From the NCBI RefSeq assembly GCF_029626025.1, contig NZ_JARUBF010000001.1:744001-808000 (forward strand): 64,000 bases of DNA. The letters run 5' to 3'. This stretch comes from Solwaraspora sp. WMMD406 (GTDB lineage: Bacteria; Actinomycetota; Actinomycetes; Mycobacteriales; Micromonosporaceae). Positions within the stretch are counted from its first letter, which is position 1, and each line of letters begins with the position of its first letter. Made by a program: the position numbers and the translations under genes. This document shows positions 1 through 64,000 of this stretch, piece after piece. The notes under the pieces are model-generated. The model saw only the letters and a program-made list of their open reading frames with translations, did no database searches and was not told where the DNA came from.

Positions 1-378
1 GCCGGTCTTCTCCACCCCCCACCGCTGGGCGAGCGCCGCGACGATGCTCAGCCCCCGGCCGTTGAGCGCGTCGGCGGTCGCGGACCGTACCTGCGGAACG
101 CTGCCGGAACCGCCGTCGGTGACCTTGATCCGGACCGTGGCGCCGCGGTTGAGCGGAATCAGCTGGCAGGTGATCCGTACCATCCCGTCCGGCAGCGGTC
201 GGGCATGTCGGACAGCATTGCCTACCAACTCCGCGACCACCGCCATCACATCGGACAGCAAGGTGGGCCGAACCCGGTTGGCCAGCGCCGTGGCCAGTTT
301 GTGTCGGGCAAGCCGTGCGCCGCTGACGTGGTGCGGCACCAGAACGCTCCATGTTCGTCCGGCCAGAACCACGGTCAC
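1..378 (-). CDS. GHKL-fold ATP-binding protein (anti-sigma/RsbW-like), 3' end outside window
   Basis: Partial gene, cut by the left edge. From a GTG at 378 the product reads as a small histidine-kinase-type ATPase: an N-box region (MAVVAELVGNAVRHARP) followed by a G1-like stretch (VTDGGSGSVP) and a G2-like GRGLSIVAALA. This is the layout of stand-alone HATPase_c_2 proteins that act as anti-sigma factors or serine kinases in actinobacteria. The GTG is chosen because GAGAGGAGG lies just upstream, and the start falls 12 bp after the stop of the histidine kinase upstream, so the two are probably co-transcribed. A GTG two codons further in is possible. The partner sigma factor or anti-anti-sigma factor is not visible. 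Confidence 0.8.
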   Translation of the reverse strand, partial: MTVVLAGRTWSVLVPHHVSGARLARHKLATALANRVRPTLLSDVMAVVAELVGNAVRHARPLPDGMVRITCQLIPLNRGATVRIKVTDGGSGSVPQVRSATADALNGRGLSIVAALAQRWGVEKTG

Positions 379-390
379 CCCCGCCTCCTC

Positions 391-1851
391 TCACCCGCGG
401 GGTAGCCGTACCTCCGCGACCGTTCCCCCGCCGGCTCGTGGCCGTAGGGACACCCATCCGTGCTGTCGCTCGATGATCTGCCGGACCAGGTAGAGCCCGA
501 GACCCGCGCCCGGGTAGCGACGCTGGTCGCCGGATTCGCCCTGCCAGAACCGGTCGAACGCTCGTTCCACGTGCTCAGGACGTACCCCGATGCCCCGATC
601 ACTAATCCGGAACACGACGGTGCGTTGGTCGGACGCGGCGGTCAACTCCACCGGCGTATCGGCCGGTGAGTACTTGTCCGCGTTGGTGGCCAATTCGGTC
701 AGTACGGTCGCCAGGCTGCCCCGGTCACCGAAGGCTTTGGGCAGATCCGTCGGCAGGTCGATGGTGAGCCGGCGGCGCAGGTCGGCTGGCAACGTGGCGG
801 CCGCCGCCCGCAGCGTCTCCACCAGATCGAACGGGGCGGCGGGGGTGCCGCTCACCGGCCCGGCGTCGTTGGCGGCGGACAGCAGCCGGTCGACCAGCCG
901 AGCCAACTCGGTCGCCCGTTGACCCAGCACCCGGGCGGCTTCCCGGCGCTCCTGGTCGCCGAGCGAGTCCCAGTGCTCGCTCAGCGTCTCCGCGTACCCC
1001 TTGATGACGGTGACCGGCGTGCGCAGCTCGTGGCTGGTGACCGCGATGAACAGATCGACGTCGTGGTCCCGGCGATGCTGGTCGGTGATGTCGCGGAAGG
1101 TCACGACCCGCGATTCCACGAAACCTGGGAGCTCGCCCGACGTGATCCGCAGCCAGCGGCTGTCGGTGAGCTGGTGGTCGATCACCTGACCGGGCGGCGG
1201 GACCGGAAAGGGGATCGGGCGGTGCAGGCACTGGGCCGCCGGCTCGCCGGTGAGCTGCTCGGCGGCCGGGTTCCACAGCCGTACGCAGCCCTCCTTGTCG
1301 ATGATGGCGAGCCCGTCGGCGAGCGCGGCGACCACCGGCCCGTCACCGTGCACCGGCAGGCCGGTCTGATCGCCGTAGATGTGGGCGATACAGGAGGAGA
1401 GGTAAGCGATTAGGGTGTGATGCTCGGCACTGGCCGTCCCGTCCCGGTCCGGGTAGTACGCGTGCAGACTTCCGATGAGCACGCCGCCGATCTCCGCCCG
1501 TGCGGTCAGCATCCGGTGCAGGCCACGTCCGGCGATCTGATCGGCCTGTTCCGCCGAGAGCGCCTGCACCGGAAACTCGACCGTACGGGGGCCGGCCAGC
1601 AGTCGGGCGTTCGCCGGATCGGAGAGCCGGATCGGACGGCCGATCGACCACTCCGCTTCACCAGAGGCGGCGATGATCCGGCCGTCGCGGGGCCCGTACT
1701 CGGCGAACGAGGTGCCGGCCGCGCCGAGGGCCCGCTGGGCCAGCCGGAGAAGGTGGTGCAGCACCGGCAGGCCGGAATCCCCACTGTTGATCATGTCGAG
1801 GACGACGGTGTGACCGGCGATCAGGCTGGGGTAGTCGGGACGTTCCGGCAT
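391..1851 (-). CDS. GAF-PAS sensor histidine kinase
   Basis: A 486-residue soluble sensor kinase. Residues about 25-160 look like a GAF-type sensory domain and 172-260 like a PAS domain (LAIIDKEGCVRLWNPAAEQL). The phospho-acceptor is His about 274 in VTSHELRTPVTVIKGYAETL. The ATPase domain has an N-box (LATNADKYS), G1 (DRGIGVRPEHVERAFDRF) and G2 (GAGLGLYLVRQII). No transmembrane segment is apparent, so the signal is probably cytoplasmic. No response regulator is adjacent; the GHKL protein immediately downstream is the only visible partner, suggesting a stress or sigma-factor signalling pair. The signal is unknown. Confidence 0.88.
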   Translation of the reverse strand: MPERPDYPSLIAGHTVVLDMINSGDSGLPVLHHLLRLAQRALGAAGTSFAEYGPRDGRIIAASGEAEWSIGRPIRLSDPANARLLAGPRTVEFPVQALSAEQADQIAGRGLHRMLTARAEIGGVLIGSLHAYYPDRDGTASAEHHTLIAYLSSCIAHIYGDQTGLPVHGDGPVVAALADGLAIIDKEGCVRLWNPAAEQLTGEPAAQCLHRPIPFPVPPPGQVIDHQLTDSRWLRITSGELPGFVESRVVTFRDITDQHRRDHDVDLFIAVTSHELRTPVTVIKGYAETLSEHWDSLGDQERREAARVLGQRATELARLVDRLLSAANDAGPVSGTPAAPFDLVETLRAAAATLPADLRRRLTIDLPTDLPKAFGDRGSLATVLTELATNADKYSPADTPVELTAASDQRTVVFRISDRGIGVRPEHVERAFDRFWQGESGDQRRYPGAGLGLYLVRQIIERQHGWVSLRPRAGGGTVAEVRLPRG

Positions 1852-1910
1852 GATCTGAGTCTGCCCGCTGGCGACCGATTTCGGCAGTGGCCGGTGCGCC
1901 GAGCGTCCGC

Positions 1911-1982
1911 CGCCATCCGATCACCGGCCGCCATCCGATCACCGGCCGCCATCCGATCACCGGCCGCCATCCGATCACCGGC
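1911..1982. repeat. Tandem repeat, 18 bp x 4
   Basis: Four perfect copies of CGCCATCCGATCACCGGC lie between the histidine kinase start and the rhodanese gene stop, i.e. in the upstream region of the kinase. The unit contains GATC and CCGG but is not itself a palindrome. No coding role is evident; it may be a polymorphic array or a repeated protein-binding site. Confidence 0.95.
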
Positions 1983-1997
1983 AGGCGGGACGGTCGG

Positions 1998-2333
1998 CTA
2001 TCGCACCAGCGGTGGCGCTCCGGTTTCGCTCGTCATCGGCCGCCCGGACGCCGCCCAGTCCTGCATGCCGCCGGCCAGGTTGCGGACGTTGTCCCAACCG
2101 TGCTGCGTCAGGTAGGCCACGACCTGCCCGGACCGGCCGCCGGAGCGGCACACGACCACCACGTCACCGTCCTGCGGGATCTCGGCGAGCCGCGCCGGAA
2201 CCTCCATCATCGGCAGATGGTGAGCACCGGGCGCGTGCCCGGCGACCCACTCGTCGGGCTCGCGGACGTCGAGTAGGTAGGCGTCGTCGCCGACGTCGGT
2301 TGCCTCGACCGTGGGGATCGGTGGTCCGTACAT
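1998..2333 (-). CDS. Single-domain rhodanese-like sulfurtransferase
   Basis: A 111-residue protein consisting of one rhodanese domain. It has the N-terminal LLDVREPDEW motif and an active-site loop CRSGGRSGQVV carrying the persulfide-forming cysteine near residue 73. The length is typical of GlpE/PspE-like single-domain enzymes, which move sulfane sulfur from thiosulfate or polysulfide to a thiol acceptor. It stands alone between a repeat array and the LCP genes; the physiological acceptor is unknown. Confidence 0.9.
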   Translation of the reverse strand: MYGPPIPTVEATDVGDDAYLLDVREPDEWVAGHAPGAHHLPMMEVPARLAEIPQDGDVVVVCRSGGRSGQVVAYLTQHGWDNVRNLAGGMQDWAASGRPMTSETGAPPLVR

Positions 2334-2352
2334 GGGTCCAGCCTATTGCCGG

Positions 2353-3564
2353 CTACTGCTGTCCGGCGAGTACGGTCGGGTTGGCGAGGATGAACTCGGC
2401 GAGGTTGTCGTCCTTCACGGCCCGGAACATGTCCCGGCTGAGCTCGTCGAGTTCTTCCCGACCCTGGCCGTTGCCGTTGAAGCTACCGCCGTTGGTCCGC
2501 AACATGACGAGGTCGTTGGCGGCCACCCCGCGCAGGGTGAAGACGAAGTCGGCGACCGGAACTCCGCCGGTGTCCAGCACGAACGCCTTACCGGCGGCCT
2601 CCATCAGCTCACGCAGCTTCAGCGGGTTGGTCATCACGCCGTCGGCCATGGCCTTCTTGGCCATCCCCTTGAGCAGCTTCTGCTGGTTCTTCTGCCGGTC
2701 GTAGTCACCGTTTTCCAGCCCGTACCGCTGCCGGGAGAAGTCCAGCGCCTCCCAGCCTTCCATCTGGCGGCAGCCCTTCTCGTGCACCACCTGCTGCTTG
2801 TCCCCACTGACCTTGTCGGCGTCGCTGTTCCACATGGGCTTGCCGTCGACCAGGGTCATGTGGGCCGACGGGGTGTCCGCGTCGACGCAGATCGGGATGC
2901 TGCCGAGGCTGTCGATGACCGCCCGGAAGCCGCTGAAGTTGATGATCGCGGCCCCGTCGAAGCTGATCCCGGTCATGCCCTTGATGGTCTCGGCCATCAG
3001 TTGGGCTCCCCCGGCGTGACCGGCACCGTTCTGTGCGCCGTGAAAGAACGCCTCGGTGGCCTTGGCGGTGCCGCCGCTGAAGCCGCTGGCCGGGAAGGCC
3101 GGCACCTGGACCTCGGTGTCCCTGGGGATCGAGATCAGGTACGCCTGGTCGTGGGTGGCCGGGATGTGCAGGATGATGATCGTGTCGGCCCGGGTGTCGG
3201 ACTCCGCCCAGCTGCCGCGGTGGTCGATGCCGAGCAGCAGCAGGTCGATCGGGCCTTCGAGGCTGTCACCGCCCTCGGCGTCGGTCTTGCCGGCCACGCC
3301 GAGCAGGTTCGCCTGATCGATGTTGCCGGTGGCCTGGTCGATCAACCATTTGCTGCCGACGATCGTGGTGCCGCTGAGCATCATCAGCACGGCGCCCATG
3401 ATCACCATCGCCCGGGCCCAGCCCGGGTCCTTGCGGCGAGTCCGCTTGCTGGCCGGTCCGCTGGAACGGCCGCGACCACCTGGCCGCCGTCCGGATCCGC
3501 CGCGAGCCGCGTGCGGGTTCGCCGACTCGATCGACGTCGTGCGTCGGCGGGTCTGAACCGGCAT
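2353..3564 (-). CDS. LytR-CpsA-Psr (LCP) family protein
   Basis: A 403-residue membrane-anchored enzyme. It has a basic cytoplasmic N-terminus rich in Arg, Ser and Gly, a single transmembrane segment near residues 52-72 (AMVIMGAVLMMLSGTTIVGS), then an extracytoplasmic LCP domain with LLLLGIDHRG, the SDTRADTIIILHIP core and ISIPRDTEV. LCP proteins transfer undecaprenyl-linked glycopolymers to peptidoglycan or, in mycolate-containing relatives, arabinogalactan. The ATG at 3564 is preceded by CAGGAG. A second LCP gene lies upstream on the same strand, separated by 129 bp that carry a likely separate promoter. Confidence 0.9.
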   Translation of the reverse strand: MPVQTRRRTTSIESANPHAARGGSGRRPGGRGRSSGPASKRTRRKDPGWARAMVIMGAVLMMLSGTTIVGSKWLIDQATGNIDQANLLGVAGKTDAEGGDSLEGPIDLLLLGIDHRGSWAESDTRADTIIILHIPATHDQAYLISIPRDTEVQVPAFPASGFSGGTAKATEAFFHGAQNGAGHAGGAQLMAETIKGMTGISFDGAAIINFSGFRAVIDSLGSIPICVDADTPSAHMTLVDGKPMWNSDADKVSGDKQQVVHEKGCRQMEGWEALDFSRQRYGLENGDYDRQKNQQKLLKGMAKKAMADGVMTNPLKLRELMEAAGKAFVLDTGGVPVADFVFTLRGVAANDLVMLRTNGGSFNGNGQGREELDELSRDMFRAVKDDNLAEFILANPTVLAGQQ

Positions 3565-3599
3565 GCCTGCTCCTGGGGGCGTGACAATAAGGCGTGCCC

Positions 3600-3605
3600 A
3601 CTATA
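3600..3605 (-). promoter_or_regulatory. Candidate -10 element (TATAGT) for the downstream LCP gene
   Basis: On the minus strand TATAGT lies 36 bp before the ATG at 3564, within a locally AT-richer stretch between the two LCP genes. No good -35 hexamer is apparent at 16-18 bp. Seen by eye only. Confidence 0.4.
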
Positions 3606-3693
3606 CGGACCTTCGATGGATTATGCGATGCCGCCGGGGTTTCGGATGTGTATCGGCTCGCGGTGGTCACTCAGCGGGAAGGAAGTACGTCAG

Positions 3694-5070
3694 TCAGTCA
3701 CCGGCACCCGGGCTCGGTGTCACATTGGCCTGCACCCACGCGGTCATCTGATCCGCCGCGATCGCCTGGTACATGGACAGCGCCTTCTCCCGGTCGGACA
3801 CGACCACCGACTCTCCGTTGATCGTCTCGCTCCCGTTGTGCGGGCTGGTCATGAAGTGCAGGTTCTCGCCCCGCAGCTTGCGGAACTGGATCGCCATGTC
3901 CACCAACGAGAAGTCCTCGTCGACGGTGACCGCCTTGGTCGTTGCCTTGAGAAACGAGTTGAGCTTGGCGGGGTTCGACAATGTGCCAGAGCTCACAGCC
4001 TTGTCCATCAGCGCGCGGAGGAACTCCTGCTGGTGGCGCATGCGGGCGAAGTCACCGTCCGGGAACTGCTTGCGCTGCCGGATCCAGTCCAGCGCTTCCT
4101 CGCCATTCATGTGGTTGACGCCCGCGCTGAATTGCCGGAACGGTTTGTGGATCGAGGTCGTGTCCTGCTCGACGGTGAGATCGACGCCACCGAGCGCATC
4201 GGTCACCTCGACGAATCCGCCAAAATCGATGGCCATGACATGATTGATCCGGACATCGGTGAAGCATTCGACCGTCCGTACCGCCAGCGGCATGCCGCCG
4301 AAAGCGAACGCGGCGTTGACCTTCGCCCGCTGCCCGGTCTCGCACCCGGCCGACGCGTCGGCCGGGATCGGTACGTACAGGTCACGCGGAATGGAGACCA
4401 GGTACGCGCGATCGTGCGTCGACGGAATGTGCATCAGGATGATGGTGTCCGCCCGCCACTTCCCCGCCTGGTCCAGCGGCGCGTCCGGATCCCGAGAGTC
4501 CGTGCCGATCATCAGGATGTTGAGCGCGCCGTCGACCGAATTCGGCGGCCGACCCTCGGTGATCGCCGAGAAGGGGTCCGTACGGCCGAGATCCTGGTCG
4601 AGTCCTCGGGCGTACGCCCACAGCCCACCGCCAGCCAGCAGCGCCAGCACCAGCAGCGCCGCCACACCGACCAGCGCGATCCGGCCCCACCGGGGGCGGA
4701 CCCGACGGGGCGACCGACCGTACTCGCCGCCGCCCGTGCCGTAACCACCGGGACCGCGCCCACCCGGGCCACCCGGGCCGCCCGCCGTCCGGTAACCGCC
4801 AGCGGCCGCTGCCCGGCCCGCGCGGTACCGACCGCTGGCCGCCCCTGCGGATTCGTGCGGGTGCCCGCTCACGCCGTGCCCGCTCACGCCGTGCCCGCCC
4901 GGACGTCCGCTCGGTCCGTAGCCGCCCTGATCCCCGGCCGATCCGGGTACCCGGGCCCGACCGGCGGACGAGCCGACCGACGAGCCGTCGGACCGGCGCT
5001 GCGCGGGGCGACCCTGGCCGAACACCGAGCCGTCGGCGGGGCGTGCACCGTAGGGGCTGCTGAGTGACAT
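3694..5070 (-). CDS. LytR-CpsA-Psr (LCP) family protein with Gly-rich cytoplasmic head
   Basis: A 458-residue LCP protein. The first ~125 residues are a low-complexity Gly/Pro/Arg head containing a short repeat (GHGVSGHGVSG, from a 15-bp DNA duplication at 4863-4892). A transmembrane helix follows (IALVGVAALLVLALLAGG), then the LCP domain with ILMIGTDSRD, WRADTIILMHIPS and VSIPRDLYVPIP. Compared with its neighbour it has a longer head and a disulfide-capable CETGQ...CF pair. It probably attaches a wall polymer to peptidoglycan. The upstream nucleotide-sugar epimerase on the same strand fits a wall-glycan role. Confidence 0.9.
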   Translation of the reverse strand: MSLSSPYGARPADGSVFGQGRPAQRRSDGSSVGSSAGRARVPGSAGDQGGYGPSGRPGGHGVSGHGVSGHPHESAGAASGRYRAGRAAAAGGYRTAGGPGGPGGRGPGGYGTGGGEYGRSPRRVRPRWGRIALVGVAALLVLALLAGGGLWAYARGLDQDLGRTDPFSAITEGRPPNSVDGALNILMIGTDSRDPDAPLDQAGKWRADTIILMHIPSTHDRAYLVSIPRDLYVPIPADASAGCETGQRAKVNAAFAFGGMPLAVRTVECFTDVRINHVMAIDFGGFVEVTDALGGVDLTVEQDTTSIHKPFRQFSAGVNHMNGEEALDWIRQRKQFPDGDFARMRHQQEFLRALMDKAVSSGTLSNPAKLNSFLKATTKAVTVDEDFSLVDMAIQFRKLRGENLHFMTSPHNGSETINGESVVVSDREKALSMYQAIAADQMTAWVQANVTPSPGAGD

Positions 5071-5180
5071 GCCTCCAGCGTACGTATCGCGCGCTCGTGG
5101 ACCACAGCGTCGGCGCGCCGGTTGGCCCGATCCGGGGAGACGCGGATTCGGCCAGCCCGGCCGTCGGATCAGCCCGGCCC

Positions 5181-5196
5181 GCAGACTCAGGTCTGC
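5181..5196. other. Small inverted repeat downstream of the epimerase
   Basis: GCAGAC-TCAG-GTCTGC, a perfect 6-bp stem with a 4-nt loop, lies between the epimerase stop (5205) and the LCP start (5070). There is no T tract, so it is at best a weak terminator or attenuator. Confidence 0.3.
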
Positions 5197-5204
5197 CCGC
5201 AGGC

Positions 5205-6191
5205 TCAGCCCGGCCCGCCGAGCCGATGCCGGAAGTAGGCGATGGTGCGGCGCAACCCGTCCTCGGGTCCGACGGTGGGGTGATAGCCCAGCCGGGTCCG
5301 GGCTAGGGTCAGATCGGGTCGGCGCATCTCCGGGTCGTCCGAGGACCGGGTCACGAAGTCGATCGTCGAGGAACTGCCCACCAGGTCGATGACCAACTGG
5401 GCGAGGTCGCGCATGGAGAGCTCGTGCTCGGTGCCACAGTTGATCGGCCCGGTCTCGGTCGAATCGAGCAACGCGACGATCCCGGTGACCAGATCCTCGA
5501 CGTAACAGATGGACCGGGTCTGCGCCCCGGTACCGTGCACGGTGATCGGCTCACCACGCAGCGCCTGGCTGATGAAGGTGGGAACGGCGCGACCGTCGTC
5601 CGGCCGCATCCGGGGCCCGTACGTGTTGAAGATCCGGACGATGCCGGCGTCGAGCGCCCGGTAGCGGTGATAGGCCATCGTCGCGGACTCGGAGAACCGC
5701 TTGCCTTCGTCGTAGACGCTCCGGACACCGATCGGATTGACGTTGCCCCAATAGCTCTCCGGCTGCGGATGCACCAACGGATCGCCGTACGCCTCCGAGG
5801 TGGAGGCCATGATGAACCGGGCCTGGTCGGCCACCGCGCGATCCAGCAGGTGCAGCGTCCCCAGCGAGCCGACCCGCAGGATCTCGATCGGCAGCCCGGC
5901 GAAGTCCGTCGGACTGGCCGGTGACGCCAGGTGCATGACCGCGTCGAACCGCTGCTGGATGGCCGGGTGGTGATGTGGCAAGCCGTCGGAGACATCCGCC
6001 TCGACCAACGTGAAGCGCGACTCGTCGGACAAATGAGCCACGTTCTCCTTCGACCCGGTGACGAAGTTGTCCACCGCCACCACCGCGCAACCGCGCGCTA
6101 CCAGCCGGTCGACCAGGTGGGAGCCGACGAATCCCGCACCACCGGTGACCAGCACGCGGTGACCGTCGCCGAATCGGGGAACAGGCAGCAT
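5205..6191 (-). CDS. NAD-dependent nucleotide-sugar epimerase/dehydratase (extended SDR)
   Basis: About 328 residues. A Rossmann glycine motif (RVLVTGGAGFVGSHLVDRL) is followed by VDNFVTGSKENV, MHLASPASP and the STSEAYG region, with the catalytic pair Y-x3-K in VYDEGKRFSE. This pattern is typical of UDP-glucuronate decarboxylase / dTDP-glucose 4,6-dehydratase-like enzymes; the exact sugar cannot be fixed by eye. The ATG at 6191 is preferred over a longer in-frame start at 6257 because the extra 22 residues are not domain-like. There is no Shine-Dalgarno, and a TAGGCT -10-like hexamer lies 7 nt before the ATG, suggesting a leaderless mRNA. It probably supplies a precursor for wall polymers handled by the adjacent LCP proteins. 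Confidence 0.87.
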   Translation of the reverse strand: MLPVPRFGDGHRVLVTGGAGFVGSHLVDRLVARGCAVVAVDNFVTGSKENVAHLSDESRFTLVEADVSDGLPHHHPAIQQRFDAVMHLASPASPTDFAGLPIEILRVGSLGTLHLLDRAVADQARFIMASTSEAYGDPLVHPQPESYWGNVNPIGVRSVYDEGKRFSESATMAYHRYRALDAGIVRIFNTYGPRMRPDDGRAVPTFISQALRGEPITVHGTGAQTRSICYVEDLVTGIVALLDSTETGPINCGTEHELSMRDLAQLVIDLVGSSSTIDFVTRSSDDPEMRRPDLTLARTRLGYHPTVGPEDGLRRTIAYFRHRLGGPG

Positions 6192-6198
6192 GTCACTG

Positions 6199-6204
6199 AG
6201 CCTA
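6199..6204 (-). promoter_or_regulatory. Candidate -10 (TAGGCT) for a leaderless epimerase transcript
   Basis: On the minus strand TAGGCT lies 7 nt before the ATG at 6191 and no ribosome-binding site is present, the arrangement expected when transcription starts at the initiation codon. No convincing -35 is seen. Confidence 0.45.
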
Positions 6205-6352
6205 GTGGTAGGGAGGTACCTGGACTGCGGTTGCCACCCGGGTACGGCATGCTCCACACCACTCGGTGTGTGTCCCGTCGCGTCCCGTACGGCGCTGTTC
6301 GTGGGGCGGTCGCCGTCGGCCGCGCCCGGGTGTCTGCCGTGCCGCGCCGGGA

Positions 6353-6943
6353 TCAGCCGAGCTCCCGGTACCGCCCCCGGTAGTGGATCAGCGGAGCGTC
6401 AGTGCCGTCGCCAATCGAGATTTGCTCCACGGTCGCCTCGACCAACATCCCCCAGCCGTACGGCCGGACGACGTCCACCCGGGCACCGGCCCACGCCGCC
6501 GCTACCGGCAGCACCGGACCGTACTCGGTGATCTGCCAGTCGATCCCCGCGAACAGGCCGCCCGGGGCCGGCATCAGTCCGGCGAAGCGGTCGGCCAGCT
6601 GCCGGTGGCCCGGACCGAGTGGCGCCACCGCGAACCGACCCGACTCCTCGATCACCTCCAGCAACTGCGACTCCCCGTCCAGCAGGCCGAGTAGCCGTGG
6701 CGGGTCGCCGTCCGCGAGCACCGTCGAGGAGACGGTGAGGCCGGCCGGCGGCGCGACCGCGCCATTCGGCTCGTTGGTGCCGGCGGCCTGGTCCGGCCGG
6801 CCGCCGCCAGCGGTCCAGAGGGTGACCGCGGTGGCCAGCCGGCCCCGGAGTCGACGTGCGGGCGAACGTTCCTGCTCTGGGGTGGCAAACGGGTCGCTGT
6901 GGTGGATCTCGGCGCCGGGCTCGGGATGATTCACGTGAAACAT
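6353..6943 (-). CDS. Flavin reductase-like (FMN-binding split-barrel) protein
   Basis: A 196-residue protein resembling flavin reductase-domain oxidoreductases: an early PAGLTVSSTVLADGDPPRL segment, a central LGPGHRQLADRFAG motif and the C-terminal LIHYRGRYRELG ending common in this family. Such proteins bind FMN and either reduce flavin for a monooxygenase or act as pyridoxamine-oxidase-fold enzymes. No monooxygenase partner is adjacent. The first codons overlap a near-consensus parS sequence (6927-6942), so the DNA there may be constrained by chromosome segregation as well as coding. Confidence 0.75.
   Translation of the reverse strand: MFHVNHPEPGAEIHHSDPFATPEQERSPARRLRGRLATAVTLWTAGGGRPDQAAGTNEPNGAVAPPAGLTVSSTVLADGDPPRLLGLLDGESQLLEVIEESGRFAVAPLGPGHRQLADRFAGLMPAPGGLFAGIDWQITEYGPVLPVAAAWAGARVDVVRPYGWGMLVEATVEQISIGDGTDAPLIHYRGRYRELG
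6927..6942 (+). promoter_or_regulatory. Near-consensus parS (ParB-binding) site
   Basis: TGATTCACGTGAAACA differs at one position from the widely conserved bacterial parS sequence TGTTTCACGTGAAACA. It overlaps the start codon of the flavin reductase-like gene. parS sites cluster near the replication origin and load the ParB partition complex, so the window may lie in the origin-proximal part of the chromosome (inference). Confidence 0.6.
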
Positions 6944-6984
6944 AGTGCCCGAGGACAGACGGTTGTCGGATTGGCTGGCGGTGG

Positions 6985-8718
6985 CTAGCGGCGCGGCGTC
7001 ACTGTCGCCAGCAGCTCCGGCATCCGCCTGTCGAGCAGGTCCCCGGTGATGTGCAGGCCGAGCAGCGCCGCGCCGAAGCCGTACCCGACACCGACCGGCA
7101 GCGCCAGCCAGCGCCAGACGTCACCGAGCAGTGCGGTCGCCACCACCATCGGCACCGCCGCCGCTGCCGCCGCGATCATCGAGGCGAACACGAGAAGGCT
7201 CTTGGCCATCCCCGCACCAGTGTTGAGCGCGAACGGGTTGGACGTCTCCGGTAGCGAGTACGCGCCGATCACCGAGACGATCAGGTTCACCGCCAGACCG
7301 GTGCCGTACGCGGCGAACAGCGTCCCGGCCGCTACCGTGATCCAGCCCGGCCGGCCGAGGAACAGCCCGAGCGCCACCGAGATCACCGCCAGCATCGGCA
7401 CGATGTAAATGGAGAACCCGACCAACCGGGCCCGCAACTCCAGCCGCCCGGGTACCCCGGCGACGACGTTGGCCGCGTACGCGCTGCCGTCGAAACCGAA
7501 CTGGTTGGCCAGGGTCGCGGCGGCCAGTGCCCCGACGAAGAGCATGGAGAGGCCGAGAGTGGTCGCCGAACCGGACGCCCCGGTGGAGACCTCGACCCCG
7601 GATCCGCCGGCGACCATGCTCGCCGTACCGACGTTGAGGATCACCGGCACGAACACGCCGACCACCGCGGTGGTGATCAGGTTGGCCCGTCGGCGCATGT
7701 CCCGCCACCAGTAAAGCGTCTCCCGGGCGACCAGGGCGCCGTAGCGGTCCCGACCGAGCCAGCGCAGCGGCCGGGGAAACAGTTGGGAGACCGGCGCACC
7801 CAGTTCGCCACGTTCCGCCTTCGCCGGTCCGCTGTTCGCGGTGCCGACCATCGCCGACTCCAGCGACCGGGACCACCACCAGAGCAGTCCGGCGATGGTG
7901 GCGGCGGTGATCGCCAGCTTCAGCGGTACGGCCCAGATCCGTCCCTCGACGACGTCGACGCCGAGACTGTACGGCGCGGCCAGCGGCGTCCACCCGACGA
8001 TCTCGGCCAGCTGCGCCAGCCGACCCCAGTCCGCGCCCTCCAGCCGGCCGATGACCAGCAGCTGCAGGGGGCCGATCAGCGCGGCCAGGACGGCCAGTAG
8101 CACCGCGGCCAGGTCGCGGACCCGCCGCGAGCGGAGCATGCCGGCGAACGCGCTGGTGATCGCCCGGCTGGCCGCCACGCCGAGGACAAGCCCGGCGGAG
8201 ACCCCCACCAGCTGGACAGCGCCGGCCAGCACACCGCCCAGTACCGTCGCCGACACCACCAGGCCCAACGTCGCCAGTAGCACGGCGGCGGTCGGCACTC
8301 CGACCAGCGCGGCGGCCAGCAGTCCGGTGACCAGGGTCCGGCGGCCGATCGGCAGCAGCGCGAAGCGGGCCGGGTCGAGGGTTTCGTCGACGCCGAAGAA
8401 CACCAGCGGAAGCAGCAGCCAGCCGAGCACCAGCAGCCCGCCACCGAATCCGCTGACCAGCACGAAGCCCTGTTCGCTGCCGACGAAGCCGGGTGCGGCG
8501 GAGATGAGGAAACCGTTGGCGGCCAGCCACAGGCCGGCGATGATGCCGCCGACGTACATAGTGATCCGCCAGCCCTGGCCGCGCAGGTTGTTGCCCATCA
8601 CCCGCAACTTGAGCCGGACGAAATGCCGCGCGGACACCGGCCGTCCGGACACTGACGGCACTGCGGCCGGCGCCGCAGACGGCGCCGACGGTCCTGCCGG
8701 GTGCGGACTCACAGCCAT
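6985..8718 (-). CDS. ABC-2 type exporter permease
   Basis: A 577-residue integral membrane protein with about a dozen hydrophobic segments, such as ITMYVGGIIAGLWLAANGFL, ATLGLVVSATVLGGVLAGAV and LLVFASMIAAAAAAVPMVV. The N-terminal 25 residues are Ala/Pro/Ser-rich and probably cytoplasmic. It overlaps the ATPase gene upstream by 10 bp, so the two form one ABC exporter. The substrate is unknown; related pairs in actinobacteria export lipids, antibiotics or peptides. Confidence 0.88.
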   Translation of the reverse strand: MAVSPHPAGPSAPSAAPAAVPSVSGRPVSARHFVRLKLRVMGNNLRGQGWRITMYVGGIIAGLWLAANGFLISAAPGFVGSEQGFVLVSGFGGGLLVLGWLLLPLVFFGVDETLDPARFALLPIGRRTLVTGLLAAALVGVPTAAVLLATLGLVVSATVLGGVLAGAVQLVGVSAGLVLGVAASRAITSAFAGMLRSRRVRDLAAVLLAVLAALIGPLQLLVIGRLEGADWGRLAQLAEIVGWTPLAAPYSLGVDVVEGRIWAVPLKLAITAATIAGLLWWWSRSLESAMVGTANSGPAKAERGELGAPVSQLFPRPLRWLGRDRYGALVARETLYWWRDMRRRANLITTAVVGVFVPVILNVGTASMVAGGSGVEVSTGASGSATTLGLSMLFVGALAAATLANQFGFDGSAYAANVVAGVPGRLELRARLVGFSIYIVPMLAVISVALGLFLGRPGWITVAAGTLFAAYGTGLAVNLIVSVIGAYSLPETSNPFALNTGAGMAKSLLVFASMIAAAAAAVPMVVATALLGDVWRWLALPVGVGYGFGAALLGLHITGDLLDRRMPELLATVTPRR

Positions 8719-9512
8719 GCCAGCTCCTCGCCGGTGGCGGTCCGACCGCCGACGACCTCGACGAACACCTCTTCCAGCGACCGACCCGAGCGTACGTCGT
8801 CGAGCGTGCCGACCCGCTTGATCACCCCGTCGGCGAGGATCGCTACGTGGCTGCAGAGCCGTTCGACCACGTCCATGACGTGGCTGGAGAAGATCACCGT
8901 CCCGCCACCGGAGACGTACCGCTGCAGGATGTCGCGGATCAGCGCGGCCGAAACCGGGTCGACGGCCTCGAACGGTTCGTCGAGCACCAGCAGCCGTGGC
9001 CCGTGTAGCAGCGCGCAGGCCAGTCCGATCTTCTTCTTCATCCCGGCCGAATAGTCGACGACCAGGGTGCGCCCGGAGTCACGCAGCGCCAGCACGTCGA
9101 GTAGCTCGGCCGCGCGTTGGTCCACCACGGCGGGATCCATGCCCCGGAGCAGCCCGTGATAGGCGAGCAGTTCCGCGCCGGTGAGCCGGTCGAACAGCCG
9201 TACCCCGTCGGGTAGAACCCCGAGCAGCGCCTTGGCCCGGACCGGGTCGGCCCAGACGTCGTGGCCGAGTACGTGTGCGGTGCCGGCGTCCGGCCGGAGC
9301 AGGCCGACCGTCATCGACAAGGTGGTGGTCTTGCCGGCACCGTTGGGACCGAGCAGGCCGTAGAACGATCCGACCGGTACGTCCAGGTTCACCCCGGCGA
9401 CGGCGATCTTCGAATCGAACCGTTTGGCGAGTCCCCGCAGGGTCAGTGCCTGCGGCTGGTGGACCTGCTGGGCATCGGCCTGCGTACGAGGAGCCTGCGG
9501 GGCATCGGTCAT
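8709..9512 (-). CDS. ABC exporter ATP-binding protein
   Basis: A 267-residue nucleotide-binding subunit. Walker A is GPNGAGKTTTL (about residues 54-64), the signature motif is the variant YSAGMKKKIGLA, Walker B is LLVLDEPFEAVD, and the switch histidine is in FSSHVMD. The modified signature is usual for ABC-2 exporters of the drug/bacteriocin type. A good SD (GGAAGG) precedes the ATG at 9512. The TnpB element begins only ~15-30 bp upstream, so its insertion may have replaced or displaced the original promoter of this operon. Confidence 0.92.
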   Translation of the reverse strand: MTDAPQAPRTQADAQQVHQPQALTLRGLAKRFDSKIAVAGVNLDVPVGSFYGLLGPNGAGKTTTLSMTVGLLRPDAGTAHVLGHDVWADPVRAKALLGVLPDGVRLFDRLTGAELLAYHGLLRGMDPAVVDQRAAELLDVLALRDSGRTLVVDYSAGMKKKIGLACALLHGPRLLVLDEPFEAVDPVSAALIRDILQRYVSGGGTVIFSSHVMDVVERLCSHVAILADGVIKRVGTLDDVRSGRSLEEVFVEVVGGRTATGEELAWL

Positions 9513-9534
9513 CGGATTCCTTCCGTGGATACTC

Positions 9535-10872
9535 CGGCCTTCAGGCCGGGGAGGAAACGGAACCCCCTGCGGGGCAGGACAGGGAAAGCCGATCCACCCG
9601 CATCCCCACGGCTCACGACCGGATCGTTAGACTGTGGACTGTGTCCAGGACCGTGAAGCGGGCGTTCAAGTACCGCTTCCACCCCACCCCGGAGCAAGCC
9701 GCCGAGCTCGCCCGGACGTTCGGCTGTGTCCGGCTGGTCTACAACAAGGCCCTGGCCGCGCGCACCGAGGCCTGGACGCAACGCCAGGAACGGGTCACCT
9801 ACAACGCCACGTCGGCGATGCTCACCGGGTGGAAGAAGACCGACGAACTCGCGTTCCTCAACGACGTCTCCTGCGTCCCTCTGCAGCAGGCGCTGCGGCA
9901 TCTGCAGACCGCGTTCACCAACTTCTGGGCGAAACGGGCCCGGTATCCGTCGTTCAAGTCGAGGAAACGGTCGCGGCGGTCTGCGGAGTACACCGCCAGC
10001 GCGTTCCGGTGGCGCGACGGCCGCCTCACCCTGGCGAAGATGACCGCACCGTTGGACATCGTGTGGTCGCGTCCGTTGCCGGAGGGTGCGGTGCCGTCGA
10101 CGGTGACCGTGTCGCAGGACCCGGCGGGCCGCTGGTACGTCTCCCTGCTCTGCGACGACCGGATCGAGCAGGTGTCGGCCTCCACTGCCGTGGTGGGGGT
10201 CGACGCCGGTCTCGACAGCCTGTTCACCCTGTCGACCGGGGAGAAGATCGCCAACCCGAGGCACGAACGCCGCGACCGCCAGCGGCTGGCCCGCGCCCAA
10301 CGCAACCTCGCCCGTAAGGCCAAAGGCTCGGCGAACCGGGCCAAGGCCCGGCTGGCGGTGGCCCGGGTGCATGCCCGGATCGCCGACCGCCGCCGCGACC
10401 ACCTGCACAAGCTGACCACTCGGCTCGTTCGTGACACCCAAACGATCGTGATCGAGGACCTGGCCGTCCGTAACATGGTGGCCAACCACTCGCTGGCCCG
10501 CGCCATCTCCGACGCGGGTTGGCGGCAGTTCCGGACCATGCTGGCCTACAAGGCCGACTGGTACGGCCGGGACCTGGTGGTCGTGGACCGCTGGTTCCCG
10601 TCGACCCGACTGTGCTCGGCCTGTGGCGCCCTCGCGCAACACCTGCCGTTGGCGGTCCGGTCGTGGACGTGCCGGTGCGGGCGGACCCACGACCGGGACG
10701 TGAACGCGGCCCGCAACCTTCTCGCGGAGGGGCTCTCCGTGATTGCCTGTGGAGGCGGTGTAAGACCTCACCGGGAGTTCTCCTCTCGGACGGGGCGGTC
10801 GTCGGTGAAGCAGGAACCCCTGGGGCGACCCAGGGAATCCCCGTCGGTTAGGGCGGGGAGGATTGTCAAGAC
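9535..10872 (+). mobile_element. TnpB-only IS200/IS605-like element (approximate ends)
   Basis: The unit consists of a TnpB gene with no adjacent TnpA. The left end carries a short hairpin (CCGGCCTTCAGGCCGG) followed by GGGGAGGAAACGG; the right end carries the related GGGCGGGGAGGATTGTC. Subterminal hairpins and a 3' end overlapping the TnpB coding region are usual for IS200/IS605 elements. The boundaries are estimates because such elements make no target-site duplication. Confidence 0.65.
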
Positions 10873-10882
10873 CCGACGGTAA
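9641..10882 (+). CDS. tnpB: TnpB RNA-guided transposon nuclease (OrfB family)
   Basis: 413 residues from the GTG at 9641 (VSRTVKRAFKYRFHPTPEQ). The helix-turn-helix/WED start (KYRFHPTPEQAAELARTFG), the RuvC-like acidic residues (Asp in VVGVDAGLDSLFTL, Glu in TIVIEDLAVRNM, Asp in THDRDVNAARN) and the zinc ribbon (CSAC...CRCG) are all present, so the nuclease looks intact. TnpB uses an RNA from the element's right end to cut DNA next to a short target-adjacent motif. The last ~12 codons (AGRIVKTRR) run through the right-end repeat and probably use a stop in flanking DNA. A longer upstream reading frame from 9275 is antisense to the ABC ATPase and is not used. Confidence 0.9.
   Translation: MSRTVKRAFKYRFHPTPEQAAELARTFGCVRLVYNKALAARTEAWTQRQERVTYNATSAMLTGWKKTDELAFLNDVSCVPLQQALRHLQTAFTNFWAKRARYPSFKSRKRSRRSAEYTASAFRWRDGRLTLAKMTAPLDIVWSRPLPEGAVPSTVTVSQDPAGRWYVSLLCDDRIEQVSASTAVVGVDAGLDSLFTLSTGEKIANPRHERRDRQRLARAQRNLARKAKGSANRAKARLAVARVHARIADRRRDHLHKLTTRLVRDTQTIVIEDLAVRNMVANHSLARAISDAGWRQFRTMLAYKADWYGRDLVVVDRWFPSTRLCSACGALAQHLPLAVRSWTCRCGRTHDRDVNAARNLLAEGLSVIACGGGVRPHREFSSRTGRSSVKQEPLGRPRESPSVRAGRIVKTRR
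10740..10872 (+). ncRNA. Probable omega/right-end RNA of the TnpB element
   Basis: Known TnpB guide RNAs derive from the last ~100-150 nt of the element and overlap the tnpB 3' end. Here the GC-rich, hairpin-prone region up to GGGCGGGGAGGATTGTC would be the scaffold, with the guide being the flanking bases starting near 10870. The position is inferred from family knowledge; no structure was computed. Confidence 0.35.
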
Positions 10883-10921
10883 CCACAGCCGGCCAGGTTC
10901 CGCTCGGGCGCAGGAACGATC

Positions 10922-10950
10922 CGTCCCTCGTACCTGGGGCACGAGGGACG
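10922..10950 (-). terminator. Hairpin downstream of the symporter gene
   Basis: CGTCCCTCGT and ACGAGGGACG form a perfect 10-bp stem with a 9-nt loop, about 75 bp beyond the stop of the minus-strand symporter. There is no T run, but it is placed as expected for a terminator. Confidence 0.5.
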
Positions 10951-11026
10951 ACGGCAGGAGGCACGACGCGCGAAGGCACGACACACTAGAGCAGGACGCG
11001 CCCGACACGTACCTGACGCCGCGTGC

Positions 11027-12670
11027 CTAGAGTCGCAGGCTCTCCGGCGCGTGCAGCCGCAGCATGGTGGCGTTGAGCTGGTTCGGCAGCCGTCGGCGGG
11101 TCACCGCCGAGACCAGCACCATCACCGCGAACGCCAACGGTACGGTCCACGCCGCCGGTTGCGCGACCAGCGCAGCCGGCCAGCCGGTCAACGGCGGACC
11201 GAGTACGGTGCACAGCACCGCGCCGACCGCCGCACCGCCACCGACGACGATCCCGGCCGCCGCGCCGGCGTCGGTCAGACCCCGCCACCAGATGCCGAGC
11301 ACAAGCAACGGGCAGAAGCTCGACGCCGCCACCGCGAACGCCAGCCCGACGACCTGCGAGACGTCCAGGCCGGAGACGTTCAACGCGAGCACCATCGGCA
11401 CCAGGCCGGCGACCAGCGCGGCCAACCGGAAACCCGACACGGAGCCGCTTTTCAGCACGTCGGTCGAGACCGCCCCGGCGACGCTGGTCAGCAACCCGGA
11501 GGAGGTGGAGAGAAACGCGGCGAACGCCCCGGCGGCGACCAGCGCGGCGAGCAGTTGGCCGAGCAGTCCGCCGCCGAGCGCGGCCTCCGGCAGCAGCACC
11601 ACCACGGCGTCGGAGCGGCCGGTCATCAGCAGCTGCGGGGTGTAGATCCGGCCGAGCACCCCGTACAGGGTGGGGAACAGGTAGAACGTGCCGACCAGGG
11701 CGAGCACCACCAGGGTGGTCCGGCGGGCGGCGGCACCGTCCGGGTTGGTGTAGAACCGCACCAGTACGTGCGGCAGCCCCATGGTGCCGAGGAAGGTCGC
11801 CAGGATCAGCGAGTACGTGGCGAACAGGCCCTGGTCGCCGTGCTCGGGGTCGCCGGGGAACAGCCACGAGAGCCCACGGTTGGCGTCGACGCCGGACACC
11901 TCGGGCACCTCGTCACCGGCGGCGAAGCTCACCTCCGTACCCGGGTCGACCTGCTCGGTGCGGCCGTCGAGGTAGGTGAGGGTCGCGGGCTGCTCGACCA
12001 CGACGGTGGTGGCCTGGGTGAAGGTCAATCCGTCCGGTGGGGTGACCGGCGGTCGGCCGTCGGCCTGCCACTGCAGGGCCAGGAAGATCGCTGGTACGGC
12101 GAGCGCGGTCAACTTCAGCCAATACTGGAAGGCCTGCACGAAGGTGACCGCCCGCATGCCGCCGAGCGCCACGTTCGCGGTCACCACCCCGCCGACCAGC
12201 AGCGCCCCCAGCGGGTACGGCGCCCCGGTGACCGTGGCCAGGGTCAGGCCGGCCCCCTGCAACTGTGGCAGCAGATAGAACCAGCCGATGAAGATGACGA
12301 ACACGGTGGCCAGTTGGCGCAGCCGGCGCGAGCCGAGCCGGATCTCGCAGAAGTCGGGCAGGGTGAACGCACCGGAGCGGCGCAGCGGCGCCGCCACGAA
12401 CAGCAGCAACGCCAGGTAGCCGGCGGCGAATCCGACCGGATACCAGAGCACGTCGACGCCGTACTTGAGGATCAGCCCGGCGATGCCGAGGAACGACGCG
12501 GCGGACAGGTATTCGCCGCCGATCGCCGCCGCGTTCCAGGCCGGGCTGACCGTACGGGAGGCGACCAGGAAGTCCGAGGTGGTCCGGGCCAGTTTGAGAC
12601 CGTAGAAGCCGATCGCGACGGTCACCAGGGTGACCGCCACCAGCGCCGGGATCACGTACGGGTTGGCCAC
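11027..12670 (-). CDS. Sodium:solute symporter, cation/acetate (ActP/MctC) type
   Basis: A 547-residue SSS-family transporter with about 13 hydrophobic helices. It carries the family stretches TTSDFLVASRTVSPAWNAAA, SAASFLGIAGLI and TMGLPHVLVRFYT. The best match is the actinobacterial monocarboxylate/acetate permease. An extracytoplasmic loop near residues 220-265 (EQVDPGTEVSFAAGDEVPE) is also seen in MctC-like proteins. It follows the small membrane gene by 10 bp, the usual pairing. It probably imports acetate, pyruvate or propionate driven by Na+ or H+. Confidence 0.87.
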   Translation of the reverse strand: MANPYVIPALVAVTLVTVAIGFYGLKLARTTSDFLVASRTVSPAWNAAAIGGEYLSAASFLGIAGLILKYGVDVLWYPVGFAAGYLALLLFVAAPLRRSGAFTLPDFCEIRLGSRRLRQLATVFVIFIGWFYLLPQLQGAGLTLATVTGAPYPLGALLVGGVVTANVALGGMRAVTFVQAFQYWLKLTALAVPAIFLALQWQADGRPPVTPPDGLTFTQATTVVVEQPATLTYLDGRTEQVDPGTEVSFAAGDEVPEVSGVDANRGLSWLFPGDPEHGDQGLFATYSLILATFLGTMGLPHVLVRFYTNPDGAAARRTTLVVLALVGTFYLFPTLYGVLGRIYTPQLLMTGRSDAVVVLLPEAALGGGLLGQLLAALVAAGAFAAFLSTSSGLLTSVAGAVSTDVLKSGSVSGFRLAALVAGLVPMVLALNVSGLDVSQVVGLAFAVAASSFCPLLVLGIWWRGLTDAGAAAGIVVGGGAAVGAVLCTVLGPPLTGWPAALVAQPAAWTVPLAFAVMVLVSAVTRRRLPNQLNATMLRLHAPESLRL

Positions 12671-12680
12671 CGGTCGTGCC

Positions 12681-13151
12681 TCAGCGTTCCGGCCGGCGGA
12701 CCAGGGCGGTGAAGTCCTGTTCGTTGCGTTCGGCCAGGTGGACGTAGGCGATCCCGACCGCGACGAGGAACGGGAACGCGCCGACGCCGAGCAGCAGCCA
12801 GGGCAGGTTGACGCCGGCCAGCTTCATGGTGCCGACCGCCGGGGCGACGGCGAACAGCAGCGGCAGGGCGCCGAGTCCGATCGCGACGACGACCGCCAGC
12901 CGTAGCGCCAGCGCGAGTTGGGCCCGGACCAGGCCACGGATCAGCGTTTCGCCGATCTGGGTTTGTTCGGCGAGGTCGGCGCGGAGCCGGTCGGGGTCGC
13001 CGCGTCGCCGGGTGTCGGCCAGCACGACCCGGACCCGCTGGGGTGGCTGGGCGGGCGGTGCGGGTCCCGGTCCCGATCCCGGTCCCGCTGTCGGGTGTGG
13101 CTGGCCGGCGCCGTCGGGCGTGGCGTTGCCCGCGTCGTCGGTTTCGGCCAT
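12681..13151 (-). CDS. Small two-TM membrane protein partner of the symporter
   Basis: A 156-residue protein. Its N-terminal third is Pro/Gly-rich and disordered; two hydrophobic helices follow (LRLAVVVAIGLGALPLLFAV and PWLLLGVGAFPFLVAVGIAY), then a short tail LAERNEQDFTALV. The position directly upstream of an acetate-type symporter and the two-helix layout match the DUF485-like partners of ActP. Its exact role is unknown; assembly or regulation of the transporter is likely. Confidence 0.75.
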   Translation of the reverse strand: MAETDDAGNATPDGAGQPHPTAGPGSGPGPAPPAQPPQRVRVVLADTRRRGDPDRLRADLAEQTQIGETLIRGLVRAQLALALRLAVVVAIGLGALPLLFAVAPAVGTMKLAGVNLPWLLLGVGAFPFLVAVGIAYVHLAERNEQDFTALVRRPER

Positions 13152-13269
13152 GCCGGCAGTCTCACCGCCCGCCGCTGATTGTCAAGCATCGGTACGCCGT
13201 CGCGGCCCGATCTGTGCCTCGACGCCCCACACCGCCGGATCTGACCGGGGAGCATGTCCGACCCCGGCT

Positions 13270-13315
13270 CGACAGCGAAGCGCCCAACCGCATCGACAGC
13301 GAAGCGCCCAACCGC
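13270..13315. repeat. 22-bp direct repeat (two copies, 24-bp period)
   Basis: Two identical 22-bp copies at 13270-13291 and 13294-13315, separated by 2 bp. Each contains AGCGCCCAA, which can pair with TTGGGCGCT just downstream, so either copy could form the terminator stem of the tRNA-Phe transcript. Confidence 0.9.
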
Positions 13316-13333
13316 AGGAGGCGATTGGGCGCT
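13303..13333 (-). terminator. Hairpin terminator downstream of tRNA-Phe
   Basis: AGCGCCCAA (13303-13311) pairs perfectly with TTGGGCGCT (13325-13333), a 9-bp stem with a 13-nt loop, 24 bp beyond the 3' end of the minus-strand tRNA-Phe. No long T tract follows. Confidence 0.55.
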
Positions 13334-13357
13334 GCTGAAGCCCGGCGAGAGGCTTTG

Positions 13358-13431
13358 TGGCCAGGGGCGGGGTCGAACCGCCGACCTTCCGATTTTCAGT
13401 CGGACGCTCGTACCAACTGAGCTACCTGGCC
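13358..13431 (-). tRNA. tRNA-Phe (GAA)
   Basis: A 74-nt cloverleaf on the minus strand. Acceptor stem GGCCAGG/CCTGGCC, D-arm with AGCTCAGTTGGTA, anticodon stem-loop TCCGA-CTGAAAA-TCGGA (anticodon GAA) and T-arm GGCGGTTCGACCCCGCC. Discriminator A; CCA is not encoded. Confidence 0.97.
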
Positions 13432-13498
13432 GGGCACTCGGGTCATGGTACCCGTCCGGTGACCGATGCCACCGACCGGTGGCCATGGCCCCGGAAAA

Positions 13499-13539
13499 CG
13501 CAACGCCGCGCGTCGAAACGCACGGCGATCGGCGTTGCG
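13499..13539 (-). terminator. Rho-independent terminator downstream of tRNA-Asp
   Basis: CGCAACGCC and GGCGTTGCG form a perfect 9-bp stem (13531-13539 with 13499-13507), followed on the minus strand by TTTT (13498-13495). It lies directly after the 3' end of tRNA-Asp. Confidence 0.75.
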
Positions 13540-13613
13540 CGGTCCTGACGGGACTTGAACCCGCGACCTCCGCCTTGACAGGGCGGCGAGCACTCCAACT
13601 GCTCCACAGGACC
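13540..13613 (-). tRNA. tRNA-Asp (GTC)
   Basis: A 74-nt cloverleaf on the minus strand. Acceptor stem GGTCCTG/CAGGACC, anticodon stem-loop CGCCC-TGTCAAG region giving anticodon GTC, T-arm CGCGGGTTCAAGTCCCGT, discriminator G. CCA is not encoded. Confidence 0.96.
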
Positions 13614-13680
13614 TCGTGTCGCTCTGGCCTGGCACCGGAACTCCGGCGTCGACCAGTCTTGCCCCGGCCTGAGCCGGTCG

Positions 13681-13753
13681 TGCCCCCAACGGGATTCGAA
13701 CCCGTGCTACCGCCTTGAAAGGGCGGCGTCCTGGGCCGCTAGACGATGAGGGC
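13681..13753 (-). tRNA. tRNA-Glu (TTC)
   Basis: A 73-nt cloverleaf on the minus strand. Acceptor GCCCTCA pairs with TGGGGGC (one U-G wobble), anticodon loop CTTTCAA with anticodon TTC, T-arm ACGGGTTCGAATCCCGT, discriminator A. It is the first of a three-tRNA run (Glu, Asp, Phe) transcribed leftwards. Confidence 0.96.
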
Positions 13754-13877
13754 GGCCCCATCATCATCGCACATGGCGACTCTGACGGTCGTGCTCCCAT
13801 CCGGCCCCGCCGGAAGCTTGCGAAAGCATACGTGACGCGTACGCCTCGGACCAAACCAGATCGAGGGGCTGGAAGGA

Positions 13878-14825
13878 TCAGGGGGAAAGGCTAGCACCGA
13901 GCAGTGTGATCCCGTACCGCTGCCTCAGTTCGGCCAGTACGGCGGGGCAGGCGGCCACCGTCGCGGACCGGTCGCCACCGCCGTCGTGCAGCAGGACGAT
14001 CGAGCCGGGGCGGGACTTCGTCTGAATCCGGTCGACGATCTCGTCGTGGGTCGGCTTGTCCCAGTCGCGGGGGTCGACGTCCCAGTCGAGGGCGACCATG
14101 CCCAGGTCGTTGGCGACCGCCACGGCCGTCGGCGTCCACGCCCCGCCGGGGTGCCGGAAGTGCCCGATCGGCACGCCGGGGACCACCCGTCGGATTTCCT
14201 TGTTGGTCCGCAGCAGGTTGGCCCGGATCTCCGTCTCGGGCCGCAGCCCGAGATCGAGTTCGTGGCCCCAGCTGTGGTTGCACAGGGTGTGTCCCTCCCG
14301 CACGATCCGGGCCACCAGCGCCGGATGTCGCCGGACCTCGGTGCCGACCAGGCAGAACATCGCCTTGACCTGGGCCGCCCGCAGTTGGTCGAGGATCTGC
14401 GGGGTCCACGTCGGGTGCGGCCCGTCGTCGAACGTCACCGCGACCCGTGAGCTGCCGGTCAGCCGTTGCAGCAGGCGCGGGTCGACGGTGGGCCGAGGGG
14501 CGGCACTCGGCGACCCGCCGGGCGAGCCTGCGGCACCCGCAGGGGAGCCGGTGGCGGACGGCGCGGCCGACGGCCGGGGCGGCGGATCGGGGTCGACCGA
14601 GGGCGGCGGGGTCGGTGTCACACCCGGCGGCGGGCTCGGTGCCGGGTCGGCGGCCGGGTTGTCGGTCACCGATTCCGGCGGCGGCTGCGGTGCCGGCCCG
14701 AGACCCGCCGTGGCCGACCAGGACGGTGGGGTCTGCCGGGCGGCGCGGACGGCGGCGATGCTCTCGCTGCCGACCAGCAGGGCGAACACCGTCAGACCGG
14801 CCGCGAACACGGTGCGTTTCGACAT
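13878..14825 (-). CDS. Secreted/anchored polysaccharide deacetylase (NodB domain, CE4)
   Basis: 315 residues from the ATG at 14825. A signal peptide or anchor (TVFAAGLTVFALLVGSESIA) is followed by a ~85-residue Pro/Ser/Ala linker, then a NodB homology domain. Motif 1 is TFDDGPHPTWT (catalytic Asp plus metal Asp), motif 2 is NHSWGHELDL (H-x3-H metal ligands), and later motifs are FRHPGGAW and IVLLHDGGGD. All key metal and catalytic residues are present. CE4 enzymes de-N-acetylate peptidoglycan, chitin or exopolysaccharide outside the cell. The gene lies just downstream of the regulator gene; shared control is possible but not shown. Confidence 0.9.
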   Translation of the reverse strand: MSKRTVFAAGLTVFALLVGSESIAAVRAARQTPPSWSATAGLGPAPQPPPESVTDNPAADPAPSPPPGVTPTPPPSVDPDPPPRPSAAPSATGSPAGAAGSPGGSPSAAPRPTVDPRLLQRLTGSSRVAVTFDDGPHPTWTPQILDQLRAAQVKAMFCLVGTEVRRHPALVARIVREGHTLCNHSWGHELDLGLRPETEIRANLLRTNKEIRRVVPGVPIGHFRHPGGAWTPTAVAVANDLGMVALDWDVDPRDWDKPTHDEIVDRIQTKSRPGSIVLLHDGGGDRSATVAACPAVLAELRQRYGITLLGASLSP

Positions 14826-14872
14826 CTCGACTCCGGGCAGAGGGGGTACGCCAGAGCGGGCGATCCCACACG

Positions 14873-15961
14873 CTAGCCGAGGATTGCTCGCGGATCGACC
14901 CACGTTTCGCCCGCCGGCTCCGGATCGGCCGAGGCGACCGTCTGGTCGGCCACCTGGCACAGGGTCACCGCGCTCGCCAGTGTCCCGGCGTGGGCCACCC
15001 CGTCGGGCAGCTGGTCGACGGTCCACCCCGGGCCGGTCGCCAACACCAACAGCGGGCGGTGCCGACCCGTACGGACGGCCGACAGCTGGGCCGGATCGGC
15101 CGTGCTGGCCGAATGTGACCAGACGACCACCGCCGACGGGCCGGTCCGGTCGGTCGCCGCGACCAGCGCCGCCGCCGGTACGCGGGCACCGAGCAGGCGG
15201 CTCACCACCCCGGCTTCGGTGAGCGCCGCCGCCAGTGCCTCCAGCGGCAGGGTGTGCTGTTCCTCGTCGGCGCAGGCCAGCAGCACCCCTGGCCCACCAC
15301 GGTGGGAGCCGCCACTGGTCGCCGGCCGGGTGACGGTGGCGAAGGCCTCCGAGACGCAGCGGGACAGCAGGTGCTCGACCTCGATGAAACCGGAGGTCGC
15401 GGCGTACCGGTCGCCCAACCCGGCCAGCACCGGTCGCAGTACGTGTTCCCAGGTGGCGACGACCCCGTCGGTCCGCAACGCCCGTTCGATGATGTCCCGC
15501 ATCGCGCCGTTGTCCAGCCGTACGGCGGCTCGGGCCAGCCCCCGGGCCACCGGACCGGCCGCGCCGACGCCGATGGTGAACCCGCCCCCGGCGCGACTGA
15601 CCCCCGCCGGGCTGGAAACCTGGCCGACCCCCGCCGGGCCGGAAGCTTGGCTGGCCCCCGCCGGGCCGGGGACGCGGCTGACGTCTGTCCCGGTCGGCTC
15701 GCCGGTCTCGGCGGTCTCGGCGCTCCGCGTCCACGGCGCACGCCGGGCCCAGCGGGCCGCTTCGGCCGGGGCGACCCCGTCTGCCGTCAACCGGCGCATC
15801 ACCTCCAGCCGGGCCAGGTCTTCCTGGCTGTACCGACGGTGGTGACCTTTGACGTGCTGGGTCGGCCCCAGCCCGTACCGCTGATGCCAGGTCCGCAGTG
15901 TGGTGACGGCGACGCCGAGCCGGCGTGCCACGCTGCCCGCGCTCAGCGCGTCATCGCCCAC
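14873..15961 (-). CDS. MerR-family regulator with B12-binding domain (LitR/CarH-like)
   Basis: 362 residues. An N-terminal MerR helix-turn-helix (SAGSVARRLGVAVTTLRTWH, residues ~7-26, then YSQEDLARLEVM) is followed by a Pro/Gly linker made of three 9-residue repeats, then a helical cap and a cobalamin-type Rossmann domain. In LitR/CarH the cap carries W-x9-EH and the B12 domain carries (E/D)xHxxG. Here the matching segments read Y-x9-EH (YAATSGFIEVEH) and EQHTLP, so the tryptophan and the glycine are replaced while both histidines remain. Family members repress carotenoid and photolyase genes in the dark using adenosylcobalamin. The neighbouring idi, crtI, crtE, crtB and phr genes support that role. 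It overlaps idi by 11 bp and is transcribed after it. Confidence 0.83.
   Translation of the reverse strand: MGDDALSAGSVARRLGVAVTTLRTWHQRYGLGPTQHVKGHHRRYSQEDLARLEVMRRLTADGVAPAEAARWARRAPWTRSAETAETGEPTGTDVSRVPGPAGASQASGPAGVGQVSSPAGVSRAGGGFTIGVGAAGPVARGLARAAVRLDNGAMRDIIERALRTDGVVATWEHVLRPVLAGLGDRYAATSGFIEVEHLLSRCVSEAFATVTRPATSGGSHRGGPGVLLACADEEQHTLPLEALAAALTEAGVVSRLLGARVPAAALVAATDRTGPSAVVVWSHSASTADPAQLSAVRTGRHRPLLVLATGPGWTVDQLPDGVAHAGTLASAVTLCQVADQTVASADPEPAGETWVDPRAILG
15599..15679. repeat. In-frame 27-bp repeat x 3 in the regulator linker
   Basis: Three imperfect 27-bp units sharing CCCCCGCCGGGC. Translated on the minus strand they give 9-residue units of the form xSxxSGPAG between the DNA-binding and B12-binding domains, so they change only linker length. 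Confidence 0.85.
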
Positions 15962-16562
15962 CCGACCGCTCCGGGGCGGCGCCCTGGCCTTCCTGGCGCA
16001 GGGCGGAGAACCGGCCTTCCTGACGGAGGGCGAAGAACTGGCCGGCGACGCCGGCCAGCCACGGCGCGTACGTGTCGGGGGTGTCGGTCAGGCCGGTGCG
16101 CAACTGGTCGGCGGGCACCCAGCGCAGTTCGGCGACCTCGGTGGGATCCGGGCGTAGCGGGGTGTCCGGGTCGAGCCGACCGAGCAGTACGTGGTCGTAC
16201 TCGTACTCGGTCCGTCCGGTGACCGGGTCGGTGGCGTGGTAGGTGTGGACGCCGATCTCGGTTAGCTCGACCGGCGGTATGCCCACTTCCTCATCGAGGC
16301 GGCGGATGGCGGCTTCGGTGATGGACTGTCCCGGTTGGGGATGCCCGCAGCAGGTGTTGGCCCAGCGCAGCGGGAAGCGGGTCTTGACCGCCGCGCGCTG
16401 TTGCAGCAGGAGCCGGTCGTCGGCGTCGACCAGGAGGACCGAGAACGCCCGGTGCAGCTGGCCGGGGGGCTGATGGGCGTCGGCGACGGTGATCGCCCCG
16501 ATCGGCTGGCCGGCTGGGTCGACCAGTTCGACCAGGTGGTGCTCCCGCGAATCGATCATCAC
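15951..16562 (-). CDS. idi: Isopentenyl-diphosphate delta-isomerase, type 1
   Basis: A 203-residue Nudix-fold enzyme that interconverts IPP and DMAPP. The catalytic cysteine is in WANTCCGHPQPGQ, the Nudix-like helix is AAIRRLDEEVGI and the catalytic glutamate is in TEYEYDHVL. The C-terminus has a duplicated short segment (FFALRQEGRFSALRQEG) after the usual end of the fold. It supplies DMAPP for the GGPP synthase upstream. It follows crtI by 30 bp and overlaps the regulator gene, so crtE, crtI, idi and the regulator look like one operon. Confidence 0.94.
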   Translation of the reverse strand: MMIDSREHHLVELVDPAGQPIGAITVADAHQPPGQLHRAFSVLLVDADDRLLLQQRAAVKTRFPLRWANTCCGHPQPGQSITEAAIRRLDEEVGIPPVELTEIGVHTYHATDPVTGRTEYEYDHVLLGRLDPDTPLRPDPTEVAELRWVPADQLRTGLTDTPDTYAPWLAGVAGQFFALRQEGRFSALRQEGQGAAPERSGGR

Positions 16563-16592
16563 GCGCTCCCCGCCATCACAGGCTTTCCGCCA

Positions 16593-18143
16593 TCACACGC
16601 TCCCTGAGCTGGTCGGTCGCCGGATCGGCCAGCCGAACGACCGGCCGTCGGTCCGTCGGTCCGTCGCCGGTCCCCCGGTGATCCGGCCGGCGGCCAGCTT
16701 CCCAGAGATCAACACCATCGGTACGCCGACCCCTGGCTGGGTGCCGGAGCCGACGAAGACGACGTTCTCCAGGGTGGGGTGCAGGTTTCCCGGGCGGAAC
16801 GGTCCGGTCTGGAACAGGCTGTGCGCGGCGGCGAACGGTGTCCCGGCGGCCATCCCGGCGTCGGCCCAGTCGGCCGGGGTGACCACCTCGCAGACTTCGA
16901 CACCGTCGGCGAAGCCACGGTAGCCGCGTTCCTCCAGGGTGCCGATCAGCTCGTCGGCGTACCGCTGGGGGAGGTCCCCGCGCCAGTCCAGGTCGCCGCG
17001 GTCGAGGTTGGGGACCGGTGCCAGGACGTAGTAGGTGTGCCCGCCGGCCGGCGCGACCGACGGATCGGTCCGGCTGGGGTTGGTGACCAGCAGCGACGGG
17101 TCGGACATCAACTCGCCCCGGCGGATTACCTCGTCGAAGGTGCCCTTCCACAACCGGCCGAAGTGGATGTTGTGGTGGGCGATCCTGTCGTAGCCCTGCC
17201 GGGAGCCGACGTGCAGCACGACGCAGGACGGCGAGTAGCGCAACCGTCGGCGTCGGGTCGGCGGCAGCAGTTCGGCGTAGGCGATCGGCAGGTCGGGGTT
17301 GAGCACGACGACATCCGCCGCGATGCGTTCGCCGTCGGCGGTGTGTACGGCGCGGGCCCGACCGGCGGAGGTCTCCACCTGGGTCACTGTCGTGCCGTAG
17401 CGGATCTGGACGCCGTGTTTCTCGGCGGCGGCGGCGAGCGCCCGGGGTACGGCGTGCATGCCGCCCCGGGGGAACGACACTCCGGCGACCGAGTCCAGGT
17501 AGGCGATGACGGTGTAGATGGCCAGCGCGTCGTGGGGTGCCAGCCCGGCGTACATGGCCTGGAAGGAGAAGATTCGCCGGGTACGGGGGTCGGCGAAGAA
17601 CTGGTCGATCTTGCTCTGCATGCGCCGGAACGCGCCGCCGGCCAGCAGCCGCAGCAGGTTGGCGGTGAGCAGGTCGCGGGGGCTGTCGAGGTTGCGGTCG
17701 ATGAAGTCGGCGCGTTCCAGCTGCCACAGCCGCTGGGCGTAGTCGACGAACCGCAGGTAGCCGTCGGCTTCCCGGGGGCCGCACACCCGGGACACTTCGG
17801 CCGCCATCCGGGCGGTGTCGGTGATCACGTCGAGGGTGGAGCCGTCCGGGTAGTAGGCGCGGTAGGCCGGATCGAGTGGGGTCAGCTCCAGCCAGTCGGT
17901 GATGTTCTCACCGACCGCGTCGAGCGCCTCGGAGATCAGCTCCGGCATGGTGAGTACGGTCGGGCCGGTGTCGAACTCGTAGCCGTCGACGGACCGTCGG
18001 CCGGCCCGGCCGCCCGGCACCGCTTCCCGTTCCAGCAGGGTGACCTGCCGTCCGGCGGCGGCGAGGTGCAGGGCACAGGCCAGGCCCCCCAGTCCGGCTC
18101 CGACGACGATCACCCGCTCGGTCGCCCCGCTCACGGTCCGCAT
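16593..18143 (-). CDS. crtI: Phytoene desaturase
   Basis: A 516-residue FAD enzyme that converts phytoene to lycopene by successive desaturations. The N-terminal dinucleotide motif is VIVVGAGLGGLACALHLAAA, then LLEREAVPGGRAGR and the family FDTGPTVLTMPEL. The carotenoid-oxidoreductase signature near the C-terminus is NVVFVGSGTQPGVGVPMVL. A strong SD (AAGGAGGTGG) precedes the ATG at 18143. It lies 34 bp after crtE in the same operon and probably works at the membrane. Confidence 0.95.
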   Translation of the reverse strand: MRTVSGATERVIVVGAGLGGLACALHLAAAGRQVTLLEREAVPGGRAGRRSVDGYEFDTGPTVLTMPELISEALDAVGENITDWLELTPLDPAYRAYYPDGSTLDVITDTARMAAEVSRVCGPREADGYLRFVDYAQRLWQLERADFIDRNLDSPRDLLTANLLRLLAGGAFRRMQSKIDQFFADPRTRRIFSFQAMYAGLAPHDALAIYTVIAYLDSVAGVSFPRGGMHAVPRALAAAAEKHGVQIRYGTTVTQVETSAGRARAVHTADGERIAADVVVLNPDLPIAYAELLPPTRRRRLRYSPSCVVLHVGSRQGYDRIAHHNIHFGRLWKGTFDEVIRRGELMSDPSLLVTNPSRTDPSVAPAGGHTYYVLAPVPNLDRGDLDWRGDLPQRYADELIGTLEERGYRGFADGVEVCEVVTPADWADAGMAAGTPFAAAHSLFQTGPFRPGNLHPTLENVVFVGSGTQPGVGVPMVLISGKLAAGRITGGPATDRRTDGRSFGWPIRRPTSSGSV

Positions 18144-18177
18144 GCCGCGACCACCTCCTTTTGAGCAGTGCGCACAA

Positions 18178-19446
18178 TCATGCCTGCCGCGTCGTCGCGG
18201 CTACCGCCAGGTCGGTGAGGACACCACGGGCGGTGTCGTCGATCGGTGCGCTGGTCAGCGCGCTGACGCCGGCCATCACCCGTCGCTCGATCATCCGTTC
18301 GACCTGGGCGGCGGCACCGGTTTCGACGACGATCTCGGCCAACCGGGCGACCCGTTGGCGGGTCTGCTCCTCGCTGCCGTCATCGCCGTCACCGGTACCG
18401 GCTGTGTCGACGGGCAGCGCGTCGAGCGCGGCTGCCTGGTGCCTGGTGGCCAGCTCGCGGGCGAGCAGCAGCAGTACGGTCGGTTTGCCGGTTCGCAGGT
18501 CGTCGCCGGCTGGTTTGCCGGTGACCGCCGGGTCGCCGAACACCCCGAGCAGGTCGTCCCGGAGTTGGAAGGCCTCGCCGACGTTGCCGCCGTACCGGGT
18601 GTAGGCGGTGCGGACGGCGTCGGCCTGACCTGGGTGGTCGGATCCGCCGGTGGACCCGACCGACGCGGTCGACGCGGGTTCGACCGCCCCGGCCAACGCG
18701 GGTTCGACCGCCCCGGCCAACGCGGCACCGAGGTGCATCGGCCCGGTGACGGTGTAGCTGGCCGTCTTGTGCCGGGCCACCCGCAGGGCCCGTTCCACCG
18801 ACCAGTTGCCGGCGTCGCTTTCGCCGAGGACGTCGAGGTACTGCCCGGCGATCGTGTCGATCCGCATCTGGTCGTAGCAGCGGCGTACCGCCAGCATGGT
18901 CGTGGCGGGGACGCCGGACGCGGCGAGTAGCCGGTCGGCCCAGACCAGGCAGAGGTCGCCGACCAGGACGGCGGCGGCGTCGCCGAAGCGGACCGGGTCG
19001 CCGGTGCGGCCGGAGGCGCGGTGCTGGCCAGCCAGTCGTCGGTGGGCGGTCGGGCGGCCCCGGCGGGTGGCGGAGGCGTCCATCACGTCGTCGTGGACCA
19101 GCGCGAAGGCGTGGAGCAGTTCGAGTGCGGCGAGGGCCGGCAGGATCGGGGCCAGCGGCGGGCCGGTGCCGACCACGCCGCGCCATCCCCAGTGCGCGAA
19201 GACCGGTCGGAGCCGTTTGCCGCCGGTGAGCACGCTGTCCCGGGCGATCTGGGCGAACTGCCGCAGACCGGGATCGAGCACGTCCAGTGCGTCCATCTCG
19301 GTGGAGAGGAAGTCGATCAGCGTGTCGTCGACCGCTGTCGTCAGCGCGTCGCGCCCGGTGGCCGCCGACCGCGCGGATCCGGGCGGCTCGGGCGGGGTCT
19401 CGACCGCCACCCGGAGGGCATTGCCGGCAACTGTGTCGTTGGCCAC
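18178..19446 (-). CDS. crtE: Geranylgeranyl diphosphate synthase (polyprenyl synthetase)
   Basis: 422 residues from a GTG at 19446. The first aspartate-rich motif is FALVHDDVMDASATRRG and the second is QLRDDLLGVFGDP, the two Mg-diphosphate sites of trans-prenyltransferases; KTASYTVTGPMHLG lies between them. An insertion of two 8-residue repeats (ALAGAVEP) from a 24-bp tandem duplication lies in the loop after the K-T motif. As first gene of a crtE-crtI-idi operon facing crtB, it most likely makes C20 GGPP for phytoene. Confidence 0.92.
   Translation of the reverse strand: MANDTVAGNALRVAVETPPEPPGSARSAATGRDALTTAVDDTLIDFLSTEMDALDVLDPGLRQFAQIARDSVLTGGKRLRPVFAHWGWRGVVGTGPPLAPILPALAALELLHAFALVHDDVMDASATRRGRPTAHRRLAGQHRASGRTGDPVRFGDAAAVLVGDLCLVWADRLLAASGVPATTMLAVRRCYDQMRIDTIAGQYLDVLGESDAGNWSVERALRVARHKTASYTVTGPMHLGAALAGAVEPALAGAVEPASTASVGSTGGSDHPGQADAVRTAYTRYGGNVGEAFQLRDDLLGVFGDPAVTGKPAGDDLRTGKPTVLLLLARELATRHQAAALDALPVDTAGTGDGDDGSEEQTRQRVARLAEIVVETGAAAQVERMIERRVMAGVSALTSAPIDDTARGVLTDLAVAATTRQA
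18677..18724. repeat. In-frame 24-bp tandem repeat in crtE
   Basis: Two identical adjacent 24-bp copies, encoding the doubled octapeptide in a surface loop of CrtE. A perfect copy implies a recent duplication. Confidence 0.9.
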
Positions 19447-19458
19447 GCGGCCGAGCGT

Positions 19459-19496
19459 ACCCTAGGGTCGGAAGTTGCGTCGATTCTTGCGTCGAT
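19459..19496. promoter_or_regulatory. crtE-crtB divergent control region with repeats
   Basis: The 65-bp gap between the divergent starts holds a perfect palindrome ACCCTAGGGT (19459-19468) and two direct copies of TTGCGTCGAT (19475-19484 and 19487-19496, 12-bp period). LitR/CarH regulators bind direct repeats over promoters, so this is the natural operator candidate for the regulator at 14873-15961. The second repeat lies just before the crtB SD at 19502. Confidence 0.5.
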
Positions 19497-19511
19497 ATTC
19501 CAGGAGGGACT

Positions 19512-20492
19512 GTGGACACCGACTTGACCGCTGCCTACGAAAGCTGCCGTGAGCTGCATAAACGGCACGGGCGTACCTACTATCTCGCGACCCGGCTGCT
19601 GCCGCAGTGGAAACGACGGCATGTGCATGCTTTGTATGGATTCACCCGGTACGCCGACGAGATCGTCGACCGCACCGACGATCTGCCGCCCGCCGACCGG
19701 GCGGCCGCCCTCGACAGCTGGTCGGAGCGGTTCCTCGCCGGACTGCACGGCGCCCCCGTCGACGACCCGCTGCTGCCCGCCGTACTGCACACCATCGCCG
19801 TGTTCGACCTGGACCGCGCCGACTTCACCGCGTTCCTGCGCAGCATGGCGATGGACCTGACAGTCACCTCGTACCCGCGCTACACCGACCTGCTCGACTA
19901 CATGGAGGGCTCGGCGGCGGTGATCGGCACGATGATGCTGCCGATCCTCGGCAGCACCGACCGGGCCGCCGCCCGGGAACCGGCCCGCCAACTCGGCTTC
20001 GCCTTCCAGCTGACCAACTTCATCCGTGACGTCGCCGAGGACCTGGCCCGGGGCCGGACCTACCTGCCCGACGAGGACCTGGCGATGTTCGGCGTCACCC
20101 GCGCCGACCTGGTCGACGCCGCCCGCCGCCGGCAGGCGACCCCGCCGATCATCGCGCTGATCGAGTACGAGGTCGGCCGGGCACAGGCCCACTACGCCGC
20201 CGCCGCACCCGGTGTCACGCTGCTCGAACCCGCGTCCCAGGCGTGCATCCGCACCGCGTACGCCCTGTACGGCGGCATCCTCGACGAGATCGCGGCGGTC
20301 GGCTACGACGTGTTCGCCCGTCGGGCCGTCGTCCCCGACCGACGCCGGGCCGCCGTCGCGTTGCGTGCCCTGCTCACGCCGGCCGGCACCCCGGTCACCC
20401 TGCCCGGCCCGGCCGCCCCGGTCGAGGCGTCGCCCGCTGCTGTCGCGCCGTCTGCTGCCGCCGCGCCGGTGTCGACGCCGGCCGCCCCGTAG
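19512..20492 (+). CDS. crtB: Phytoene synthase
   Basis: 326 residues. The GTG at 19512 is fixed by AGGAGGG at 19502-19508. It condenses two GGPP to phytoene. The two aspartate-rich substrate/Mg motifs are YADEIVDRTDD (near residue 50) and NFIRDVAEDLARGRTYLPDED (near residue 170). The C-terminal ~35 residues are an Ala/Pro/Val tail not needed by the fold. It is divergent from crtE and 13 bp upstream of the photolyase, forming the right arm of the pigment cluster. Confidence 0.94.
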   Translation: MDTDLTAAYESCRELHKRHGRTYYLATRLLPQWKRRHVHALYGFTRYADEIVDRTDDLPPADRAAALDSWSERFLAGLHGAPVDDPLLPAVLHTIAVFDLDRADFTAFLRSMAMDLTVTSYPRYTDLLDYMEGSAAVIGTMMLPILGSTDRAAAREPARQLGFAFQLTNFIRDVAEDLARGRTYLPDEDLAMFGVTRADLVDAARRRQATPPIIALIEYEVGRAQAHYAAAAPGVTLLEPASQACIRTAYALYGGILDEIAAVGYDVFARRAVVPDRRRAAVALRALLTPAGTPVTLPGPAAPVEASPAAVAPSAAAAPVSTPAAP

Positions 20493-20505
20493 CCGCCCGC
20501 CACCC

Positions 20506-21798
20506 ATGCGTACCGTCGTCGTGCTCTTCACCCGCGACCTGCGGATCCACGACCACCCGGCGCTGGCCACCGCCGCCGCCACCGCAGCCCACGTGGTGCC
20601 GCTGTTCGTGTTCGACCCCCGGCTCGGCGGACGATCGGCCAACCGGGACCGGTTCCTGCACGCCAGCCTCGCCGACCTGCGTGCGGCGTTGCGCGGACGC
20701 GGCGGTGACCTGGTGCTGCGCGGCGGCGACCCGGTGACCGAGACGATCCGACTCGCCCGCGAGGTCGACGCCGACGGAGTCGCCGTCTCCGCCGACGTCA
20801 GCCACTACGCGCGGCGACGGGAGCGGCGACTGCGCGCCGAATGCGAGCGGCACCGCATCGCGTACCGCGCCTTTCCCGGCCTGACCGTCGTCGACCCGGC
20901 GGCGGTCACCCCGACCGGCGGCGACCACTACAAGGTGTTCACCCCCTACTTCCGGGCCTGGAGCGCGGCGACCTGGCGGACCGAGTTCGCCCCACCGGAC
21001 CAGATCCGGCTACCGGTCGGGATCCGCGTCGGCCGGCTGCCGGCGCTGCCGGCCGGCGAGTCGCCGCAGTCCGCCGCCGGAGGCGAGACCGCCGGGCGGC
21101 AGCGGCTACGCCAATGGCTGACCACCATCGACTCGTACGGCGACCGGCACGACGACCTGGCCGGCGACGCCACCGCCCGGATCAGCCCGTACCTGCGGTT
21201 CGGCTGTCTGTCCCCGCTGTCGGTGGCCGTCGCCGCCGGTGACCGGGACGGCCCGTTCGTCCGGCAGGTCTGCTGGCGAGACTTCTACTACCAGGTCGCG
21301 TACGCCTTCCCGGACCTCGCCACCACCGCCTACCGGGCCAGCGCCAAGGAAGAGTGGCGCTACGACGACACCGCGCTCGACGCGTGGCGGGCCGGACACA
21401 CCGGCCTGCCGATCGTGGACGCCGGGATGCGGCAACTGCGCGCCGAAGGCTGGATGCACAACCGGGCCCGGCTGATCACCGCCGGCTACCTGACCAAGGA
21501 ACTCGGGCTCGACTGGCGGGCCGGACTGGACTGGTTCGCCCGCTGGCTGCTCGACGGCGACCTGCCGAACAACGCCGGCAACTGGCAGTGGGTGGCCGGC
21601 ACCGGCAACGACACCAAGCCGTACCGGCGGTTCAACCCGGTACGCCAGGCGCACCGGTTCGACCCGACCGGGGACTACGTACGGCGCTACCTGCCGGAGC
21701 TGGCCGGGGTCGCCGGCAAGGCCGTACACGAGCCGTGGACGCTGCCGGAGGCGACCCGGCGCGGACTCGACTACCCGCCACCGCTGTCCGAACGCTGA
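20506..21798 (+). CDS. phr: Deoxyribodipyrimidine photolyase
   Basis: A 430-residue class I photolyase that uses FADH- and blue light to split cyclobutane pyrimidine dimers. The antenna-binding alpha/beta domain starts at LFTRDLRIHDHPALA. The FAD domain carries ARISPYLRFGCLSP, VCWRDFYYQV, GLPIVDAGMRQL, GWMHNRARLITAGYLTKEL and NNAGNWQWVAGTGND. The tryptophans of the electron-transfer chain appear to be present. Co-transcription with crtB fits a light-induced regulon. No SD is seen before the ATG, so translation may depend on coupling to crtB. Confidence 0.95.
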   Translation: MRTVVVLFTRDLRIHDHPALATAAATAAHVVPLFVFDPRLGGRSANRDRFLHASLADLRAALRGRGGDLVLRGGDPVTETIRLAREVDADGVAVSADVSHYARRRERRLRAECERHRIAYRAFPGLTVVDPAAVTPTGGDHYKVFTPYFRAWSAATWRTEFAPPDQIRLPVGIRVGRLPALPAGESPQSAAGGETAGRQRLRQWLTTIDSYGDRHDDLAGDATARISPYLRFGCLSPLSVAVAAGDRDGPFVRQVCWRDFYYQVAYAFPDLATTAYRASAKEEWRYDDTALDAWRAGHTGLPIVDAGMRQLRAEGWMHNRARLITAGYLTKELGLDWRAGLDWFARWLLDGDLPNNAGNWQWVAGTGNDTKPYRRFNPVRQAHRFDPTGDYVRRYLPELAGVAGKAVHEPWTLPEATRRGLDYPPPLSER

Positions 21799-21810
21799 GC
21801 GTTGAGCTTC

Positions 21811-21873
21811 GAGCGGTGAGCGGTGAGCGGTGAGCGGTGAGCGGTGAGCGGTGAGCGGTGAGCGGTGAGCGGT
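21811..21873. repeat. Heptanucleotide tandem repeat (GAGCGGT x 9)
   Basis: Nine perfect copies of GAGCGGT fill most of the gap between the photolyase stop and the oxidoreductase start, with a partial related copy (GAGCTTC) just before. A 7-bp period is out of frame and prone to slippage; it lies 55 bp upstream of the next start codon. Confidence 0.97.
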
Positions 21874-21927
21874 GATCACCGAGTGCCCGCCCGGTGCCCG
21901 GCCGCCGCAGGTGGCATGCTGGCCGGC

Positions 21928-23295
21928 ATGAGTGAGCCGCACCAGGTGGATGTCGTCGTCGTCGGATTGGGTGTCGGTGGCGAGGAGGTCGCCGGCCGGC
22001 TCGCCCAGGCCGGGCTGCGCGTCGTCGGCGTCGAACGGCGGCTGGTCGGCGGCGAGTGCCCGTACTGGGGCTGTGTGCCGAGCAAGATGATGATCCGGGC
22101 CGCCAACGCGCTCGCCGAAGGCCGCAGGATCGCCGGCTTGGCCGGTGCCGCCGACGTCCGCCCCGACTGGGCCCCGGTCGCCCGGCGGATCCGCGACGAG
22201 GCCACCGCCGACTGGACCGACGCCGCCGCCGTGGACCGGCTCTCCACCAAGGGGGTACGGGTGGTGCGCGGCACCGCCCGGCTGACCGGCAAAGGTGAGG
22301 TCACCGTTGACGACCAGCAGCAGTTCACCGCCCGTCTGGGCGTGGTGATCGCCACCGGCACCACCCCGGTGGTGCCGCCGATCGACGGCCTGGTCGGCAC
22401 GCCGTACTGGACGAACCGGCAGGCGATCGAGGTGACCGAGCTGCCGGAATCGCTTGTCGTCCTCGGTGGCGGGGCGATCGGGCTGGAACTGGCCCAGGTC
22501 TTCGCCCGGTTCGGCGTACGGGTGACCGTCGTCGAAGGTGGGCAGCGGTTGCTGTCCATGGAGGAGCCGGAATCGTCCGCGCTCGCCGCGCGGGTGTTCG
22601 CCGCCGAGGGCGTACGGGTCTGCACCGGCACCCGGGCCGAGCGGGTGGAGCACCGCGACGACACGTTCGTCGTGCACTTGTCCGACGGTGGTCCGGAGAG
22701 CGGGCAGCGCCTGCTGGTGGCCACTGGCCGGCGCGGTGACCTCGGCGAACTCGGGCTGGACGCGGTGGGCCTGAACCCGGCCAGCCGCTATCTGTCGGTC
22801 GACGAGCGGATGCGGGTCGCCGACGGGATGTGGGCGGTCGGCGACATCGCCGGCCACGGTGCCTTCACCCATGTGGCGATGTACCAGGCCGACGTGGCGA
22901 TCCGGAACATCCTCGGCCAGGGTGGACCGGCCGCCGACTATCGCGCCGTGTCCCGGGTGACCTTCACCGATCCGGAGATCGGCGCGGTCGGGCTGACCGA
23001 GCGGCAGGCCCGGGAGCAGGGCATCGACGTACGGGTGGCGGTCACCGAGGTGCCGGACTCGTCGCGGGGCTGGATCCACGGGCCGGGCAACGAGGGGTTC
23101 GTCAAGCTGGTCGCCGACGGGCGGCGGGGTGTACTGGTCGGGGCGACGTCGGCGGGTCCGACCGGCGGTGAGGTGCTCGGCGCGCTCGCGGTCGCGGTGC
23201 ACGGCGAGGTGCCGCTGGCCAGCCTGCGGCACATGATCTACGCGTACCCGACGGTGCACCGCGCCATCCTGTCCGCCGTACAGCAGCTGACCTGA
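21928..23295 (+). CDS. FAD/NAD(P) disulfide oxidoreductase, pyridine nucleotide-disulfide family
   Basis: 455 residues from the ATG at 21928. FAD-binding motif VVVVGLGVGGEEVAGRLA, redox-active cysteine pair GGECPYWGCVPSKM, NAD(P) motif VVLGGGAIGLELAQVFARFG, second FAD motif MWAVGDIAGHGAF. The C-terminal segment where dihydrolipoamide dehydrogenase has a His-Glu acid-base pair reads YAYPTVHRAI, so that pair is missing and it is unlikely to be Lpd. It resembles the mercuric-reductase-like/soluble transhydrogenase-like group of unknown substrate. It stands alone. Confidence 0.85.
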   Translation: MSEPHQVDVVVVGLGVGGEEVAGRLAQAGLRVVGVERRLVGGECPYWGCVPSKMMIRAANALAEGRRIAGLAGAADVRPDWAPVARRIRDEATADWTDAAAVDRLSTKGVRVVRGTARLTGKGEVTVDDQQQFTARLGVVIATGTTPVVPPIDGLVGTPYWTNRQAIEVTELPESLVVLGGGAIGLELAQVFARFGVRVTVVEGGQRLLSMEEPESSALAARVFAAEGVRVCTGTRAERVEHRDDTFVVHLSDGGPESGQRLLVATGRRGDLGELGLDAVGLNPASRYLSVDERMRVADGMWAVGDIAGHGAFTHVAMYQADVAIRNILGQGGPAADYRAVSRVTFTDPEIGAVGLTERQAREQGIDVRVAVTEVPDSSRGWIHGPGNEGFVKLVADGRRGVLVGATSAGPTGGEVLGALAVAVHGEVPLASLRHMIYAYPTVHRAILSAVQQLT

Positions 23296-23360
23296 CCTAC
23301 CGTGCCGTCCGGCGCCCTTCGTTAGGTGATTCTGGTCCCGTCAGGGAATGATGACCATCC

Positions 23361-24596
23361 ATGAGACGCGTCCCGGACAGCTTCCTCTTCGGCGTCGCCA
23401 CCTCCGGTCATCAGACCGAGGGCGACAACACCAGCAGCGACACCTGGTTCCTGGAGAACGTCGCGCCGACGGTCTTCGCCGAACGCTCCGGCCGTGCCTG
23501 TAACAGCTGGCAGCTGTGGCGCGACGACCTCGATCTGGTGCAGGCGATGGGGCTGGACGCCTTCCGGTTCTCAGTGGAGTGGGCGCGGGTCGAGCCCGAG
23601 AAAGGCGTCTTCTCCAGCGAGGCGTTGGACCACTACGCGGCGATCGTCGACAGCTGCGCCGGCCGGGGCCTCGCCGTGGTGGTGACGTTCAACCACATGA
23701 CCTGCCCGCACTGGTTCGCCGCGCGCGGCGGCTGGTTGGACCCCGCCGCACCCGAGCTGTTCGCCCGCTACTGCGACCAGGTGATGCGCCGATTCGGCGA
23801 CCGGATCACCGTGGCCGTCACCCTCAACGAGCCGAACCTGCCGCAGCTGTTGTCCTGGACGGACGTGCCGGAGTCGGTGCGGTCGCTGGAACGGACCACG
23901 CTGGCGGCGGCCAGCGCCGCCGCCGGGGTCCCTCGCTACCGGGTCAGCAACATCATGCTGCCGGAGGAGTTCGACGCGATGCGCGACGGCATGACGGCGG
24001 TCCACCTCGCCGCCCGTACGGCGGTGAAGGCCCGGCGGCCCGACCTGCCGGTGGGGCTGTCCATCGCGATCGTTGACGACCGGGTTGCCGGCGACGACGC
24101 GACGCTGCGCGACCGCAAGCGCGCCGAGGTGTACGACCACTGGCTGCGGTTGGCCCGCGACGACGACTTCATCGGCATCCAAAATTACGAAAGCGCGGTC
24201 TACGACGCGACCGGGCTGTTGCCGCCGCCGCCGGACGCCATCCTGCATCAGCTGGGCTCGGCGATCGACCCGGCGTCGCTGGGCGGCGCGGTGCGGTACG
24301 CGTACGAGGTCAGCGGGGTGCCGGTCTTCGTAACCGAACACGGCGTCGGCGTCGACGACGACGCCCTGCGGGCGGCCTTCATCGAACCGTCGCTGGCCGG
24401 CCTGCTCGACGCGATCGACGACGGCGTACCGGTGCTCGGCTACTGCCACTGGACGCTGCTGGACAACTTCGAGTGGACCGCCGGCTACCGGTTCCACTTC
24501 GGTCTGCACATCGTGGACCGGGAGACGTTCGTCCGTACCCCCAAACCCAGTGCCGCCCGGTACGCCGCCATCGCCACCAGCCGGTCTGTGCCCTGA
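23361..24596 (+). CDS. Glycoside hydrolase family 1 protein (beta-glucosidase-like)
   Basis: 411 residues, a little shorter than most GH1 enzymes (440-480). Family landmarks: FLFGVATSGHQTEGDNT near the N-terminus, FRFSVEWARVEPEKG, the acid/base glutamate in VTLNEPNLP, and the nucleophile glutamate in VFVTEHGVGVDDD, which normally reads TENG. The aglycone/sugar ring HWTLLDNFEW is intact. Both catalytic glutamates are present, so activity is likely; specificity for glucosides, galactosides or other sugars cannot be read. No signal peptide. Confidence 0.9.
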   Translation: MRRVPDSFLFGVATSGHQTEGDNTSSDTWFLENVAPTVFAERSGRACNSWQLWRDDLDLVQAMGLDAFRFSVEWARVEPEKGVFSSEALDHYAAIVDSCAGRGLAVVVTFNHMTCPHWFAARGGWLDPAAPELFARYCDQVMRRFGDRITVAVTLNEPNLPQLLSWTDVPESVRSLERTTLAAASAAAGVPRYRVSNIMLPEEFDAMRDGMTAVHLAARTAVKARRPDLPVGLSIAIVDDRVAGDDATLRDRKRAEVYDHWLRLARDDDFIGIQNYESAVYDATGLLPPPPDAILHQLGSAIDPASLGGAVRYAYEVSGVPVFVTEHGVGVDDDALRAAFIEPSLAGLLDAIDDGVPVLGYCHWTLLDNFEWTAGYRFHFGLHIVDRETFVRTPKPSAARYAAIATSRSVP

Positions 24597-24639
24597 ACCC
24601 GGGAGCTGCGTCAGCTGAGCGGTGCTCGGGTCAGGGTGG

Positions 24640-24985
24640 TGATGCTGGAGACGACGGGTATCTCTGTCCCGGCGAGTTCCGCCGGACGCGCGGCGTCGCG
24701 AGTACCGCAGGCTCGGACAGGTCGCTGATCACCGCCACCTGGTGTCCGCTGGCCACGCATGCGTCGAGGAGCTCCGGCAGACCTCCGGCGGGTTGTGCGG
24801 TGAGGGCGGCATCGAGTTCAAGTGCCGACACCACCGCTTCCGCCTCGGCGGCGACATCGGGCTCACGCTCCGCGAGATAGCCACGCTGCCCCTCGCGGAC
24901 CTGCGAACCCGGGATGGGGCGACCGGCGGGCCCTGCCAACCCGCAAGATCGTGACAGGGTCGATGCCCAAGTTCAACACCTAGGA
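24640..24985 (-). pseudogene. Fragment of a HAD-superfamily phosphatase
   Basis: On the minus strand the stretch reads LNLGIDPVTILRVG in one frame and, after a shift, LPELLDACVASGHQVAVISD in another, a pattern seen in the middle of small HAD hydrolases. The N-terminal DxD motif and the C-terminal lysine and aspartates are missing. It looks like a decayed internal fragment. It is the only content of the gap between the GH1 and GIY-YIG genes. Confidence 0.45.
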
Positions 24986-24986
24986 T
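24981..24986 (+). promoter_or_regulatory. Candidate -10 (TAGGAT) for a leaderless GIY-YIG gene
   Basis: TAGGAT ends 6 nt before the ATG at 24993 and no SD is present, which is the spacing for transcription starting at the initiation codon. Confidence 0.45.
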
Positions 24987-24992
24987 GGCTCG

Positions 24993-25631
24993 ATGGCCAT
25001 TCCCGAGATGCGACCTGGTGACGGCCCGGCCGACAGGCCCCGGGTCGACGAAGCGCTGCGGTTGCTCTCCGGAGTGCCGGTCGGGCTCGGTGTCGCCACC
25101 GGGCGGCTGAGCCGTGGCAGCGGTGTCTACGCCTGGTGGGCTGCGCCCTCGGTCCTCCCCGACCTCCCCGGGCCGCCGAACGGGAGCGTCCCGTCGCTGC
25201 GGATGCTGTATCTCGGGCGGGCGACCAGCCTGCGCGGCCGGATCCTGCGCAACCATCTGCGGCGCTCGGGCAGCTCGACCCTGCGTCGTACGTTGGCCGG
25301 GCTTCTGGTGTCCGAGGGCTACCGGACGACGTGGACCGACCGGGTCGTCCTGATCCCTGAGGACGAGGCGCGGCTGACCGCGTGGATGTCCGCGAATCTG
25401 CTTTTGACCTGGGCGGAGTACGCGGAGCCGGCGGGCATCGAGGCCGAGCTTGTCCGGCGGGTGCACCCGCCGCTCAACGTCCACGGCGTCGACCCCGAGC
25501 ACATCCAACCGGCCGTGGTGGCCGCCAAGAGCTCGTACAACTCCGGCAGCATGCCGGGGAGCGAGCTACCCGCCGTCGCTGCCGTCGCGCAGGGAACGGA
25601 CCATGCTTTGCAGGATCCGGAACGCGGCTGA
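24993..25631 (+). CDS. GIY-YIG-like nuclease-superfamily protein
   Basis: 212 residues. The core SGVYAWWAAP...RMLYLGRATSLRGRILRNHL matches the GIY and YIG beta-strands and the following Arg-containing helix of the GIY-YIG fold (SGVY for GIY, LYLG for YIG). Later RRVHPPLNVHG resembles the end of such single-domain proteins. Substrate and role (DNA repair, restriction or mobile-element biology) are unknown. The 3' end overlaps the convergent marR gene by 66 bp; the last ~20 residues are probably not conserved. Confidence 0.65.
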   Translation: MAIPEMRPGDGPADRPRVDEALRLLSGVPVGLGVATGRLSRGSGVYAWWAAPSVLPDLPGPPNGSVPSLRMLYLGRATSLRGRILRNHLRRSGSSTLRRTLAGLLVSEGYRTTWTDRVVLIPEDEARLTAWMSANLLLTWAEYAEPAGIEAELVRRVHPPLNVHGVDPEHIQPAVVAAKSSYNSGSMPGSELPAVAAVAQGTDHALQDPERG

Positions 25632-26024
25632 CTGCTCGGTCTCGGTCAAGCCGGCCAGCATCCTGGCCTCGACCGACCGGACCGCCACGCTCGCCTTCTC
25701 GAGACTGCGCCTGCCACGGGGCGTGAGCCGCGTGGGGAGGACCTTCCCGACGGGCGCCTCCGCCGGCCTGGTCACGTAGCCCTCTCGCTCCAGGGCCTGG
25801 AGCAGTACGTTCATCGACTGTCGGGTCACGAAGGCGCCCCGCGCGAGGTCGGAGTTCGACAAGCCTGGTCGTTGAGCGAGCAACTCGAGGCACGCGTATC
25901 GCGTCACGCTCATCCCGAGTGGCCGCAGCACCTCCTCCATGGCTTGGCGCAGTGCGCTCGACGCCTCTTTCAGCAGGTAGCCCAGGGACGTCTCCAGGTC
26001 GACGCCTACCCCGTCTTGACTCAT
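25566..26024 (-). CDS. MarR-family transcriptional regulator
   Basis: 152 residues with a winged helix: MSVTRYACLELLAQRPGLSN, recognition region DLARGAFVTRQSMNVLLQAL and wing VGKVLPTRLTPRG. It is divergent from the VOC gene, with two inverted repeats in the 44-bp gap, one overlapping its own start codon. That arrangement indicates autorepression and control of the VOC gene in response to a small ligand. Confidence 0.9.
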   Translation of the reverse strand: MSQDGVGVDLETSLGYLLKEASSALRQAMEEVLRPLGMSVTRYACLELLAQRPGLSNSDLARGAFVTRQSMNVLLQALEREGYVTRPAEAPVGKVLPTRLTPRGRRSLEKASVAVRSVEARMLAGLTETEQSAAFRILQSMVRSLRDGSDGG

Positions 26025-26039
26025 GTCAGCATTCTGACA
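26024..26039. promoter_or_regulatory. Candidate MarR operator 1
   Basis: TGTCAG-CATT-CTGACA, a perfect 6-bp inverted repeat with a 4-bp centre, overlapping the first base of the marR start codon. The same half-site recurs in operator 2. Confidence 0.65.
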
Positions 26040-26050
26040 TAGGTTGTCCC

Positions 26051-26068
26051 GTGTCAGGACACTGACAC
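26051..26068. promoter_or_regulatory. Candidate MarR operator 2
   Basis: GTGTCAG-GACA-CTGACAC, a perfect 7-bp inverted repeat with a 4-bp centre, directly before the VOC gene. It shares the TGTCAG half-site and 4-bp spacing with operator 1; centre-to-centre distance is about 28 bp, near three helical turns. Confidence 0.7.
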
Positions 26069-26086
26069 GTGGAAACGGAGATCGTC

Positions 26087-26455
26087 ATGCCCGTCACCGG
26101 CCCCGACTTCATCTCGCTGCAAGCGCGCGACCTCGACGCCTCACGGGCGTTCTACGAGCAGTACCTCGGCCTCGTACGCTCGCCAGCCGGACCGCCGCAC
26201 GCCGTCGTCTTCGAGACGAAGCCCATCGCCTTCGCGCTGCGCGACATCGTCCCCGGCACCGACCTCGCAGCCGTCGCTCAGCCCGGCATCGGTGCCGCGA
26301 TCTGGCTGCACGCCACGGACGTACAGGCGATTCACGATGCTCTCGTCGCCGACGGCCACACCATCGTCTCCGCACCGATCGACGGCCCGTTCGGTCGGAC
26401 GTTCACCTTCGCCGACCCCGACGGCTACCAGATCACCCTTCACGACCGCGCCTGA
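26087..26455 (+). CDS. VOC-family (glyoxalase/dioxygenase-fold) protein
   Basis: 122 residues from the ATG at 26087, chosen over a GTG at 26069 because ACGGAG lies ~7 nt upstream and the GTG abuts operator 2. It has one vicinal-oxygen-chelate module pair: DFISLQARDLDASRAFYEQY at the start and FTFADPDGYQITLHD at the end. Such proteins act as bleomycin/fosfomycin-type resistance or glyoxalase-like enzymes. Control by the divergent MarR regulator suggests a detoxification role. Confidence 0.85.
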   Translation: MPVTGPDFISLQARDLDASRAFYEQYLGLVRSPAGPPHAVVFETKPIAFALRDIVPGTDLAAVAQPGIGAAIWLHATDVQAIHDALVADGHTIVSAPIDGPFGRTFTFADPDGYQITLHDRA

Positions 26456-26502
26456 AAGCCGATCACGCACGCGCGCAGGAGTTCCAGCGACGACCGGCGA
26501 CG

Positions 26503-27075
26503 TCACCGCAGGTCGAGTCGCATGAGCACGCGCGGGAACCCGGCGAGCACCGAGGTGGTGTCGGCCGCCTTCACGAAGCCGGCGTGCTCGAACACCGCCC
26601 GGGTACCGACGTAGGCCATCGTCAGGTCGACCTTCTCCCCGCCGTTGTCGACGGGATAGCCCTCGATCGCCGGCGCGCCGCGCTCACGGGCGAACGCGAC
26701 GGCACCGGCGAGCAGATGGTGCACGATGCCCTGTTTGCGGTGGCCGGGCCGTACCCGGAAGCACCACACGCTCCACACGTCGAGATCGTCGAGGTGCGGG
26801 ATCCGCCTGTTGCCGGCGAAGCTCGTGTCGGCTCGCGGGTGCACCGCCGCCCAGCCGACGACCTCGCCGCCGTCGTAGGCGAGCACTCCGGGAGGAGGGT
26901 CCAGCCCGACGAGTTGGCGCACCCGTTCGCCGCGCGTCGGCCCGCGCAACTGCAGGTTTTCTTTCGAGCCGATGCGGTAGCTCAGGCACCAGCACACGTT
27001 GGCGTCCGGCCGCTTCGGGCCCACCAGGGCCGCGACATCCTCGAACACCGTCGCCGGGCGTATCTCGATGTCCAT
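26503..27075 (-). CDS. GNAT-family N-acetyltransferase
   Basis: 190 residues from the ATG at 27075 (MDIEIRPATVFEDVAAL). The acetyl-CoA motif is FRVRPGHRKQGIVHHLLAGA (R-x-x-G-x-G/A type). The segment CWCLSYRIG and the C-terminal YVGTRAVFEHAGFVKA match a common actinobacterial GNAT group. A start 10 codons upstream (27105) is possible. Substrate unknown. Confidence 0.88.
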   Translation of the reverse strand: MDIEIRPATVFEDVAALVGPKRPDANVCWCLSYRIGSKENLQLRGPTRGERVRQLVGLDPPPGVLAYDGGEVVGWAAVHPRADTSFAGNRRIPHLDDLDVWSVWCFRVRPGHRKQGIVHHLLAGAVAFARERGAPAIEGYPVDNGGEKVDLTMAYVGTRAVFEHAGFVKAADTTSVLAGFPRVLMRLDLR

Positions 27076-27177
27076 GACCCGCACCCTGCCACCGCCCACC
27101 GACATGGATCTCTCGCCTCGAACATCGCGGGCGACGTCAGCCGCAGCGTCGATCGTTGAGGACAGCCGTCGCCGCCC

Positions 27178-27558
27178 TCAACGACCTTCGTCCGGTTGGC
27201 GGCGGCTCGCCAGGAGGTAGCCGGCGTAGCCGGCCAGCGCCACGGCTGCCAGCGCCGCAGACGGACCGATGAGCGACTTGGCACGCTTGCGGGAACTCAT
27301 CACGCCGCCGGAGGAACGGTCAGCCATAAGCGACCAGCGGGACCGCCACGACAGGGCCGATCCGATCGAGAGCCCAGAGCCGACGGACAGGGCCGATCCG
27401 GCGGAACCGACGCTGCCGATGGAGGCGATCGAGCCGACGCTGCCGATGGAGAGCGCCGAGCCTCGGGACGCGATGGACAGCACCGAGTCTCGGGATCCGA
27501 TCGACAACAACGAGTTGGTGGACCACAACGACAGCCGTGACGAGCCGGGAGAGGTCAT
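27178..27558 (-). CDS. Ser-Gly repeat (xSIGS) small membrane-anchored protein
   Basis: 126 residues from the ATG at 27558. Residues ~10-75 are a run of short Ser/Gly repeats of the type LSIGSxxS (LSIGSRDSVLSIASRGSALS and so on) with about 6- and 9-residue spacing, which could wind as a beta-solenoid. A RSRWSLMADRSSGGVMSS stretch and one C-terminal helix (GPSAALAAVALAGYAGYLLA) follow. Similar Ser-Gly repeat proteins of unknown function occur in actinobacteria as far as I recall. I cannot assign a role; display on the membrane or self-assembly is conceivable. Confidence 0.6.
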   Translation of the reverse strand: MTSPGSSRLSLWSTNSLLSIGSRDSVLSIASRGSALSIGSVGSIASIGSVGSAGSALSVGSGLSIGSALSWRSRWSLMADRSSGGVMSSRKRAKSLIGPSAALAAVALAGYAGYLLASRRQPDEGR

Positions 27559-27726
27559 GTGCCGATTATGGGCATGCTGGTGCTCCTGCGGCCATCCGGT
27601 CGGTTCGACCGTCCTCTGCCGCTGTCTGAATGCGACGCCCGCCGCCAGCGTCAGCCAGGACCGCCGGCCCGGGCGTGGATGGCGGCCACAGCTACTGAAC
27701 ACGGCCGTGACCAGGAGGTCCGAAGC

Positions 27727-27933
27727 TCAGCCGCTTCGACGGTTGCCGTACTGGCGAGGACTCTGCACCGTGCCGGAACGGCCGTGGACGCGGCTCGCGG
27801 TACCCGAGGTGTGGTTGGTGGTGGCCTTGCCCTTGGACCGGCGTGCCGCCCGGTTCTCGAAGGGCTGCGGCTGCTCCTCGGATCCCGCTTCGGCGTCAGC
27901 GGTGGGATCGGCGTCGCTGGAGGCGTCGGACAT
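27727..27933 (-). CDS. Small basic hypothetical protein
   Basis: 68 residues from the ATG at 27933, preceded by the SD GGAGAG. The N-terminal half is acidic and disordered (SDADPTADAEAGSEEQ), then PFENRAARRSKGKATTN and a basic tail. The PFxNRAARRxKGK core recurs in short actinobacterial proteins as far as I recall. No function is assigned; the basic half could bind nucleic acid. Confidence 0.55.
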   Translation of the reverse strand: MSDASSDADPTADAEAGSEEQPQPFENRAARRSKGKATTNHTSGTASRVHGRSGTVQSPRQYGNRRSG

Positions 27934-28112
27934 CGGTCTCTCCTCGTGCTGTTCAGGGCTGGGCTGCGATCTTGGAACGCGCCCGCCGCGATACGCAGAC
28001 GGTAGCGTGCAGACCGACCCGAGTCGGGGCCGGCCGCCCGAAGTAAACCGTCCAGCGTGCTTCATTCCGGCGGCCTGGGGGTCAGGGCTGTGGCAATGGG
28101 GTACGTCGCCGG

Positions 28113-28379
28113 TCAGGTCATGCCGTGCGGCAGCTGGTAGCCGAGCTGCTGGCCGAAGGTCATCAGTGGGCGCAGCGTCGGGACCAGGACCGTCGCCTCC
28201 GACGACCAACGGTGTCTCCGGTTGCCGTCGAGCCGACGGTGCCGGGCCGTCGTCCGGTGGCGTCGCTGCTGTTCGAGTCGTTCGCGGCGCAGATAGTCGA
28301 GTCGTTGGGACGCCGTGGACCGGCCGGAGCGCCATTCCCGCCAGCGCAGCCACCAGTCACGCAGGATTTCGATGATCAT
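28113..28379 (-). CDS. Arg-rich small hypothetical protein
   Basis: 88 residues with the strong SD AAGGAG 7 nt before the ATG at 28379. It starts MIIEILRDWWLRWREWRSG and continues as an Arg-rich helix (LDYLRRERLEQQRRHR). No domain is recognised. The strong SD and plausible spacing to the next minus-strand gene (28481) support it being real. Confidence 0.45.
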   Translation of the reverse strand: MIIEILRDWWLRWREWRSGRSTASQRLDYLRRERLEQQRRHRTTARHRRLDGNRRHRWSSEATVLVPTLRPLMTFGQQLGYQLPHGMT

Positions 28380-28480
28380 CGTCTTGCTCCTTGATCAATT
28401 ACCGATTCGCCGTACGGTTGGGCGGTCGGTGAAGTCGCGCGGGCGAATTGCGCGCTGGCCGCCTCACCCATCCATTGCGC

Positions 28481-28669
28481 CTATCCGTCGCAGTCGCGCT
28501 GGTCCTCGCCGTCGCCGCGTCGGCCCACGCCGTCATCGCGCTGCTCCAGCGGCCAGGTCGTACGTCCACAGTAGGGGCACCATCTGGACTTCACCCGGAA
28601 CGACCACAGCCCGGCGCAGAAGCCGAGCAGCGCCGCCCCGATGATCGCTCCCACCTCCATCGTCGACAC
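28481..28669 (-). CDS. Small membrane protein with zinc-ribbon-like CPYCG motif
   Basis: 62 residues. One hydrophobic helix (VGAIIGAALLGFCAGLWSF) is followed by a basic turn and WCPYCGRTTWP, which could be half of a metal-binding knuckle. The acidic/basic tail (EQRDDGVGRRGDGEDQ) is low complexity. The start is GTG at 28669 or ATG at 28660. Function unknown. Confidence 0.5.
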   Translation of the reverse strand: MSTMEVGAIIGAALLGFCAGLWSFRVKSRWCPYCGRTTWPLEQRDDGVGRRGDGEDQRDCDG

Positions 28670-28866
28670 TCCGCACTGTTGGCGTCGCTGTGACCGTCGT
28701 CATTGTTGATCAAAAAAACCTTCTAGTCGGCTTGACGGCGACCCCGGCGAGGGATCGGTTTGAGGAATCCAGCCGGGGTCAAATCCATCCTGGACTTCCG
28801 CACTAACCTAGGGCAACCTAAAAGCGGTTGAGATATCAGAGAAGCAGATTATTGGAGGTTATATCC

Positions 28867-29631
28867 ATGACTGAACTTCCGGCGAAACTCCGACAGCTGC
28901 GGCTGTCCCATCGCATGAACCAGACTCAGCTCGCCAAATCGGTAGGCGTGTCGAAGTCGCTGATCGCCAGCTTCGAGACAGGTCGGCTGGTGCCGAAGGA
29001 GGACACCGCCAAGGCTCTCGACGAGTTACTAAACTCTGGTGAACAACTCCAGGAGCTGTCCAAGGAGGGCCGAGAAGACCGGCAGCCGTGGCTGCGCTCC
29101 TGGGTCGAGCACGAGCGACGCGCGGCGTTGCTGCGGGCCTGGGAGCCGAACTTGATCCCCGGGTTGCTCCAGACCGAGGCGTACATGCGGCACGTCTTCG
29201 CCGCAGTGCCGTCCAACAGGGTCCGGCTCGAAGAGGTGATCGCGACCCGGCTGGAGCGCCAGCGCGCGGTGCTGGACCGCGATCCCCCGGTGGAACTGGT
29301 GGTCCTGGTCGAGGAGACGGCGTTGCGCCGCGGTCCCCGCGAGGTGATGAAGGACCAACTCGCTTACCTGGTCGACCTCGGCCACCGGCCGAACATCAAG
29401 ATCCGTGCGGTCCCGGAATCGGCTGGCCTGCACGCCGGCCTGGGTGGACCGTTGGCGTTGGCGACCATGAGCGACGGCAGGCGGGTCGGCTACCTGGACG
29501 ACCTGTTGCGTGGTCGCCTCGCCACCACCGCTGGTGACGTCCTCGAACTGGAACTAGTCTGGGAATCCATCAACGAGTTGGCGCTGTCCGCTGACCAGAC
29601 CCGAGACCTGATGTTAGGGATGATCCAGTGA
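28867..29631 (+). CDS. XRE-family regulator with DUF5753 effector domain
   Basis: 254 residues; the SD GGAGG at 28853-28857 fixes the ATG at 28867. Residues 1-65 form a Cro/C1 helix-turn-helix (NQTQLAKSVGVSKSLIASFE). The rest is the actinobacterial DUF5753 domain (AWEPNLIPGLLQTEAYMRHV, LVEETALRRGPREVM, IKIRAVPESAGLHAG). Such proteins are usually followed by a DUF397 gene; known pairs (BldB/WhiJ-like) influence development and antibiotic production. The stop overlaps the DUF397 start (GTGA). Confidence 0.92.
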   Translation: MTELPAKLRQLRLSHRMNQTQLAKSVGVSKSLIASFETGRLVPKEDTAKALDELLNSGEQLQELSKEGREDRQPWLRSWVEHERRAALLRAWEPNLIPGLLQTEAYMRHVFAAVPSNRVRLEEVIATRLERQRAVLDRDPPVELVVLVEETALRRGPREVMKDQLAYLVDLGHRPNIKIRAVPESAGLHAGLGGPLALATMSDGRRVGYLDDLLRGRLATTAGDVLELELVWESINELALSADQTRDLMLGMIQ

Positions 29632-29816
29632 TCAACGAACCAGCATGGCGGAAGTCGTCGCGGTCCAACGGCTCATCCGGCAACTGCGTCGAGGTGGCCG
29701 ACAACCTGCCCGGCCGGGTGCTTGTCCGGGACACCAAGGACCGTGACGGCGGCACCCTGACCTTCGGCCCGGCCGCGTGGCGCTCCTTCGTCGAGTTGGC
29801 CAAGCACCACCACTGA
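29628..29816 (+). CDS. DUF397 protein, partner of the XRE regulator
   Basis: 62 residues from a GTG that overlaps the regulator's stop. Typical DUF397 layout: PAWRKSSRSNGSSGNCVEVA, then VLVRDTKDRDGGTLTF and AWRSFVELAKHHH. These small proteins are thought to modulate their XRE partner, perhaps as antagonists. Two further copies with almost the same core occur at 31448-31636 and 61659-61856. Confidence 0.92.
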   Translation: MINEPAWRKSSRSNGSSGNCVEVADNLPGRVLVRDTKDRDGGTLTFGPAAWRSFVELAKHHH

Positions 29817-29848
29817 CCGCGACGCCCACCCCGGCGACCCGACACGTC

Positions 29849-29885
29849 GAAGCGCCGGCCCTGCTCCGAGCAGGGCCGGCGCTTC
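29849..29885 (+). terminator. Strong hairpin terminator after XRE-DUF397
   Basis: GAAGCGCCGGCCCTGCT and its exact complement form a 17-bp stem with a 3-nt loop, 33 bp after the DUF397 stop. It sits between convergent genes and could act in both directions. Confidence 0.85.
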
Positions 29886-29914
29886 CACGCACTCGTACAT
29901 CAACCCGATGATCG

Positions 29915-31135
29915 TCAGGTTGGCTGGACGCGCTCGAACCGTACCCGGCTCAGCCAGCCAGGGAGATCGCTGAGCACGTACAGCTCGCCGTGCACGTCGG
30001 CGTCGATCGCGGTCGGCTGGGTGGGGAATCCGCCGATCGTCGCAGACTCGTAGCCGCCCCGGGGCTTGGGACGCACGGCGAACGCGAGGGTCGAGCAGTA
30101 GTCGCTCGCCACGTACGTCCCCCATGCCTCGGGGGTCGCGGACCCTCGATACACCACGCCGCCGGTCACCGAGCAGCTCTCGGTCATGAAGTGTTCGTAC
30201 TCGAATACCGGGTCGGTGTACTTCACGCCCGGCCGGCACTGCTCCGGGTCGAACACCGGGGTGCCCTCCCGGCAGGACCAGCCGAGGTTCGCTCCACGCT
30301 GCCACGGGCGGATGTGGTTGATCTCCTCGACCAGACCCTGGCCGACGTCGCCGATCCACAGCGAGTTGTCTAGCCGGTCGACGGAGAATCGCCACGGGTT
30401 GCGCAGCCCGTAGACCCAGATCTCCGGCCGCGCGCCGGGCTTGCGGACGAACGGGTTGTCCGCAGGCACGCAGTAGGGCTTCGCCCCGCAGGTACGGTTG
30501 ACGTCGATCCGCACGATCTTGCCGAGCAGGGTGCCGAGGTCTTGACCGGCTTTGAACGGGTCGTTCGCGTGGCCGCCGTCGCCAAGGGACCAGTAGAGGT
30601 AGCCGTCACGGCCGAACGCCACCTGACCGCCGTTGTGGTTGTTGTACTCGGCGTGCTCCTGGGTGAGCAGCACCTGCAGCCGTTCGGGAGCGCTGATGGG
30701 CACTCGTGCCAGGGTCACCGCGCCGGCCGGCAGGCTCGTGTAGGACACGTAGAGGATTCCGGTCTGCGCGAAGTTCGGCGCGGGCGTGATGCCGAGGAGG
30801 CCGCGCTCGTTGCCCGACGTGTCGACCCGGGCGGTCAGGTCGAGCACCGGCTCGGCCGCCAAGCCGGTGTCGGGGTGGTAGGCGCGGACGAGACCGTCCT
30901 TCTCCGCGATCAGCATCCGGCCGTCCGGTAGCCCGGTGAGCGCGATCGGACGCCGCAGACCGAAGGCCACCTGTTCGTACACCACGGTCAGCTCATCGAG
31001 TGGCACTGTGCGGGTGTGGGATGCGCCGGCCGCGGTGGTGCCGGACACCGACGCGGAGGGCAACAGCAGCACAGACAGGACCAGAACGAGCAGGCCGGCT
31101 AGCATGCTGGCCGGGCGACAACGCCGTCGCGACAT
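29915..31135 (-). CDS. Secreted PQQ-dependent sugar (glucose/sorbosone-type) dehydrogenase
   Basis: 406 residues. A Sec signal peptide (MLAGLLVLVLSVLLLPSASV...AAG) is followed by a six-bladed propeller. Landmarks: GLRRPIALTGLPDGRMLIAE, GNERGLLGITPAPNFAQTG, the active-site NNHNGGQVAFGRDGYLYW (catalytic His), LGDGGHANDPF and YGLRNPWRFSVD (PQQ-contacting Arg). Cysteines in CGAKPYC and CREG...C suggest disulfides. Family members oxidise aldoses outside the cell with PQQ, though many homologues use other sugars. An SD (AAGGAG) lies before the ATG at 31135. It is flanked by two copies of the XRE-DUF397 unit and has the opposite orientation. Confidence 0.88.
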   Translation of the reverse strand: MSRRRCRPASMLAGLLVLVLSVLLLPSASVSGTTAAGASHTRTVPLDELTVVYEQVAFGLRRPIALTGLPDGRMLIAEKDGLVRAYHPDTGLAAEPVLDLTARVDTSGNERGLLGITPAPNFAQTGILYVSYTSLPAGAVTLARVPISAPERLQVLLTQEHAEYNNHNGGQVAFGRDGYLYWSLGDGGHANDPFKAGQDLGTLLGKIVRIDVNRTCGAKPYCVPADNPFVRKPGARPEIWVYGLRNPWRFSVDRLDNSLWIGDVGQGLVEEINHIRPWQRGANLGWSCREGTPVFDPEQCRPGVKYTDPVFEYEHFMTESCSVTGGVVYRGSATPEAWGTYVASDYCSTLAFAVRPKPRGGYESATIGGFPTQPTAIDADVHGELYVLSDLPGWLSRVRFERVQPT

Positions 31136-31187
31136 GTCTCAGCTCCTTGAGCAGAGTAGCGGACGCAATCCGGGAACACACTCAACA

Positions 31188-31199
31188 TACATCGATGTA
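31188..31199. promoter_or_regulatory. Palindrome upstream of the sugar dehydrogenase
   Basis: TACATCGATGTA, a perfect 12-bp palindrome, about 53 bp before the dehydrogenase start codon; a further CGATGT follows at 31203-31208. This is a plausible operator position. Confidence 0.45.
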
Positions 31200-31326
31200 C
31201 GCCGATGTCAATCAGCCAGCATCGTGTGATCTTGCCTTGTCGGATGATGAGGATTCAATGGCTCTTCAGGCAATTCCAAGATCAGGAATGCCACACCGCC
31301 GCGATGCGCTCGTCCCCCTTTCGTGC

Positions 31327-31451
31327 TGCGTGGTCGCCTCGCCACCACCGCTGGTGACGTCCTCGAACTGGAACTAGTCTGGGAATCAATCAACGAGTTG
31401 GCGCTGTCCGCTGACCAGACCCGAGACCTGATGTCAGGGATGATCGAGTGA
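31327..31451 (+). pseudogene. 3' fragment of an XRE/DUF5753 gene (duplicate)
   Basis: It encodes only the last ~40 residues of DUF5753 (LRGRLATTAGDVLELELVWE onward) and is nearly identical to 29507-29631 with a constant offset of 1820 bp. The DNA-binding domain and most of the effector domain are absent. The stop overlaps the second DUF397 start as in the intact operon. Confidence 0.9.
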
Positions 31452-31636
31452 TCAACGAACCAGCATGGCGGAAGTCGTCGCGGTCGAACGGCTCATCCGG
31501 CAACTGCGTCGAGGTGGCCGACAACCTGCCCGGCCGGGTGCTTGTCCGGGACACCAAGGACCGTGACGGCGGCACCCTGACCTTCGGCCGGTCCGCCTGG
31601 CGCTCCTTCGTCGAACTGGCCAGGCACCACCACTGA
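31448..31636 (+). CDS. DUF397 protein, second copy
   Basis: 62 residues, differing from the copy at 29628 by a few substitutions near the C-terminus (FGRSAWRSFVELARHHH against FGPAAWRSFVELAKHHH). The start GTG is preserved. With its regulator truncated it has lost its promoter and coupled partner; expression would need a new promoter, and none is obvious. Confidence 0.85.
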   Translation: MINEPAWRKSSRSNGSSGNCVEVADNLPGRVLVRDTKDRDGGTLTFGRSAWRSFVELARHHH

Positions 31637-31668
31637 CCCCGACGCCCACGCCTCGGGCCAGACACCAC

Positions 31669-31710
31669 AGAAGCGCCGGCCGGCCTGCCTCCGAGCGAGC
31701 CGGCGCTTCT
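31669..31710 (+). terminator. Hairpin terminator after the second DUF397 copy
   Basis: AGAAGCGCCGGC pairs with GCCGGCGCTTCT, a 12-bp stem. It is the diverged counterpart of the terminator at 29849-29885, showing that the duplication extended through the terminator. Confidence 0.75.
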
Positions 31711-31792
31711 GCCCACCCGTACGCCACCCGGCCTGAGGCTACGGGCACGTGCTGATCCGCAGCGACCGCGACGCCTTGGTCATCGGCAGCGG

Positions 31793-32251
31793 ATGGATTT
31801 CACGATGATCGGTCTCGTAGTGAGGGCGCAGGATGATGGTGGCGTGGATGCTCAGTCGTCAGATGCCATAGGCTCGCGCGCGCTGGCTGTAGCCTTGGCG
31901 GTCGAGTTGTCGGACTGCGCCCGGGTGCTCGTCGACCATGCCGGCACGGGGACTCTGATCGACATCGTTCCCTGCCGTGCCGGTACTCGCTCGGTGAGCT
32001 GGGCGGACTTCGGCGATGAGGTCATCGTTCAAGTTGGAACGTATGGCGGCCGCTGGGAACTTGGCGGCGGCGAGCAGGACCTGGCATTTCTGGAGGATCT
32101 TGTCAGGTCGGTGGTGGCCGGTCGGGTCGTGGAGGTGTTCGGGGTACGCCGTTCTCGCGTTGTCGTGGTCCTTACGGACGGCACCAAGGAGACATCCCAC
32201 CCACCGCTCAACCCTCCACTGAGGGATATCAGGGCGAGCCGCCGATGCTGA
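31793..32251 (+). CDS. Hypothetical protein
   Basis: 152 residues, no recognised domain and no membrane segment. The centre (SVSWADFGDEVIVQVGTYGG, then GEQDLAFLEDLVRSVVAGRV and SRVVVVLTDGTKET) has the regular beta-alpha-beta pattern of a small folded protein, which supports coding. A later start (ATG at 31805) is possible. It resembles the size and composition of small immunity-like proteins, but that is only an impression. Confidence 0.45.
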   Translation: MDFTMIGLVVRAQDDGGVDAQSSDAIGSRALAVALAVELSDCARVLVDHAGTGTLIDIVPCRAGTRSVSWADFGDEVIVQVGTYGGRWELGGGEQDLAFLEDLVRSVVAGRVVEVFGVRRSRVVVVLTDGTKETSHPPLNPPLRDIRASRRC

Positions 32252-32296
32252 ACCGACATGCGACCACGAACATCTGCAGGCGCGGCGCAGGACGGG

Positions 32297-33382
32297 TCAG
32301 GCAGACGCGATCAGCGGCGTTGGTAACGCCCGTAGATGAGCGGCGACTGCGTCGGTGAACTCCTGAGTGTCGGCGGTGCCGCCGAGGTCCCGGGTCCGTA
32401 CGCCGGCGGCGAGGCAGGATTCGAACGCGGCGACGAGTTCGGCGGCCGCGGCCGGCTCACCGAGGTGTTCCAGCATCAGCGCGCCGGCCCACATCTGCCC
32501 GACGGGGTTCGCGACGCCCTGACCGGCGATGTCCGGGGCGGAGCCGTGCACCGGCTCGAACATCGACGGGAACACCCGCTCGGGGTTGAGGTTGGCGCTC
32601 GGCGCGATGCCGATCGATCCGGCGGCGGCACCGGCCAGATCAGACAGGATGTCGCCGAACAGGTTGGACGCGACGATCACATCGAACGACGCCGGGTCGC
32701 GGACGAGTTTGGCGGCGAGCGCGTCGACAAGTTCCTTGTCGAGCCGTACGCCGGGCACCTCACGCAGAGTCTGCTCGACGACCTCGTCCCAGAACGGCAT
32801 GGTGTGGATGATGCCGTTCGACTTGGTCGCGGAGGTGACCAGCCCGCGGCGGCGGGCGGCGAGCTCCCCGGCGAACCTGGCGACCCGCTCCACCCCGATG
32901 CGGGTGAATATCGTCTGCTGGACCGCGGCCTCGCGGGCGTCGCCGGGATAGATCCGACCGCCGACGGTGCTGTACTCGCCCTCGACGTTCTCTCGCACGA
33001 TGACGAGATCGATGTCGCCGGCGTCGACCACGCGGGTGGGGACGCTGACCAATGAGCGGACCGGTCGTAGGTTGACGTACTGGTCGAAGTGACGCCGGAT
33101 CGGGATGAGCAGCCCCCACAACGTTTCGGCGTCGGGGATCTCCGGGTCACCGACGGCGCCGAGGAAGATCGCGTGGTGGCCGCGAAGCTGATCGATGCCG
33201 TCGACCGGCATCATCCGGCCGTGCTGACGGAAGTGGGCGGAACCCCAGGGGTACGTTTGCCAGTCGACGGTGTAGCCGTGCCGTGCGGCGATCACGTCGA
33301 GGCAGGTGATCGCCGCCGGCACCACCTCCTGACCGATCCCGTCGCCGGCAATGACGGCGATGTCGTATCGGCGCGACGTCAC
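32297..33382 (-). CDS. Beta-decarboxylating dehydrogenase (tartrate/D-malate dehydrogenase type)
   Basis: 361 residues from a GTG at 33382 that overlaps the gntR stop (GTGA). NAD motif IAVIAGDGIGQEVVPAA; substrate arginines around YVNLRPVRSL; catalytic tyrosine in RENVEGEYST; catalytic lysine in SATKSNGIIHTM; metal aspartates in ASNLFGDILSDLAG; EPVHGSAPDIAGQGVANPVG. The LLIPIRRHFDQY stretch and the substrate loop favour the tartrate dehydrogenase/D-malate group over isopropylmalate or isocitrate dehydrogenases. It oxidises a 2-hydroxy acid with a beta-carboxylate and releases CO2. It is co-transcribed with the GntR regulator. Confidence 0.9.
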   Translation of the reverse strand: MTSRRYDIAVIAGDGIGQEVVPAAITCLDVIAARHGYTVDWQTYPWGSAHFRQHGRMMPVDGIDQLRGHHAIFLGAVGDPEIPDAETLWGLLIPIRRHFDQYVNLRPVRSLVSVPTRVVDAGDIDLVIVRENVEGEYSTVGGRIYPGDAREAAVQQTIFTRIGVERVARFAGELAARRRGLVTSATKSNGIIHTMPFWDEVVEQTLREVPGVRLDKELVDALAAKLVRDPASFDVIVASNLFGDILSDLAGAAAGSIGIAPSANLNPERVFPSMFEPVHGSAPDIAGQGVANPVGQMWAGALMLEHLGEPAAAAELVAAFESCLAAGVRTRDLGGTADTQEFTDAVAAHLRALPTPLIASA

Positions 33383-34062
33383 GCGGTCACCTTCTCTCTC
33401 GTCGGCGTGGTCGGTCGGACGTTGTGCTCGAGGAAGAACGCCTCCAGTTCGGCCGACGCGCCGAGTTTGTGGCGGAGTGCGACCTCGCTGGCGGCCTTGG
33501 CGTCCCGAGCCCGCAAGTGGCCGAGGATTTCCCTGTGTTCCTGCAGCGACACTTCGAACCGATGTGGCCGGAGCCGGAACAGGGCTTGGAATCCGATCTG
33601 CGCGCCTTCCAGATCGGCGAGGGTGTCGCACAGCACCTGGTTGCCGCTGGCCGTGTTGATCAGCCCGTGGAAGGTGCGGTTCATCTCCGCGTAGTTGACC
33701 GTGGACTGACTCGCCGCCGCGGTCTCCATCTCGGTGATCAGCGCATCCAGCTCGTCGAGCTGGCTCTCGGTGAGCAGGTTGGCCGCCAGGCCTGTGGCGA
33801 TGCTCTCCAGGTGACCACGGACGAACAGCGACTCGCGGATCGTCTGTGGGGAAAGCGTGACGACCCGGGCACCGGTGTACGGGATCATTTCCACGAGTCC
33901 GTCGCGTTCCAGCATTCGGATCGCCTCGCGTACCGGGATCTCGCTGACGTCGTACTCGTGCGCGATGCGTCGCAGCACCAGCCGGTCGCCGGGCTGGTAG
34001 TCGCCGTCGATGATCCGGGTACGCAGAGACTGATAGAGCTCGGACGACTTGAGATTGGACAC
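33379..34062 (-). CDS. GntR-family regulator, FCD subfamily
   Basis: 227 residues. N-terminal winged helix (YQSLRTRIIDGDYQPGDRLV, YDVSEIPVREAIRMLERDGL) and an FCD effector domain with the metal/ligand residues in NYAEMNRTFHGLINTASGN and EHREILGHLRARD. FCD regulators usually sense organic acids. The recurrence of one 16-bp motif over its own -10 region and over the -10 regions of the two catabolic operons makes it the likely repressor of the whole island. Confidence 0.92.
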   Translation of the reverse strand: MSNLKSSELYQSLRTRIIDGDYQPGDRLVLRRIAHEYDVSEIPVREAIRMLERDGLVEMIPYTGARVVTLSPQTIRESLFVRGHLESIATGLAANLLTESQLDELDALITEMETAAASQSTVNYAEMNRTFHGLINTASGNQVLCDTLADLEGAQIGFQALFRLRPHRFEVSLQEHREILGHLRARDAKAASEVALRHKLGASAELEAFFLEHNVRPTTPTREKVTA

Positions 34063-34118
34063 TGCGGCCCCTCTCGGTAGCTGGTGGTTATACCGGGATG
34101 GCCGACGAGCACCGGCAC

Positions 34119-34134
34119 GTCAGATACTATACCA
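34119..34134 (+). promoter_or_regulatory. Operator site A (gntR promoter)
   Basis: GTCAGATACTATACCA. On the minus strand it contains TATAGT (34126-34131), a good -10 for gntR, so repressor binding would block its own transcription. It matches sites B and C at 12 of 16 positions. Confidence 0.6.
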
Positions 34135-34351
34135 TTTTTGCCTCGCTCTTCCGAGTCGGATGGTCGCCCGGTCGACGTGTGTGCGGCGTCACTCGTCGAT
34201 GTCCGCGTCGGGCAGGGCGTGCCGGTGGGCGATGTCGGTCCGCACGGACGCGGGGGTCGCCGACGGTCAACGGTCACCGCATGAAGCTGACGCACGGGTG
34301 GATGCCCAGCTCAGAGGGCTTGTGGTGGCGGCGGTATCGGTGACCGACTGG

Positions 34352-34391
34352 TTGCGGGCATGTTGCTGGGCTGCGTAATATCGTATATGAC
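34352..34391 (+). promoter_or_regulatory. Promoter of the hydrolase operon with operator site B
   Basis: -35 TTGCGG (34352-34357) and -10 TAATAT (34376-34381) with an 18-bp spacer. Site B is GTCATATACGATATTA read on the minus strand (34376-34391), exactly over the -10. The SD GAGGAG follows at 34400-34405. Confidence 0.6.
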
Positions 34392-34412
34392 GCCAACCTG
34401 AGGAGCCCACGC

Positions 34413-35345
34413 ATGTGCAATGACGACCTCTCCCCGTACGAGGCCGTGCCGCCCGCGTCGATGATCTCCATCGGCTACCCCGGGCCACGGCCGGATTTCC
34501 TGGCCGACGCTGTTGACCTGCACATCCACAGCGGCCCGGACGCGATCGACCGGATCGGCACCAGCATCGACATCGCCCGCGCGGCCGCTGCGGCCGGCAT
34601 GAAGGCGATCGTGCTCAAAGACCACCTCTTCCCGTCGTACACCAAGGCCGTCCTGACCGATCAGGTCGTCGACGGTCTGCGCGTCTTCGGCGGCATCACG
34701 ATGAACGGCACCGCCGGCGGCATCGCCGTACGCCCGGTGCTGGCCGCGCTCGCCGGCGGTGCCCGGGTCGTGATGTTCCCGACCTTCGACGGAATCCGGT
34801 ACGTCCAGAAGAAGAAGCCGGGCGCGATCCAGCTGCAACACTCGTTCGGCCAGCAGATCACCCCGATCCTCGCCGTCGAGGACGGCAAGGTCCTGCCGCA
34901 CACCGAGGACGTGCTCCAAGCGGTGAGCGACCACCCGCAGGTCATCCTCTCCGCCGGGCACCTCGGCCCGGAGGAAGCGATCCCGATCATGCGTCGGGCG
35001 GCCGAGCTGGGTATCGCCAACAAGGTCATCGAGCACCCCAACTCCAGCGACTGGTGGAGCCTCGACCACTACCAGCAGCTCGTCGACTGCGGCACGACGT
35101 TCAACATGTCCTACAACCCGTACCAGCCGATCATGGGTCGGCGGAACTTCGACGAACTCGTCGAGCTGATCGGCCGGGTCGGGGCGGAGAACTGCAACCT
35201 GATCACCGACGGCGGCCAGCCGTACAACCCGATGCCGGCCATCACCATGAACGTGCTCTGCGAGATGCTGTACTTCCAGGGCGTCGCACTCGACGACATC
35301 GTCGCGATGGCCAAGACCAACCCGGCCCGCCTGCTCGGACTGTGA
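34413..35345 (+). CDS. DUF6282-like amidohydrolase-fold metallohydrolase
   Basis: 310 residues; SD GAGGAG fixes the ATG at 34413. The metal-binding HxH is in VDLHIHSGPDAIDR; further likely ligands are KDHLFPS, SAGHLGPEEA and IEHPNSSDWW, arranged along a TIM-barrel as in the amidohydrolase/PHP superfamily. Closest to proteins annotated as DUF6282 (my recollection). The reaction is unknown; lactone, amide or ester hydrolysis, or decarboxylation, is possible. It is the first gene of a five-gene operon ending at the second dehydrogenase. Confidence 0.75.
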   Translation: MCNDDLSPYEAVPPASMISIGYPGPRPDFLADAVDLHIHSGPDAIDRIGTSIDIARAAAAAGMKAIVLKDHLFPSYTKAVLTDQVVDGLRVFGGITMNGTAGGIAVRPVLAALAGGARVVMFPTFDGIRYVQKKKPGAIQLQHSFGQQITPILAVEDGKVLPHTEDVLQAVSDHPQVILSAGHLGPEEAIPIMRRAAELGIANKVIEHPNSSDWWSLDHYQQLVDCGTTFNMSYNPYQPIMGRRNFDELVELIGRVGAENCNLITDGGQPYNPMPAITMNVLCEMLYFQGVALDDIVAMAKTNPARLLGL

Positions 35346-35357
35346 CGGGTCGACCTC

Positions 35358-36056
35358 ATGGATCTCGACGTTATCCGTACGAAGTTGGCCGGTATCGGCG
35401 TCGGCACGGTCGTGTACGTGCTGCAGCACGCCGGCCTCTACCACTGCTTCCTGCCGGTCCGGCCGGTCACCCCGGGTGCCCCCGGGTTCATCGGGGTGGC
35501 CCGGACGCTACGCACCGAGCCGATGCGGGAGGACGTGCTCGCCGTACGGCGGGCCGAACCCAAGTCCAGCGACCCGCACCGGATCGCCATCGACGAGATA
35601 TCGGCCGGCGAGGTACTGGTGGTGGCCGCCCGCGGCGAACTCGGCGCGGCCGTCCTCGGCGACCTGCTCGCCGCCCGGATCGCCAACCGAGGTGGTGCCG
35701 GCGTGGTCACCGACGGCTGCGTTCGTGACCTCCCCGGCATCCGCGACGTGGGGCTGCCGGTCTTCGCCGCCGGCGCGCACGCGGCGACGTTCCCGACCCG
35801 CCACGTCGCGATCGAGGTGAACGTCCCGGTGGGCTGCGCCGGCGTGTTGATCAACCCGGGTGACCTGTTGATCGGCGACGACGAGGGCGTCGCGGTGGTG
35901 CCAGCCGAGCGGGTGGACGACATCGTCGACGCTGCCGTCGAGCAGGAGTCGGTCGACGCCTTCTCGTTGTCCAAGATCCGCGAAGGCGTACCGCTCGCGG
36001 AGGCGTACCCCCTGTCACCGGCGCTGCGCGTCGAATACGAACGGCGATCATCATGA
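35358..36056 (+). CDS. RraA/HMG-aldolase family protein
   Basis: 232 residues. The family active-site signature DGCVRDLPGIRDVGLPVFAA contains the Arg-Asp pair used by class II pyruvate aldolases such as 4-hydroxy-4-methyl-2-oxoglutarate/4-carboxy-4-hydroxy-2-oxoadipate aldolase. NPGDLLIGDDEGVAVVPAER is the conserved C-terminal block. It most likely cleaves a 4-hydroxy-2-oxo acid to pyruvate plus a second oxo acid, or decarboxylates oxaloacetate. Its stop overlaps the next start (ATGA). Confidence 0.87.
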   Translation: MDLDVIRTKLAGIGVGTVVYVLQHAGLYHCFLPVRPVTPGAPGFIGVARTLRTEPMREDVLAVRRAEPKSSDPHRIAIDEISAGEVLVVAARGELGAAVLGDLLAARIANRGGAGVVTDGCVRDLPGIRDVGLPVFAAGAHAATFPTRHVAIEVNVPVGCAGVLINPGDLLIGDDEGVAVVPAERVDDIVDAAVEQESVDAFSLSKIREGVPLAEAYPLSPALRVEYERRSS

Positions 36057-36898
36057 CCCAGCTCGCGTCCTACCGGCTCGACGGACGGCCGGGGGTGGCG
36101 ATCGTCGACGGCGACGCCCTGCGGCCGCTTCCCGGCGTCACCTCGATGCTCGACGTCCTCGACTGGCCGGCGAGTCGACTGACCGCCGCTGCTTCGGCGG
36201 ACCCGGTCGCGATGGCCGACGTCGAACTCGTCGCACCCGTCCCCACCCCGTCGCGCAACATCTACTGCGTCGGCTGGAACTACCTCGCCCACTTCGAGGA
36301 GGGCCGGCACTCCCGTCCGGACGTGCAGCTGCCCAAACGGCCCACGATCTTCTCCAAGGCCCCGGGCACCGTCGTCGGACCGTACGACGACATCCCGGCG
36401 CACCCCGGGCTGACCGGTCAGCTTGACTGGGAAGTCGAGGTCGCGGTCGTCATCGGCACCGGAGGCACCGACATCGCGGAGGACTCCGCCCTGCGGCACG
36501 TCTTCGGCTACACGGTCGCCAACGACGTCACCGCCCGCAACATGCAGGCCGAGTACGGCGGGCAGTGGCTCAAGGGCAAGAGCCTGGACCAGACCTGCCC
36601 GATGGGTCCGGTGCTGGTCACCGCCGATGAGGTGGGCGACCCCCAGTCGCTCGACATCTCCTGCCGGGTCAACGGCCGTACGGTTCAGTCGGGCAACACC
36701 CGGCAGATGATCTTCCCGATCGCCCGGATCATCGCCGAGCTCTCGACCGGGCTGACCCTGTTGCCCGGAGACATCGTGCTGACCGGCACCCCGGAGGGCG
36801 TCGGCCACCAGCGCCGCCCCCCGGAGTACCTCTACCAGGGCGACGTGCTCGAAAGCGAGATCTCAGGTATCGGGGCCCTGCGTAACACGATCGTCTGA
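36053..36898 (+). CDS. Fumarylacetoacetate hydrolase (FAH) family protein
   Basis: 281 residues. NIYCVGWNYLAHFEEG, PTIFSKAPGTVVGP, then the metal ligands E-x-E in LDWEVEVAVVIG and Asp in YTVANDVTARNMQ; GKSLDQTCPMGPVLV and LLPGDIVLTGTPEGVG close the fold. All metal ligands are present. Family members hydrolyse acylpyruvates, decarboxylate oxaloacetate or 4-oxalocrotonate-like acids, or hydrate 2-oxopent-4-enoates; which applies here is not readable. Translationally coupled to the aldolase gene. Confidence 0.9.
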   Translation: MTQLASYRLDGRPGVAIVDGDALRPLPGVTSMLDVLDWPASRLTAAASADPVAMADVELVAPVPTPSRNIYCVGWNYLAHFEEGRHSRPDVQLPKRPTIFSKAPGTVVGPYDDIPAHPGLTGQLDWEVEVAVVIGTGGTDIAEDSALRHVFGYTVANDVTARNMQAEYGGQWLKGKSLDQTCPMGPVLVTADEVGDPQSLDISCRVNGRTVQSGNTRQMIFPIARIIAELSTGLTLLPGDIVLTGTPEGVGHQRRPPEYLYQGDVLESEISGIGALRNTIV

Positions 36899-36919
36899 GC
36901 TGATCGCGGACAGCCGGAC

Positions 36920-37825
36920 ATGACCCTGCCGATCGAAGTGGTGGCGTTGCTGGCCGCGTTCGCGTACGCGAGCAGCCAGGTGGTCAGCAAGTTGGCCACC
37001 CGGCACGGCGACGTGATGAGCGGCCTCGTGGTCAGCCTCGTCGCGGGCGCCGCCGCGCTGGGTGTGCTCTGCCTGGCCACCGTCGACTCGTGGCGGATCC
37101 CGGCATCGGCGGTGGTGCTGTTCGTCCTGGCGGGTGTCGCCGGTGCGGGGCTGGGTCGGCTGCTGATGATGCGAGCGGTTCGTGACGCCGGAGCGTCGGT
37201 GGCCTCACCGGTGTTGTCCAGCACCCAGCCGGTGGCGGCGACCGGGTTCGCCGTCGCGTTCCTCGGCGAACGGCCGACCGCCGGCCGGCTGTCGATGTTG
37301 GTCCTGGTGGTGGCCGGGTTGTGGCTCAGCGCCCGGGGCGGATCGGCCAACCGGGGGATCGCCGTCCTGCACACCGGGCCGGTCGATCTGGTCCGGCTGC
37401 TGATCTGGCCGGTGGCGGCTGGTGCGGCCCTGGCTACCTCCGACTTGCTGCGCAAGGCGGCACTGGACATCCACCCGGACGCGGCGCTCGGCGCCTTCCT
37501 CGGTGTCGCCACGGCGACTCTCGGGTGGCTACTGGTGACGGCGGTACGCGAACCGGGCGCGCTGCGACGCAGACCACCGGCGTACGGCTGGTTCGCGCTG
37601 CACGGCGTGCTGACCGCGCTCGCCGCGTTCCTGTTGTTTCTCGCGCTGCGGGTCGGGGATCTGTCGTTGGTCGCGCCGATCATCGCCGCGCAACCGGTGT
37701 TCGTGGTGATGATCGGCGCGGTCGTGCTGCGGAACCTGGAAGCGGTACGGACCGGCACCGTCGTCGGGGCGCTGATCGTGTTCGGCGGGATCGCCACGTC
37801 GTCGCTGATTGACGGCACCGGCTGA
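36920..37825 (+). CDS. DMT/EamA-family membrane transporter
   Basis: 301 residues in about ten hydrophobic helices arranged as two EamA halves (IEVVALLAAFAYASSQVVSK ... and GWFALHGVLTALAAFLLFLA ...). DMT proteins move metabolites, often amino or organic acids, in either direction. In this operon it may export an end product or overflow intermediate, or import substrate at low affinity. The stop codon lies at the start of the 21-bp repeat array. Confidence 0.85.
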   Translation: MTLPIEVVALLAAFAYASSQVVSKLATRHGDVMSGLVVSLVAGAAALGVLCLATVDSWRIPASAVVLFVLAGVAGAGLGRLLMMRAVRDAGASVASPVLSSTQPVAATGFAVAFLGERPTAGRLSMLVLVVAGLWLSARGGSANRGIAVLHTGPVDLVRLLIWPVAAGAALATSDLLRKAALDIHPDAALGAFLGVATATLGWLLVTAVREPGALRRRPPAYGWFALHGVLTALAAFLLFLALRVGDLSLVAPIIAAQPVFVVMIGAVVLRNLEAVRTGTVVGALIVFGGIATSSLIDGTG

Positions 37826-37892
37826 GCGACCGAGGGCACCGGCTGAGCGACCCAGGGCACCGGCTGAGCGACCCAGGGCACCGGCTGAGCGA
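37824..37892. repeat. 21-bp tandem repeat (about 3.3 copies) after the DMT gene
   Basis: Units at 37824-37844, 37845-37865 and 37866-37886 plus a 6-bp partial; the first differs by one base. Each contains GGGCACCGGCTGAGCGAC. The last codons and the stop of the DMT gene are part of the pattern (GGCACCGGCTGA), so the array grew out of the gene's 3' end. It lies between two genes of the operon. Confidence 0.95.
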
Positions 37893-37948
37893 GCACACCG
37901 GCGGTGGGAACCCGACCGGCGGTGAAGGCGGTAAGGAAGGAGAGGACC

Positions 37949-38989
37949 ATGACCTACGAGATATGCGTGATCGGGGGCGACGGCATCGGCCCGGAGGTGA
38001 CCGACTGCGCCGAACAGGTGCTGCGGGCCGCCGCAGGCATGCCCGGCGGACCGACTCTGCGGATCCGTCACGCACCGGCCGGGCTGGACTGCTACCGGCG
38101 TACCGGTGACCCACTGCCGGCCGAGACCCTGGCCGCGGCACGGTCCGCCGACGGCGTGCTGCTCGGTGCGCTCGACGTCGCCGGGGTGCCGACCGGGGTG
38201 CCGAATCCGCTGCGGAACCTGCGCCGAGGGCTGGAGTTGGTGGCCAGTCTGCGACCGTCGCGCAGCTTCCCGGGGGTGCCGGGAGCGAAGCCGGATGTCG
38301 ACTTGCTGATCGTGCGGGAGATAACCGAAGGGTTGTACTCCGGTCGGGAACGGCCGCTGGACGAGGAACTCGGTGCCGTCGCCGAACGGGTGGTCACCCG
38401 CCGAGCGTCGCTGCGTACGGCCGAGATCGCTTTCGAGCGGGCACGGTCACGGCGTCGCTCGGTGACCGCCGCGCACAAGATCAGCGCGTTGCGGCTGACC
38501 GACTCGGTGTTCCTCGACGCGGTGGCCGAGGTCGCCGACCGCTACCCGGACGTGGCGTACCAGACCCGCAACGTCGATGCCTGCGCGCTGGATCTGGTGC
38601 GTCATCCCGAGCAGTTCGACGTGATCGTGACGACCAACGCGTTCGGGGACATACTGTCCGATGTGGCCGCCGGGGTGACCGGCGGTATCGGGCTCGCCGC
38701 GTCTGGCTGTGTGGGCAACCGTTGGTCGTACTTCGAACCGGCGCACGGCACCGCGCCGCGGCGGGCCGGCCAGGCCCGGGCGAATCCGGTCGCGACGGTG
38801 CTGAGCGCGGCCATGCTGGTTCGCCAGCTCGGGGCGGCCGAGGTAGCGGAGCGGATCGAGCTGGCGGTCGCGGCGGTGCTCGCCGACGGACCGCGTACCA
38901 GTGACCTCGGTGGGTCGGCCGGCAGCCGGGAGATGACCGACGCGATCGTGGCCGCACTGGGCGTCGTAGCAGGTACACAGGGTCGCTGA
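37949..38989 (+). CDS. Second beta-decarboxylating dehydrogenase (isopropylmalate/isocitrate/tartrate family)
   Basis: 346 residues; the SD AAGGAGAG fixes the ATG at 37949. [20 protein letters not shown], arginines in [16 protein letters not shown], catalytic tyrosine in [10 protein letters not shown], lysine in [13 protein letters not shown], metal aspartates in [15 protein letters not shown], and [20 protein letters not shown]. Catalytic residues are complete, but the substrate loops differ from the paralogue at 32297-33382, so it probably acts on another step or substrate. It ends the first catabolic operon, 71 bp before the transporter operon. Confidence 0.88.
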
Positions 38990-39025
38990 CCTGGGCCTAG
39001 ATTCAATTTTTACGAGCTGGTGTCA

Positions 39026-39058
39026 TTGAGATGACGGTTACGGTCATATACGATACGA
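39026..39058 (+). promoter_or_regulatory. Transporter-operon promoter with operator site C
   Basis: -35 TTGAGA (39026-39031), 17-bp spacer, -10 TACGAT (39049-39054), then ATG 6 nt later with no SD: a well-formed leaderless promoter. Site C, GTCATATACGATACGA (39043-39058), covers the -10 and shares 14 of 16 bases with site B. Confidence 0.7.
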
Positions 39059-39060
39059 AC

Positions 39061-39858
39061 ATGAGTGACAAGCTGGAAGGTCGATCCCTCGGCAAGACCT
39101 TCACCAGGCGGGACAGCTCGTTGACCGTCCTGGAGGATGTCTCCATCACGATCCGGCCCGGCGAGTTCGTCAGCATCATCGGTGCCAGCGGGTGCGGCAA
39201 GACGACGCTGCTGCGCATGCTGCACGGCCTCATCGCGCCGACCACCGGCGAAGTACTCATCGACGGTGAGCGGATCGACGGGCCGACCCGAAAGCGGGGC
39301 TTCGTCCTGCAGCAAGCGAGCTTGCTGCCGTGGCGGACGGTCCTGGACAACGTTACCTTCGGAATGGAACTCGACCGGATACCCGGTGCCCAGGCCAAAG
39401 CCCGCGCACGGGACCTCATCAAGCTGGTGGGACTCACCGGCTTCGAATCGCACTATCCCTCGGAAATCTCCGGTGGTATGCAGCAGCGGGTCAACATCGC
39501 CCGCGCGCTGGCCATCGAACCCGACATCCTGTTCATGGACGAGCCGTTCGCGGCCGTCGACGCCCAGACCCGCGAGGTCATGCAGGCAGAGCTGCTACGG
39601 ATCTGGGACATCGACCGCAAGACCGTGGTGTTCGTAACGCACCAACTCGATGAAGCCGTGTACCTGTCCGACCGGGTGATCGTCCTCGGTGCCCGGCCCG
39701 GCCGGGTCCGCGAAATCCTGACGATCGACCTTCCTCGCCCCCGTACGTTGGCGGTCAAGCGTTCACACGAATTCGCCGACTACGTCGACCGGGTCTGGAA
39801 GCTCATCGAGAACGAAGTGGTCTCCGGCGACGAAAGCCCTTCCGCGGCATCCGCCTAG
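39061..39858 (+). CDS. ABC importer ATP-binding protein (SsuB/TauB/NrtD type)
   Basis: 265 residues from the ATG at 39061 (MSDKLEGRSLGKTFTRRDSS). An in-frame ATG at 39031 lies inside the promoter and is rejected. Walker A GASGCGKTTLLRML, Q-loop VLQQASLLPWRT, signature EISGGMQQRVNIARAL, Walker B ILFMDEPFAAVD, switch VTHQLDEA. The TLPW-like Q-loop is characteristic of nitrate/sulfonate/taurine-type importers. It energises the two permeases downstream. Confidence 0.93.
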   Translation: MSDKLEGRSLGKTFTRRDSSLTVLEDVSITIRPGEFVSIIGASGCGKTTLLRMLHGLIAPTTGEVLIDGERIDGPTRKRGFVLQQASLLPWRTVLDNVTFGMELDRIPGAQAKARARDLIKLVGLTGFESHYPSEISGGMQQRVNIARALAIEPDILFMDEPFAAVDAQTREVMQAELLRIWDIDRKTVVFVTHQLDEAVYLSDRVIVLGARPGRVREILTIDLPRPRTLAVKRSHEFADYVDRVWKLIENEVVSGDESPSAASA

Positions 39859-39925
39859 CCATCCGACTACTCCGGCGTCACGCACCGTCCCCAGAACGTT
39901 CGACTGACTGAAAAGGAACAGTGGG

Positions 39926-41035
39926 ATGGATAAAGACACGTCTACTCAAGTGTGCCCGGGTAACCCCACCAACCGACGGCGACGACTCGGCTGGCGTGCC
40001 GCCACCGCCGCCCTGCTCAGCACAGCGTTGCTCCTGTCCGCGTGCGGCGGCGGCGGCGACAGCGGCTCGATCGCCGAGGAAGGCCGCGACGCGGTCCTCG
40101 AATCAGCCAAGGCACGGGACAAGACCTGGGTCGTCACCACCAGCGGACCCGGCGTCGTGGTCGACGGCAAGAGCCTCGACTTCACGGTCGCCAAGATGCC
40201 GACGGTACGGGCGGCCGAGGCGATGAAGGCCGACGGTTGGAACGTCGAGGCCCGCTTCATCGAGGCGAACGAGAGCGTCGTCCAGTCACTCGTCCAAGGT
40301 GAGTCCGACGCGATCAACGTAGCGCTACCGACAGTGCTCGCCGCCGTCGCCGGCGGGGTCCCGTTGCGGGTGTTCGGCGGCGGCTCCCGCTTCGGGTTCA
40401 CCATCGTCGGCCGCACGGACATCACCGGCCCGGAAGACCTCGACGGCAAGCGGATCGCCTATCAGGCACCGATCTCGGCCGGCACCCTCGCCGCCCGGCT
40501 ATGGGTGCTCGACGCCGACGTCGAACCGCAGTTCATCACCATGACCGGTTCCGCCGTACGGGTCGAAGCGCTGGTCGCCGGCGAACTCGACGCCACCGCG
40601 GTCTCCATTGGCTTCGACGAGGAAGTCACCGAGCAGGGCGAGCCGGGCGAGTTCGACGTCCTCTACCGCCCCCTGGACGAGTACCCGTTCCTGCTCGACA
40701 CCGTCCTGACGTACAACGAAGCCAGCTTCGACGACGAGACCAGAGTGTTCTTGGAGGAGTTCCAGCGGTACCACGCCGAGTCGGTACGGGAACTCGCCGA
40801 CAACCCGGCCGTACTCGACGAATGGTTGGCCTACCACGAGGTGACGACCTCGCCGAGTGCCGAGGTGCTGCTGTCACTGTTCTTCGACGACATGGGCGTC
40901 GCCGCCGAGACGGTCGACCAGCAGGTCGACCTCATGATCGAAACCGAACAGATCGAACCCGACGACGGCTTCCCGTCCGGATCGGAGCTGATCGACTCGT
41001 CGATCTGGCAGGTCGCCGAATCGATGATCGAGTAG
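39926..41035 (+). CDS. ABC importer substrate-binding lipoprotein (NMT1/SsuA-like)
   Basis: 369 residues. A lipoprotein signal peptide with lipobox LLLSACGGG (Cys near residue 40) is followed by an SsuA/NMT1-like bilobed fold (TISGPGVVV...KSLDFTVAKMPTVRAAEAM; SVVQSLVQGESDAINVALP; DGKRIAYQAPISAGTLAARL). Binds the imported substrate outside the membrane. The ligand is unknown; relatives bind sulfonates, nitrate, aromatic acids or hydroxymethylpyrimidine. An internal acidic stretch (TEQGEPGEFDVLYRPLDEY) is unremarkable. Confidence 0.9.
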   Translation: MDKDTSTQVCPGNPTNRRRRLGWRAATAALLSTALLLSACGGGGDSGSIAEEGRDAVLESAKARDKTWVVTTSGPGVVVDGKSLDFTVAKMPTVRAAEAMKADGWNVEARFIEANESVVQSLVQGESDAINVALPTVLAAVAGGVPLRVFGGGSRFGFTIVGRTDITGPEDLDGKRIAYQAPISAGTLAARLWVLDADVEPQFITMTGSAVRVEALVAGELDATAVSIGFDEEVTEQGEPGEFDVLYRPLDEYPFLLDTVLTYNEASFDDETRVFLEEFQRYHAESVRELADNPAVLDEWLAYHEVTTSPSAEVLLSLFFDDMGVAAETVDQQVDLMIETEQIEPDDGFPSGSELIDSSIWQVAESMIE

Positions 41036-41083
41036 TCCGCCACCTGCCCGCACCGCGTTGCCGGAAAGGAGAGCGAGCCGCAG

Positions 41084-41956
41084 ATGACCGCGACGAGCTC
41101 CATCAGCGCCACATCGTCGACGGCGTCGCAGACGCCGGGGCCGCCGCGCCAGCGGCGGCCCCGGCGGGGACCGACACGCGACAACGGCCCACACGGCACG
41201 ACCCGCGCCGTCAAGGTGCTCCGGATCGTCAGCCCGCTCGTGCTGCTGCTCTTCTGGCAGATCGCGGCGCAGGTGAGCGACTCGATCCTGTTCCCGACGC
41301 CGACCGCGATCGTCGCCGCCGCCTGGGACCTGGCCGTGTCGGGCGAGCTCGGACCAGCGCTCTGGCGCAGCAACCAGGCACTGCTGATCGGCACGTCGGT
41401 CGCCCTTGCCGTGGGCGTGCCGATCGGAATCGCGCTAGGCCGATCGCCACTGCTCAACCGGATCTTCGGTGTGTACATCGACATCGACCTGGCCACCCCG
41501 ACGATCGCGTTGATCCCGATCGTCATCATCGTGTTCGGGCTGGGTCTGACGGCGCGGTCCGTCGTCGTCTTCCTCTTCGCGTTCGCTCTGGTCGTCTCCC
41601 TGGTACGCACGGGAGCCCGGACCGTCGACGCCAACCTGATCGACATGGCGGCGGCGTTCGCGCCCACCCGATGGCAACTGTGGGTCAAGGTGATCCTGCC
41701 GGGTCTGCTGCCGGCCCTCGGCGGCGCGTTCCGGGTAGCGGTGTCGCGGGGCGTGGTCGGGATGGTGATCGTCGAACTGACGCTCACCACCGTCGGGATC
41801 GGCGGACTGGTCATGGAGGCCCGGAGCTTCTTCCAAGCCGACGTGGTCTACGCCGGGGTGGCCGTGGTGGTCGCCGAAGGACTGCTGTTGATGGCGCTCG
41901 GCCGGTGGGTCGAACGCAAGATCGCCCCGCAGGGGCTCTACGGCACGGGAGGCTAG
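41084..41956 (+). CDS. ABC importer permease 1
   Basis: 290 residues. A basic, Pro-rich N-terminal tail of ~45 residues precedes six helices; the coupling (EAA-type) loop is near NLIDMAAAFAPTRWQLWVKV with the following ILPGLLPALGGAF. Typical SsuC-like BPD permease. It starts 48 bp after the binding protein, with SD GGAAAGGAGAG. Confidence 0.92.
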   Translation: MTATSSISATSSTASQTPGPPRQRRPRRGPTRDNGPHGTTRAVKVLRIVSPLVLLLFWQIAAQVSDSILFPTPTAIVAAAWDLAVSGELGPALWRSNQALLIGTSVALAVGVPIGIALGRSPLLNRIFGVYIDIDLATPTIALIPIVIIVFGLGLTARSVVVFLFAFALVVSLVRTGARTVDANLIDMAAAFAPTRWQLWVKVILPGLLPALGGAFRVAVSRGVVGMVIVELTLTTVGIGGLVMEARSFFQADVVYAGVAVVVAEGLLLMALGRWVERKIAPQGLYGTGG

Positions 41957-41959
41957 CCC

Positions 41960-42766
41960 ATGGTCTCGACACCGACCCGCACCACACCGACAAAGGTGAC
42001 GACATCCCGGGTGGCCGCGCTGTCGACGAAGTTCCCGTGGGCGACAGCGGCATCCTTGGCGGTGTTCCTGGCGCTCTGGGAGATCTTCGGCCGGCTCGCC
42101 GACTACCGAGCCCTGCCACCGGTCTCCGAGATCTACCGCACCTGGCTGTCGTTCTTCCAGGACGGCGTCCTCTTCGCCGTCCTGTGGGAAAGCGCCAAGA
42201 CGTTCGGCATGGGCATCGGACTGGCGATCGGTGCGGCCGTCGTGGTGGCGGTGCTGATGAGCCTTTCCCGTACCGTCGAACAGGTGATCGCGCCGTACAT
42301 CGACGCCGGCATGTCGGTGCCGATCACCGCGACCATTCCGATCCTGATGATGGTGTTCGGGCTCGGGGCCGCGACCCGGGTCGCCGTCGTCTTCCTCTAC
42401 TCCTTCTTCATCATCGTGGTCTCCATGCAGGCCGGTCTGAAGAAGGTCGACCCGGCCCACGAACAGCTCGCACACGCCTACGCCGCGTCACCGATGCAGA
42501 CAATCATGAAGATCACTCTGCCGTCGGCGCTACCACTGGCGATCACCGGGATCCGGCTCGGCGTGAGCCGTGGTATCCGGGGCATGGTCAACGCGGAGGT
42601 GATCATCTCGACGGCCGGGATCGGCTGGCTGCTGATGCGGTCGTCGCGCGAGTTCGACATCGCCGGCGTCTGGGCGGTGACCGGCACCATCATCGCTGCG
42701 GCTCTGATCGTCATGGGCCTGGTGACCCTGGTGGAGCGCGCTCTCGTCCGGGGCGGCGATCGCTGA
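41960..42766 (+). CDS. ABC importer permease 2
   Basis: 268 residues, six helices; the coupling loop is HEQLAHAYAASPMQTIMKIT followed by LPSALPLAITGIRLG. It begins 3 bp after permease 1, and the two different permeases probably form a heterodimer. This departs from the usual homodimeric SsuC arrangement. Confidence 0.92.
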   Translation: MVSTPTRTTPTKVTTSRVAALSTKFPWATAASLAVFLALWEIFGRLADYRALPPVSEIYRTWLSFFQDGVLFAVLWESAKTFGMGIGLAIGAAVVVAVLMSLSRTVEQVIAPYIDAGMSVPITATIPILMMVFGLGAATRVAVVFLYSFFIIVVSMQAGLKKVDPAHEQLAHAYAASPMQTIMKITLPSALPLAITGIRLGVSRGIRGMVNAEVIISTAGIGWLLMRSSREFDIAGVWAVTGTIIAAALIVMGLVTLVERALVRGGDR

Positions 42767-42796
42767 TGCGGGTTTGAGACGACCGGCCCCGGGAAC

Positions 42797-43657
42797 GTGC
42801 CGGCGATGCGGGCACTGTTGACAAGGATCGAGCAGGCGGCCGGACTGGACCGGGTCGGTGACCGGATGCAGCGCACCGTCCAGCGCCGGATTCGCAGCGG
42901 GCGGGTCCGGGACCTGCTGCACGGGGTGTGGCTCGGCCACCCGCTGCACCCGGTGGCCGTACAGGTGCCGTTGGGGGCCTGGATCAGCGCCGCCGTACTC
43001 GATCTGCTGCCCGGTCAGCAGCGGGCCGCGACCACCCTGGTCGGAGTCGGCACCGCCACCGCGATCCCGGCGGCGATCGCCGGGGCCAACGACTGGGCCA
43101 CCCTGACCCCCGAGCAACGCCGGATCGGGCTGGTGCACGCGGTCACCAACACGGTCGGCCTCGTCTGCTACGCCGGTTCGCTGGCCGCCCGCCTGACTGG
43201 GCGGCACGCTTTCGGCCGTACCCTCGGGTTCGTCGGCCTGGCGGCGGCCGGTGGTGGCGGATATCTCGGCGGACATCTCGCCTACAAGCAGGCCGCCGGG
43301 GTCAACCAATCGGTGCCCGAACTGCACCGCATCTCCGCCGGCTGGCACCCCATCGCCGACTTCGCCGGCTTGCCCGAGTCGACGATGATCAGCCGAGAGG
43401 TCGACGACGTGCCGGTGCTGGTCTACCGGCACGGCGAGAACGTCACGGTGCTGCTGGCGCACTGCGCCCACCAGAACGGGCCGCTCGACGAAGGCGACGT
43501 GATCAGCTCCAACGGGCACGCCTGCGTGGTCTGCCCGTGGCACGGCAGCGCGTTCCGGCTCACCGACGGCACCGTCGCGCACGGCCCGGCCGCCACCGAC
43601 CAGCAGGTGCTGCGCAGCCGGGTCGTCGCTGGCGTCGTCCAGGCCCAGCTGCCCTGA
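42797..43657 (+). CDS. DUF2231-Rieske [2Fe-2S] membrane fusion protein
   Basis: About 286 residues from a GTG at 42797 (an ATG three codons later is equally possible). Residues ~45-165 are a DUF2231 membrane domain with four helices (WLGHPLHPVAVQVPLGAWIS is diagnostic). Residues ~180-280 form a Rieske domain with cluster ligands CAHQNG (C-x-H) and CPWHGSAF (C-x2-H). Actinobacteria often carry this fusion; it probably passes electrons at the membrane, but the partner is not known. Confidence 0.88.
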   Translation: MPAMRALLTRIEQAAGLDRVGDRMQRTVQRRIRSGRVRDLLHGVWLGHPLHPVAVQVPLGAWISAAVLDLLPGQQRAATTLVGVGTATAIPAAIAGANDWATLTPEQRRIGLVHAVTNTVGLVCYAGSLAARLTGRHAFGRTLGFVGLAAAGGGGYLGGHLAYKQAAGVNQSVPELHRISAGWHPIADFAGLPESTMISREVDDVPVLVYRHGENVTVLLAHCAHQNGPLDEGDVISSNGHACVVCPWHGSAFRLTDGTVAHGPAATDQQVLRSRVVAGVVQAQLP

Positions 43658-43691
43658 ACAGCCGAGCCCTTGAGCACCGCGAAACGGCTGG

Positions 43692-45077
43692 TCAGAGCCG
43701 GGACTTACGGGCCCGGCCGATGAGCGCGCCGCCGGTGACGAACCGTCCGGCCGGCGGCGTCGGGCGCGACACGTGCCCGCCGGCCACCGGAAGCCGTACG
43801 GTGAACCGGGCACCGACCCCCGGATGGCCGATCGCCTCGATGGTGCCGCGATGCGCCGTCACCACCTCCCGCAACAGTGCCAGGCCGAGGCCGACGTGCC
43901 GACGGTCCGACCCGGAACCTCGCCCGCCGGACCCGGAATCCCGGCGGTCCGACCCGAAACCACCACGGTGGAACGGCTCGAAGATGCGCTCGGCCGGGTC
44001 GAAGCCCTCACCGGTGTCGGCGACGGTCAACTCGACGGTGTCGCCGGCAGCGGACCGTCGCACGTCGACGTCGATCCGGCCGCCTGGCCGGGAATGCCGC
44101 AACGCGTTGGTCAGCAACTCGGACACCACCCGGCGCAACGCCGACGGGACACCGGTCACCGGCAGCGGCCCGTCGGCGGCGTCCACGGTGAGGATGACGC
44201 CGTACTCCCGGGCGCGGTCGCCCTCGGCGGCGACCGCGTCCTCGACGACGGCCGCCAGATCCACCGGGACGTCGGACACCCGATCCTGCGGAGCGGCGGC
44301 GAGCCGGGCGGACAACAACAGGTCGTCGACGACCTCGCCGAGCTGCCGGGTGGTGCCGACCAGCCGCTCCAGGTCGGCGGCGTAGCTGTCGGGCACGGTG
44401 CCGTTACGGGCACGGCGGGCCAGCAGCTGTGCCCGGGTGTGCACCTGGGCGATCGGCGTACGGAGTTCGTGGCTGGCGTCGGCGATGAACCGCCGCTGCC
44501 GCGTCAGCGCGTCGGCCAGCGGCGCGACGGTCAGCCAGCCGACGACCAACCCGCTGATCACCGCCGCGAGCAGCCCGATCCCCTCGGTGATGGCCAGCGC
44601 CAGCAGCAGCTGCCGGCGGTCGGCCAGTTGGAAGCGGGCGTCGAAGACCGCCTGTACGGTGTCGTCGCCCTTGGGCTGCGTCAGAACATAGTAGACGGTG
44701 CCGTTGCGTTCGACCCTGGTCGACTCGGGCACTCCGGTGGCGGCGACGCTCTCCAGGGCGGTGTGCAGCGGAAACCCGGCGGGTACGGGTGTCGACGGTA
44801 CGTCGCTGCGCAGGTGGTCGCCGCTGCGCAGGAACATCCAGGTGCAGCCCGGCGGCCCGGCCGGGTCGACCCGGCTGGCGGCGTACCGCAGCTCACGGTC
44901 GATCTGCTTGGTCTGCCCGTGGACGAGCATGCCGTACGCGATGCCGCCGACCAGGGTGACCAGCGCGGTGACCGCGAGGCCGACCAGGACGCCGATCCGC
45001 AGCCGGGCCCGCGCGAGGACGGTACGCTCGGCGGCCGCCCAGGAGGTGCCGAACGGCTCCGCCGACGATCGTGACAT
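43692..45077 (-). CDS. Two-component sensor histidine kinase (membrane)
   Basis: 461 residues from the ATG at 45077, which overlaps the regulator's stop (TGATG). Two membrane helices (residues ~28-50 and ~165-190) bracket a ~115-residue extracytoplasmic sensor. HisKA has the phospho-His in FIADASHELRTPIAQVHTR. The ATPase domain has ELLTNALRHS and DTGEGFDPAERIFEPFHRGG, and G2 in HVGLGLALLREVV. The ATP lid is lengthened by a Ser/Gly/Asp/Arg insertion (FGSDRRDSGSGGRGSGSDRR) made of repeated SDRR/SGS units. Signal unknown. Confidence 0.9.
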   Translation of the reverse strand: MSRSSAEPFGTSWAAAERTVLARARLRIGVLVGLAVTALVTLVGGIAYGMLVHGQTKQIDRELRYAASRVDPAGPPGCTWMFLRSGDHLRSDVPSTPVPAGFPLHTALESVAATGVPESTRVERNGTVYYVLTQPKGDDTVQAVFDARFQLADRRQLLLALAITEGIGLLAAVISGLVVGWLTVAPLADALTRQRRFIADASHELRTPIAQVHTRAQLLARRARNGTVPDSYAADLERLVGTTRQLGEVVDDLLLSARLAAAPQDRVSDVPVDLAAVVEDAVAAEGDRAREYGVILTVDAADGPLPVTGVPSALRRVVSELLTNALRHSRPGGRIDVDVRRSAAGDTVELTVADTGEGFDPAERIFEPFHRGGFGSDRRDSGSGGRGSGSDRRHVGLGLALLREVVTAHRGTIEAIGHPGVGARFTVRLPVAGGHVSRPTPPAGRFVTGGALIGRARKSRL

Positions 45078-45760
45078 CAGATTTCCCCGATCCGGTAGCC
45101 GAGTCCGTGCACGGTCCGGATCACCGACCGGCCGAGTTTGCGGCGCAGGTAGTAGACGTACGTGTCGACGATCGAGGTGGCGTGCGCGTCGTCGAACACC
45201 TGCTGGCGCAGCCCGGACCGGGAATGCACCCGGGTCGGCGCGGTGGCGATCACCCGGAGCAGTTCGAACTCCCGCAGCGACAACGCGACCCGGGACCCGT
45301 CGGGCAGGACGGCGTCGCGCAGCCCGAGGTCGAGCCAGCCGGCGCCGATCCGTACCGTCTCGGCGGTGTGGGTCGACCGCCGGCACAGCGCCCGCAGCCG
45401 GGCCGCCAACTCGTCCAGCTCGAACGGTTTCACCAGGTAGTCGTCGGCGCCCGCGTCCAGGCCGGCGACCCGGTCGTCGACCGCGCCGAGCGCGGTCAGC
45501 ATCAGCGCGCGGGCCTGCACCGCGCGGGACCGCAGCCGGGCGAGCAGGTTCAGCCCGTCGATCGCCGGCAGCATCCGGTCGATGACCATCACGTCGTACG
45601 GCCGGGTCAGCCCCAGATGCAGTCCCTGCTGCCCGTCGCGGGCGGTGTCGACCCGGTAACCTTCGTCGGCGAGCATCTCGGTCAGCAGCCCGGCGAGTTC
45701 GGCGTCGTCCTCGATCAGGAGCAGGCGGTGTGCCGGTGGCGACGCCACGCTTGCCGTCAT
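45077..45760 (-). CDS. OmpR/PhoB-family response regulator
   Basis: 227 residues from the ATG at 45760. Receiver domain with acidic pocket LLIEDDAELA, phospho-acceptor Asp in YDVMVIDRMLPAIDG, and Lys in DDYLVKPFELDELAAR. C-terminal winged helix with LSLREFELLRVIATAPTRV and VDTYVYYLRRKLG. A start 44 codons upstream is in frame but its extra sequence is not domain-like. Pairs with the kinase downstream. Confidence 0.93.
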   Translation of the reverse strand: MTASVASPPAHRLLLIEDDAELAGLLTEMLADEGYRVDTARDGQQGLHLGLTRPYDVMVIDRMLPAIDGLNLLARLRSRAVQARALMLTALGAVDDRVAGLDAGADDYLVKPFELDELAARLRALCRRSTHTAETVRIGAGWLDLGLRDAVLPDGSRVALSLREFELLRVIATAPTRVHSRSGLRQQVFDDAHATSIVDTYVYYLRRKLGRSVIRTVHGLGYRIGEI

Positions 45761-45869
45761 CACCCCAAGAGAATCGCACACCAGCCCCCGTATCCATAGG
45801 GGCGAGTCGATTTCTAGGGACTTCGGAGAACAGAGTGGACAGTACGGCGTCGACATGCTCCGGGCAGCG

Positions 45870-47336
45870 TCAGCGACCGGCCTGACCGACATGGTCTGCT
45901 CCCGGCAAGCGGTCGGCCTGGTCGAAGTGGTTGGCGCACAGCCGCAGCCGGCGCGCGTGCAGCACCATCACCGTGCCGAACACCAGTTGAACCAGGCTGC
46001 GCCACACGTTGGCCCACCGATCCCCGGTACGCATCGCCCACAGCCGCAGCCGCCCCGGCCCGCCCTCGATGGTGGCAGCCGCGTCAGCCGTGGGCGGCCC
46101 GGCCGCGCTGCTGTCCGCCGCCGACCCGGCCGGGACCAGGTAGCACGGGCCCCGGCTCGGCAACGACCGGTCGTGGCGTACCGACGAGACCAGCGCGTAC
46201 CGGCGCAGCACCTCGCGGGTCACCGCGCGCATCATCACCGGCGCGACGCCGCGCGCCGGACAGGCCCGGTTCGCGGTGATGCCGAACGGTATGAAGTGTG
46301 CGTCCCGCCGGGACAGCCGCAGCCACCGGTCCGGGTCGAACTCGTCGTCGGCCGCCGGCCCGGTGCGCTGGAAGGCCAGATAGTTGAACAGCAGCACTGT
46401 GCCGGCCGGCAGCGTGACGTCGGCGGTCACCTCGATCGGCGCCGAGGTGATCCGGTGCGCCACCCCGAACAGCGGATGGACCCGCATCGTCTCGTCGATC
46501 ACCCGGTCCAGCAACCGGTCGGCGTCTGCCGCCGGGCCGTTCAGCGCCTGCCGTATCGCGAGCTGCGTCGGCGGATGCTGGGCGATTGCCAGCAGCAGAT
46601 GCGCCATCGCCTCCGACATCTGCACCACCGCCGTGTTGAAGAACGCGCCCTGCAGCCACCAGGCGGTCTCCTTTGCGGTGAACGGCTCCGGCAACACGAC
46701 CGGGACGGTGCCGGCGTCGACGCGGGCCCGCAGGTAGCGGGTCAGCCGGTCGCGCCGGTCCATGTGCCGCAACCCGCAGCACTTCAACGCGGTCACCACG
46801 TCGTCGGCGTTGGCGACGATCAGCTCCCGCGCCGGCGGCGGGCACGGCTCGCCGAAGACCAACTCGTAGTAGACCTCGGCCCACATCGGCATCGTCAGGT
46901 CCCGCAGCCGGACCCGGCTGACCCGCTCGGCCGGCAATCGGTCCAACCACCGGCGGGCGGCCGCGCCGGCCAGCTCCGTCGACCGGTCGTACGACACCGC
47001 CAACACCCGCCGGGTGGCCCGGGCCACCGTCCGGTACCCCTCACCCGGTTCGAGATGCTCCTGGTGCATGTGCGGCCCCGGTGCCAGCCAGTACCAGAAC
47101 AGGTCCGACAACCCGGCACCCCGGCTGCGGCCGTCCGCCGCCGGATGGGCGTACACCTTCTTGAAGTGTTCCGCGCCGACCAGCGGGCCGGGCACCGGGA
47201 TTCCCTCGGTGCCGTTGACCCGGGCGAACACCCACTGCCGTAGACCGATCACCGCCGGCGGCAGCCACCGGGGCAGCGTCCACAGCGCGGCCGCCGCCGC
47301 CACGGCCAGCAGCAGCGGTACGGCGTACCCGGTCAT
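45870..47336 (-). CDS. Cytochrome P450-like protein with degenerate I-helix
   Basis: 488 residues. An N-terminal membrane helix (GYAVPLLLAVAAAAALWTLP), K-helix ETMRVHPLFGVAHRI (ExxR) and the heme ligand Cys in FIPFGITANRACPARGVAP. Where P450s have (A/G)Gx(D/E)T in the I-helix this reads GAFFNTAVVQMSEAMAHLL, so the acid-alcohol pair for O2 activation is absent. The heme loop also lacks the second glycine of FxxGxxxCxG spacing. After the P450 end there is a ~75-residue C-terminal extension with a second hydrophobic segment. The start overlaps the stop of the FMN oxidase (ATGA), so they are coupled. Confidence 0.8.
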   Translation of the reverse strand: MTGYAVPLLLAVAAAAALWTLPRWLPPAVIGLRQWVFARVNGTEGIPVPGPLVGAEHFKKVYAHPAADGRSRGAGLSDLFWYWLAPGPHMHQEHLEPGEGYRTVARATRRVLAVSYDRSTELAGAAARRWLDRLPAERVSRVRLRDLTMPMWAEVYYELVFGEPCPPPARELIVANADDVVTALKCCGLRHMDRRDRLTRYLRARVDAGTVPVVLPEPFTAKETAWWLQGAFFNTAVVQMSEAMAHLLLAIAQHPPTQLAIRQALNGPAADADRLLDRVIDETMRVHPLFGVAHRITSAPIEVTADVTLPAGTVLLFNYLAFQRTGPAADDEFDPDRWLRLSRRDAHFIPFGITANRACPARGVAPVMMRAVTREVLRRYALVSSVRHDRSLPSRGPCYLVPAGSAADSSAAGPPTADAAATIEGGPGRLRLWAMRTGDRWANVWRSLVQLVFGTVMVLHARRLRLCANHFDQADRLPGADHVGQAGR

Positions 47337-48520
47337 CGCCGGACCGCCGGTCTGATCAGGTCCGGAGTGAGCTCGGCCGGCCGCGCGGCCCCGGCCAGCG
47401 CCATCGCCTGCTCCAGGTCGGCCCGCAGCAGCTCCAGCACCTGCCGTACGCCGGCCTCGCCGCCAGCGGCCAACCCCCAGATCACCGGCCGGCCGACACC
47501 GACGGCGACCGCACCCAACGCCAGCGCGGTGAGTACGTCGGTGCCTCGGCGCACCCCGCCGTCGAGCAGCACCGGAAGGCGACCGGCGACCGCGTCGACG
47601 ACGGCGGGCAGCGCGTCGAGACTGGCCGGTACGCCGTCGAGCTGGCGACCGCCGTGGTTGGACACCAGGACCGCGTCGACGCCGTGCTCGACGGCGAGCG
47701 CGGCGTCGGCCGGGTGCAGGATGCCCTTGAGGACGACCGGCAGCCGGGTGACACCGCGCAGCCACTCGATCCGCCGCCAGTCCAGGCGTGCGTCCATCGT
47801 GATCGACCGGATCGCGTCGGTCTCCGGGTCGCGCATGTTCTCGCAGCACAGCCCGTCCGGCAGGTCCAGGAAACCGTGCCGCAGGTCCCGTTCGCGGCGG
47901 CCGAACACCGGCGAGTCGACGGTCACCACCAGGGCGGTGCAGCCGGCCGACTCCGCCCGGCGGATCACCGACTCGGTGAACGCCAGGTCCGGCTGCGGGT
48001 AGAGCTGGAACCACAGCTTCGGCGGCCGGCCCGTACCGTTGGCCGCCGAAGCTGGTCGGCTCGTACCGTTGGCCGCCGAAGCTGGTCGGCTCGTACCGTT
48101 GGCCGACGACGACGGTGGGGGTGTCGCCGTCGCGGCGGCGGCCGCGATCGCCTCCACCGGGGTGGTGGCGGCCATGCTCACCACCATGATCGTGTCGGCG
48201 GCGGCGGTCGCTCGGGCACAGCCCGCCTCACCGTCGGGGTGGGCCAGCCGGTGGAACGCCGTCGGGGAGACCAGGACCGGCATCGACACCGTGTCGCCCA
48301 ACAGCGTGGTCCGCAGGTCAGGGGTGCCGACGCCGCGTAGCACCCGGGGCAGCACCCGGTAGTAGTCGAAAGCGGCCTCGTTGTCCCGTACGGTCCGTTC
48401 GTCGCCGGCTCCGCCCGCGAAGTAGTCGTCGTGGGCCGGGTCGAGCCGGCGGCGCGCCACCGCCCGCAGGTCGGCCAGGTTCACCGGCGCGGCGAGCCCG
48501 GTCAGCTGGTGTCCGTTCAT
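47333..48520 (-). CDS. FMN-dependent alpha-hydroxyacid oxidase/dehydrogenase
   Basis: 395 residues. Family landmarks: DYFAGGAGDERTVRDNEAAF, VSPTAFHRLAHPDGE, KLWFQLYPQPD, the catalytic SNHGGRQLDGVPASLDALP (active-site His and Arg), and LDGGVRRGTDVLTALALGA. It oxidises an L-2-hydroxy acid (lactate, glycolate or mandelate type) to the 2-oxo acid. An Ala/Asn/Gly/Ser insertion at about residues 135-170 consists of a 10-residue repeat from a 30-bp tandem duplication. Coupled to the P450; a hydroxymandelate-oxidase-like role in a small pathway is possible. Confidence 0.9.
   Translation of the reverse strand: MNGHQLTGLAAPVNLADLRAVARRRLDPAHDDYFAGGAGDERTVRDNEAAFDYYRVLPRVLRGVGTPDLRTTLLGDTVSMPVLVSPTAFHRLAHPDGEAGCARATAAADTIMVVSMAATTPVEAIAAAAATATPPPSSSANGTSRPASAANGTSRPASAANGTGRPPKLWFQLYPQPDLAFTESVIRRAESAGCTALVVTVDSPVFGRRERDLRHGFLDLPDGLCCENMRDPETDAIRSITMDARLDWRRIEWLRGVTRLPVVLKGILHPADAALAVEHGVDAVLVSNHGGRQLDGVPASLDALPAVVDAVAGRLPVLLDGGVRRGTDVLTALALGAVAVGVGRPVIWGLAAGGEAGVRQVLELLRADLEQAMALAGAARPAELTPDLIRPAVRR
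48031..48110. repeat. In-frame 30-bp tandem repeat in the FMN oxidase gene
   Basis: Two full units (48031-48060 and 48061-48090) and a 20-bp partial third. Translated on the minus strand they give ANGTSRPASA repeats in a surface loop. Confidence 0.93.
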
Positions 48521-48750
48521 TTGGTGTCCGTTCCTGCGTGACCGGTACGTGGTGCCGAACGGCTGCCCCGCACCCGACCGCGTTTCGCCGCAGGCACGTC
48601 GATGTGCACAGCGGCAGCCACGCGCCGTGGGTCGGCCAGGTGCGGGGGGCCGGTCGGGTCGATGACACCGATCCCGGTGGCCGTTTCACGGGTCACCTCG
48701 CTGACCGTATCGACGGAATCTCAGAACGTTTTCAGTCCGGCTGCTCGGCC

Positions 48751-48762
48751 ACTGTGCACAGT
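48751..48762. promoter_or_regulatory. Palindrome upstream of the acyl-CoA ligase
   Basis: ACTGTGCACAGT, a perfect 12-bp palindrome 39 bp before the ligase start, in the 281-bp divergent gap shared with the FMN oxidase-P450 operon. Otherwise this gap holds a leaderless-type -10 and no gene. Confidence 0.45.
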
Positions 48763-48788
48763 CTGAGGAATCTCTGAGTCCGTACCGC

Positions 48789-48794
48789 TAAGGT
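48789..48794 (+). promoter_or_regulatory. Candidate -10 (TAAGGT) for a leaderless acyl-CoA ligase transcript
   Basis: TAAGGT ends 7 nt before the ATG at 48802 and there is no SD. The -35 is weak or absent. Confidence 0.45.
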
Positions 48795-48801
48795 CGCCGG
48801 C

Positions 48802-50409
48802 ATGGCACCCGACCGTCACCCGCAGGCGATCCTCGACCTGCTGGCCGCCGCCGCCGACCGACCGGTGTTCGAACACGGCACCCGAATCGTCACCGGGGCC
48901 GAACTGTTGGACGCCGTCGGGCGGATCAGCACCGGCCTACGCGCAGCCGGGATCGGGCCGGGCGACGGGCTCGCGGTGACGCTCGGCGTCGACCCGGAGG
49001 CGTTCGCCGCGATGGTCGCCGCCCAGGTGGTCGGTGCGCGGGTCGCCGGTGTCCGATCCGGACTGACCCCGCGACAGTTGCGGCACGTCGTCACCGGCGG
49101 CGCGACCGCACCGGCCAATCGGGCGGTCCCGGCCAATCGGGCGGTCCTGGTCGACCGGTCGACGGCGACCGACGGGCTGCGGGCCGCCGCCGACGGACTC
49201 GACCTGCTCTCCGTCGGTCCGCTCGACGGGGTCACCGATCTGCTCGCCGGGTCGACGTCGTCGACCGCGCTGGACTGCGCCGGCCGACCGGACGACATCG
49301 GGCGGATCACCTACACCAGCGGCAGCACCGGCGACCCGAAAGGCTGCGTGGAGACCTACGCCGCACTCGGCGCGGGGTGGGCACAGTACCCGGACCGGTG
49401 GCCTGCGGCGATCCGGGACCTGGCCGCCCAACTCGACCGGTTCCTGGTCTTCGGCTCGCTGAGCAGCCTGGTGATGATGGAGTACACCGTGCTGACCCTG
49501 GCCGCCGGCGGCACCTGCGTGGTCGCCGAACCGACCGGCGGCCCGGAACCGTTCCTGCCGCACGCGATCGCCCGACTCCGGGCCACCGCCAGCGTTGCCG
49601 CCGTACCCCGGCTGCATCAGCTGGTCGTCGGCCAGCTCACCGACCCGTTCGACCTGAGTACGTTGCGTGCCCTGCTGGTCTCCGGCTCCCCGCTGGAACC
49701 CAACCGGTTGGCGCAGGCCGAGAACGTGCTGGGCCCGGTCGTCTACCACGGGTATGGCCAGACCGAGGTCGGCCTGATCTCCCTGATCACGCCAGCCGAT
49801 ACGGCGGCGAACCCGGACCGGCTGGCCAGCGTCGGCCGGCCGGCCGAGATGGTGCGGACGCAGATCCGGGACAGCTCCGGCAACCCGGTACCGCCCGGCG
49901 TCGAGGGCGAACTGTTCGTCCGTACCCCCGGCCAGGCGGCCGGCTACTGGACCGACCCGGCCGAAACGGCGGCTGTGTTCGTCGACGGCTGGGTACGCAC
50001 CCGCGACCTCGCCCGCTTCGACGACGACGGCTACCTCTACCTGCTCGGCCGCACTCGGGACGTGATCATCGTCAACGCCGACGTCCGGTACGCCGGCCCG
50101 ATCGAACGGGTCCTGGCCAGCGATCCCGCCGTGGCCGAGGCGTACGTCGTCGGACGGCCCGACGAGCAGACCGGGGAGGCCGTCCACGCGTTCGTCGTAC
50201 CCACCACCGGTCAGCGGCCGGACCCGGGCGCGTTGGCCGACCTAATCACCGACCGGCTCGGCGAGAACAGCCGGCCCCGTACGGTGACCTTCATCGACGC
50301 CGTACCGGTCGGGCCGAGCGGCAAACCGGACAAGCGGCAGCTGCGCCTGCCCGGTGCCGGCCCGGATCAGTCGCGTCCGGATCAGTCGCGTCCGGATCAG
50401 TCGCGGTAG
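48802..50409 (+). CDS. AMP-forming acyl-CoA synthetase/ligase (ANL superfamily)
   Basis: 535 residues. P-loop ITYTSGSTGDPKGCVETY (about residue 175), YHGYGQTEVGLISL, TRDLARFDDDGYLYLLGRTRD (hinge), and the C-terminal catalytic Lys in VPVGPSGKPDKRQL. It activates a carboxylic acid as the acyl-AMP and probably the CoA thioester; a small acyl or aryl acid is likely. The protein ends with PDQSR three times, from a 15-bp tandem repeat. An internal doubled PANRAV lies near residue 110. Divergent from the FMN oxidase-P450 pair. Confidence 0.9.
   Translation: MAPDRHPQAILDLLAAAADRPVFEHGTRIVTGAELLDAVGRISTGLRAAGIGPGDGLAVTLGVDPEAFAAMVAAQVVGARVAGVRSGLTPRQLRHVVTGGATAPANRAVPANRAVLVDRSTATDGLRAAADGLDLLSVGPLDGVTDLLAGSTSSTALDCAGRPDDIGRITYTSGSTGDPKGCVETYAALGAGWAQYPDRWPAAIRDLAAQLDRFLVFGSLSSLVMMEYTVLTLAAGGTCVVAEPTGGPEPFLPHAIARLRATASVAAVPRLHQLVVGQLTDPFDLSTLRALLVSGSPLEPNRLAQAENVLGPVVYHGYGQTEVGLISLITPADTAANPDRLASVGRPAEMVRTQIRDSSGNPVPPGVEGELFVRTPGQAAGYWTDPAETAAVFVDGWVRTRDLARFDDDGYLYLLGRTRDVIIVNADVRYAGPIERVLASDPAVAEAYVVGRPDEQTGEAVHAFVVPTTGQRPDPGALADLITDRLGENSRPRTVTFIDAVPVGPSGKPDKRQLRLPGAGPDQSRPDQSRPDQSR
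50362..50406. repeat. 15-bp tandem repeat at the 3' end of the ligase gene
   Basis: Three copies of CCGGATCAGTCGCGT (last with G), in frame and adding PDQSR units directly before the stop codon. Confidence 0.95.
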
Positions 50410-51632
50410 CGGCGGTGCCGACCTGAGTCCGTCGTTGTCCCGGCGGTCCGCCGCTTGAGCCCGAGCACGGTGCCGATCTGCGCACCGATGATGCTCGCCG
50501 CGGTGATGACCGCCGCCACCGCCAGCGGCCGGTTCAGGTTCTGCTCCGGTCCGGATCGCCCGGCCGAAACGCCGCCGCCGAGGTTGCCGCCGGCACCGTC
50601 GTCGTCGATCTGCCAGCTGGGGCGCTCCGCCGGGGCGGTGCCGGGAGTGGACGGGGCGTCCGGGCTCGGCTGGTCCGCCGGAGCGGTCGGCGCCTCGGCA
50701 GCCGGTGGTGCCTCCGGAGTGACCGGCGCCGGCCGTGGCGTCGCCTGCCCAGGCGGGGTCACCACGGTGCCGTTGGCGTGCGGCCGTACCCCCGAATCCG
50801 TCGCCTCGGTCGGCAACCGCAGCAGCTGGCCGGCCCGGATCTGGTCCGGGTCGTCGATCTCGTTGAGCGCGGCCAACTGCCGGTAGTCGCCGAACTCGCC
50901 CAGGTAACGGCCGGCGATGTGGCCCAGATAGTCGCCCTTGGCGACCTGGTAGACCGGTGCCTCGTCCGACTGCCCGGCCGTCGACGGGGTCGCGGCCAAC
51001 GTGGTCAGCGCGGCCGGCGACACCAAATGCCCGGTCGGGACGGTCTGGGTGGTCGGGGCGTACTGCCCCGGCGTACCCGCGCCGCCGGCCGTCGTCGCCC
51101 CACTGTGCTGAGTCGACACCGCCAACTGGTTGGGGCTGAGCGGCTGACCGCCGGCGGTGGCGTACTGGTCGGTGGCCGGGGCCGCCCCGATGCTGGCCGC
51201 CGCCGTGACCACCGTCGACTCGGCCGGCCCTGGCGCGGTGAAGGCCGCCGCCGGGGTGGCCACCAGGATCAGCGAGATCGAGCCGATCAGGGCGGCGGCG
51301 ACCCGCTGTTGCCGGCTCAGACCGGGCAGCCGGGGAGCGGGCCGGCGCAACAGTTGGGCCGGCAACTCCACCAGTACGGAGATCAGGAACGTCGCCCAGC
51401 CCAGCCAGCCGACGACGGCCAGCGCCTTCAGGAACAGTTGCCCGTCGTCGCGGCTGGTCAACGCGGTGCCGATCTCGGCGAAGCCGGGCACGTGGTCGGG
51501 CAGTGGGTTGCCGGCGAACGCGATCAGCGCGACCGGCGCGCCGGCAATCAGGATCAGCAGCACGATCAGGGCGCTCAGGCCGGTGATGACCTGCCCGAGC
51601 CGCCGGGCGGGGGAGACGCGTGGTGCGCGCAT
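50397..51632 (-). CDS. LysM-domain membrane protein of the pilus locus
   Basis: 411 residues. Helices at ~12-37 and ~68-90 and another at ~110-130, then a long Ala/Thr/Gly linker with a LysM domain (YQVAKGDYLGHIAGRYLGEF...YRQLAALNEIDDPDQIRAGQ) and a C-terminal helix (AVAAVITAASIIGAQIGTVL). LysM binds peptidoglycan, which could anchor the pilus machinery to the wall. It is the last gene of the Tad cluster and its 3' end overlaps the ligase gene on the other strand by 13 bp. Confidence 0.8.
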   Translation of the reverse strand: MRAPRVSPARRLGQVITGLSALIVLLILIAGAPVALIAFAGNPLPDHVPGFAEIGTALTSRDDGQLFLKALAVVGWLGWATFLISVLVELPAQLLRRPAPRLPGLSRQQRVAAALIGSISLILVATPAAAFTAPGPAESTVVTAAASIGAAPATDQYATAGGQPLSPNQLAVSTQHSGATTAGGAGTPGQYAPTTQTVPTGHLVSPAALTTLAATPSTAGQSDEAPVYQVAKGDYLGHIAGRYLGEFGDYRQLAALNEIDDPDQIRAGQLLRLPTEATDSGVRPHANGTVVTPPGQATPRPAPVTPEAPPAAEAPTAPADQPSPDAPSTPGTAPAERPSWQIDDDGAGGNLGGGVSAGRSGPEQNLNRPLAVAAVITAASIIGAQIGTVLGLKRRTAGTTTDSGRHRRYRD

Positions 51633-51665
51633 GGCCGCTCCTTGTCAGGGGTGTGTCTGGAGCAC

Positions 51666-52094
51666 CTACGGTTCGGTCTGGAGCACCGCGACGGCTTCGC
51701 CGCTGACCTCGATGGTCGACGGGAAACCGAAGAGGCTGAGCATGACGGTCTGGTATTCCATGTGGACGACGACTTCGACGCCCTGGTCACCGGCGACCGG
51801 GTCGACCTCGTGGGCGACGACGCCCGGTACGTCGTGCAGGTAGGCGTTGACGGCGGTCACCGCCGCCGGGAAGTCGACGTACTGGCCTTCGCCGCTGACC
51901 GCCCGCCCGATGTCGATCTGCTGCCCGCCGGTCCGGGCCGCCTCGGCGGCCAGGTTGTCCGCCTGTTGCATCGTCCGGTACTTGCCGGCCGCGTCCACGG
52001 TGATCCCGATGACGATGATCACCGCGAGAAACGCGATGGCGAGAAAGACACCGACCCGGCCTTCGTCGGCGCGCAGCCGTCGGGCCGGGTTCAT
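51666..52094 (-). CDS. TadE/TadG-like pilus assembly protein
   Basis: 142 residues with an N-terminal hydrophobic segment RVGVFLAIAFLAVIIVIGIT and a beta-rich remainder (HMEYQTVMLSLFGFPSTIEV). The type IV prepilin-like start (EGRVGVF) lacks a glutamate at +5 after the glycine. Probably a minor structural or assembly subunit. Its start overlaps the preceding TadE stop. Confidence 0.75.
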   Translation of the reverse strand: MNPARRLRADEGRVGVFLAIAFLAVIIVIGITVDAAGKYRTMQQADNLAAEAARTGGQQIDIGRAVSGEGQYVDFPAAVTAVNAYLHDVPGVVAHEVDPVAGDQGVEVVVHMEYQTVMLSLFGFPSTIEVSGEAVAVLQTEP

Positions 52095-52549
52095 GACCGC
52101 CCCCGGTATCGGTCCAGCGGGGAACGGAACTCGGACGTGAGCACCCGCTCGTTGGGTACCCAGGGCAGCCCCAGGTCGCCGAAGCTCACCGCGCAGCTCA
52201 CCTCGACCTGGATCAGGGCGGTGGTGGTGCCGGGTGGGGTGCCGAACGCCTGCGACAAGGTGTTCACCCCGCCGTGGGTGAAGTTGGCGACCGGCTGCTG
52301 GGCGCAGGAGATCCCCTCCCAGTCGAGCCGCTGCGCCACCGCGTGGGTGGCGTTCGCCTGCGCTTCGTCGACCGTACGGGAAATCGAAGCGGCTCGGGCG
52401 GCGTCGTGGGCCGCCGCGTCGAGCGCGTTACGGGCCAGCACCGTCCGACCACTGACCCAGGCCACCACCACCAGCAGCAGGAACGCCGGAGCGAGGATCG
52501 CCACCTCCACCGAGACGGATCCTCGCTGCCGCGCCGTACGCCGTACCAC
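52091..52549 (-). CDS. TadE-like pseudopilin
   Basis: 152 residues. Prepilin-type N-terminus QRGSVSVEVAILAPAFLLLV with Gly at the cleavage point and Glu at +5, which the prepilin peptidase at 60634 is expected to process. Two cysteines (CAQQ, SCAVSF) could form a disulfide. Minor pilin of the Tad pilus. Confidence 0.85.
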   Translation of the reverse strand: MVRRTARQRGSVSVEVAILAPAFLLLVVVAWVSGRTVLARNALDAAAHDAARAASISRTVDEAQANATHAVAQRLDWEGISCAQQPVANFTHGGVNTLSQAFGTPPGTTTALIQVEVSCAVSFGDLGLPWVPNERVLTSEFRSPLDRYRGRS

Positions 52550-52551
52550 CG

Positions 52552-53058
52552 TCAGCCTCCCGCCGGTGCGAACCGCTCGATCTCACCGTTGGCTGTCTCA
52601 CTGATCGTGAACGTCACCCCGGGCACCAGCGACAGCGCGGTGCCGCTGACGGTGTAGGAGACGTACCGGCCGTCGGAGCTGACCACCGGTTCCGGCAGCG
52701 GATCCCACTCGAGCCAGTCGCCGGACTCGGCCAGGAACGCCGCCGCCCGCTGTGCCCCCACGCCGGTGTCGGCGTTTCCGCTGCCCAGCGCGTCGAAACC
52801 CCGCTCGGCGGTGACCGCCTGCTGGGCGGCGCTCAACGCCACCGTACGGGCCAGGAACAGCGCCGCCACCTGGATCGAGGCGAACAGCAGCAGCAGGATG
52901 GCGGGCATCAGGATGGCCAACTCCACCGGCCCGGCCCCCCGGTCGCTGCCGCTGCCGGGGCGGTCGGCGGAGCCCCGGTCGGCTGGCCAGGGCTTGCCGG
53001 CCCGGGCCACTGGGGTGGAGGTGGCCCGGACCGGCAAGCTGGTGGAGGGGTGGACCAT
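52552..53058 (-). CDS. TadE-like pseudopilin with long leader
   Basis: 168 residues. A ~40-residue Pro/Arg/Ser leader precedes the prepilin motif DRGAGPVELAILMPAILLLLF (Gly, then Glu at +5), giving an unusually long leader if processed. The mature part ends GVTFTISETANGEI. Minor pilin. Confidence 0.83.
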   Translation of the reverse strand: MVHPSTSLPVRATSTPVARAGKPWPADRGSADRPGSGSDRGAGPVELAILMPAILLLLFASIQVAALFLARTVALSAAQQAVTAERGFDALGSGNADTGVGAQRAAAFLAESGDWLEWDPLPEPVVSSDGRYVSYTVSGTALSLVPGVTFTISETANGEIERFAPAGG

Positions 53059-53063
53059 GTGGA

Positions 53064-53306
53064 TCAGCCGCCGGCGCCCGGCACGTTTCCGGGGTCCGGC
53101 AGGTCGGTGTCCGGGCTCGGGTTGGAGCTCATGAAGTCGAAGGCGAGGTCGGACGCCCAGGCCAGGACGGCGATCGCCACGAGCGCGAGGCCGACGATGA
53201 TTACCGCCGTCGGGACCGGGCTGTCACCCCGGTCCCGTTCGGCGGCGCTGCGGATCTCGCTGATCCGCTCGGTCACCGCGACGTACAGATAGCTGAGCAC
53301 TACCAT
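53064..53306 (-). CDS. Flp-like small pilin candidate
   Basis: 80 residues, the smallest gene of the locus and in the position of the major pilin (flp). An amphipathic start (VTERISEIRSAAERDRG) is followed by SPVPTAVIIVGLALVAIAVL. The expected Glu at +5 is replaced by Pro (RG-DSPVP). The C-terminal tail is Pro/Asp/Gly-rich. If it is the pilin, its processing or assembly differs from the textbook Flp. Confidence 0.7.
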   Translation of the reverse strand: MVVLSYLYVAVTERISEIRSAAERDRGDSPVPTAVIIVGLALVAIAVLAWASDLAFDFMSSNPSPDTDLPDPGNVPGAGG

Positions 53307-53392
53307 GTCTGATTGTCCTTTCAGGTCGTTGCGCTGGCGGGGGTCCGCAGGTCAGATGCGCGGGCCAGGCAGGGGTCAGATGTAGCCAGGGG

Positions 53393-54286
53393 TCAGATGC
53401 GGGCCAGGAAGGGGTAGAGGACGAATCCGATGAGGACGAAGACCAGCAATGCTCCCGGGATGTCGAGTCGGCCGGTGACCGCCTCGGCGCGGGCCAGGTT
53501 GTCGGTCCTGATTTGATCGCGCAACGAGTCGGCGCGGCTGCGCAACGTCTCGTGCACCTGGGCACCTTCGGTACCCGAGGACTGCATGATCGATCCGACG
53601 TCGCCGAGTTCCGGCACGCCGATCTGATCGGACAGGTCCCGCAACTCATCCCAGGGCGAGTGCATCTGCAACTGGGCCAGCCGCAACGCCTCCCTGATCC
53701 GGTCGAAGACCCAGCCGTCACACACCTTCGCCGCCCGTTCCAACGCCTGCACCGGCCCGTGCGCCGCCGACATCTGCAACGCGACCAGGTCGAGGTAGGT
53801 GCAGACCGCCCGGCTGAACTCGCGACGGGCCTGCTTGGCCTTGGACAGCACGTCCTGATGGGCGACCAGCGCCCCACCGGCGGCCAGCCCCAGCCCGGCG
53901 AGCGCGGGCACCACCACCGGCAGGCTGATCCCGGCGGCCGACAACGCGATCGTGACCACCGCAGGCGTGGCCAACCCGATCAGCACGGACAGCAACAGCG
54001 ACAGGGCGTACTGCTCGGGCGTCTTGCCGAGCAGCGCCAACTCCTTGTGCGGCGGCCGCAGCCAGCGGGTCGCCCCGCTGAGCCACGCCAGGTCCTGGCT
54101 GCCGGGGTCGGCGATCCTGGCCGGCCGTTCCGGATTCGGATGCAGCCGGCGCAACGCCGGGCCGAGCGCCGGGGTGGCCGGGCTGGTCTCCCGGATCAGC
54201 AGGAACACGCCGAGGCCGACCAGCGCGCCGGCGACCACCGCCACGGTCAGCTGCCAGTTGAGCATCAAAGACCAGTCGAGGCTCAT
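53393..54286 (-). CDS. tadC: TadC-like inner-membrane pilus platform protein
   Basis: 297 residues of the type II secretion F family, with hydrophobic segments at the N-terminus, at ~105-150 and at the extreme C-terminus (ALLVFVLIGFVLYPFLAR). FSRAVCTYLDLVALQMSAAH is the characteristic T2SSF block. Its start overlaps the tadB stop (ATGA). With TadB it forms the membrane platform on which CpaF acts. Confidence 0.88.
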   Translation of the reverse strand: MSLDWSLMLNWQLTVAVVAGALVGLGVFLLIRETSPATPALGPALRRLHPNPERPARIADPGSQDLAWLSGATRWLRPPHKELALLGKTPEQYALSLLLSVLIGLATPAVVTIALSAAGISLPVVVPALAGLGLAAGGALVAHQDVLSKAKQARREFSRAVCTYLDLVALQMSAAHGPVQALERAAKVCDGWVFDRIREALRLAQLQMHSPWDELRDLSDQIGVPELGDVGSIMQSSGTEGAQVHETLRSRADSLRDQIRTDNLARAEAVTGRLDIPGALLVFVLIGFVLYPFLARI

Positions 54287-55191
54287 CGCAGCGCCTCCTC
54301 CAGGTCCGGGGCGGCCAAGAACCGGGCCGGCCGGGGCGGGATGCTCATCTGCCGTACCCAGACGAGCAGCGCCACGAAGAGTCCACCCAGGGCGGTCATC
54401 ACGACCTGACCGCCCGGTTCGCCGTACGGGGCCATGTAGTCGGGGTTGACCAGCCCGTAGCCGAGGACCAGCAGGGTCATCGCGGTGAGGAACCGCACCG
54501 CGAACCGGGGCTGGGTCCGTTTCGCCTCCACCTCCCGGCGGGTGGCGACCTCGGCGGCGGCGGCGTTGGCGATCGACCCGAGGACGTCGCCGAGCCGCTC
54601 ACCCCGGTCGGTCAGGTGCAGGATCAGCGCCGCCACCACCTGGTCGCAGACCGGGTCGCCGATCTCGTCGGCGAAGGCCAGCAGAGCGGTCCGACCGAGC
54701 CAGCCGGCCTGCAGGCGGGCGGCCAGATCCCGTACCTCGGAATTGATCTCCTCGGGGGCGGTGGCGACGGTCCCGATGATCGCCTGTTGCAGGCCCTGCC
54801 CGGTGCCGGAGACGTCCTTGAGCCGGCGGGTCCACTCACCGACCGCTTCGATCCGGGCGATCGCCCGTCGTTCGGCCTTGCCGACGTTGAACAGCCACGG
54901 CGCCCCCGGTACGGCGATCGCGACCAGCAGCCCGGCGATCGGCAGCCCGGTGATCAGGAAAGCGAGGGCACCGGCGACCACGGCGGCGACCAGCACCGCC
55001 TGATGCTGCCGCTGCTCACGCCGACTGTCGCCGGAGCCCATCCAGAGCCGGCGCAGCCACTGGCCGGTTCGCGACGGCGGACCAGGTGGTCTGCTGGTGC
55101 CGACGACCGCGACGACGGTCAGCACCAGGCCGCCGACACACGCGGCCCCGGCGAGTACGGCGATCAACTCGATGTCGGAGGAAAGGTTCAC
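54283..55191 (-). CDS. tadB: TadB-like inner-membrane pilus platform protein
   Basis: 302 residues from a GTG at 55191 that overlaps the cpaF stop (GTGA). T2SSF domain with RIEAVGEWTRRLKDVSGTGQ, AFADEIGDPVCDQVVAALIL and a C-terminal helix pair (VMTALGGLFVALLVWV). Partner of TadC. Confidence 0.88.
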   Translation of the reverse strand: MNLSSDIELIAVLAGAACVGGLVLTVVAVVGTSRPPGPPSRTGQWLRRLWMGSGDSRREQRQHQAVLVAAVVAGALAFLITGLPIAGLLVAIAVPGAPWLFNVGKAERRAIARIEAVGEWTRRLKDVSGTGQGLQQAIIGTVATAPEEINSEVRDLAARLQAGWLGRTALLAFADEIGDPVCDQVVAALILHLTDRGERLGDVLGSIANAAAAEVATRREVEAKRTQPRFAVRFLTAMTLLVLGYGLVNPDYMAPYGEPGGQVVMTALGGLFVALLVWVRQMSIPPRPARFLAAPDLEEALR

Positions 55192-57254
55192 CGCTGCCCC
55201 CGCAGCACGCTGTGCCGGGGCCGACGCCACGCGCCCACCCCGGCTTCGATGTAGCGCGACAACAGCCGGGCGTCGTAGCCGATCCGCATCAACTGGTCCC
55301 GTACCCGCTCCGGCAGGTGCTTGGGGATCGCCCGGCCGTCCGGGCCGGGACCGAAGACGGTGGTGGTGGCGATCCGGTTGCCTTCCGCGACCCCGATCAC
55401 CTCTTCGATGTGCGAGATGAACCGGTGTTTACGTCCGCCGATGCCGGTCTCGTCCTCGACGGTGACGTAGACGATCAGGTCGAGGGCGTTGCCGGCCATC
55501 CGTCGGGCCTGGTCGACGGTCATCTCCCGGCCGTGCGACAGCGCCAGTTCGACGATTCGTTCACCGACCCCGGCCGGGGTACGGGCGTGGATGGTGCACA
55601 TCGAGCCCCGGCTGGTGGTCATCGCCTGCAGCATCGGGACGATCTCCCGGGACCGGACCTCGCCGACGATGATCCGCAGCACGCCCATCCGCAGCGACAC
55701 CGGGATCAGGTCGGCGATGCTCACCTCACCGGCCGGCCGGCCGTCCATGCCGCGTTCGCCGTGGCCCTCCCGGGCCTCGAAGCTCATCACCGCCCGGTGC
55801 CGCGCGGTACGCCGGGCGGGCAGCAGTTCGCGGCTCTCCTCCAGCAGCACGTACGGCTCGTCGGGCGGGATCTCGTTCATCAACGCCCGGATGATGGTGG
55901 TCTTGCCGGCACCGGCCAGCCCGGCGACCATGATGTTGAGCCCGGCCCGCATCGCCGCCCGCAGGAAGTCGCGGACCAGCACGTCGATCATCTCGTCCAG
56001 GTCGGACCGCCCGCCGGCCACGTCGTCCAGGCTGATGTCCAACGTGTTGTGTTTGCGAATCACCGCGTACGGGCGGTGGCTGACCAGGTAGACGGCGGCC
56101 AGCCGGCTGCCGTCGGGCAACTGCAGGTCCAGAGTGGGCTTCGACGTCGACAGGGATCGTTCGGTGGCGCCGGCCCGGCGGGCGGCGGCCTGCAGGATGT
56201 CGACCAGTTCGTCGTCGCTGTCGGCAATCGGCGCGTGCCAGTCGACCTGGCCGTTGCGCCGGGTGATCCGCACCTGGTCGCAGCCGAGGATGTGCACCTC
56301 TTCGATGGTGTCGTCGACCAGCAGGGTCTGCAGCCGGCCGAGGCCGACGAGTTCGGCGGTGACCTGGTCGAGGAGCACCCGTTCCTCGTACGCGGTCAGC
56401 GGGGTGCCGGCGCGGCGGACCTGGTCGGCGTACTCGGAGACGACCGCGACCGCGATCCGGGCCCGCTCGACGTCTTCTTCGTCGATGGTGAACTCACGGC
56501 CCCGCTGCCAGCGGGTCAGCCGGGTGCTCAACTCGCGGCGAAGTTCGCGTACCAGCGCGAAGTCGGTGCGCGGGCGGGGCGGTGCGGGCGCGTCCGACCC
56601 CGGCCGGGGCGGCGCGGTCGCGTCCGAACCAGGACGGTCCGTCATCTGGCGGTCCGGGGCCGGGGCGGCGGGCATGACCGCGCCGCCGGCCTGGGTCGGC
56701 GGACCCGACACGGGTGGCCGGGCCGGGCCGCCGGCTGGCGGCCGCTGACCGTTGGCCGGTGCCACACCGGACCAGGTCGCCGGTGCCGCGCCGGGTCGGC
56801 CGCCGGGCCGGGTCGGCGCACCGGTACGGGGTGCCGGCGGAGCGGGTAGACCCGGCACCGGCGGTACGGCACCGGGCGGTACGGCACTGCCGGGCGGTAC
56901 GTCGGCGGCCGGAGCAGTCCTCGGCGCAGCGCCGCCGGCCAGGGCCGGCCTGGCCGCGGCGGCATCGGCCGGTGCGGCGCTGACCGGGGCCACCAGCGGC
57001 CAGTTGTGCCGGCCGGTGTGACCGTGCGGGGTGACCTCGCCCGGTATCCCGTTCGGACCCAGCGGCGGGGTGATCGAGGTGACCGGATCCTGCCAGCCGG
57101 CGCGGTCCGGTGTGACCGAGGTGCCGGCCGTGCCCGGCCCGACCTGCGGCGGGGGCTGGCCGGGCGGGCCGGACCGACCCGTGGGCTCCGCCGGTTCGCC
57201 GCCGGAGTCCGGCGGTTCCTCGCGGGGGTCCCTCAGCACCGGTTCAAACCGCAT
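55188..57254 (-). CDS. cpaF: CpaF/TadA-type secretion ATPase with long Pro-rich N-terminus
   Basis: 688 residues. The first ~220 are Pro/Ala/Gly-rich and disordered, much longer than in typical CpaF (~450 residues total). Then the N1 domain, Walker A GLAGAGKTTIIRAL, Asp-box EPYVLLEESRELL, Walker B LRIIVGEVRSREIV and His-box TIHARTPAGVGERI. It powers pilus assembly at the TadBC platform. Its ATG overlaps the end of the cpaE-like gene. Confidence 0.93.
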   Translation of the reverse strand: MRFEPVLRDPREEPPDSGGEPAEPTGRSGPPGQPPPQVGPGTAGTSVTPDRAGWQDPVTSITPPLGPNGIPGEVTPHGHTGRHNWPLVAPVSAAPADAAAARPALAGGAAPRTAPAADVPPGSAVPPGAVPPVPGLPAPPAPRTGAPTRPGGRPGAAPATWSGVAPANGQRPPAGGPARPPVSGPPTQAGGAVMPAAPAPDRQMTDRPGSDATAPPRPGSDAPAPPRPRTDFALVRELRRELSTRLTRWQRGREFTIDEEDVERARIAVAVVSEYADQVRRAGTPLTAYEERVLLDQVTAELVGLGRLQTLLVDDTIEEVHILGCDQVRITRRNGQVDWHAPIADSDDELVDILQAAARRAGATERSLSTSKPTLDLQLPDGSRLAAVYLVSHRPYAVIRKHNTLDISLDDVAGGRSDLDEMIDVLVRDFLRAAMRAGLNIMVAGLAGAGKTTIIRALMNEIPPDEPYVLLEESRELLPARRTARHRAVMSFEAREGHGERGMDGRPAGEVSIADLIPVSLRMGVLRIIVGEVRSREIVPMLQAMTTSRGSMCTIHARTPAGVGERIVELALSHGREMTVDQARRMAGNALDLIVYVTVEDETGIGGRKHRFISHIEEVIGVAEGNRIATTTVFGPGPDGRAIPKHLPERVRDQLMRIGYDARLLSRYIEAGVGAWRRPRHSVLRGQR

Positions 57255-58044
57255 GGGGTACCCCTTCCAGCGCCGGCCACCGCAGCCGCGCCTGCCGGCG
57301 CTCGATCAGCGACCGCACCGGCACCTCCAACGCGCCGGCGGCCCGCAACAGCGGCCGACCGAGCCGGACGGTCCCGCCGTGGCTGAGCACCTCGGCGGTA
57401 CGGGGATCCGAGGGCAGCCGGGCGATCACCGGCAACTGCAGGGCCTTGCTGATCTCGGAGCGGCTGTGCCCGTCGCCGACCAGCAGCAGCCGCAGCGATC
57501 CCGGCGGCACCCGGTGTTCGGCGAAGTCTCGCTCGATCGCCTGGACGGCGGCTCGGGCGCTGGACAGGTCCGGCAGGTGGGCGGCGGCCACGATCAGCAC
57601 GATCGTGGCCGCCCGCAGGATCGGCCACGGCGGGTTGGCGACGTAGAGCCGACCACAGTCGACGATCACATCGTACGGTGGCCGGCCGCCGTCGAGCCCG
57701 ACGAAGAAGTCGGCGAACCGCTGCCACAGCGGGGTGACGCTGCCGATCTGGGCGGGGTCGACGACGCCGGGCAGCAGCAGCCGTTCCCGGCGCGGCGCGT
57801 CCAGGTCGACCAGTTGGGTCCAGAACGCCTCTTCCAGGTTGCCGTCGCGTAGCTCGCTGACCGCGAGTTCCCCGATTCCGCGTGGGCCTTCCAACGCGCC
57901 GCCCAGGTAGCCGGCCATCAGCGTGCCGCCGGCCGGGTCGCACTCGGCCAACACCACCCGGTGATGCCAGGCCAGGGTGCAGGCCAGCGCGCTGGTGGTG
58001 ACGCCGGGCGAGCCCTTGGCGGAGACGAGGGCGACGATGGCCAT
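57244..58044 (-). CDS. CpaE/MinD-like protein with altered P-loop
   Basis: 266 residues from the ATG at 58044. A ParA/MinD-like fold: MAIVALVSAKGSPGVTTSAL where the deviant Walker A would be KGGxGKTT, then VVLAECDPAGGTLM and YDVIVDCGRLYV. The lysine before TT is replaced by valine, so ATP hydrolysis is doubtful. Similar KGSPGVTT proteins accompany actinobacterial Tad loci in my recollection. It may localise the pilus machine. Confidence 0.82.
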   Translation of the reverse strand: MAIVALVSAKGSPGVTTSALACTLAWHHRVVLAECDPAGGTLMAGYLGGALEGPRGIGELAVSELRDGNLEEAFWTQLVDLDAPRRERLLLPGVVDPAQIGSVTPLWQRFADFFVGLDGGRPPYDVIVDCGRLYVANPPWPILRAATIVLIVAAAHLPDLSSARAAVQAIERDFAEHRVPPGSLRLLLVGDGHSRSEISKALQLPVIARLPSDPRTAEVLSHGGTVRLGRPLLRAAGALEVPVRSLIERRQARLRWPALEGVPHAV

Positions 58045-58046
58045 GG

Positions 58047-58700
58047 TCAGGCCGCCGTGGTCAGCACTACCGCGATCCGGTTCTCCGCGGCGAGCACGAC
58101 GACCGCCGGCACGTCCCGGACGGCCAGCGCGAGATAGACGATGACGTTGCCGCGTTCGACGGCGGCGACGTCGATCACGGTCGCCTCGAAACGGGTGACC
58201 GCGCTGTCGCGGCTCTCGCGGGCGGGGGTACCGACCAGCAGCAGCGTGTCGCCGGGGTGCAGTTGCCGGGCCGGCACCTGGTCCGGCTGGAGGCCGAGGG
58301 CGATCTGCTGCTGGTCCGGCCCGATCATCGGTTCGTTGGTGAGCTGGGCCGGGGTGAGCAGGCTGCCCGGCACCAGGGCCACCGCCGCGCGCAGGCCGAT
58401 CACCTGGTCGAGTTGGCTGGCCGGCACCGGTGAGATGCCCTGCCCGCCGGCGACCTGCACGGTGGTCAGGTCGTCGGCGGAGAGCACGGTGCCGACCGGG
58501 ACGTCCCGGGCGACCGCCAGGTAGGAGCCGGTGGCCCGGACCGAGGTGATCGCGAACGCCGAGCCGAGCCCGCCGAGTGCGATCAGCAGTACCGCGAGGC
58601 CGAGCAGGCCGGGTCGCATCCGCCGCTGCCGGACGATCTTCGGCGGGGTGACCGGGGCGTCGACGCCGCCCGGGCTGGTCCGCGTGGTCGCGACGGTCAT
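58047..58700 (-). CDS. SAF-domain (CpaB/RcpC-like) pilus protein
   Basis: 217 residues. One membrane helix (LLGLAVLLIALGGLGSAFAI), then a SAF domain (YLAVARDVPVGTVLSADDL) and the CpaB-like LHPGDTLLLVG. CpaB proteins sit in the envelope and may bind glycan or stabilise the secretin or pilus base. It is coupled to the upstream secreted-protein gene by a 4-bp overlap. Confidence 0.8.
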   Translation of the reverse strand: MTVATTRTSPGGVDAPVTPPKIVRQRRMRPGLLGLAVLLIALGGLGSAFAITSVRATGSYLAVARDVPVGTVLSADDLTTVQVAGGQGISPVPASQLDQVIGLRAAVALVPGSLLTPAQLTNEPMIGPDQQQIALGLQPDQVPARQLHPGDTLLLVGTPARESRDSAVTRFEATVIDVAAVERGNVIVYLALAVRDVPAVVVLAAENRIAVVLTTAA

Positions 58701-59644
58701 TCCCGTACCACCTGCAGTTCCTCGATCTCGACCGTGGCGGTGCTGGTGAGCGTCTGGGTGTCGAAGACCTCCTGGAACTCGCCGTTGAGTTCCCAGTGGA
58801 CTTCCCAGTAGGTGGTGGCGGTGATCTCGTACGTGCCGGGTGCGTCGTACCCCGGGCGGTATCCGCAGTCCGGCAGCGAGGCGCCGTGCACGGTCCGGTC
58901 GTACGGGGTGAAGGCGTCGCCCCGTTCACAGGTCACGGTGTCGCCGTTGCCCATGTCGAACCTGACCTCGGTCACCTTTCCGACCACCCGGACGGTGAGC
59001 CCTCGGTCGGACTCGCTCTCGTCCTGCGGACCCCAGGCGGTCTCGCTGCGCTGCGACCAGAGCCAGATCGGCAGCCCGACCAGCCCGGTGGTGCCGGGGC
59101 TGGGCGCGGTACGGATGACCGGCTTGGTGAAGTTGATCCGGGCGTACGCGCGGCGGCGCAACTCGTCCGGGTCCGGCGGATCGTCGAAGCCGGGCGGCGG
59201 ATCGTCTCGCCAGACCGTTATCGAGGAGGCCTGGCCGGCGTTGCAGGTGGCGGTGTAGGCGGTCCGTCCCTCGGATTCGGGTGTCGCCGGCGGCTGCGGC
59301 TCGGCCACCCGGTAGTAGCAGCCGTCGTCGCGGTTGAACCAGCCGAGGATCTCGTCGTAGCAGGGCACCAGTTCGCCGTTGTGGTAGCAGGACGAGGCTC
59401 CACCGTTGCCGCCACCGTTGCCGGGCCCGCCGCCGCCGTCGTTGCCGGGACCTCCGGGGTTGCCCGGATCCTCGACCCAGGCGTCGCAGCCGGGCTGGCT
59501 GGGGGTGCAGTCGCCGCCGCTGGACTGGGCGGCGGCCGGTCCGCCGGTGGCCAATCCGACGACGGTCAGGGCGGTGGCGGCCAGCGTGGCGGCGGCGACC
59601 AGGCCGGCGAACCGGCGGCCGGCGGCACCGACCCGGGTCAGCAT
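58697..59644 (-). CDS. Secreted Gly-rich protein of the pilus locus
   Basis: 315 residues. A signal peptide (FAGLVAAATLAATALTVVGL...AAAQ), a Gly/Asn/Pro-rich spacer (NDGGGGPGNGGGNGG), a cysteine-containing segment (CYHNGELVPCYDEI, CYYRV), then a beta-sandwich-like C-terminal part (VTEVRFDMGNGDTVTC; GTYEITATTYWEVHW) resembling PKD-type modules. No function is known; an envelope or adhesin role in the pilus system is likely from its operon position. Confidence 0.7.
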   Translation of the reverse strand: MLTRVGAAGRRFAGLVAAATLAATALTVVGLATGGPAAAQSSGGDCTPSQPGCDAWVEDPGNPGGPGNDGGGGPGNGGGNGGASSCYHNGELVPCYDEILGWFNRDDGCYYRVAEPQPPATPESEGRTAYTATCNAGQASSITVWRDDPPPGFDDPPDPDELRRRAYARINFTKPVIRTAPSPGTTGLVGLPIWLWSQRSETAWGPQDESESDRGLTVRVVGKVTEVRFDMGNGDTVTCERGDAFTPYDRTVHGASLPDCGYRPGYDAPGTYEITATTYWEVHWELNGEFQEVFDTQTLTSTATVEIEELQVVRE

Positions 59645-60198
59645 GGCTGGTCCGGGTGGGAGCTGCCAGCGCTGATCAACCAGCGACCGTCGTCGTAGCG
59701 GGTGGCGGTCGCGGTAGCCAGGTAGCGGCCGACCTCGGTGCCCGGCACGACCTTGTCTCGGTCGTCGACATACACGAGCTGGTAATTCGTGGCGTCGAGG
59801 CAGTCCTGGATCACCACCGTCGCCGGCACCGAATCCAGATTGACCTCGGTCACCGTGGGATCGGAGATTAGCGAGCCGGTACGCATGGCGCCGTGCTCCT
59901 TCGTGTCTCGAATGGCCAGCCGGACCCGTGTCAAGAGCGGATCAGCCAGATACTTCTTCAAATCGGGGTGCTGCGGGTCGGCCTCGTGTTCGGCTTCTTC
60001 GGCGGCGGCGAGATACCCGGCGTACGCGGCGAGCGCCGCCTCGGCCGCCTCGGCTCGGGCCGGGTCGTCGGTCGCGGCGCCGACCCGCGCGGGGGGCAGG
60101 GCGGCGGACTGCTCGCTGGCGCACGCGCTGAGCGCTACGGCCGCGATCGCCGACACGACGAGCGTTGCCGCAGTCCAGCGCGGGTGCGATGCGCCCAT
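59638..60198 (-). CDS. Putative lipoprotein, first gene of the pilus operon
   Basis: 186 residues from the ATG at 60198, with SD GAGGAGG directly upstream. A lipobox-like VALSACASEQ follows a hydrophobic signal. The mature part has a helical segment (ARAEAAEAALAAYAGYLAAA) and a cystatin/NTF2-like beta region (VTEVNLDSVPATVVIQDCLD). Coupled to the next gene by overlap. Function unknown. Confidence 0.72.
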   Translation of the reverse strand: MGASHPRWTAATLVVSAIAAVALSACASEQSAALPPARVGAATDDPARAEAAEAALAAYAGYLAAAEEAEHEADPQHPDLKKYLADPLLTRVRLAIRDTKEHGAMRTGSLISDPTVTEVNLDSVPATVVIQDCLDATNYQLVYVDDRDKVVPGTEVGRYLATATATRYDDGRWLISAGSSHPDQPC

Positions 60199-60633
60199 GG
60201 TCCGTCCTCCTCGGTGCCGCGCCGATCTGTCGGCGCCGTACGGAGACAGGTCTATTGCCAACGTCGATGCGTTGGAGTGGTGCCGACCTGTCGACTGGAA
60301 TGTCCCAGGGTTGCCTCCGGCTGGTGCGACCAGGTGCCGACCGACGCAATTCCGCCGGTCAACCCGATGTTTCCCGGCAGTAGTGCATCACTCAAGGGGG
60401 GAGCATAGGCTGACGGTCGCGACAGCAACAGGGGCAATTCAGAACAACACTCAGCGTTACGATCTTCGGGTCCGGTGTCGTCGTGAGGTGATTCGATGTC
60501 CGTCCATTGCGGTCGACTCGCCGTGGGCGGGGGCCGCCATCGGGCGCGACAACGATTGGTGATCAAAAACAGTCTGCGACTCTAGTGAATTGCCAGCAAC
60601 GGACATGTTGTGTCCCATTTGGAAGCAGGTCTG
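60199..60633. promoter_or_regulatory. Divergent non-coding region between the pilus operon and the prepilin peptidase
   Basis: A 435-bp gap with no convincing gene. The part near 60540-60600 is locally AT-richer (GATCAAAAACAG, CTCTAGTGAATTG) and is the likely location of one or both promoters, but I see no clear paired hexamers or long palindrome. Confidence 0.5.
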
Positions 60634-61479
60634 ATGCTCACCCGCCATCGATCCGCCCCCGCGTCGACGCGCCAGCGGGAATCCTCCGCGACGGCTGTCC
60701 CGGGGGTGCCGTCCCCCGAGTCCAGCGATCATGAAGTTACTCAAAGTCATCAACCGTGGTGGGCTCGGGCGCTCGGCGTACTCATGATCACGCCCGGGTC
60801 GCGCTGGGCCGTGGCCACCCACGCGGTCGCCCCCGGCGAACCGTGGCGGCGGGACTGTCCACGGTGCCGGACCAAGATCGGCGGTCCCGGCCTGTCGCGG
60901 GCGTTGTCGCCAATGGCCCGGTGCGGCGGCTGCGGCGACCGGATCGGAGCGCCACCGCTGCTCGTCGAGGCTGCCGTGCTTCTGGCGCTGGCCGCCGTGC
61001 TACTCGCCGGCCACCCGCCACTGGTGAGCATAACCCTGCTGTGGTGGTCGGTCTGGATGGTGCCATTGGTCTTCGTCGACGTCGCGGTGCACCGGTTACC
61101 TGACCGGCTCACCTATCCGGCGGCGGCCGGGACCTGGCTGCTACTCGGCCTGGCCGCGGCGGTGTCCGGCCAGCCCGGTACCTGGCTGCGGGCGCTGGCC
61201 GCCGGCATCGCGATGGCCCTGCTGTTCGCGACCACCACGCTGCTGTTCGGCGCCCGGGGGTTCGGGCTCGGCGACGCCAAACTGGCGCTGAGTATCGGCG
61301 CGGTGCTCGGCTGGTTCGGCTGGCCGGTGGTCGTCTTCGGGCTGTTGGTGGCTTTCGTCACCTCTGGTTGTTGGGCGCTGCTACTGCTGGCCGTACGGCG
61401 GATCCGGTGGTCGCATCATCTGCCGTTCGGACCGTTCCTGATCCTCGGCGCGGTCGTCGGGGTCGCCACCGCCGGCTGA
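60634..61479 (+). CDS. Prepilin peptidase (A24 aspartic protease)
   Basis: 281 residues from an ATG at 60634 (other starts possible). CPRC...CGGC knuckles near residues 75-105 resemble the zinc site of full-length PilD-type peptidases. The two catalytic aspartates are in FVDVAVHRLPDRLTYP and the GxGD motif FGLGDAKLALSIG; six or more helices. It cleaves prepilins on the cytoplasmic face and is needed to process the TadE/Flp-like proteins of the divergent operon. The N-terminal 45 residues are poorly conserved in character. Confidence 0.85.
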   Translation: MLTRHRSAPASTRQRESSATAVPGVPSPESSDHEVTQSHQPWWARALGVLMITPGSRWAVATHAVAPGEPWRRDCPRCRTKIGGPGLSRALSPMARCGGCGDRIGAPPLLVEAAVLLALAAVLLAGHPPLVSITLLWWSVWMVPLVFVDVAVHRLPDRLTYPAAAGTWLLLGLAAAVSGQPGTWLRALAAGIAMALLFATTTLLFGARGFGLGDAKLALSIGAVLGWFGWPVVVFGLLVAFVTSGCWALLLLAVRRIRWSHHLPFGPFLILGAVVGVATAG

Positions 61480-61517
61480 TCACCGACACCGGCCGATCAC
61501 GGATACACGGCCACGCC

Positions 61518-61573
61518 GAGTTGAGGGCTCACGAACCCTAAAGCCTTCCGTAACGTGCGTGAGCCCTCAACTC
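61518..61573. terminator. Long inverted repeat between convergent genes
   Basis: GAGTTGAGGGCTCACG (61518-61533) and its exact complement (61558-61573), a 16-bp stem with a 24-nt loop. It lies between the prepilin peptidase and the convergent DUF397 gene, so it could terminate both. The large loop makes a protein-binding or mobile-element origin also possible. Confidence 0.55.
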
Positions 61574-61658
61574 GACAACCCGACAGCGAAGGGCCGACCT
61601 TGGCGAAGCAGGACTGGCGCGCTCGCACTGTCCTGCCAGGGCGGGAGGCGTCGGACTG

Positions 61659-61856
61659 TCAGTGGTGGTGCTTCGCCAGGCCGACGAACGAGCGCCACGC
61701 GGGCGGGGCAAAGGTCAGGGTGCCGCCGTCGCGGTTCTTGGTGTCCCGGACCAGGACGCGGCCTGGCAGGTTGTCGGCTACCTCGACGCAGTTGTTCTGT
61801 CCGTTGCTCCGGCTCGACGTGAACCAACGAGCCGCTGAAACGTCGCCAGTGATCAT
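61659..61856 (-). CDS. DUF397 protein, third copy
   Basis: 65 residues; SD AAGGAG precedes the ATG at 61856. Core NCVEVADNLPGRVLVRDTKN is shared with the copies at 29628 and 31448; the N-terminus differs (TGDVSAARWFTSSRSNGQ). Its start overlaps the stop of a decayed XRE/DUF5753 fragment (ATGA), as in the intact operon. Confidence 0.9.
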   Translation of the reverse strand: MITGDVSAARWFTSSRSNGQNNCVEVADNLPGRVLVRDTKNRDGGTLTFAPPAWRSFVGLAKHHH

Positions 61857-62020
61857 GTGCCCATCTCCTTCATCGCGTCCCTGATTGCCTGCCTCGACGC
61901 CTGTTCGTCGAGCGGGCGTCCCAGATGTTGCTGAATGCTTGCTCGTACCGGTCGATTTCATGGGGCTTGTCCAGGAACAGCCGCCCAGCGGAGCTGGCGG
62001 GGCGGATCGGACCCTGACGT
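61853..62020 (-). pseudogene. 3' remnant of an XRE/DUF5753 gene
   Basis: On the minus strand one frame reads LFLDKPHEIDRYEQAFSNIW and the following part continues in another frame as DEQASRQAIRDAMKEMGT-stop, the usual end of one DUF5753 subgroup. So a frameshift lies near 61910-61920, and everything upstream, including the DNA-binding domain, is missing. The NTF2-like gene begins just beyond. Confidence 0.75.
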
Positions 62021-62035
62021 GACGCGGGCCACGAG

Positions 62036-62524
62036 TCAGGCCACCCCGCGTTTGGCTGACGGGCGTACCAGGTCGACGATGCCCCGCCAGACGTGGCCGA
62101 CCGTGGCGGCGGTCCGGATCGTCACCAGCGGGTTCCAGAAGTCCCGGAAGTGGACGATCTTGCCGTCCCGGAAGCGGACCACCGAGATGTAGGTCTGGTG
62201 GAACGGTCGTTTGGTGACCACGCCCCGGCCGTCGCCGACGAACTCGGCGATCACCAGTTCGGGATCGGTCGTCTCGTGGAAGGTGAGTCCGGAGAAGCGG
62301 ACGGACAACTGCTTCGGAAAGTCCTTCATGTGCTCGTACAGTTCGTGGTGTCCGACGAACCGGGACGGCACACCCGGCAGCGGATAGGGGAACTCCAGCA
62401 CCCCTTCCGGGTCGAACAGCTCCACCCACTCCCGGATCCGTCCCGCCGTGATGTGGTCGAGGTTGCGGGCGAACACCTCCTGCGCCTGCGCCCTGGTTTG
62501 CTGCTCTACGTCCACGATGGCCAC
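62036..62524 (-). CDS. NTF2-like/SnoaL-family protein
   Basis: About 162 residues from a GTG at 62524 (a second GTG at 62515 is equally good). Cone-shaped alpha+beta fold signs: FARNLDHITAGRIREWVELF, PEGVLEFPYPLPG, ISVVRFRDGKIVHFRDFWNP. SnoaL-like proteins include polyketide cyclases, epoxide hydrolases and isomerases. Next to an SDR and an acyltransferase it may belong to a biosynthetic cluster to the right. Confidence 0.82.
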   Translation of the reverse strand: MAIVDVEQQTRAQAQEVFARNLDHITAGRIREWVELFDPEGVLEFPYPLPGVPSRFVGHHELYEHMKDFPKQLSVRFSGLTFHETTDPELVIAEFVGDGRGVVTKRPFHQTYISVVRFRDGKIVHFRDFWNPLVTIRTAATVGHVWRGIVDLVRPSAKRGVA

Positions 62525-62604
62525 CTTTCGAGGTCGGTCGTCATGAGTCGGGGTTCGGGTTCGGGGCCGGTCACCGGTCATTGCCGGGGACCGGGCGGCG
62601 GGAG

Positions 62605-63495
62605 TCAGCCCTCGCGCGGTCGGGTCTGCGCGGCGAGGTTGCGGTCGATCAGGGTGTCCGGCAAGAGCCGGGCGGCCAGGCTGGCGAACCGGACGTCCGG
62701 ACCGACCGGATACCGGGTCTTCGGCCGGGTCGCGGTGAGGGCACGGGCGACCGTCCGGGCGTACCGCTCGGGTGTGGTCCTGCTGCGCCGCACCTGGCGG
62801 GCGTTGCCGCGTAGGAACGCCTGGAACGGACGCCTGTACAGCGCTGCGGTCGACTCCGGCGCGCCGTCGATGACGTCCGCGCCGGCCTGGTCGAGCTTCT
62901 CCCAGATCGGGGTACGGATCGCGCCCGGCTGCACCACCGACACCGTGACGCCGAACGGCCGCAGCTCGCGCCGCAGGCTGTCGCTGATCGCCTCCTTCGC
63001 GAACTGCGCCGCCGCGTACGCGCCGAGGTACGGCAGCGCGACCCGGCCCAGTCCCGAAGTGACGTTCACGATCCGGCCCCGGCCGGCCCGCAGCAGCGGC
63101 AGGAACCCCTGGATCGTCGCGACCTGCCCGATCACGTTCGTCTCCAACTGTCGCCGGAGCGCGTCAGCGGGCAGGCACTCCAACGGGCCGGGTTGGGCGA
63201 CACCGGCGTTGTTGACCAGGCCCCAGAGCCCGGTCGCGCCGAGCCGCCCGGTCACCTCGTCGACCGCCTGCCGGATCTGCTTTGCCCGGGTCACGTCGAT
63301 GAGCAGCGGAAACAGCCGGCCGTGCGTCGACTCCGCGCGCAGCTTCTCGCCGTCGGCCGCAGACCGTACCCCGGCGAAGACCTGGAAGCCGATCTGTTCC
63401 AGGTGCAGCGCCGCCGCCCGGCCCAGGCCGGTCGACGCGCCGGTGATCACCACGGTACGGCCGGCTGGCGTGATCCGCCGTGTCTGCTGGGTCAT
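62605..63495 (-). CDS. Short-chain dehydrogenase/reductase with Y-x3-Q active site
   Basis: 296 residues. NAD(P) motif VVITGASTGLGRAAALHL, NNAGVAQPGPLE, catalytic serine in IVNVTSGLGRVALPYLG. The tyrosine motif reads AYAAAQFAKEAIS, so the usual lysine four residues after Tyr is Gln. Either catalysis is weakened or a nearby lysine (three residues on) compensates. The ATG at 63495 overlaps the stop of the upstream gene (ATGA). Confidence 0.88.
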   Translation of the reverse strand: MTQQTRRITPAGRTVVITGASTGLGRAAALHLEQIGFQVFAGVRSAADGEKLRAESTHGRLFPLLIDVTRAKQIRQAVDEVTGRLGATGLWGLVNNAGVAQPGPLECLPADALRRQLETNVIGQVATIQGFLPLLRAGRGRIVNVTSGLGRVALPYLGAYAAAQFAKEAISDSLRRELRPFGVTVSVVQPGAIRTPIWEKLDQAGADVIDGAPESTAALYRRPFQAFLRGNARQVRRSRTTPERYARTVARALTATRPKTRYPVGPDVRFASLAARLLPDTLIDRNLAAQTRPREG

Positions 63496-64000
63496 CGTGG
63501 ACTCCGCTCCGTCTGGCCGCCGACCACGTTGGTGTGGCCGTCGATCGCGGCGGACACCGCGTCGACGCTCGCCGCCACCAGCGCGGTCGCCCGGTCCGCC
63601 GACAACGCGTCGGGTACGTAGGTGAAGTTCCAGGACAGCTGTCCGTGGCTGGTGTTCGCCGTGGACACGAAGTAGCCGACCACGGAAAGCCCGGCGACGA
63701 ACTGGGCGCCGGACAGTCGCCACGGCCCGACGCGGTCGGGGAAGTCGTGTCGGCCGATGTTGGACAGGCACAGGTTGACCGGTCCGGTCCGTTCCATCAT
63801 CTCGATGAACCGCCCGGCGGCGGCCACCGACTTCGGGCAGGAGAGCGTGACCAGGTCGACCATGGCGAAGTGGCTGCCCACCCGGCGTCGGGTCGCGAGG
63901 TCGTCGCTGATCGCGCGGGCGAGGTCCCAGAGTGACCGGTCCGGCCCGTACGCGACGAAGGTGGGCACGGTCGCGACGTAGGTGCCGACCGCCCGCTCGG
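63492..64000 (-). CDS. Condensation/PapA-type acyltransferase, C-terminal part (runs off the edge)
   Basis: Partial; only the last ~170 residues are in the window. GPVNLCLSNIGRHDFPDRVG and LSVVGYFVSTANTSHGQLSW followed by NFTYVPDALSADRATALVAA match the C-terminal half of condensation-domain and phthiocerol-mycocerosyl-transferase-like acyltransferases (the SNxG and the late FxY block). The HHxxxD motif would lie beyond the edge. Coupled to the SDR, suggesting a lipid or polyketide tailoring operon. Confidence 0.7.
   Translation of the reverse strand, partial: ERAVGTYVATVPTFVAYGPDRSLWDLARAISDDLATRRRVGSHFAMVDLVTLSCPKSVAAAGRFIEMMERTGPVNLCLSNIGRHDFPDRVGPWRLSGAQFVAGLSVVGYFVSTANTSHGQLSWNFTYVPDALSADRATALVAASVDAVSAAIDGHTNVVGGQTERSPR

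Follow-up and report, generated by a model that had tools for sequence, protein, structure and literature searches.

The ABC importers for taurine, sulfonates and nitrate combine an ATPase, an NMT1-type binding protein and two permeases, and this importer class also transports thiamine precursors. Among the beta-decarboxylating dehydrogenases, homoisocitrate dehydrogenase has an arginine, Arg85, that is thought to bind the distal carboxylate. RraA-type proteins include the Pseudomonas HMG/CHA aldolase, for which one account gives Arg123 and Asp124 as the enolate and metal residues (PMC5065237). On the chromosome of Solwaraspora sp. WMMD406 we find proteins related to these systems in one eleven-gene block, at positions 32,297-42,766 of the 64-kb stretch of DNA analysed here (the window), which encodes a regulator alongside five enzymes and the components of two transport systems, a set that looks suited to taking up a small acid and degrading it to central metabolites. 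The list of open reading frames and profile searches confirm all 11 genes as open frames at the coordinates given below, and the 11 proteins match the families expected of them, so that the single block of genes named in the preliminary description holds. The same description had read the block as a catabolic island, and this reading holds in part. In outline, there is good support for a co-regulated island of this kind: the genes share operator-like sites, some overlap, the insertion is missing from the matching place in six of six congeners, catalytic residues are retained and the RraA-FAH module is adjacent or fused elsewhere. Its substrate and step order we infer.

The block is an inserted genomic island. 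Its right flank is kept in all six congeners examined, where homology restarts at 42,770-42,791, just past the last gene, and no island DNA aligned at the matching place in any of the six. A FadR-type GntR regulator with GntR and FCD domains (33379..34062, minus strand; PF00392 4.4e-18, PF07729 5.8e-24) is encoded beside a tartrate-dehydrogenase-like gene, whose start is probably GTG 33382 and overlaps the gntR stop by 4 nt (GTGA). Perfect matches to a 13-base motif, GTCAKATACKATA, which was derived from these three sites themselves, lie upstream of gntR (site 1, GTCAGATACTATA, 34119..34131, plus strand), upstream of the DUF6282 gene (site 2, GTCATATACGATA, 34379..34391, minus strand) and at the beginning of the ABC block (site 3, GTCATATACGATA, 39043..39055, plus strand). 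There is no other perfect copy in the 64-kb window, which bears out the earlier proposal of one operator type, and among 190 loci the motif is present only in those cut from the island's own place. With up to three mismatches it gives 7 matches against 7.08 by chance; the counts for two looser patterns used before it did not clearly exceed chance (26 vs 25.1 and 28 vs 20.8), and a first 12-mer pattern has one exact site in the organism's own genome. Sites 2 and 3 have an exact 13-mer in common, and none of 2000 dinucleotide shuffles of both regions, which were picked after their match had been seen, reached it; 1,627 13-mers recur in the window, three of them with at least 8 A/T. An inverted-repeat scan found no palindrome at the sites, and their TATA-rich cores may alternatively be -10 boxes.

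The ABC importer is encoded by an ATPase gene (39031..39858, plus strand; PF00005 2.2e-33), a gene for a solute-binding lipoprotein of a divergent NMT1/TauA/SsuA type (39926..41035, plus strand; PF12974 2e-6, PF09084 8e-6) and two permease genes (41084..41956, plus strand, PF00528 1.9e-17; 41960..42766, plus strand, PF00528 5e-24), the second of which ends the island. A start of the ATPase gene at 39031 would place site 3 within it; the start is perhaps ATG 39061, 6 nt past the site. The other transport system is an EamA/DMT permease (36920..37825, plus strand; PF00892 3.9e-23). The binding protein was assigned by weak Phosphonate-bd/NMT1 matches and a lipobox judged by eye, falls below the TauA and SsuA cut-offs (24.5 vs 490 and 21 vs 163.5) and exceeds the cut-off of none of the characterised specificity models scored. 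No relative outside its own genome was better than 3.5e-11 in 396 genomes of the phylum, its own included, and tblastn against plasmids returned one weak record. Its sole relative with the same gene order (27% identity) neighbours a 3-hydroxyisobutyrate-dehydrogenase-like gene and a creatinase/M24 gene, and none of the island's enzymes. The family of the importer, the operator-like site of its own at 39043 and the other enzymes that accompany the closest relatives of its binding protein would all fit an importer for an unrelated nutrient (sulfonate, nitrate or a thiamine precursor) that adjoins a short acid-degrading operon by chance. We consider such a chance neighbourhood quite improbable; the ABC block and the enzyme operon have an identical 13-base site, and at 32 of 124 loci DUF6282 has an ABC ATPase no more than 4 kb away, in a count whose profile does not separate importer classes.

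Two island proteins match the Iso_dh family (1.9e-91 and 5.5e-86). The first (32297..33382, minus strand) is of the tartrate dehydrogenase / D-malate decarboxylase type (TIGR02089, 504.7 bits vs 470.4), with 3flk as its best solved relative (3e-110) and a score below the related PRK08194 model (473.8 vs 501). The second (37949..38989, plus strand) exceeds no equivalog cut-off and is nearest to homoisocitrate dehydrogenase (AksF2, 313.2 vs 540; LEU3_arch, 299.5 vs 409.8); LeuB and isocitrate dehydrogenase were rejected as identities by scores under their cut-offs. Our alignment to 3asj shows that the second enzyme keeps an Arg at position 85 of the Thermus homoisocitrate dehydrogenase, where the first has Ile. 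A plasmid tblastn with the second enzyme gave 713 records, and in the three opened its relatives adjoin the tricarballylate genes tcuA/tcuB and a 4-oxalomesaconate tautomerase (43.1%), have an FAH gene 1.4 kb away (45.5%) or adjoin an aconitase-family gene (41.3%).

Between these dehydrogenase genes, an RraA-type class II aldolase/decarboxylase of the PRK08245 subfamily (35358..36056, plus strand; 212.4 bits vs a cut-off of 208) and an FAH-family hydrolase/decarboxylase (36053..36898, plus strand; PF01557 6e-72; aligning to 8sky, 6iym and 8gsr) are encoded with a 4-nt overlap (ATGA). By alignment to 3noj, the island RraA keeps Arg123/Asp124 of the Pseudomonas HMG/CHA aldolase and has a different, gapped loop in place of the Gly144-Thr145-x-Lys147 loop of these aldolases; this loop and the missed cut-offs (PRK09262, 100.4 vs 179; ligK_PcmE, 93.6 vs 304.5) led us to reject it as a CHA aldolase. 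The best model for the FAH protein is 2,4-didehydro-3-deoxy-L-rhamnonate hydrolase (NF053535, 210.5 bits), which, with the alignment to 8gsr, would suit a sugar-acid-type pathway in which this protein resembles a 2,4-diketo-3-deoxy-sugar-acid hydrolase and the tartrate-dehydrogenase-like enzyme acts on a tartrate-like intermediate. A plasmid tblastn with RraA (905 records, three opened) points the same way, as a Rhizobium plasmid relative (40.7%) stands with an annotated dihydroxy-acid dehydratase, a mandelate racemase family protein, an aldehyde dehydrogenase and a 5-dehydro-4-deoxyglucarate dehydratase. The FAH score, however, is far below the model's cut-off of 500, the island has no sugar dehydrogenase or dehydratase, and a sugar-acid route appears unlikely. 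The nearest family FAH (49%) occurs with an NMT1-type binding protein, an ABC ATPase, a permease, GntR, RidA and an Amidohydro_2 protein, and at two of four RraA loci with an FAH the latter is about 9-10 kb distant. In open-access PMC literature no paper was found on RraA together with fumarylacetoacetate hydrolase, nor on both of these with tartrate dehydrogenase.

The DUF6282 protein (34413..35345, plus strand; PF19799, 159.1 bits vs a cut-off of 26.8) is a predicted metal-dependent hydrolase from a family whose name was not found in open-access PMC literature. Its predicted structure (pLDDT 91.3) has PTE-like lactonases and a dihydroorotase as top Foldseek matches (E 1e-6 to 1e-7), which suggests an amidohydrolase-superfamily fold, and D35, H37, H39, K69, H71, H183, H208 and D266 are invariant in 42 sequences. 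Like these enzymes, it has a predicted (beta/alpha)8-type fold with HxH and late Asp motifs; the superposition is weak, with query TM 0.41-0.56, rmsd of about 6-12 A and 10-17% identity among the 50 matches listed, and, unlike in them, strand 2 is followed by an invariant Lys-x-His and strand 4 by Thr instead of Lys. Three sequence matches to solved structures were rejected (best E 0.089). Genome contigs scanned with an alignment as query yielded at least 180 confirmed stretches, the best 80 of which were compared with the island proteins, and a scan with the single DUF6282 protein gave no match on these contigs. The closest relative found (54-55% identity) neighbours an ABC ATPase and a luciferase-like oxidoreductase on a contig of only 4.6 kb. 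A plasmid tblastn returned 45 records, five of which were opened.

Co-occurrence of these gene families in related genomes had been set as a test of the catabolic reading, and its outcome is mixed: pairs of them do recur, but the full set is in no other genome examined (sampled genomes, with part of the candidates scored, for example 5 of 15) and in none of 11 opened plasmid regions (five DUF6282, three RraA and three second-dehydrogenase records). GntR regulators and ABC ATPases recur as neighbours of DUF6282, as do, in separate genomes, RraA or FAH. In 124 loci, which are non-independent, come in many cases from one bacterial family and exclude the island itself, neighbours within 4 kb among those within 10 kb were FAH in 9/10, RraA in 10/12, GntR in 27/36 and ABC ATPase in 35/49, with the ATPase also frequent at 8-10 kb (8/49 hits); neighbour clusters were named after a few scanned members. 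FAH and RraA were both within 4 kb of DUF6282 at none of the 124. Only one had an Iso_dh gene beside DUF6282, coding for a protein over the LeuB cut-off (357.4 vs 353.2), in a count where the Iso_dh profile was built on two sequences and the EamA profile on one.

At four loci from the same bacterial family (L042, L055, L066 and L070), DUF6282, at about 30-32% identity to that of the island, adjoins PIG-L with RraA within 4 kb, and two of the four have a GntR within 4 kb. The PIG-L of L066 matches the 4-oxalmesaconate hydratase GalB (5cgz, 1.2e-53) and its RraA is slightly below the CHA aldolase cut-off (172.4 vs 179), while a Streptomyces plasmid cluster joins RraA and FAH relatives with a hydroxylase, a VOC protein and RidA. 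Such neighbourhoods suggest that the island might degrade an aromatic- or pyrone-derived tricarboxylate by chemistry of the lower gallate or protocatechuate-4,5 type, with DUF6282 as a pyrone lactonase. We doubt this reading, however: the 11 island proteins include neither a PIG-L nor an oxygenase, the island RraA scores far under the CHA models, and the two Iso_dh enzymes would be left unexplained.

In our view the chances are about even that the block is a laterally acquired, substrate-inducible catabolic island with GntR repression, import, ring opening, decarboxylation and RraA/FAH cleavage. Acting at the common site, the FadR-type GntR would repress three operons, its own and those of the enzymes and the ABC importer, and this importer would bring in a small anionic compound, possibly a cyclic or hydroxylated polycarboxylate, with EamA as an accessory permease or exporter. 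DUF6282 would then open a ring at a lactone or cyclic amide bond, and the homoisocitrate-dehydrogenase-like enzyme would oxidatively decarboxylate a 2-hydroxy acid with an extra carboxylate. RraA and FAH would act together on the 2-oxo acid so formed, cleaving or decarboxylating it to give pyruvate and a small acid, while a C4 malate-type by-product might be recovered by the tartrate/D-malate-dehydrogenase-like enzyme. Rather tentatively, we speculate that DUF6282 is a new hydrolase family of bacteria and archaea whose members supply pyruvate-yielding RraA/FAH/HpcH enzymes by opening cyclic polycarboxylates, either lactones or pyrones, and that the island represents an undescribed pathway in which it is combined with two beta-decarboxylating dehydrogenases to use a cyclic tricarboxylate not so far known to serve as a growth substrate.

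What recurs elsewhere is pieces and pairs, and the exact combination is new among the genomes examined; DUF6282, a widespread uncharacterised family, gains from it a concrete biochemical setting. The importer has the same four components as the taurine, sulfonate and nitrate systems and differs from them in a binding protein that misses the TauA/SsuA cut-offs. The first dehydrogenase, over the cut-off of the tartrate dehydrogenase / D-malate decarboxylase family and with predicted tartrate/D-malate activity, stands in a differing genomic context, with DUF6282, RraA and FAH. The PRK08245-type RraA and its FAH partner, both poorly assigned, make up one module in relatives. At L183 the two are fused (PRK12764, 738.6 bits vs a cut-off of 444), whereas the separate island genes stay under this model (RraA 184.4, FAH 112.6 bits), and at L184 an FAH-RraA-DHDPS run lies beside MmgE/PrpD and TctA genes. 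The island shares with both the coupling of a PRK08245 RraA with an FAH-family protein, but has two genes in reversed order, together with DUF6282, two Iso_dh enzymes and an ABC importer. With the four PIG-L cassettes it shares DUF6282, RraA and nearby NMT1-type importer genes; where those cassettes carry PIG-L (GalB-like in L066, the sole one scored, which also has the CHA-like RraA), the island has an FAH, a PRK08245-type RraA and the dehydrogenases.

The genome of Solwaraspora sp. WMMD406 (7.16 Mb in 3 contigs) contains the window at positions 744,001-808,000 of contig C1, and two divergent gene runs occupy its 32,297-42,766 part. The leftward run consists of a GntR/FCD regulator gene followed by a tartrate-dehydrogenase-like gene (32297..33382, minus strand), and the rightward run encodes DUF6282 (34413..35345), RraA (ending at 36056), FAH (36053..36898), EamA (36920..37825), a second Iso_dh dehydrogenase (37949..38989), an ABC ATPase, a solute-binding lipoprotein and two permeases. 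Overlaps of 4 nt join gntR to the first dehydrogenase gene and RraA to FAH. Every member of the gene set claimed in the preliminary description, namely regulator, two dehydrogenases, RraA, FAH, DUF6282, permease and ABC importer, is present. A 21-bp unit repeated 3.8 times (37814-37892) runs from the last EamA codons into the gap preceding the second dehydrogenase. The other Iso_dh match of this genome, located outside the island (C1:5602956-5603984), is 46% identical to the first dehydrogenase and has one TGA in the aligned stretch.

Comparison with the six congeners of the family sample, in which no DUF6282 was found, indicates that the 32,297-42,766 block is a genomic island. When the window was aligned by blastn with 19.5-kb congener stretches (L170-L175), nothing aligned from 31,711 to 42,769 in any of the six. 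Homology restarts on the right at 42,770-42,791, and the Rieske gene at this border is 83-86% identical in 6/6 congeners. On the left, colinear homology extends to about 29.87 kb in four of them (L171, L172, L174, L175); in L170 it ends at 26.5 kb, past which the XRE region alone matches, inverted and at 68% identity, and in L173 at 23.3 kb, with one further 63-nt piece around 26.5 kb. The intervening DNA of the four colinear congeners differs in length (approximately 3.6, 5.6, 13 and 10.6 kb), so the site, spanning about 29.9-42.77 kb and bounded by the XRE/DUF5753 and Rieske/DUF2231 genes, is variable and behaves as an integration hot spot would. At its left end, a 300-nt direct repeat of 96% identity (29504-29803 and 31324-31623) flanks a glucose/sorbosone-dehydrogenase gene; four of the six congeners have one copy at this place. 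The second copy contains a small DUF397-like frame.

The suggestion that the genes share one operator type agrees with a 13-base site, GTCAKATACKATA, which has three perfect copies in the 64 kb: at 34119 ahead of gntR, at 34379 (minus strand) ahead of the DUF6282 gene, and at 39043 at the front of the ABC block. The second and third sites have an exact 13-mer in common, a length reached in 0/2000 dinucleotide shuffles of both regions, where the longest shared word was 12 (in 5/2000), with motif and regions picked post hoc, once the match had been noticed. Within the window 1,627 13-mers recur, 3 of these with at least 8 A/T, and match counts of such patterns with mismatches allowed are at or near chance. 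An inverted-repeat scan detected no palindrome at the three sites. We infer that the island GntR protein binds them; their TATA cores may be -10 boxes.

RraA and FAH form one module. The window RraA passes the PRK08245 model, as does the RraA half of a full FAH-RraA fusion (L183:9140-10600; PRK12764, 738.6 bits versus 444). Six of the nine non-self RraA loci were retrieved for neighbourhood reading, and FAH occurs in four of them: fused in L183, adjacent in L184, where a DHDPS-family gene follows and MmgE/PrpD and TctA genes lie nearby, and at a distance of some 9-10 kb in L181 and L182. GntR occurs in five of the six. The nearest FAH in the family neighbours genes for an NMT1-type binding protein, ABC ATPase, permease, GntR, RidA and an Amidohydro_2 protein. 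A single binding-protein relative (L189, 27%) shares the gene order of the window importer, with different companion enzymes.

Linkage was counted within 10 kb at 124 non-independent DUF6282 loci, window excluded, using profiles built without those loci. The anticipated co-occurrence held in part: DUF6282 recurs with FAH (10 loci; 9 within 4 kb), RraA (12; 10), GntR (36; 27) and ABC ATPase (49; 35 within 4 kb and 8 at 8-10 kb); the 9 FAH and 10 RraA loci within 4 kb do not overlap. Linkage to Iso_dh was not borne out, occurring at 1 of the 124 loci (L096, directly downstream; LeuB cut-off passed at 357.4 versus 353.2), and the full set was found in no other genome examined. EamA was near none of the 124 loci within 10 kb, a weak test with a single-sequence profile. 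At L096:186-1079, on a marine Dehalococcoidia contig, DUF6282 is encoded by a frame broken into two, with the LeuB-like dehydrogenase and a cupin-like gene directly behind it. The commonest DUF6282 neighbour (28/125 loci within 2.5 kb) is an HpcH/HpaI aldolase, judged from its scanned member in L165, and is labelled aldolase/citrate lyase on two annotated plasmids (L033, L034); this is again a pyruvate-forming family. Four loci of the same bacterial family as the window (L042, L055, L066, L070) carry a DUF6282-PIG-L-RraA cassette near NMT1-type ABC genes. The L066 RraA resembles CHA aldolase with a score just below cut-off. Since GalB 4-oxalmesaconate hydratase is closely related to the L066 PIG-L (1.2e-53), the cassette is suggested to import and break down an oxalomesaconate precursor, for example pyrone dicarboxylate.

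The AlphaFold2 model of DUF6282 (mean pLDDT 91.3, from 42 sequences) placed PTE-like lactonases on top in Foldseek, dihydroorotase at rank 6, and TatD and dipeptidases lower. Among the 50 matches shown, the values (query TM 0.41-0.56 and rmsd about 6-12 A, with E from 1e-5 to 1e-7) indicate fold class and not reaction. Residues D35, H37, H39, K69, H71, H183, H208 and D266 are invariant across the 42 sequences; at 231/235, Asn occurs in the window protein and L089 alone, with Glu in 35/42 and Cys in 23/42. In alignments FAH retains its NY..H..E and metal-ligand motifs. The first dehydrogenase passes TIGR02089, and the second fits no equivalog model. Where Thermus homoisocitrate dehydrogenase has Arg85, the residue for the distal carboxylate, the second keeps an Arg and the first has Ile, which suggests that the substrate of the second carries a further carboxylate. 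Plasmid neighbourhoods, three of which were examined among 713 matching records, agree with this reading: a 43.1% relative in Paracoccus adjoins tricarballylate genes and a 4-oxalomesaconate tautomerase, and 1.4 kb separate a 45.5% relative in Tsukamurella from an FAH gene. When aligned to the Pseudomonas HMG/CHA aldolase, the window RraA retains Arg123 and Asp124, catalytic there according to one report (PMC5065237), and is without the Thr145/Lys147 loop.

Distribution searches covered sampled genomes and scored a limited number of candidates. Own genome included, DUF6282 occurs in 52/200 family genomes (in the others with at most about 36% identity), 2/396 phylum genomes at E<=1e-40 and 3/384 class genomes at E<=1e-34. 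At E<=1e-75 the second dehydrogenase matched nothing else in the 200 family genomes; in the family sample FAH had one other match and RraA nine (E<=1e-30), and the binding protein had four other weak matches (E<=1e-8) in the 396 phylum genomes. The closest DUF6282 detected (L089, 54%) lies on a 4.6-kb metagenome contig beside an ABC ATPase (51% to that of the window), a 176-aa protein that matches no Pfam family, and a luciferase-like oxidoreductase. None of the other sampled genomes and loci yielded the exact gene assembly.

As the simplest chain employing every enzyme, we propose that the importer would bring the substrate into the cell, DUF6282 would open its ring, the second dehydrogenase would carry out oxidative decarboxylation, RraA/FAH cleavage would yield pyruvate, and the first dehydrogenase would salvage a malate-type product. 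We consider this outline about equally likely to be right or wrong, and any named substrate a far more doubtful proposition. The earlier statement that no described pathway is known with exactly this set accords with the open-access PMC literature, in which we found no description of the gene combination or of the DUF6282 role. Compared with known systems, all of the enzyme families in the island are already familiar; what would be new is their combination and the part proposed for DUF6282.
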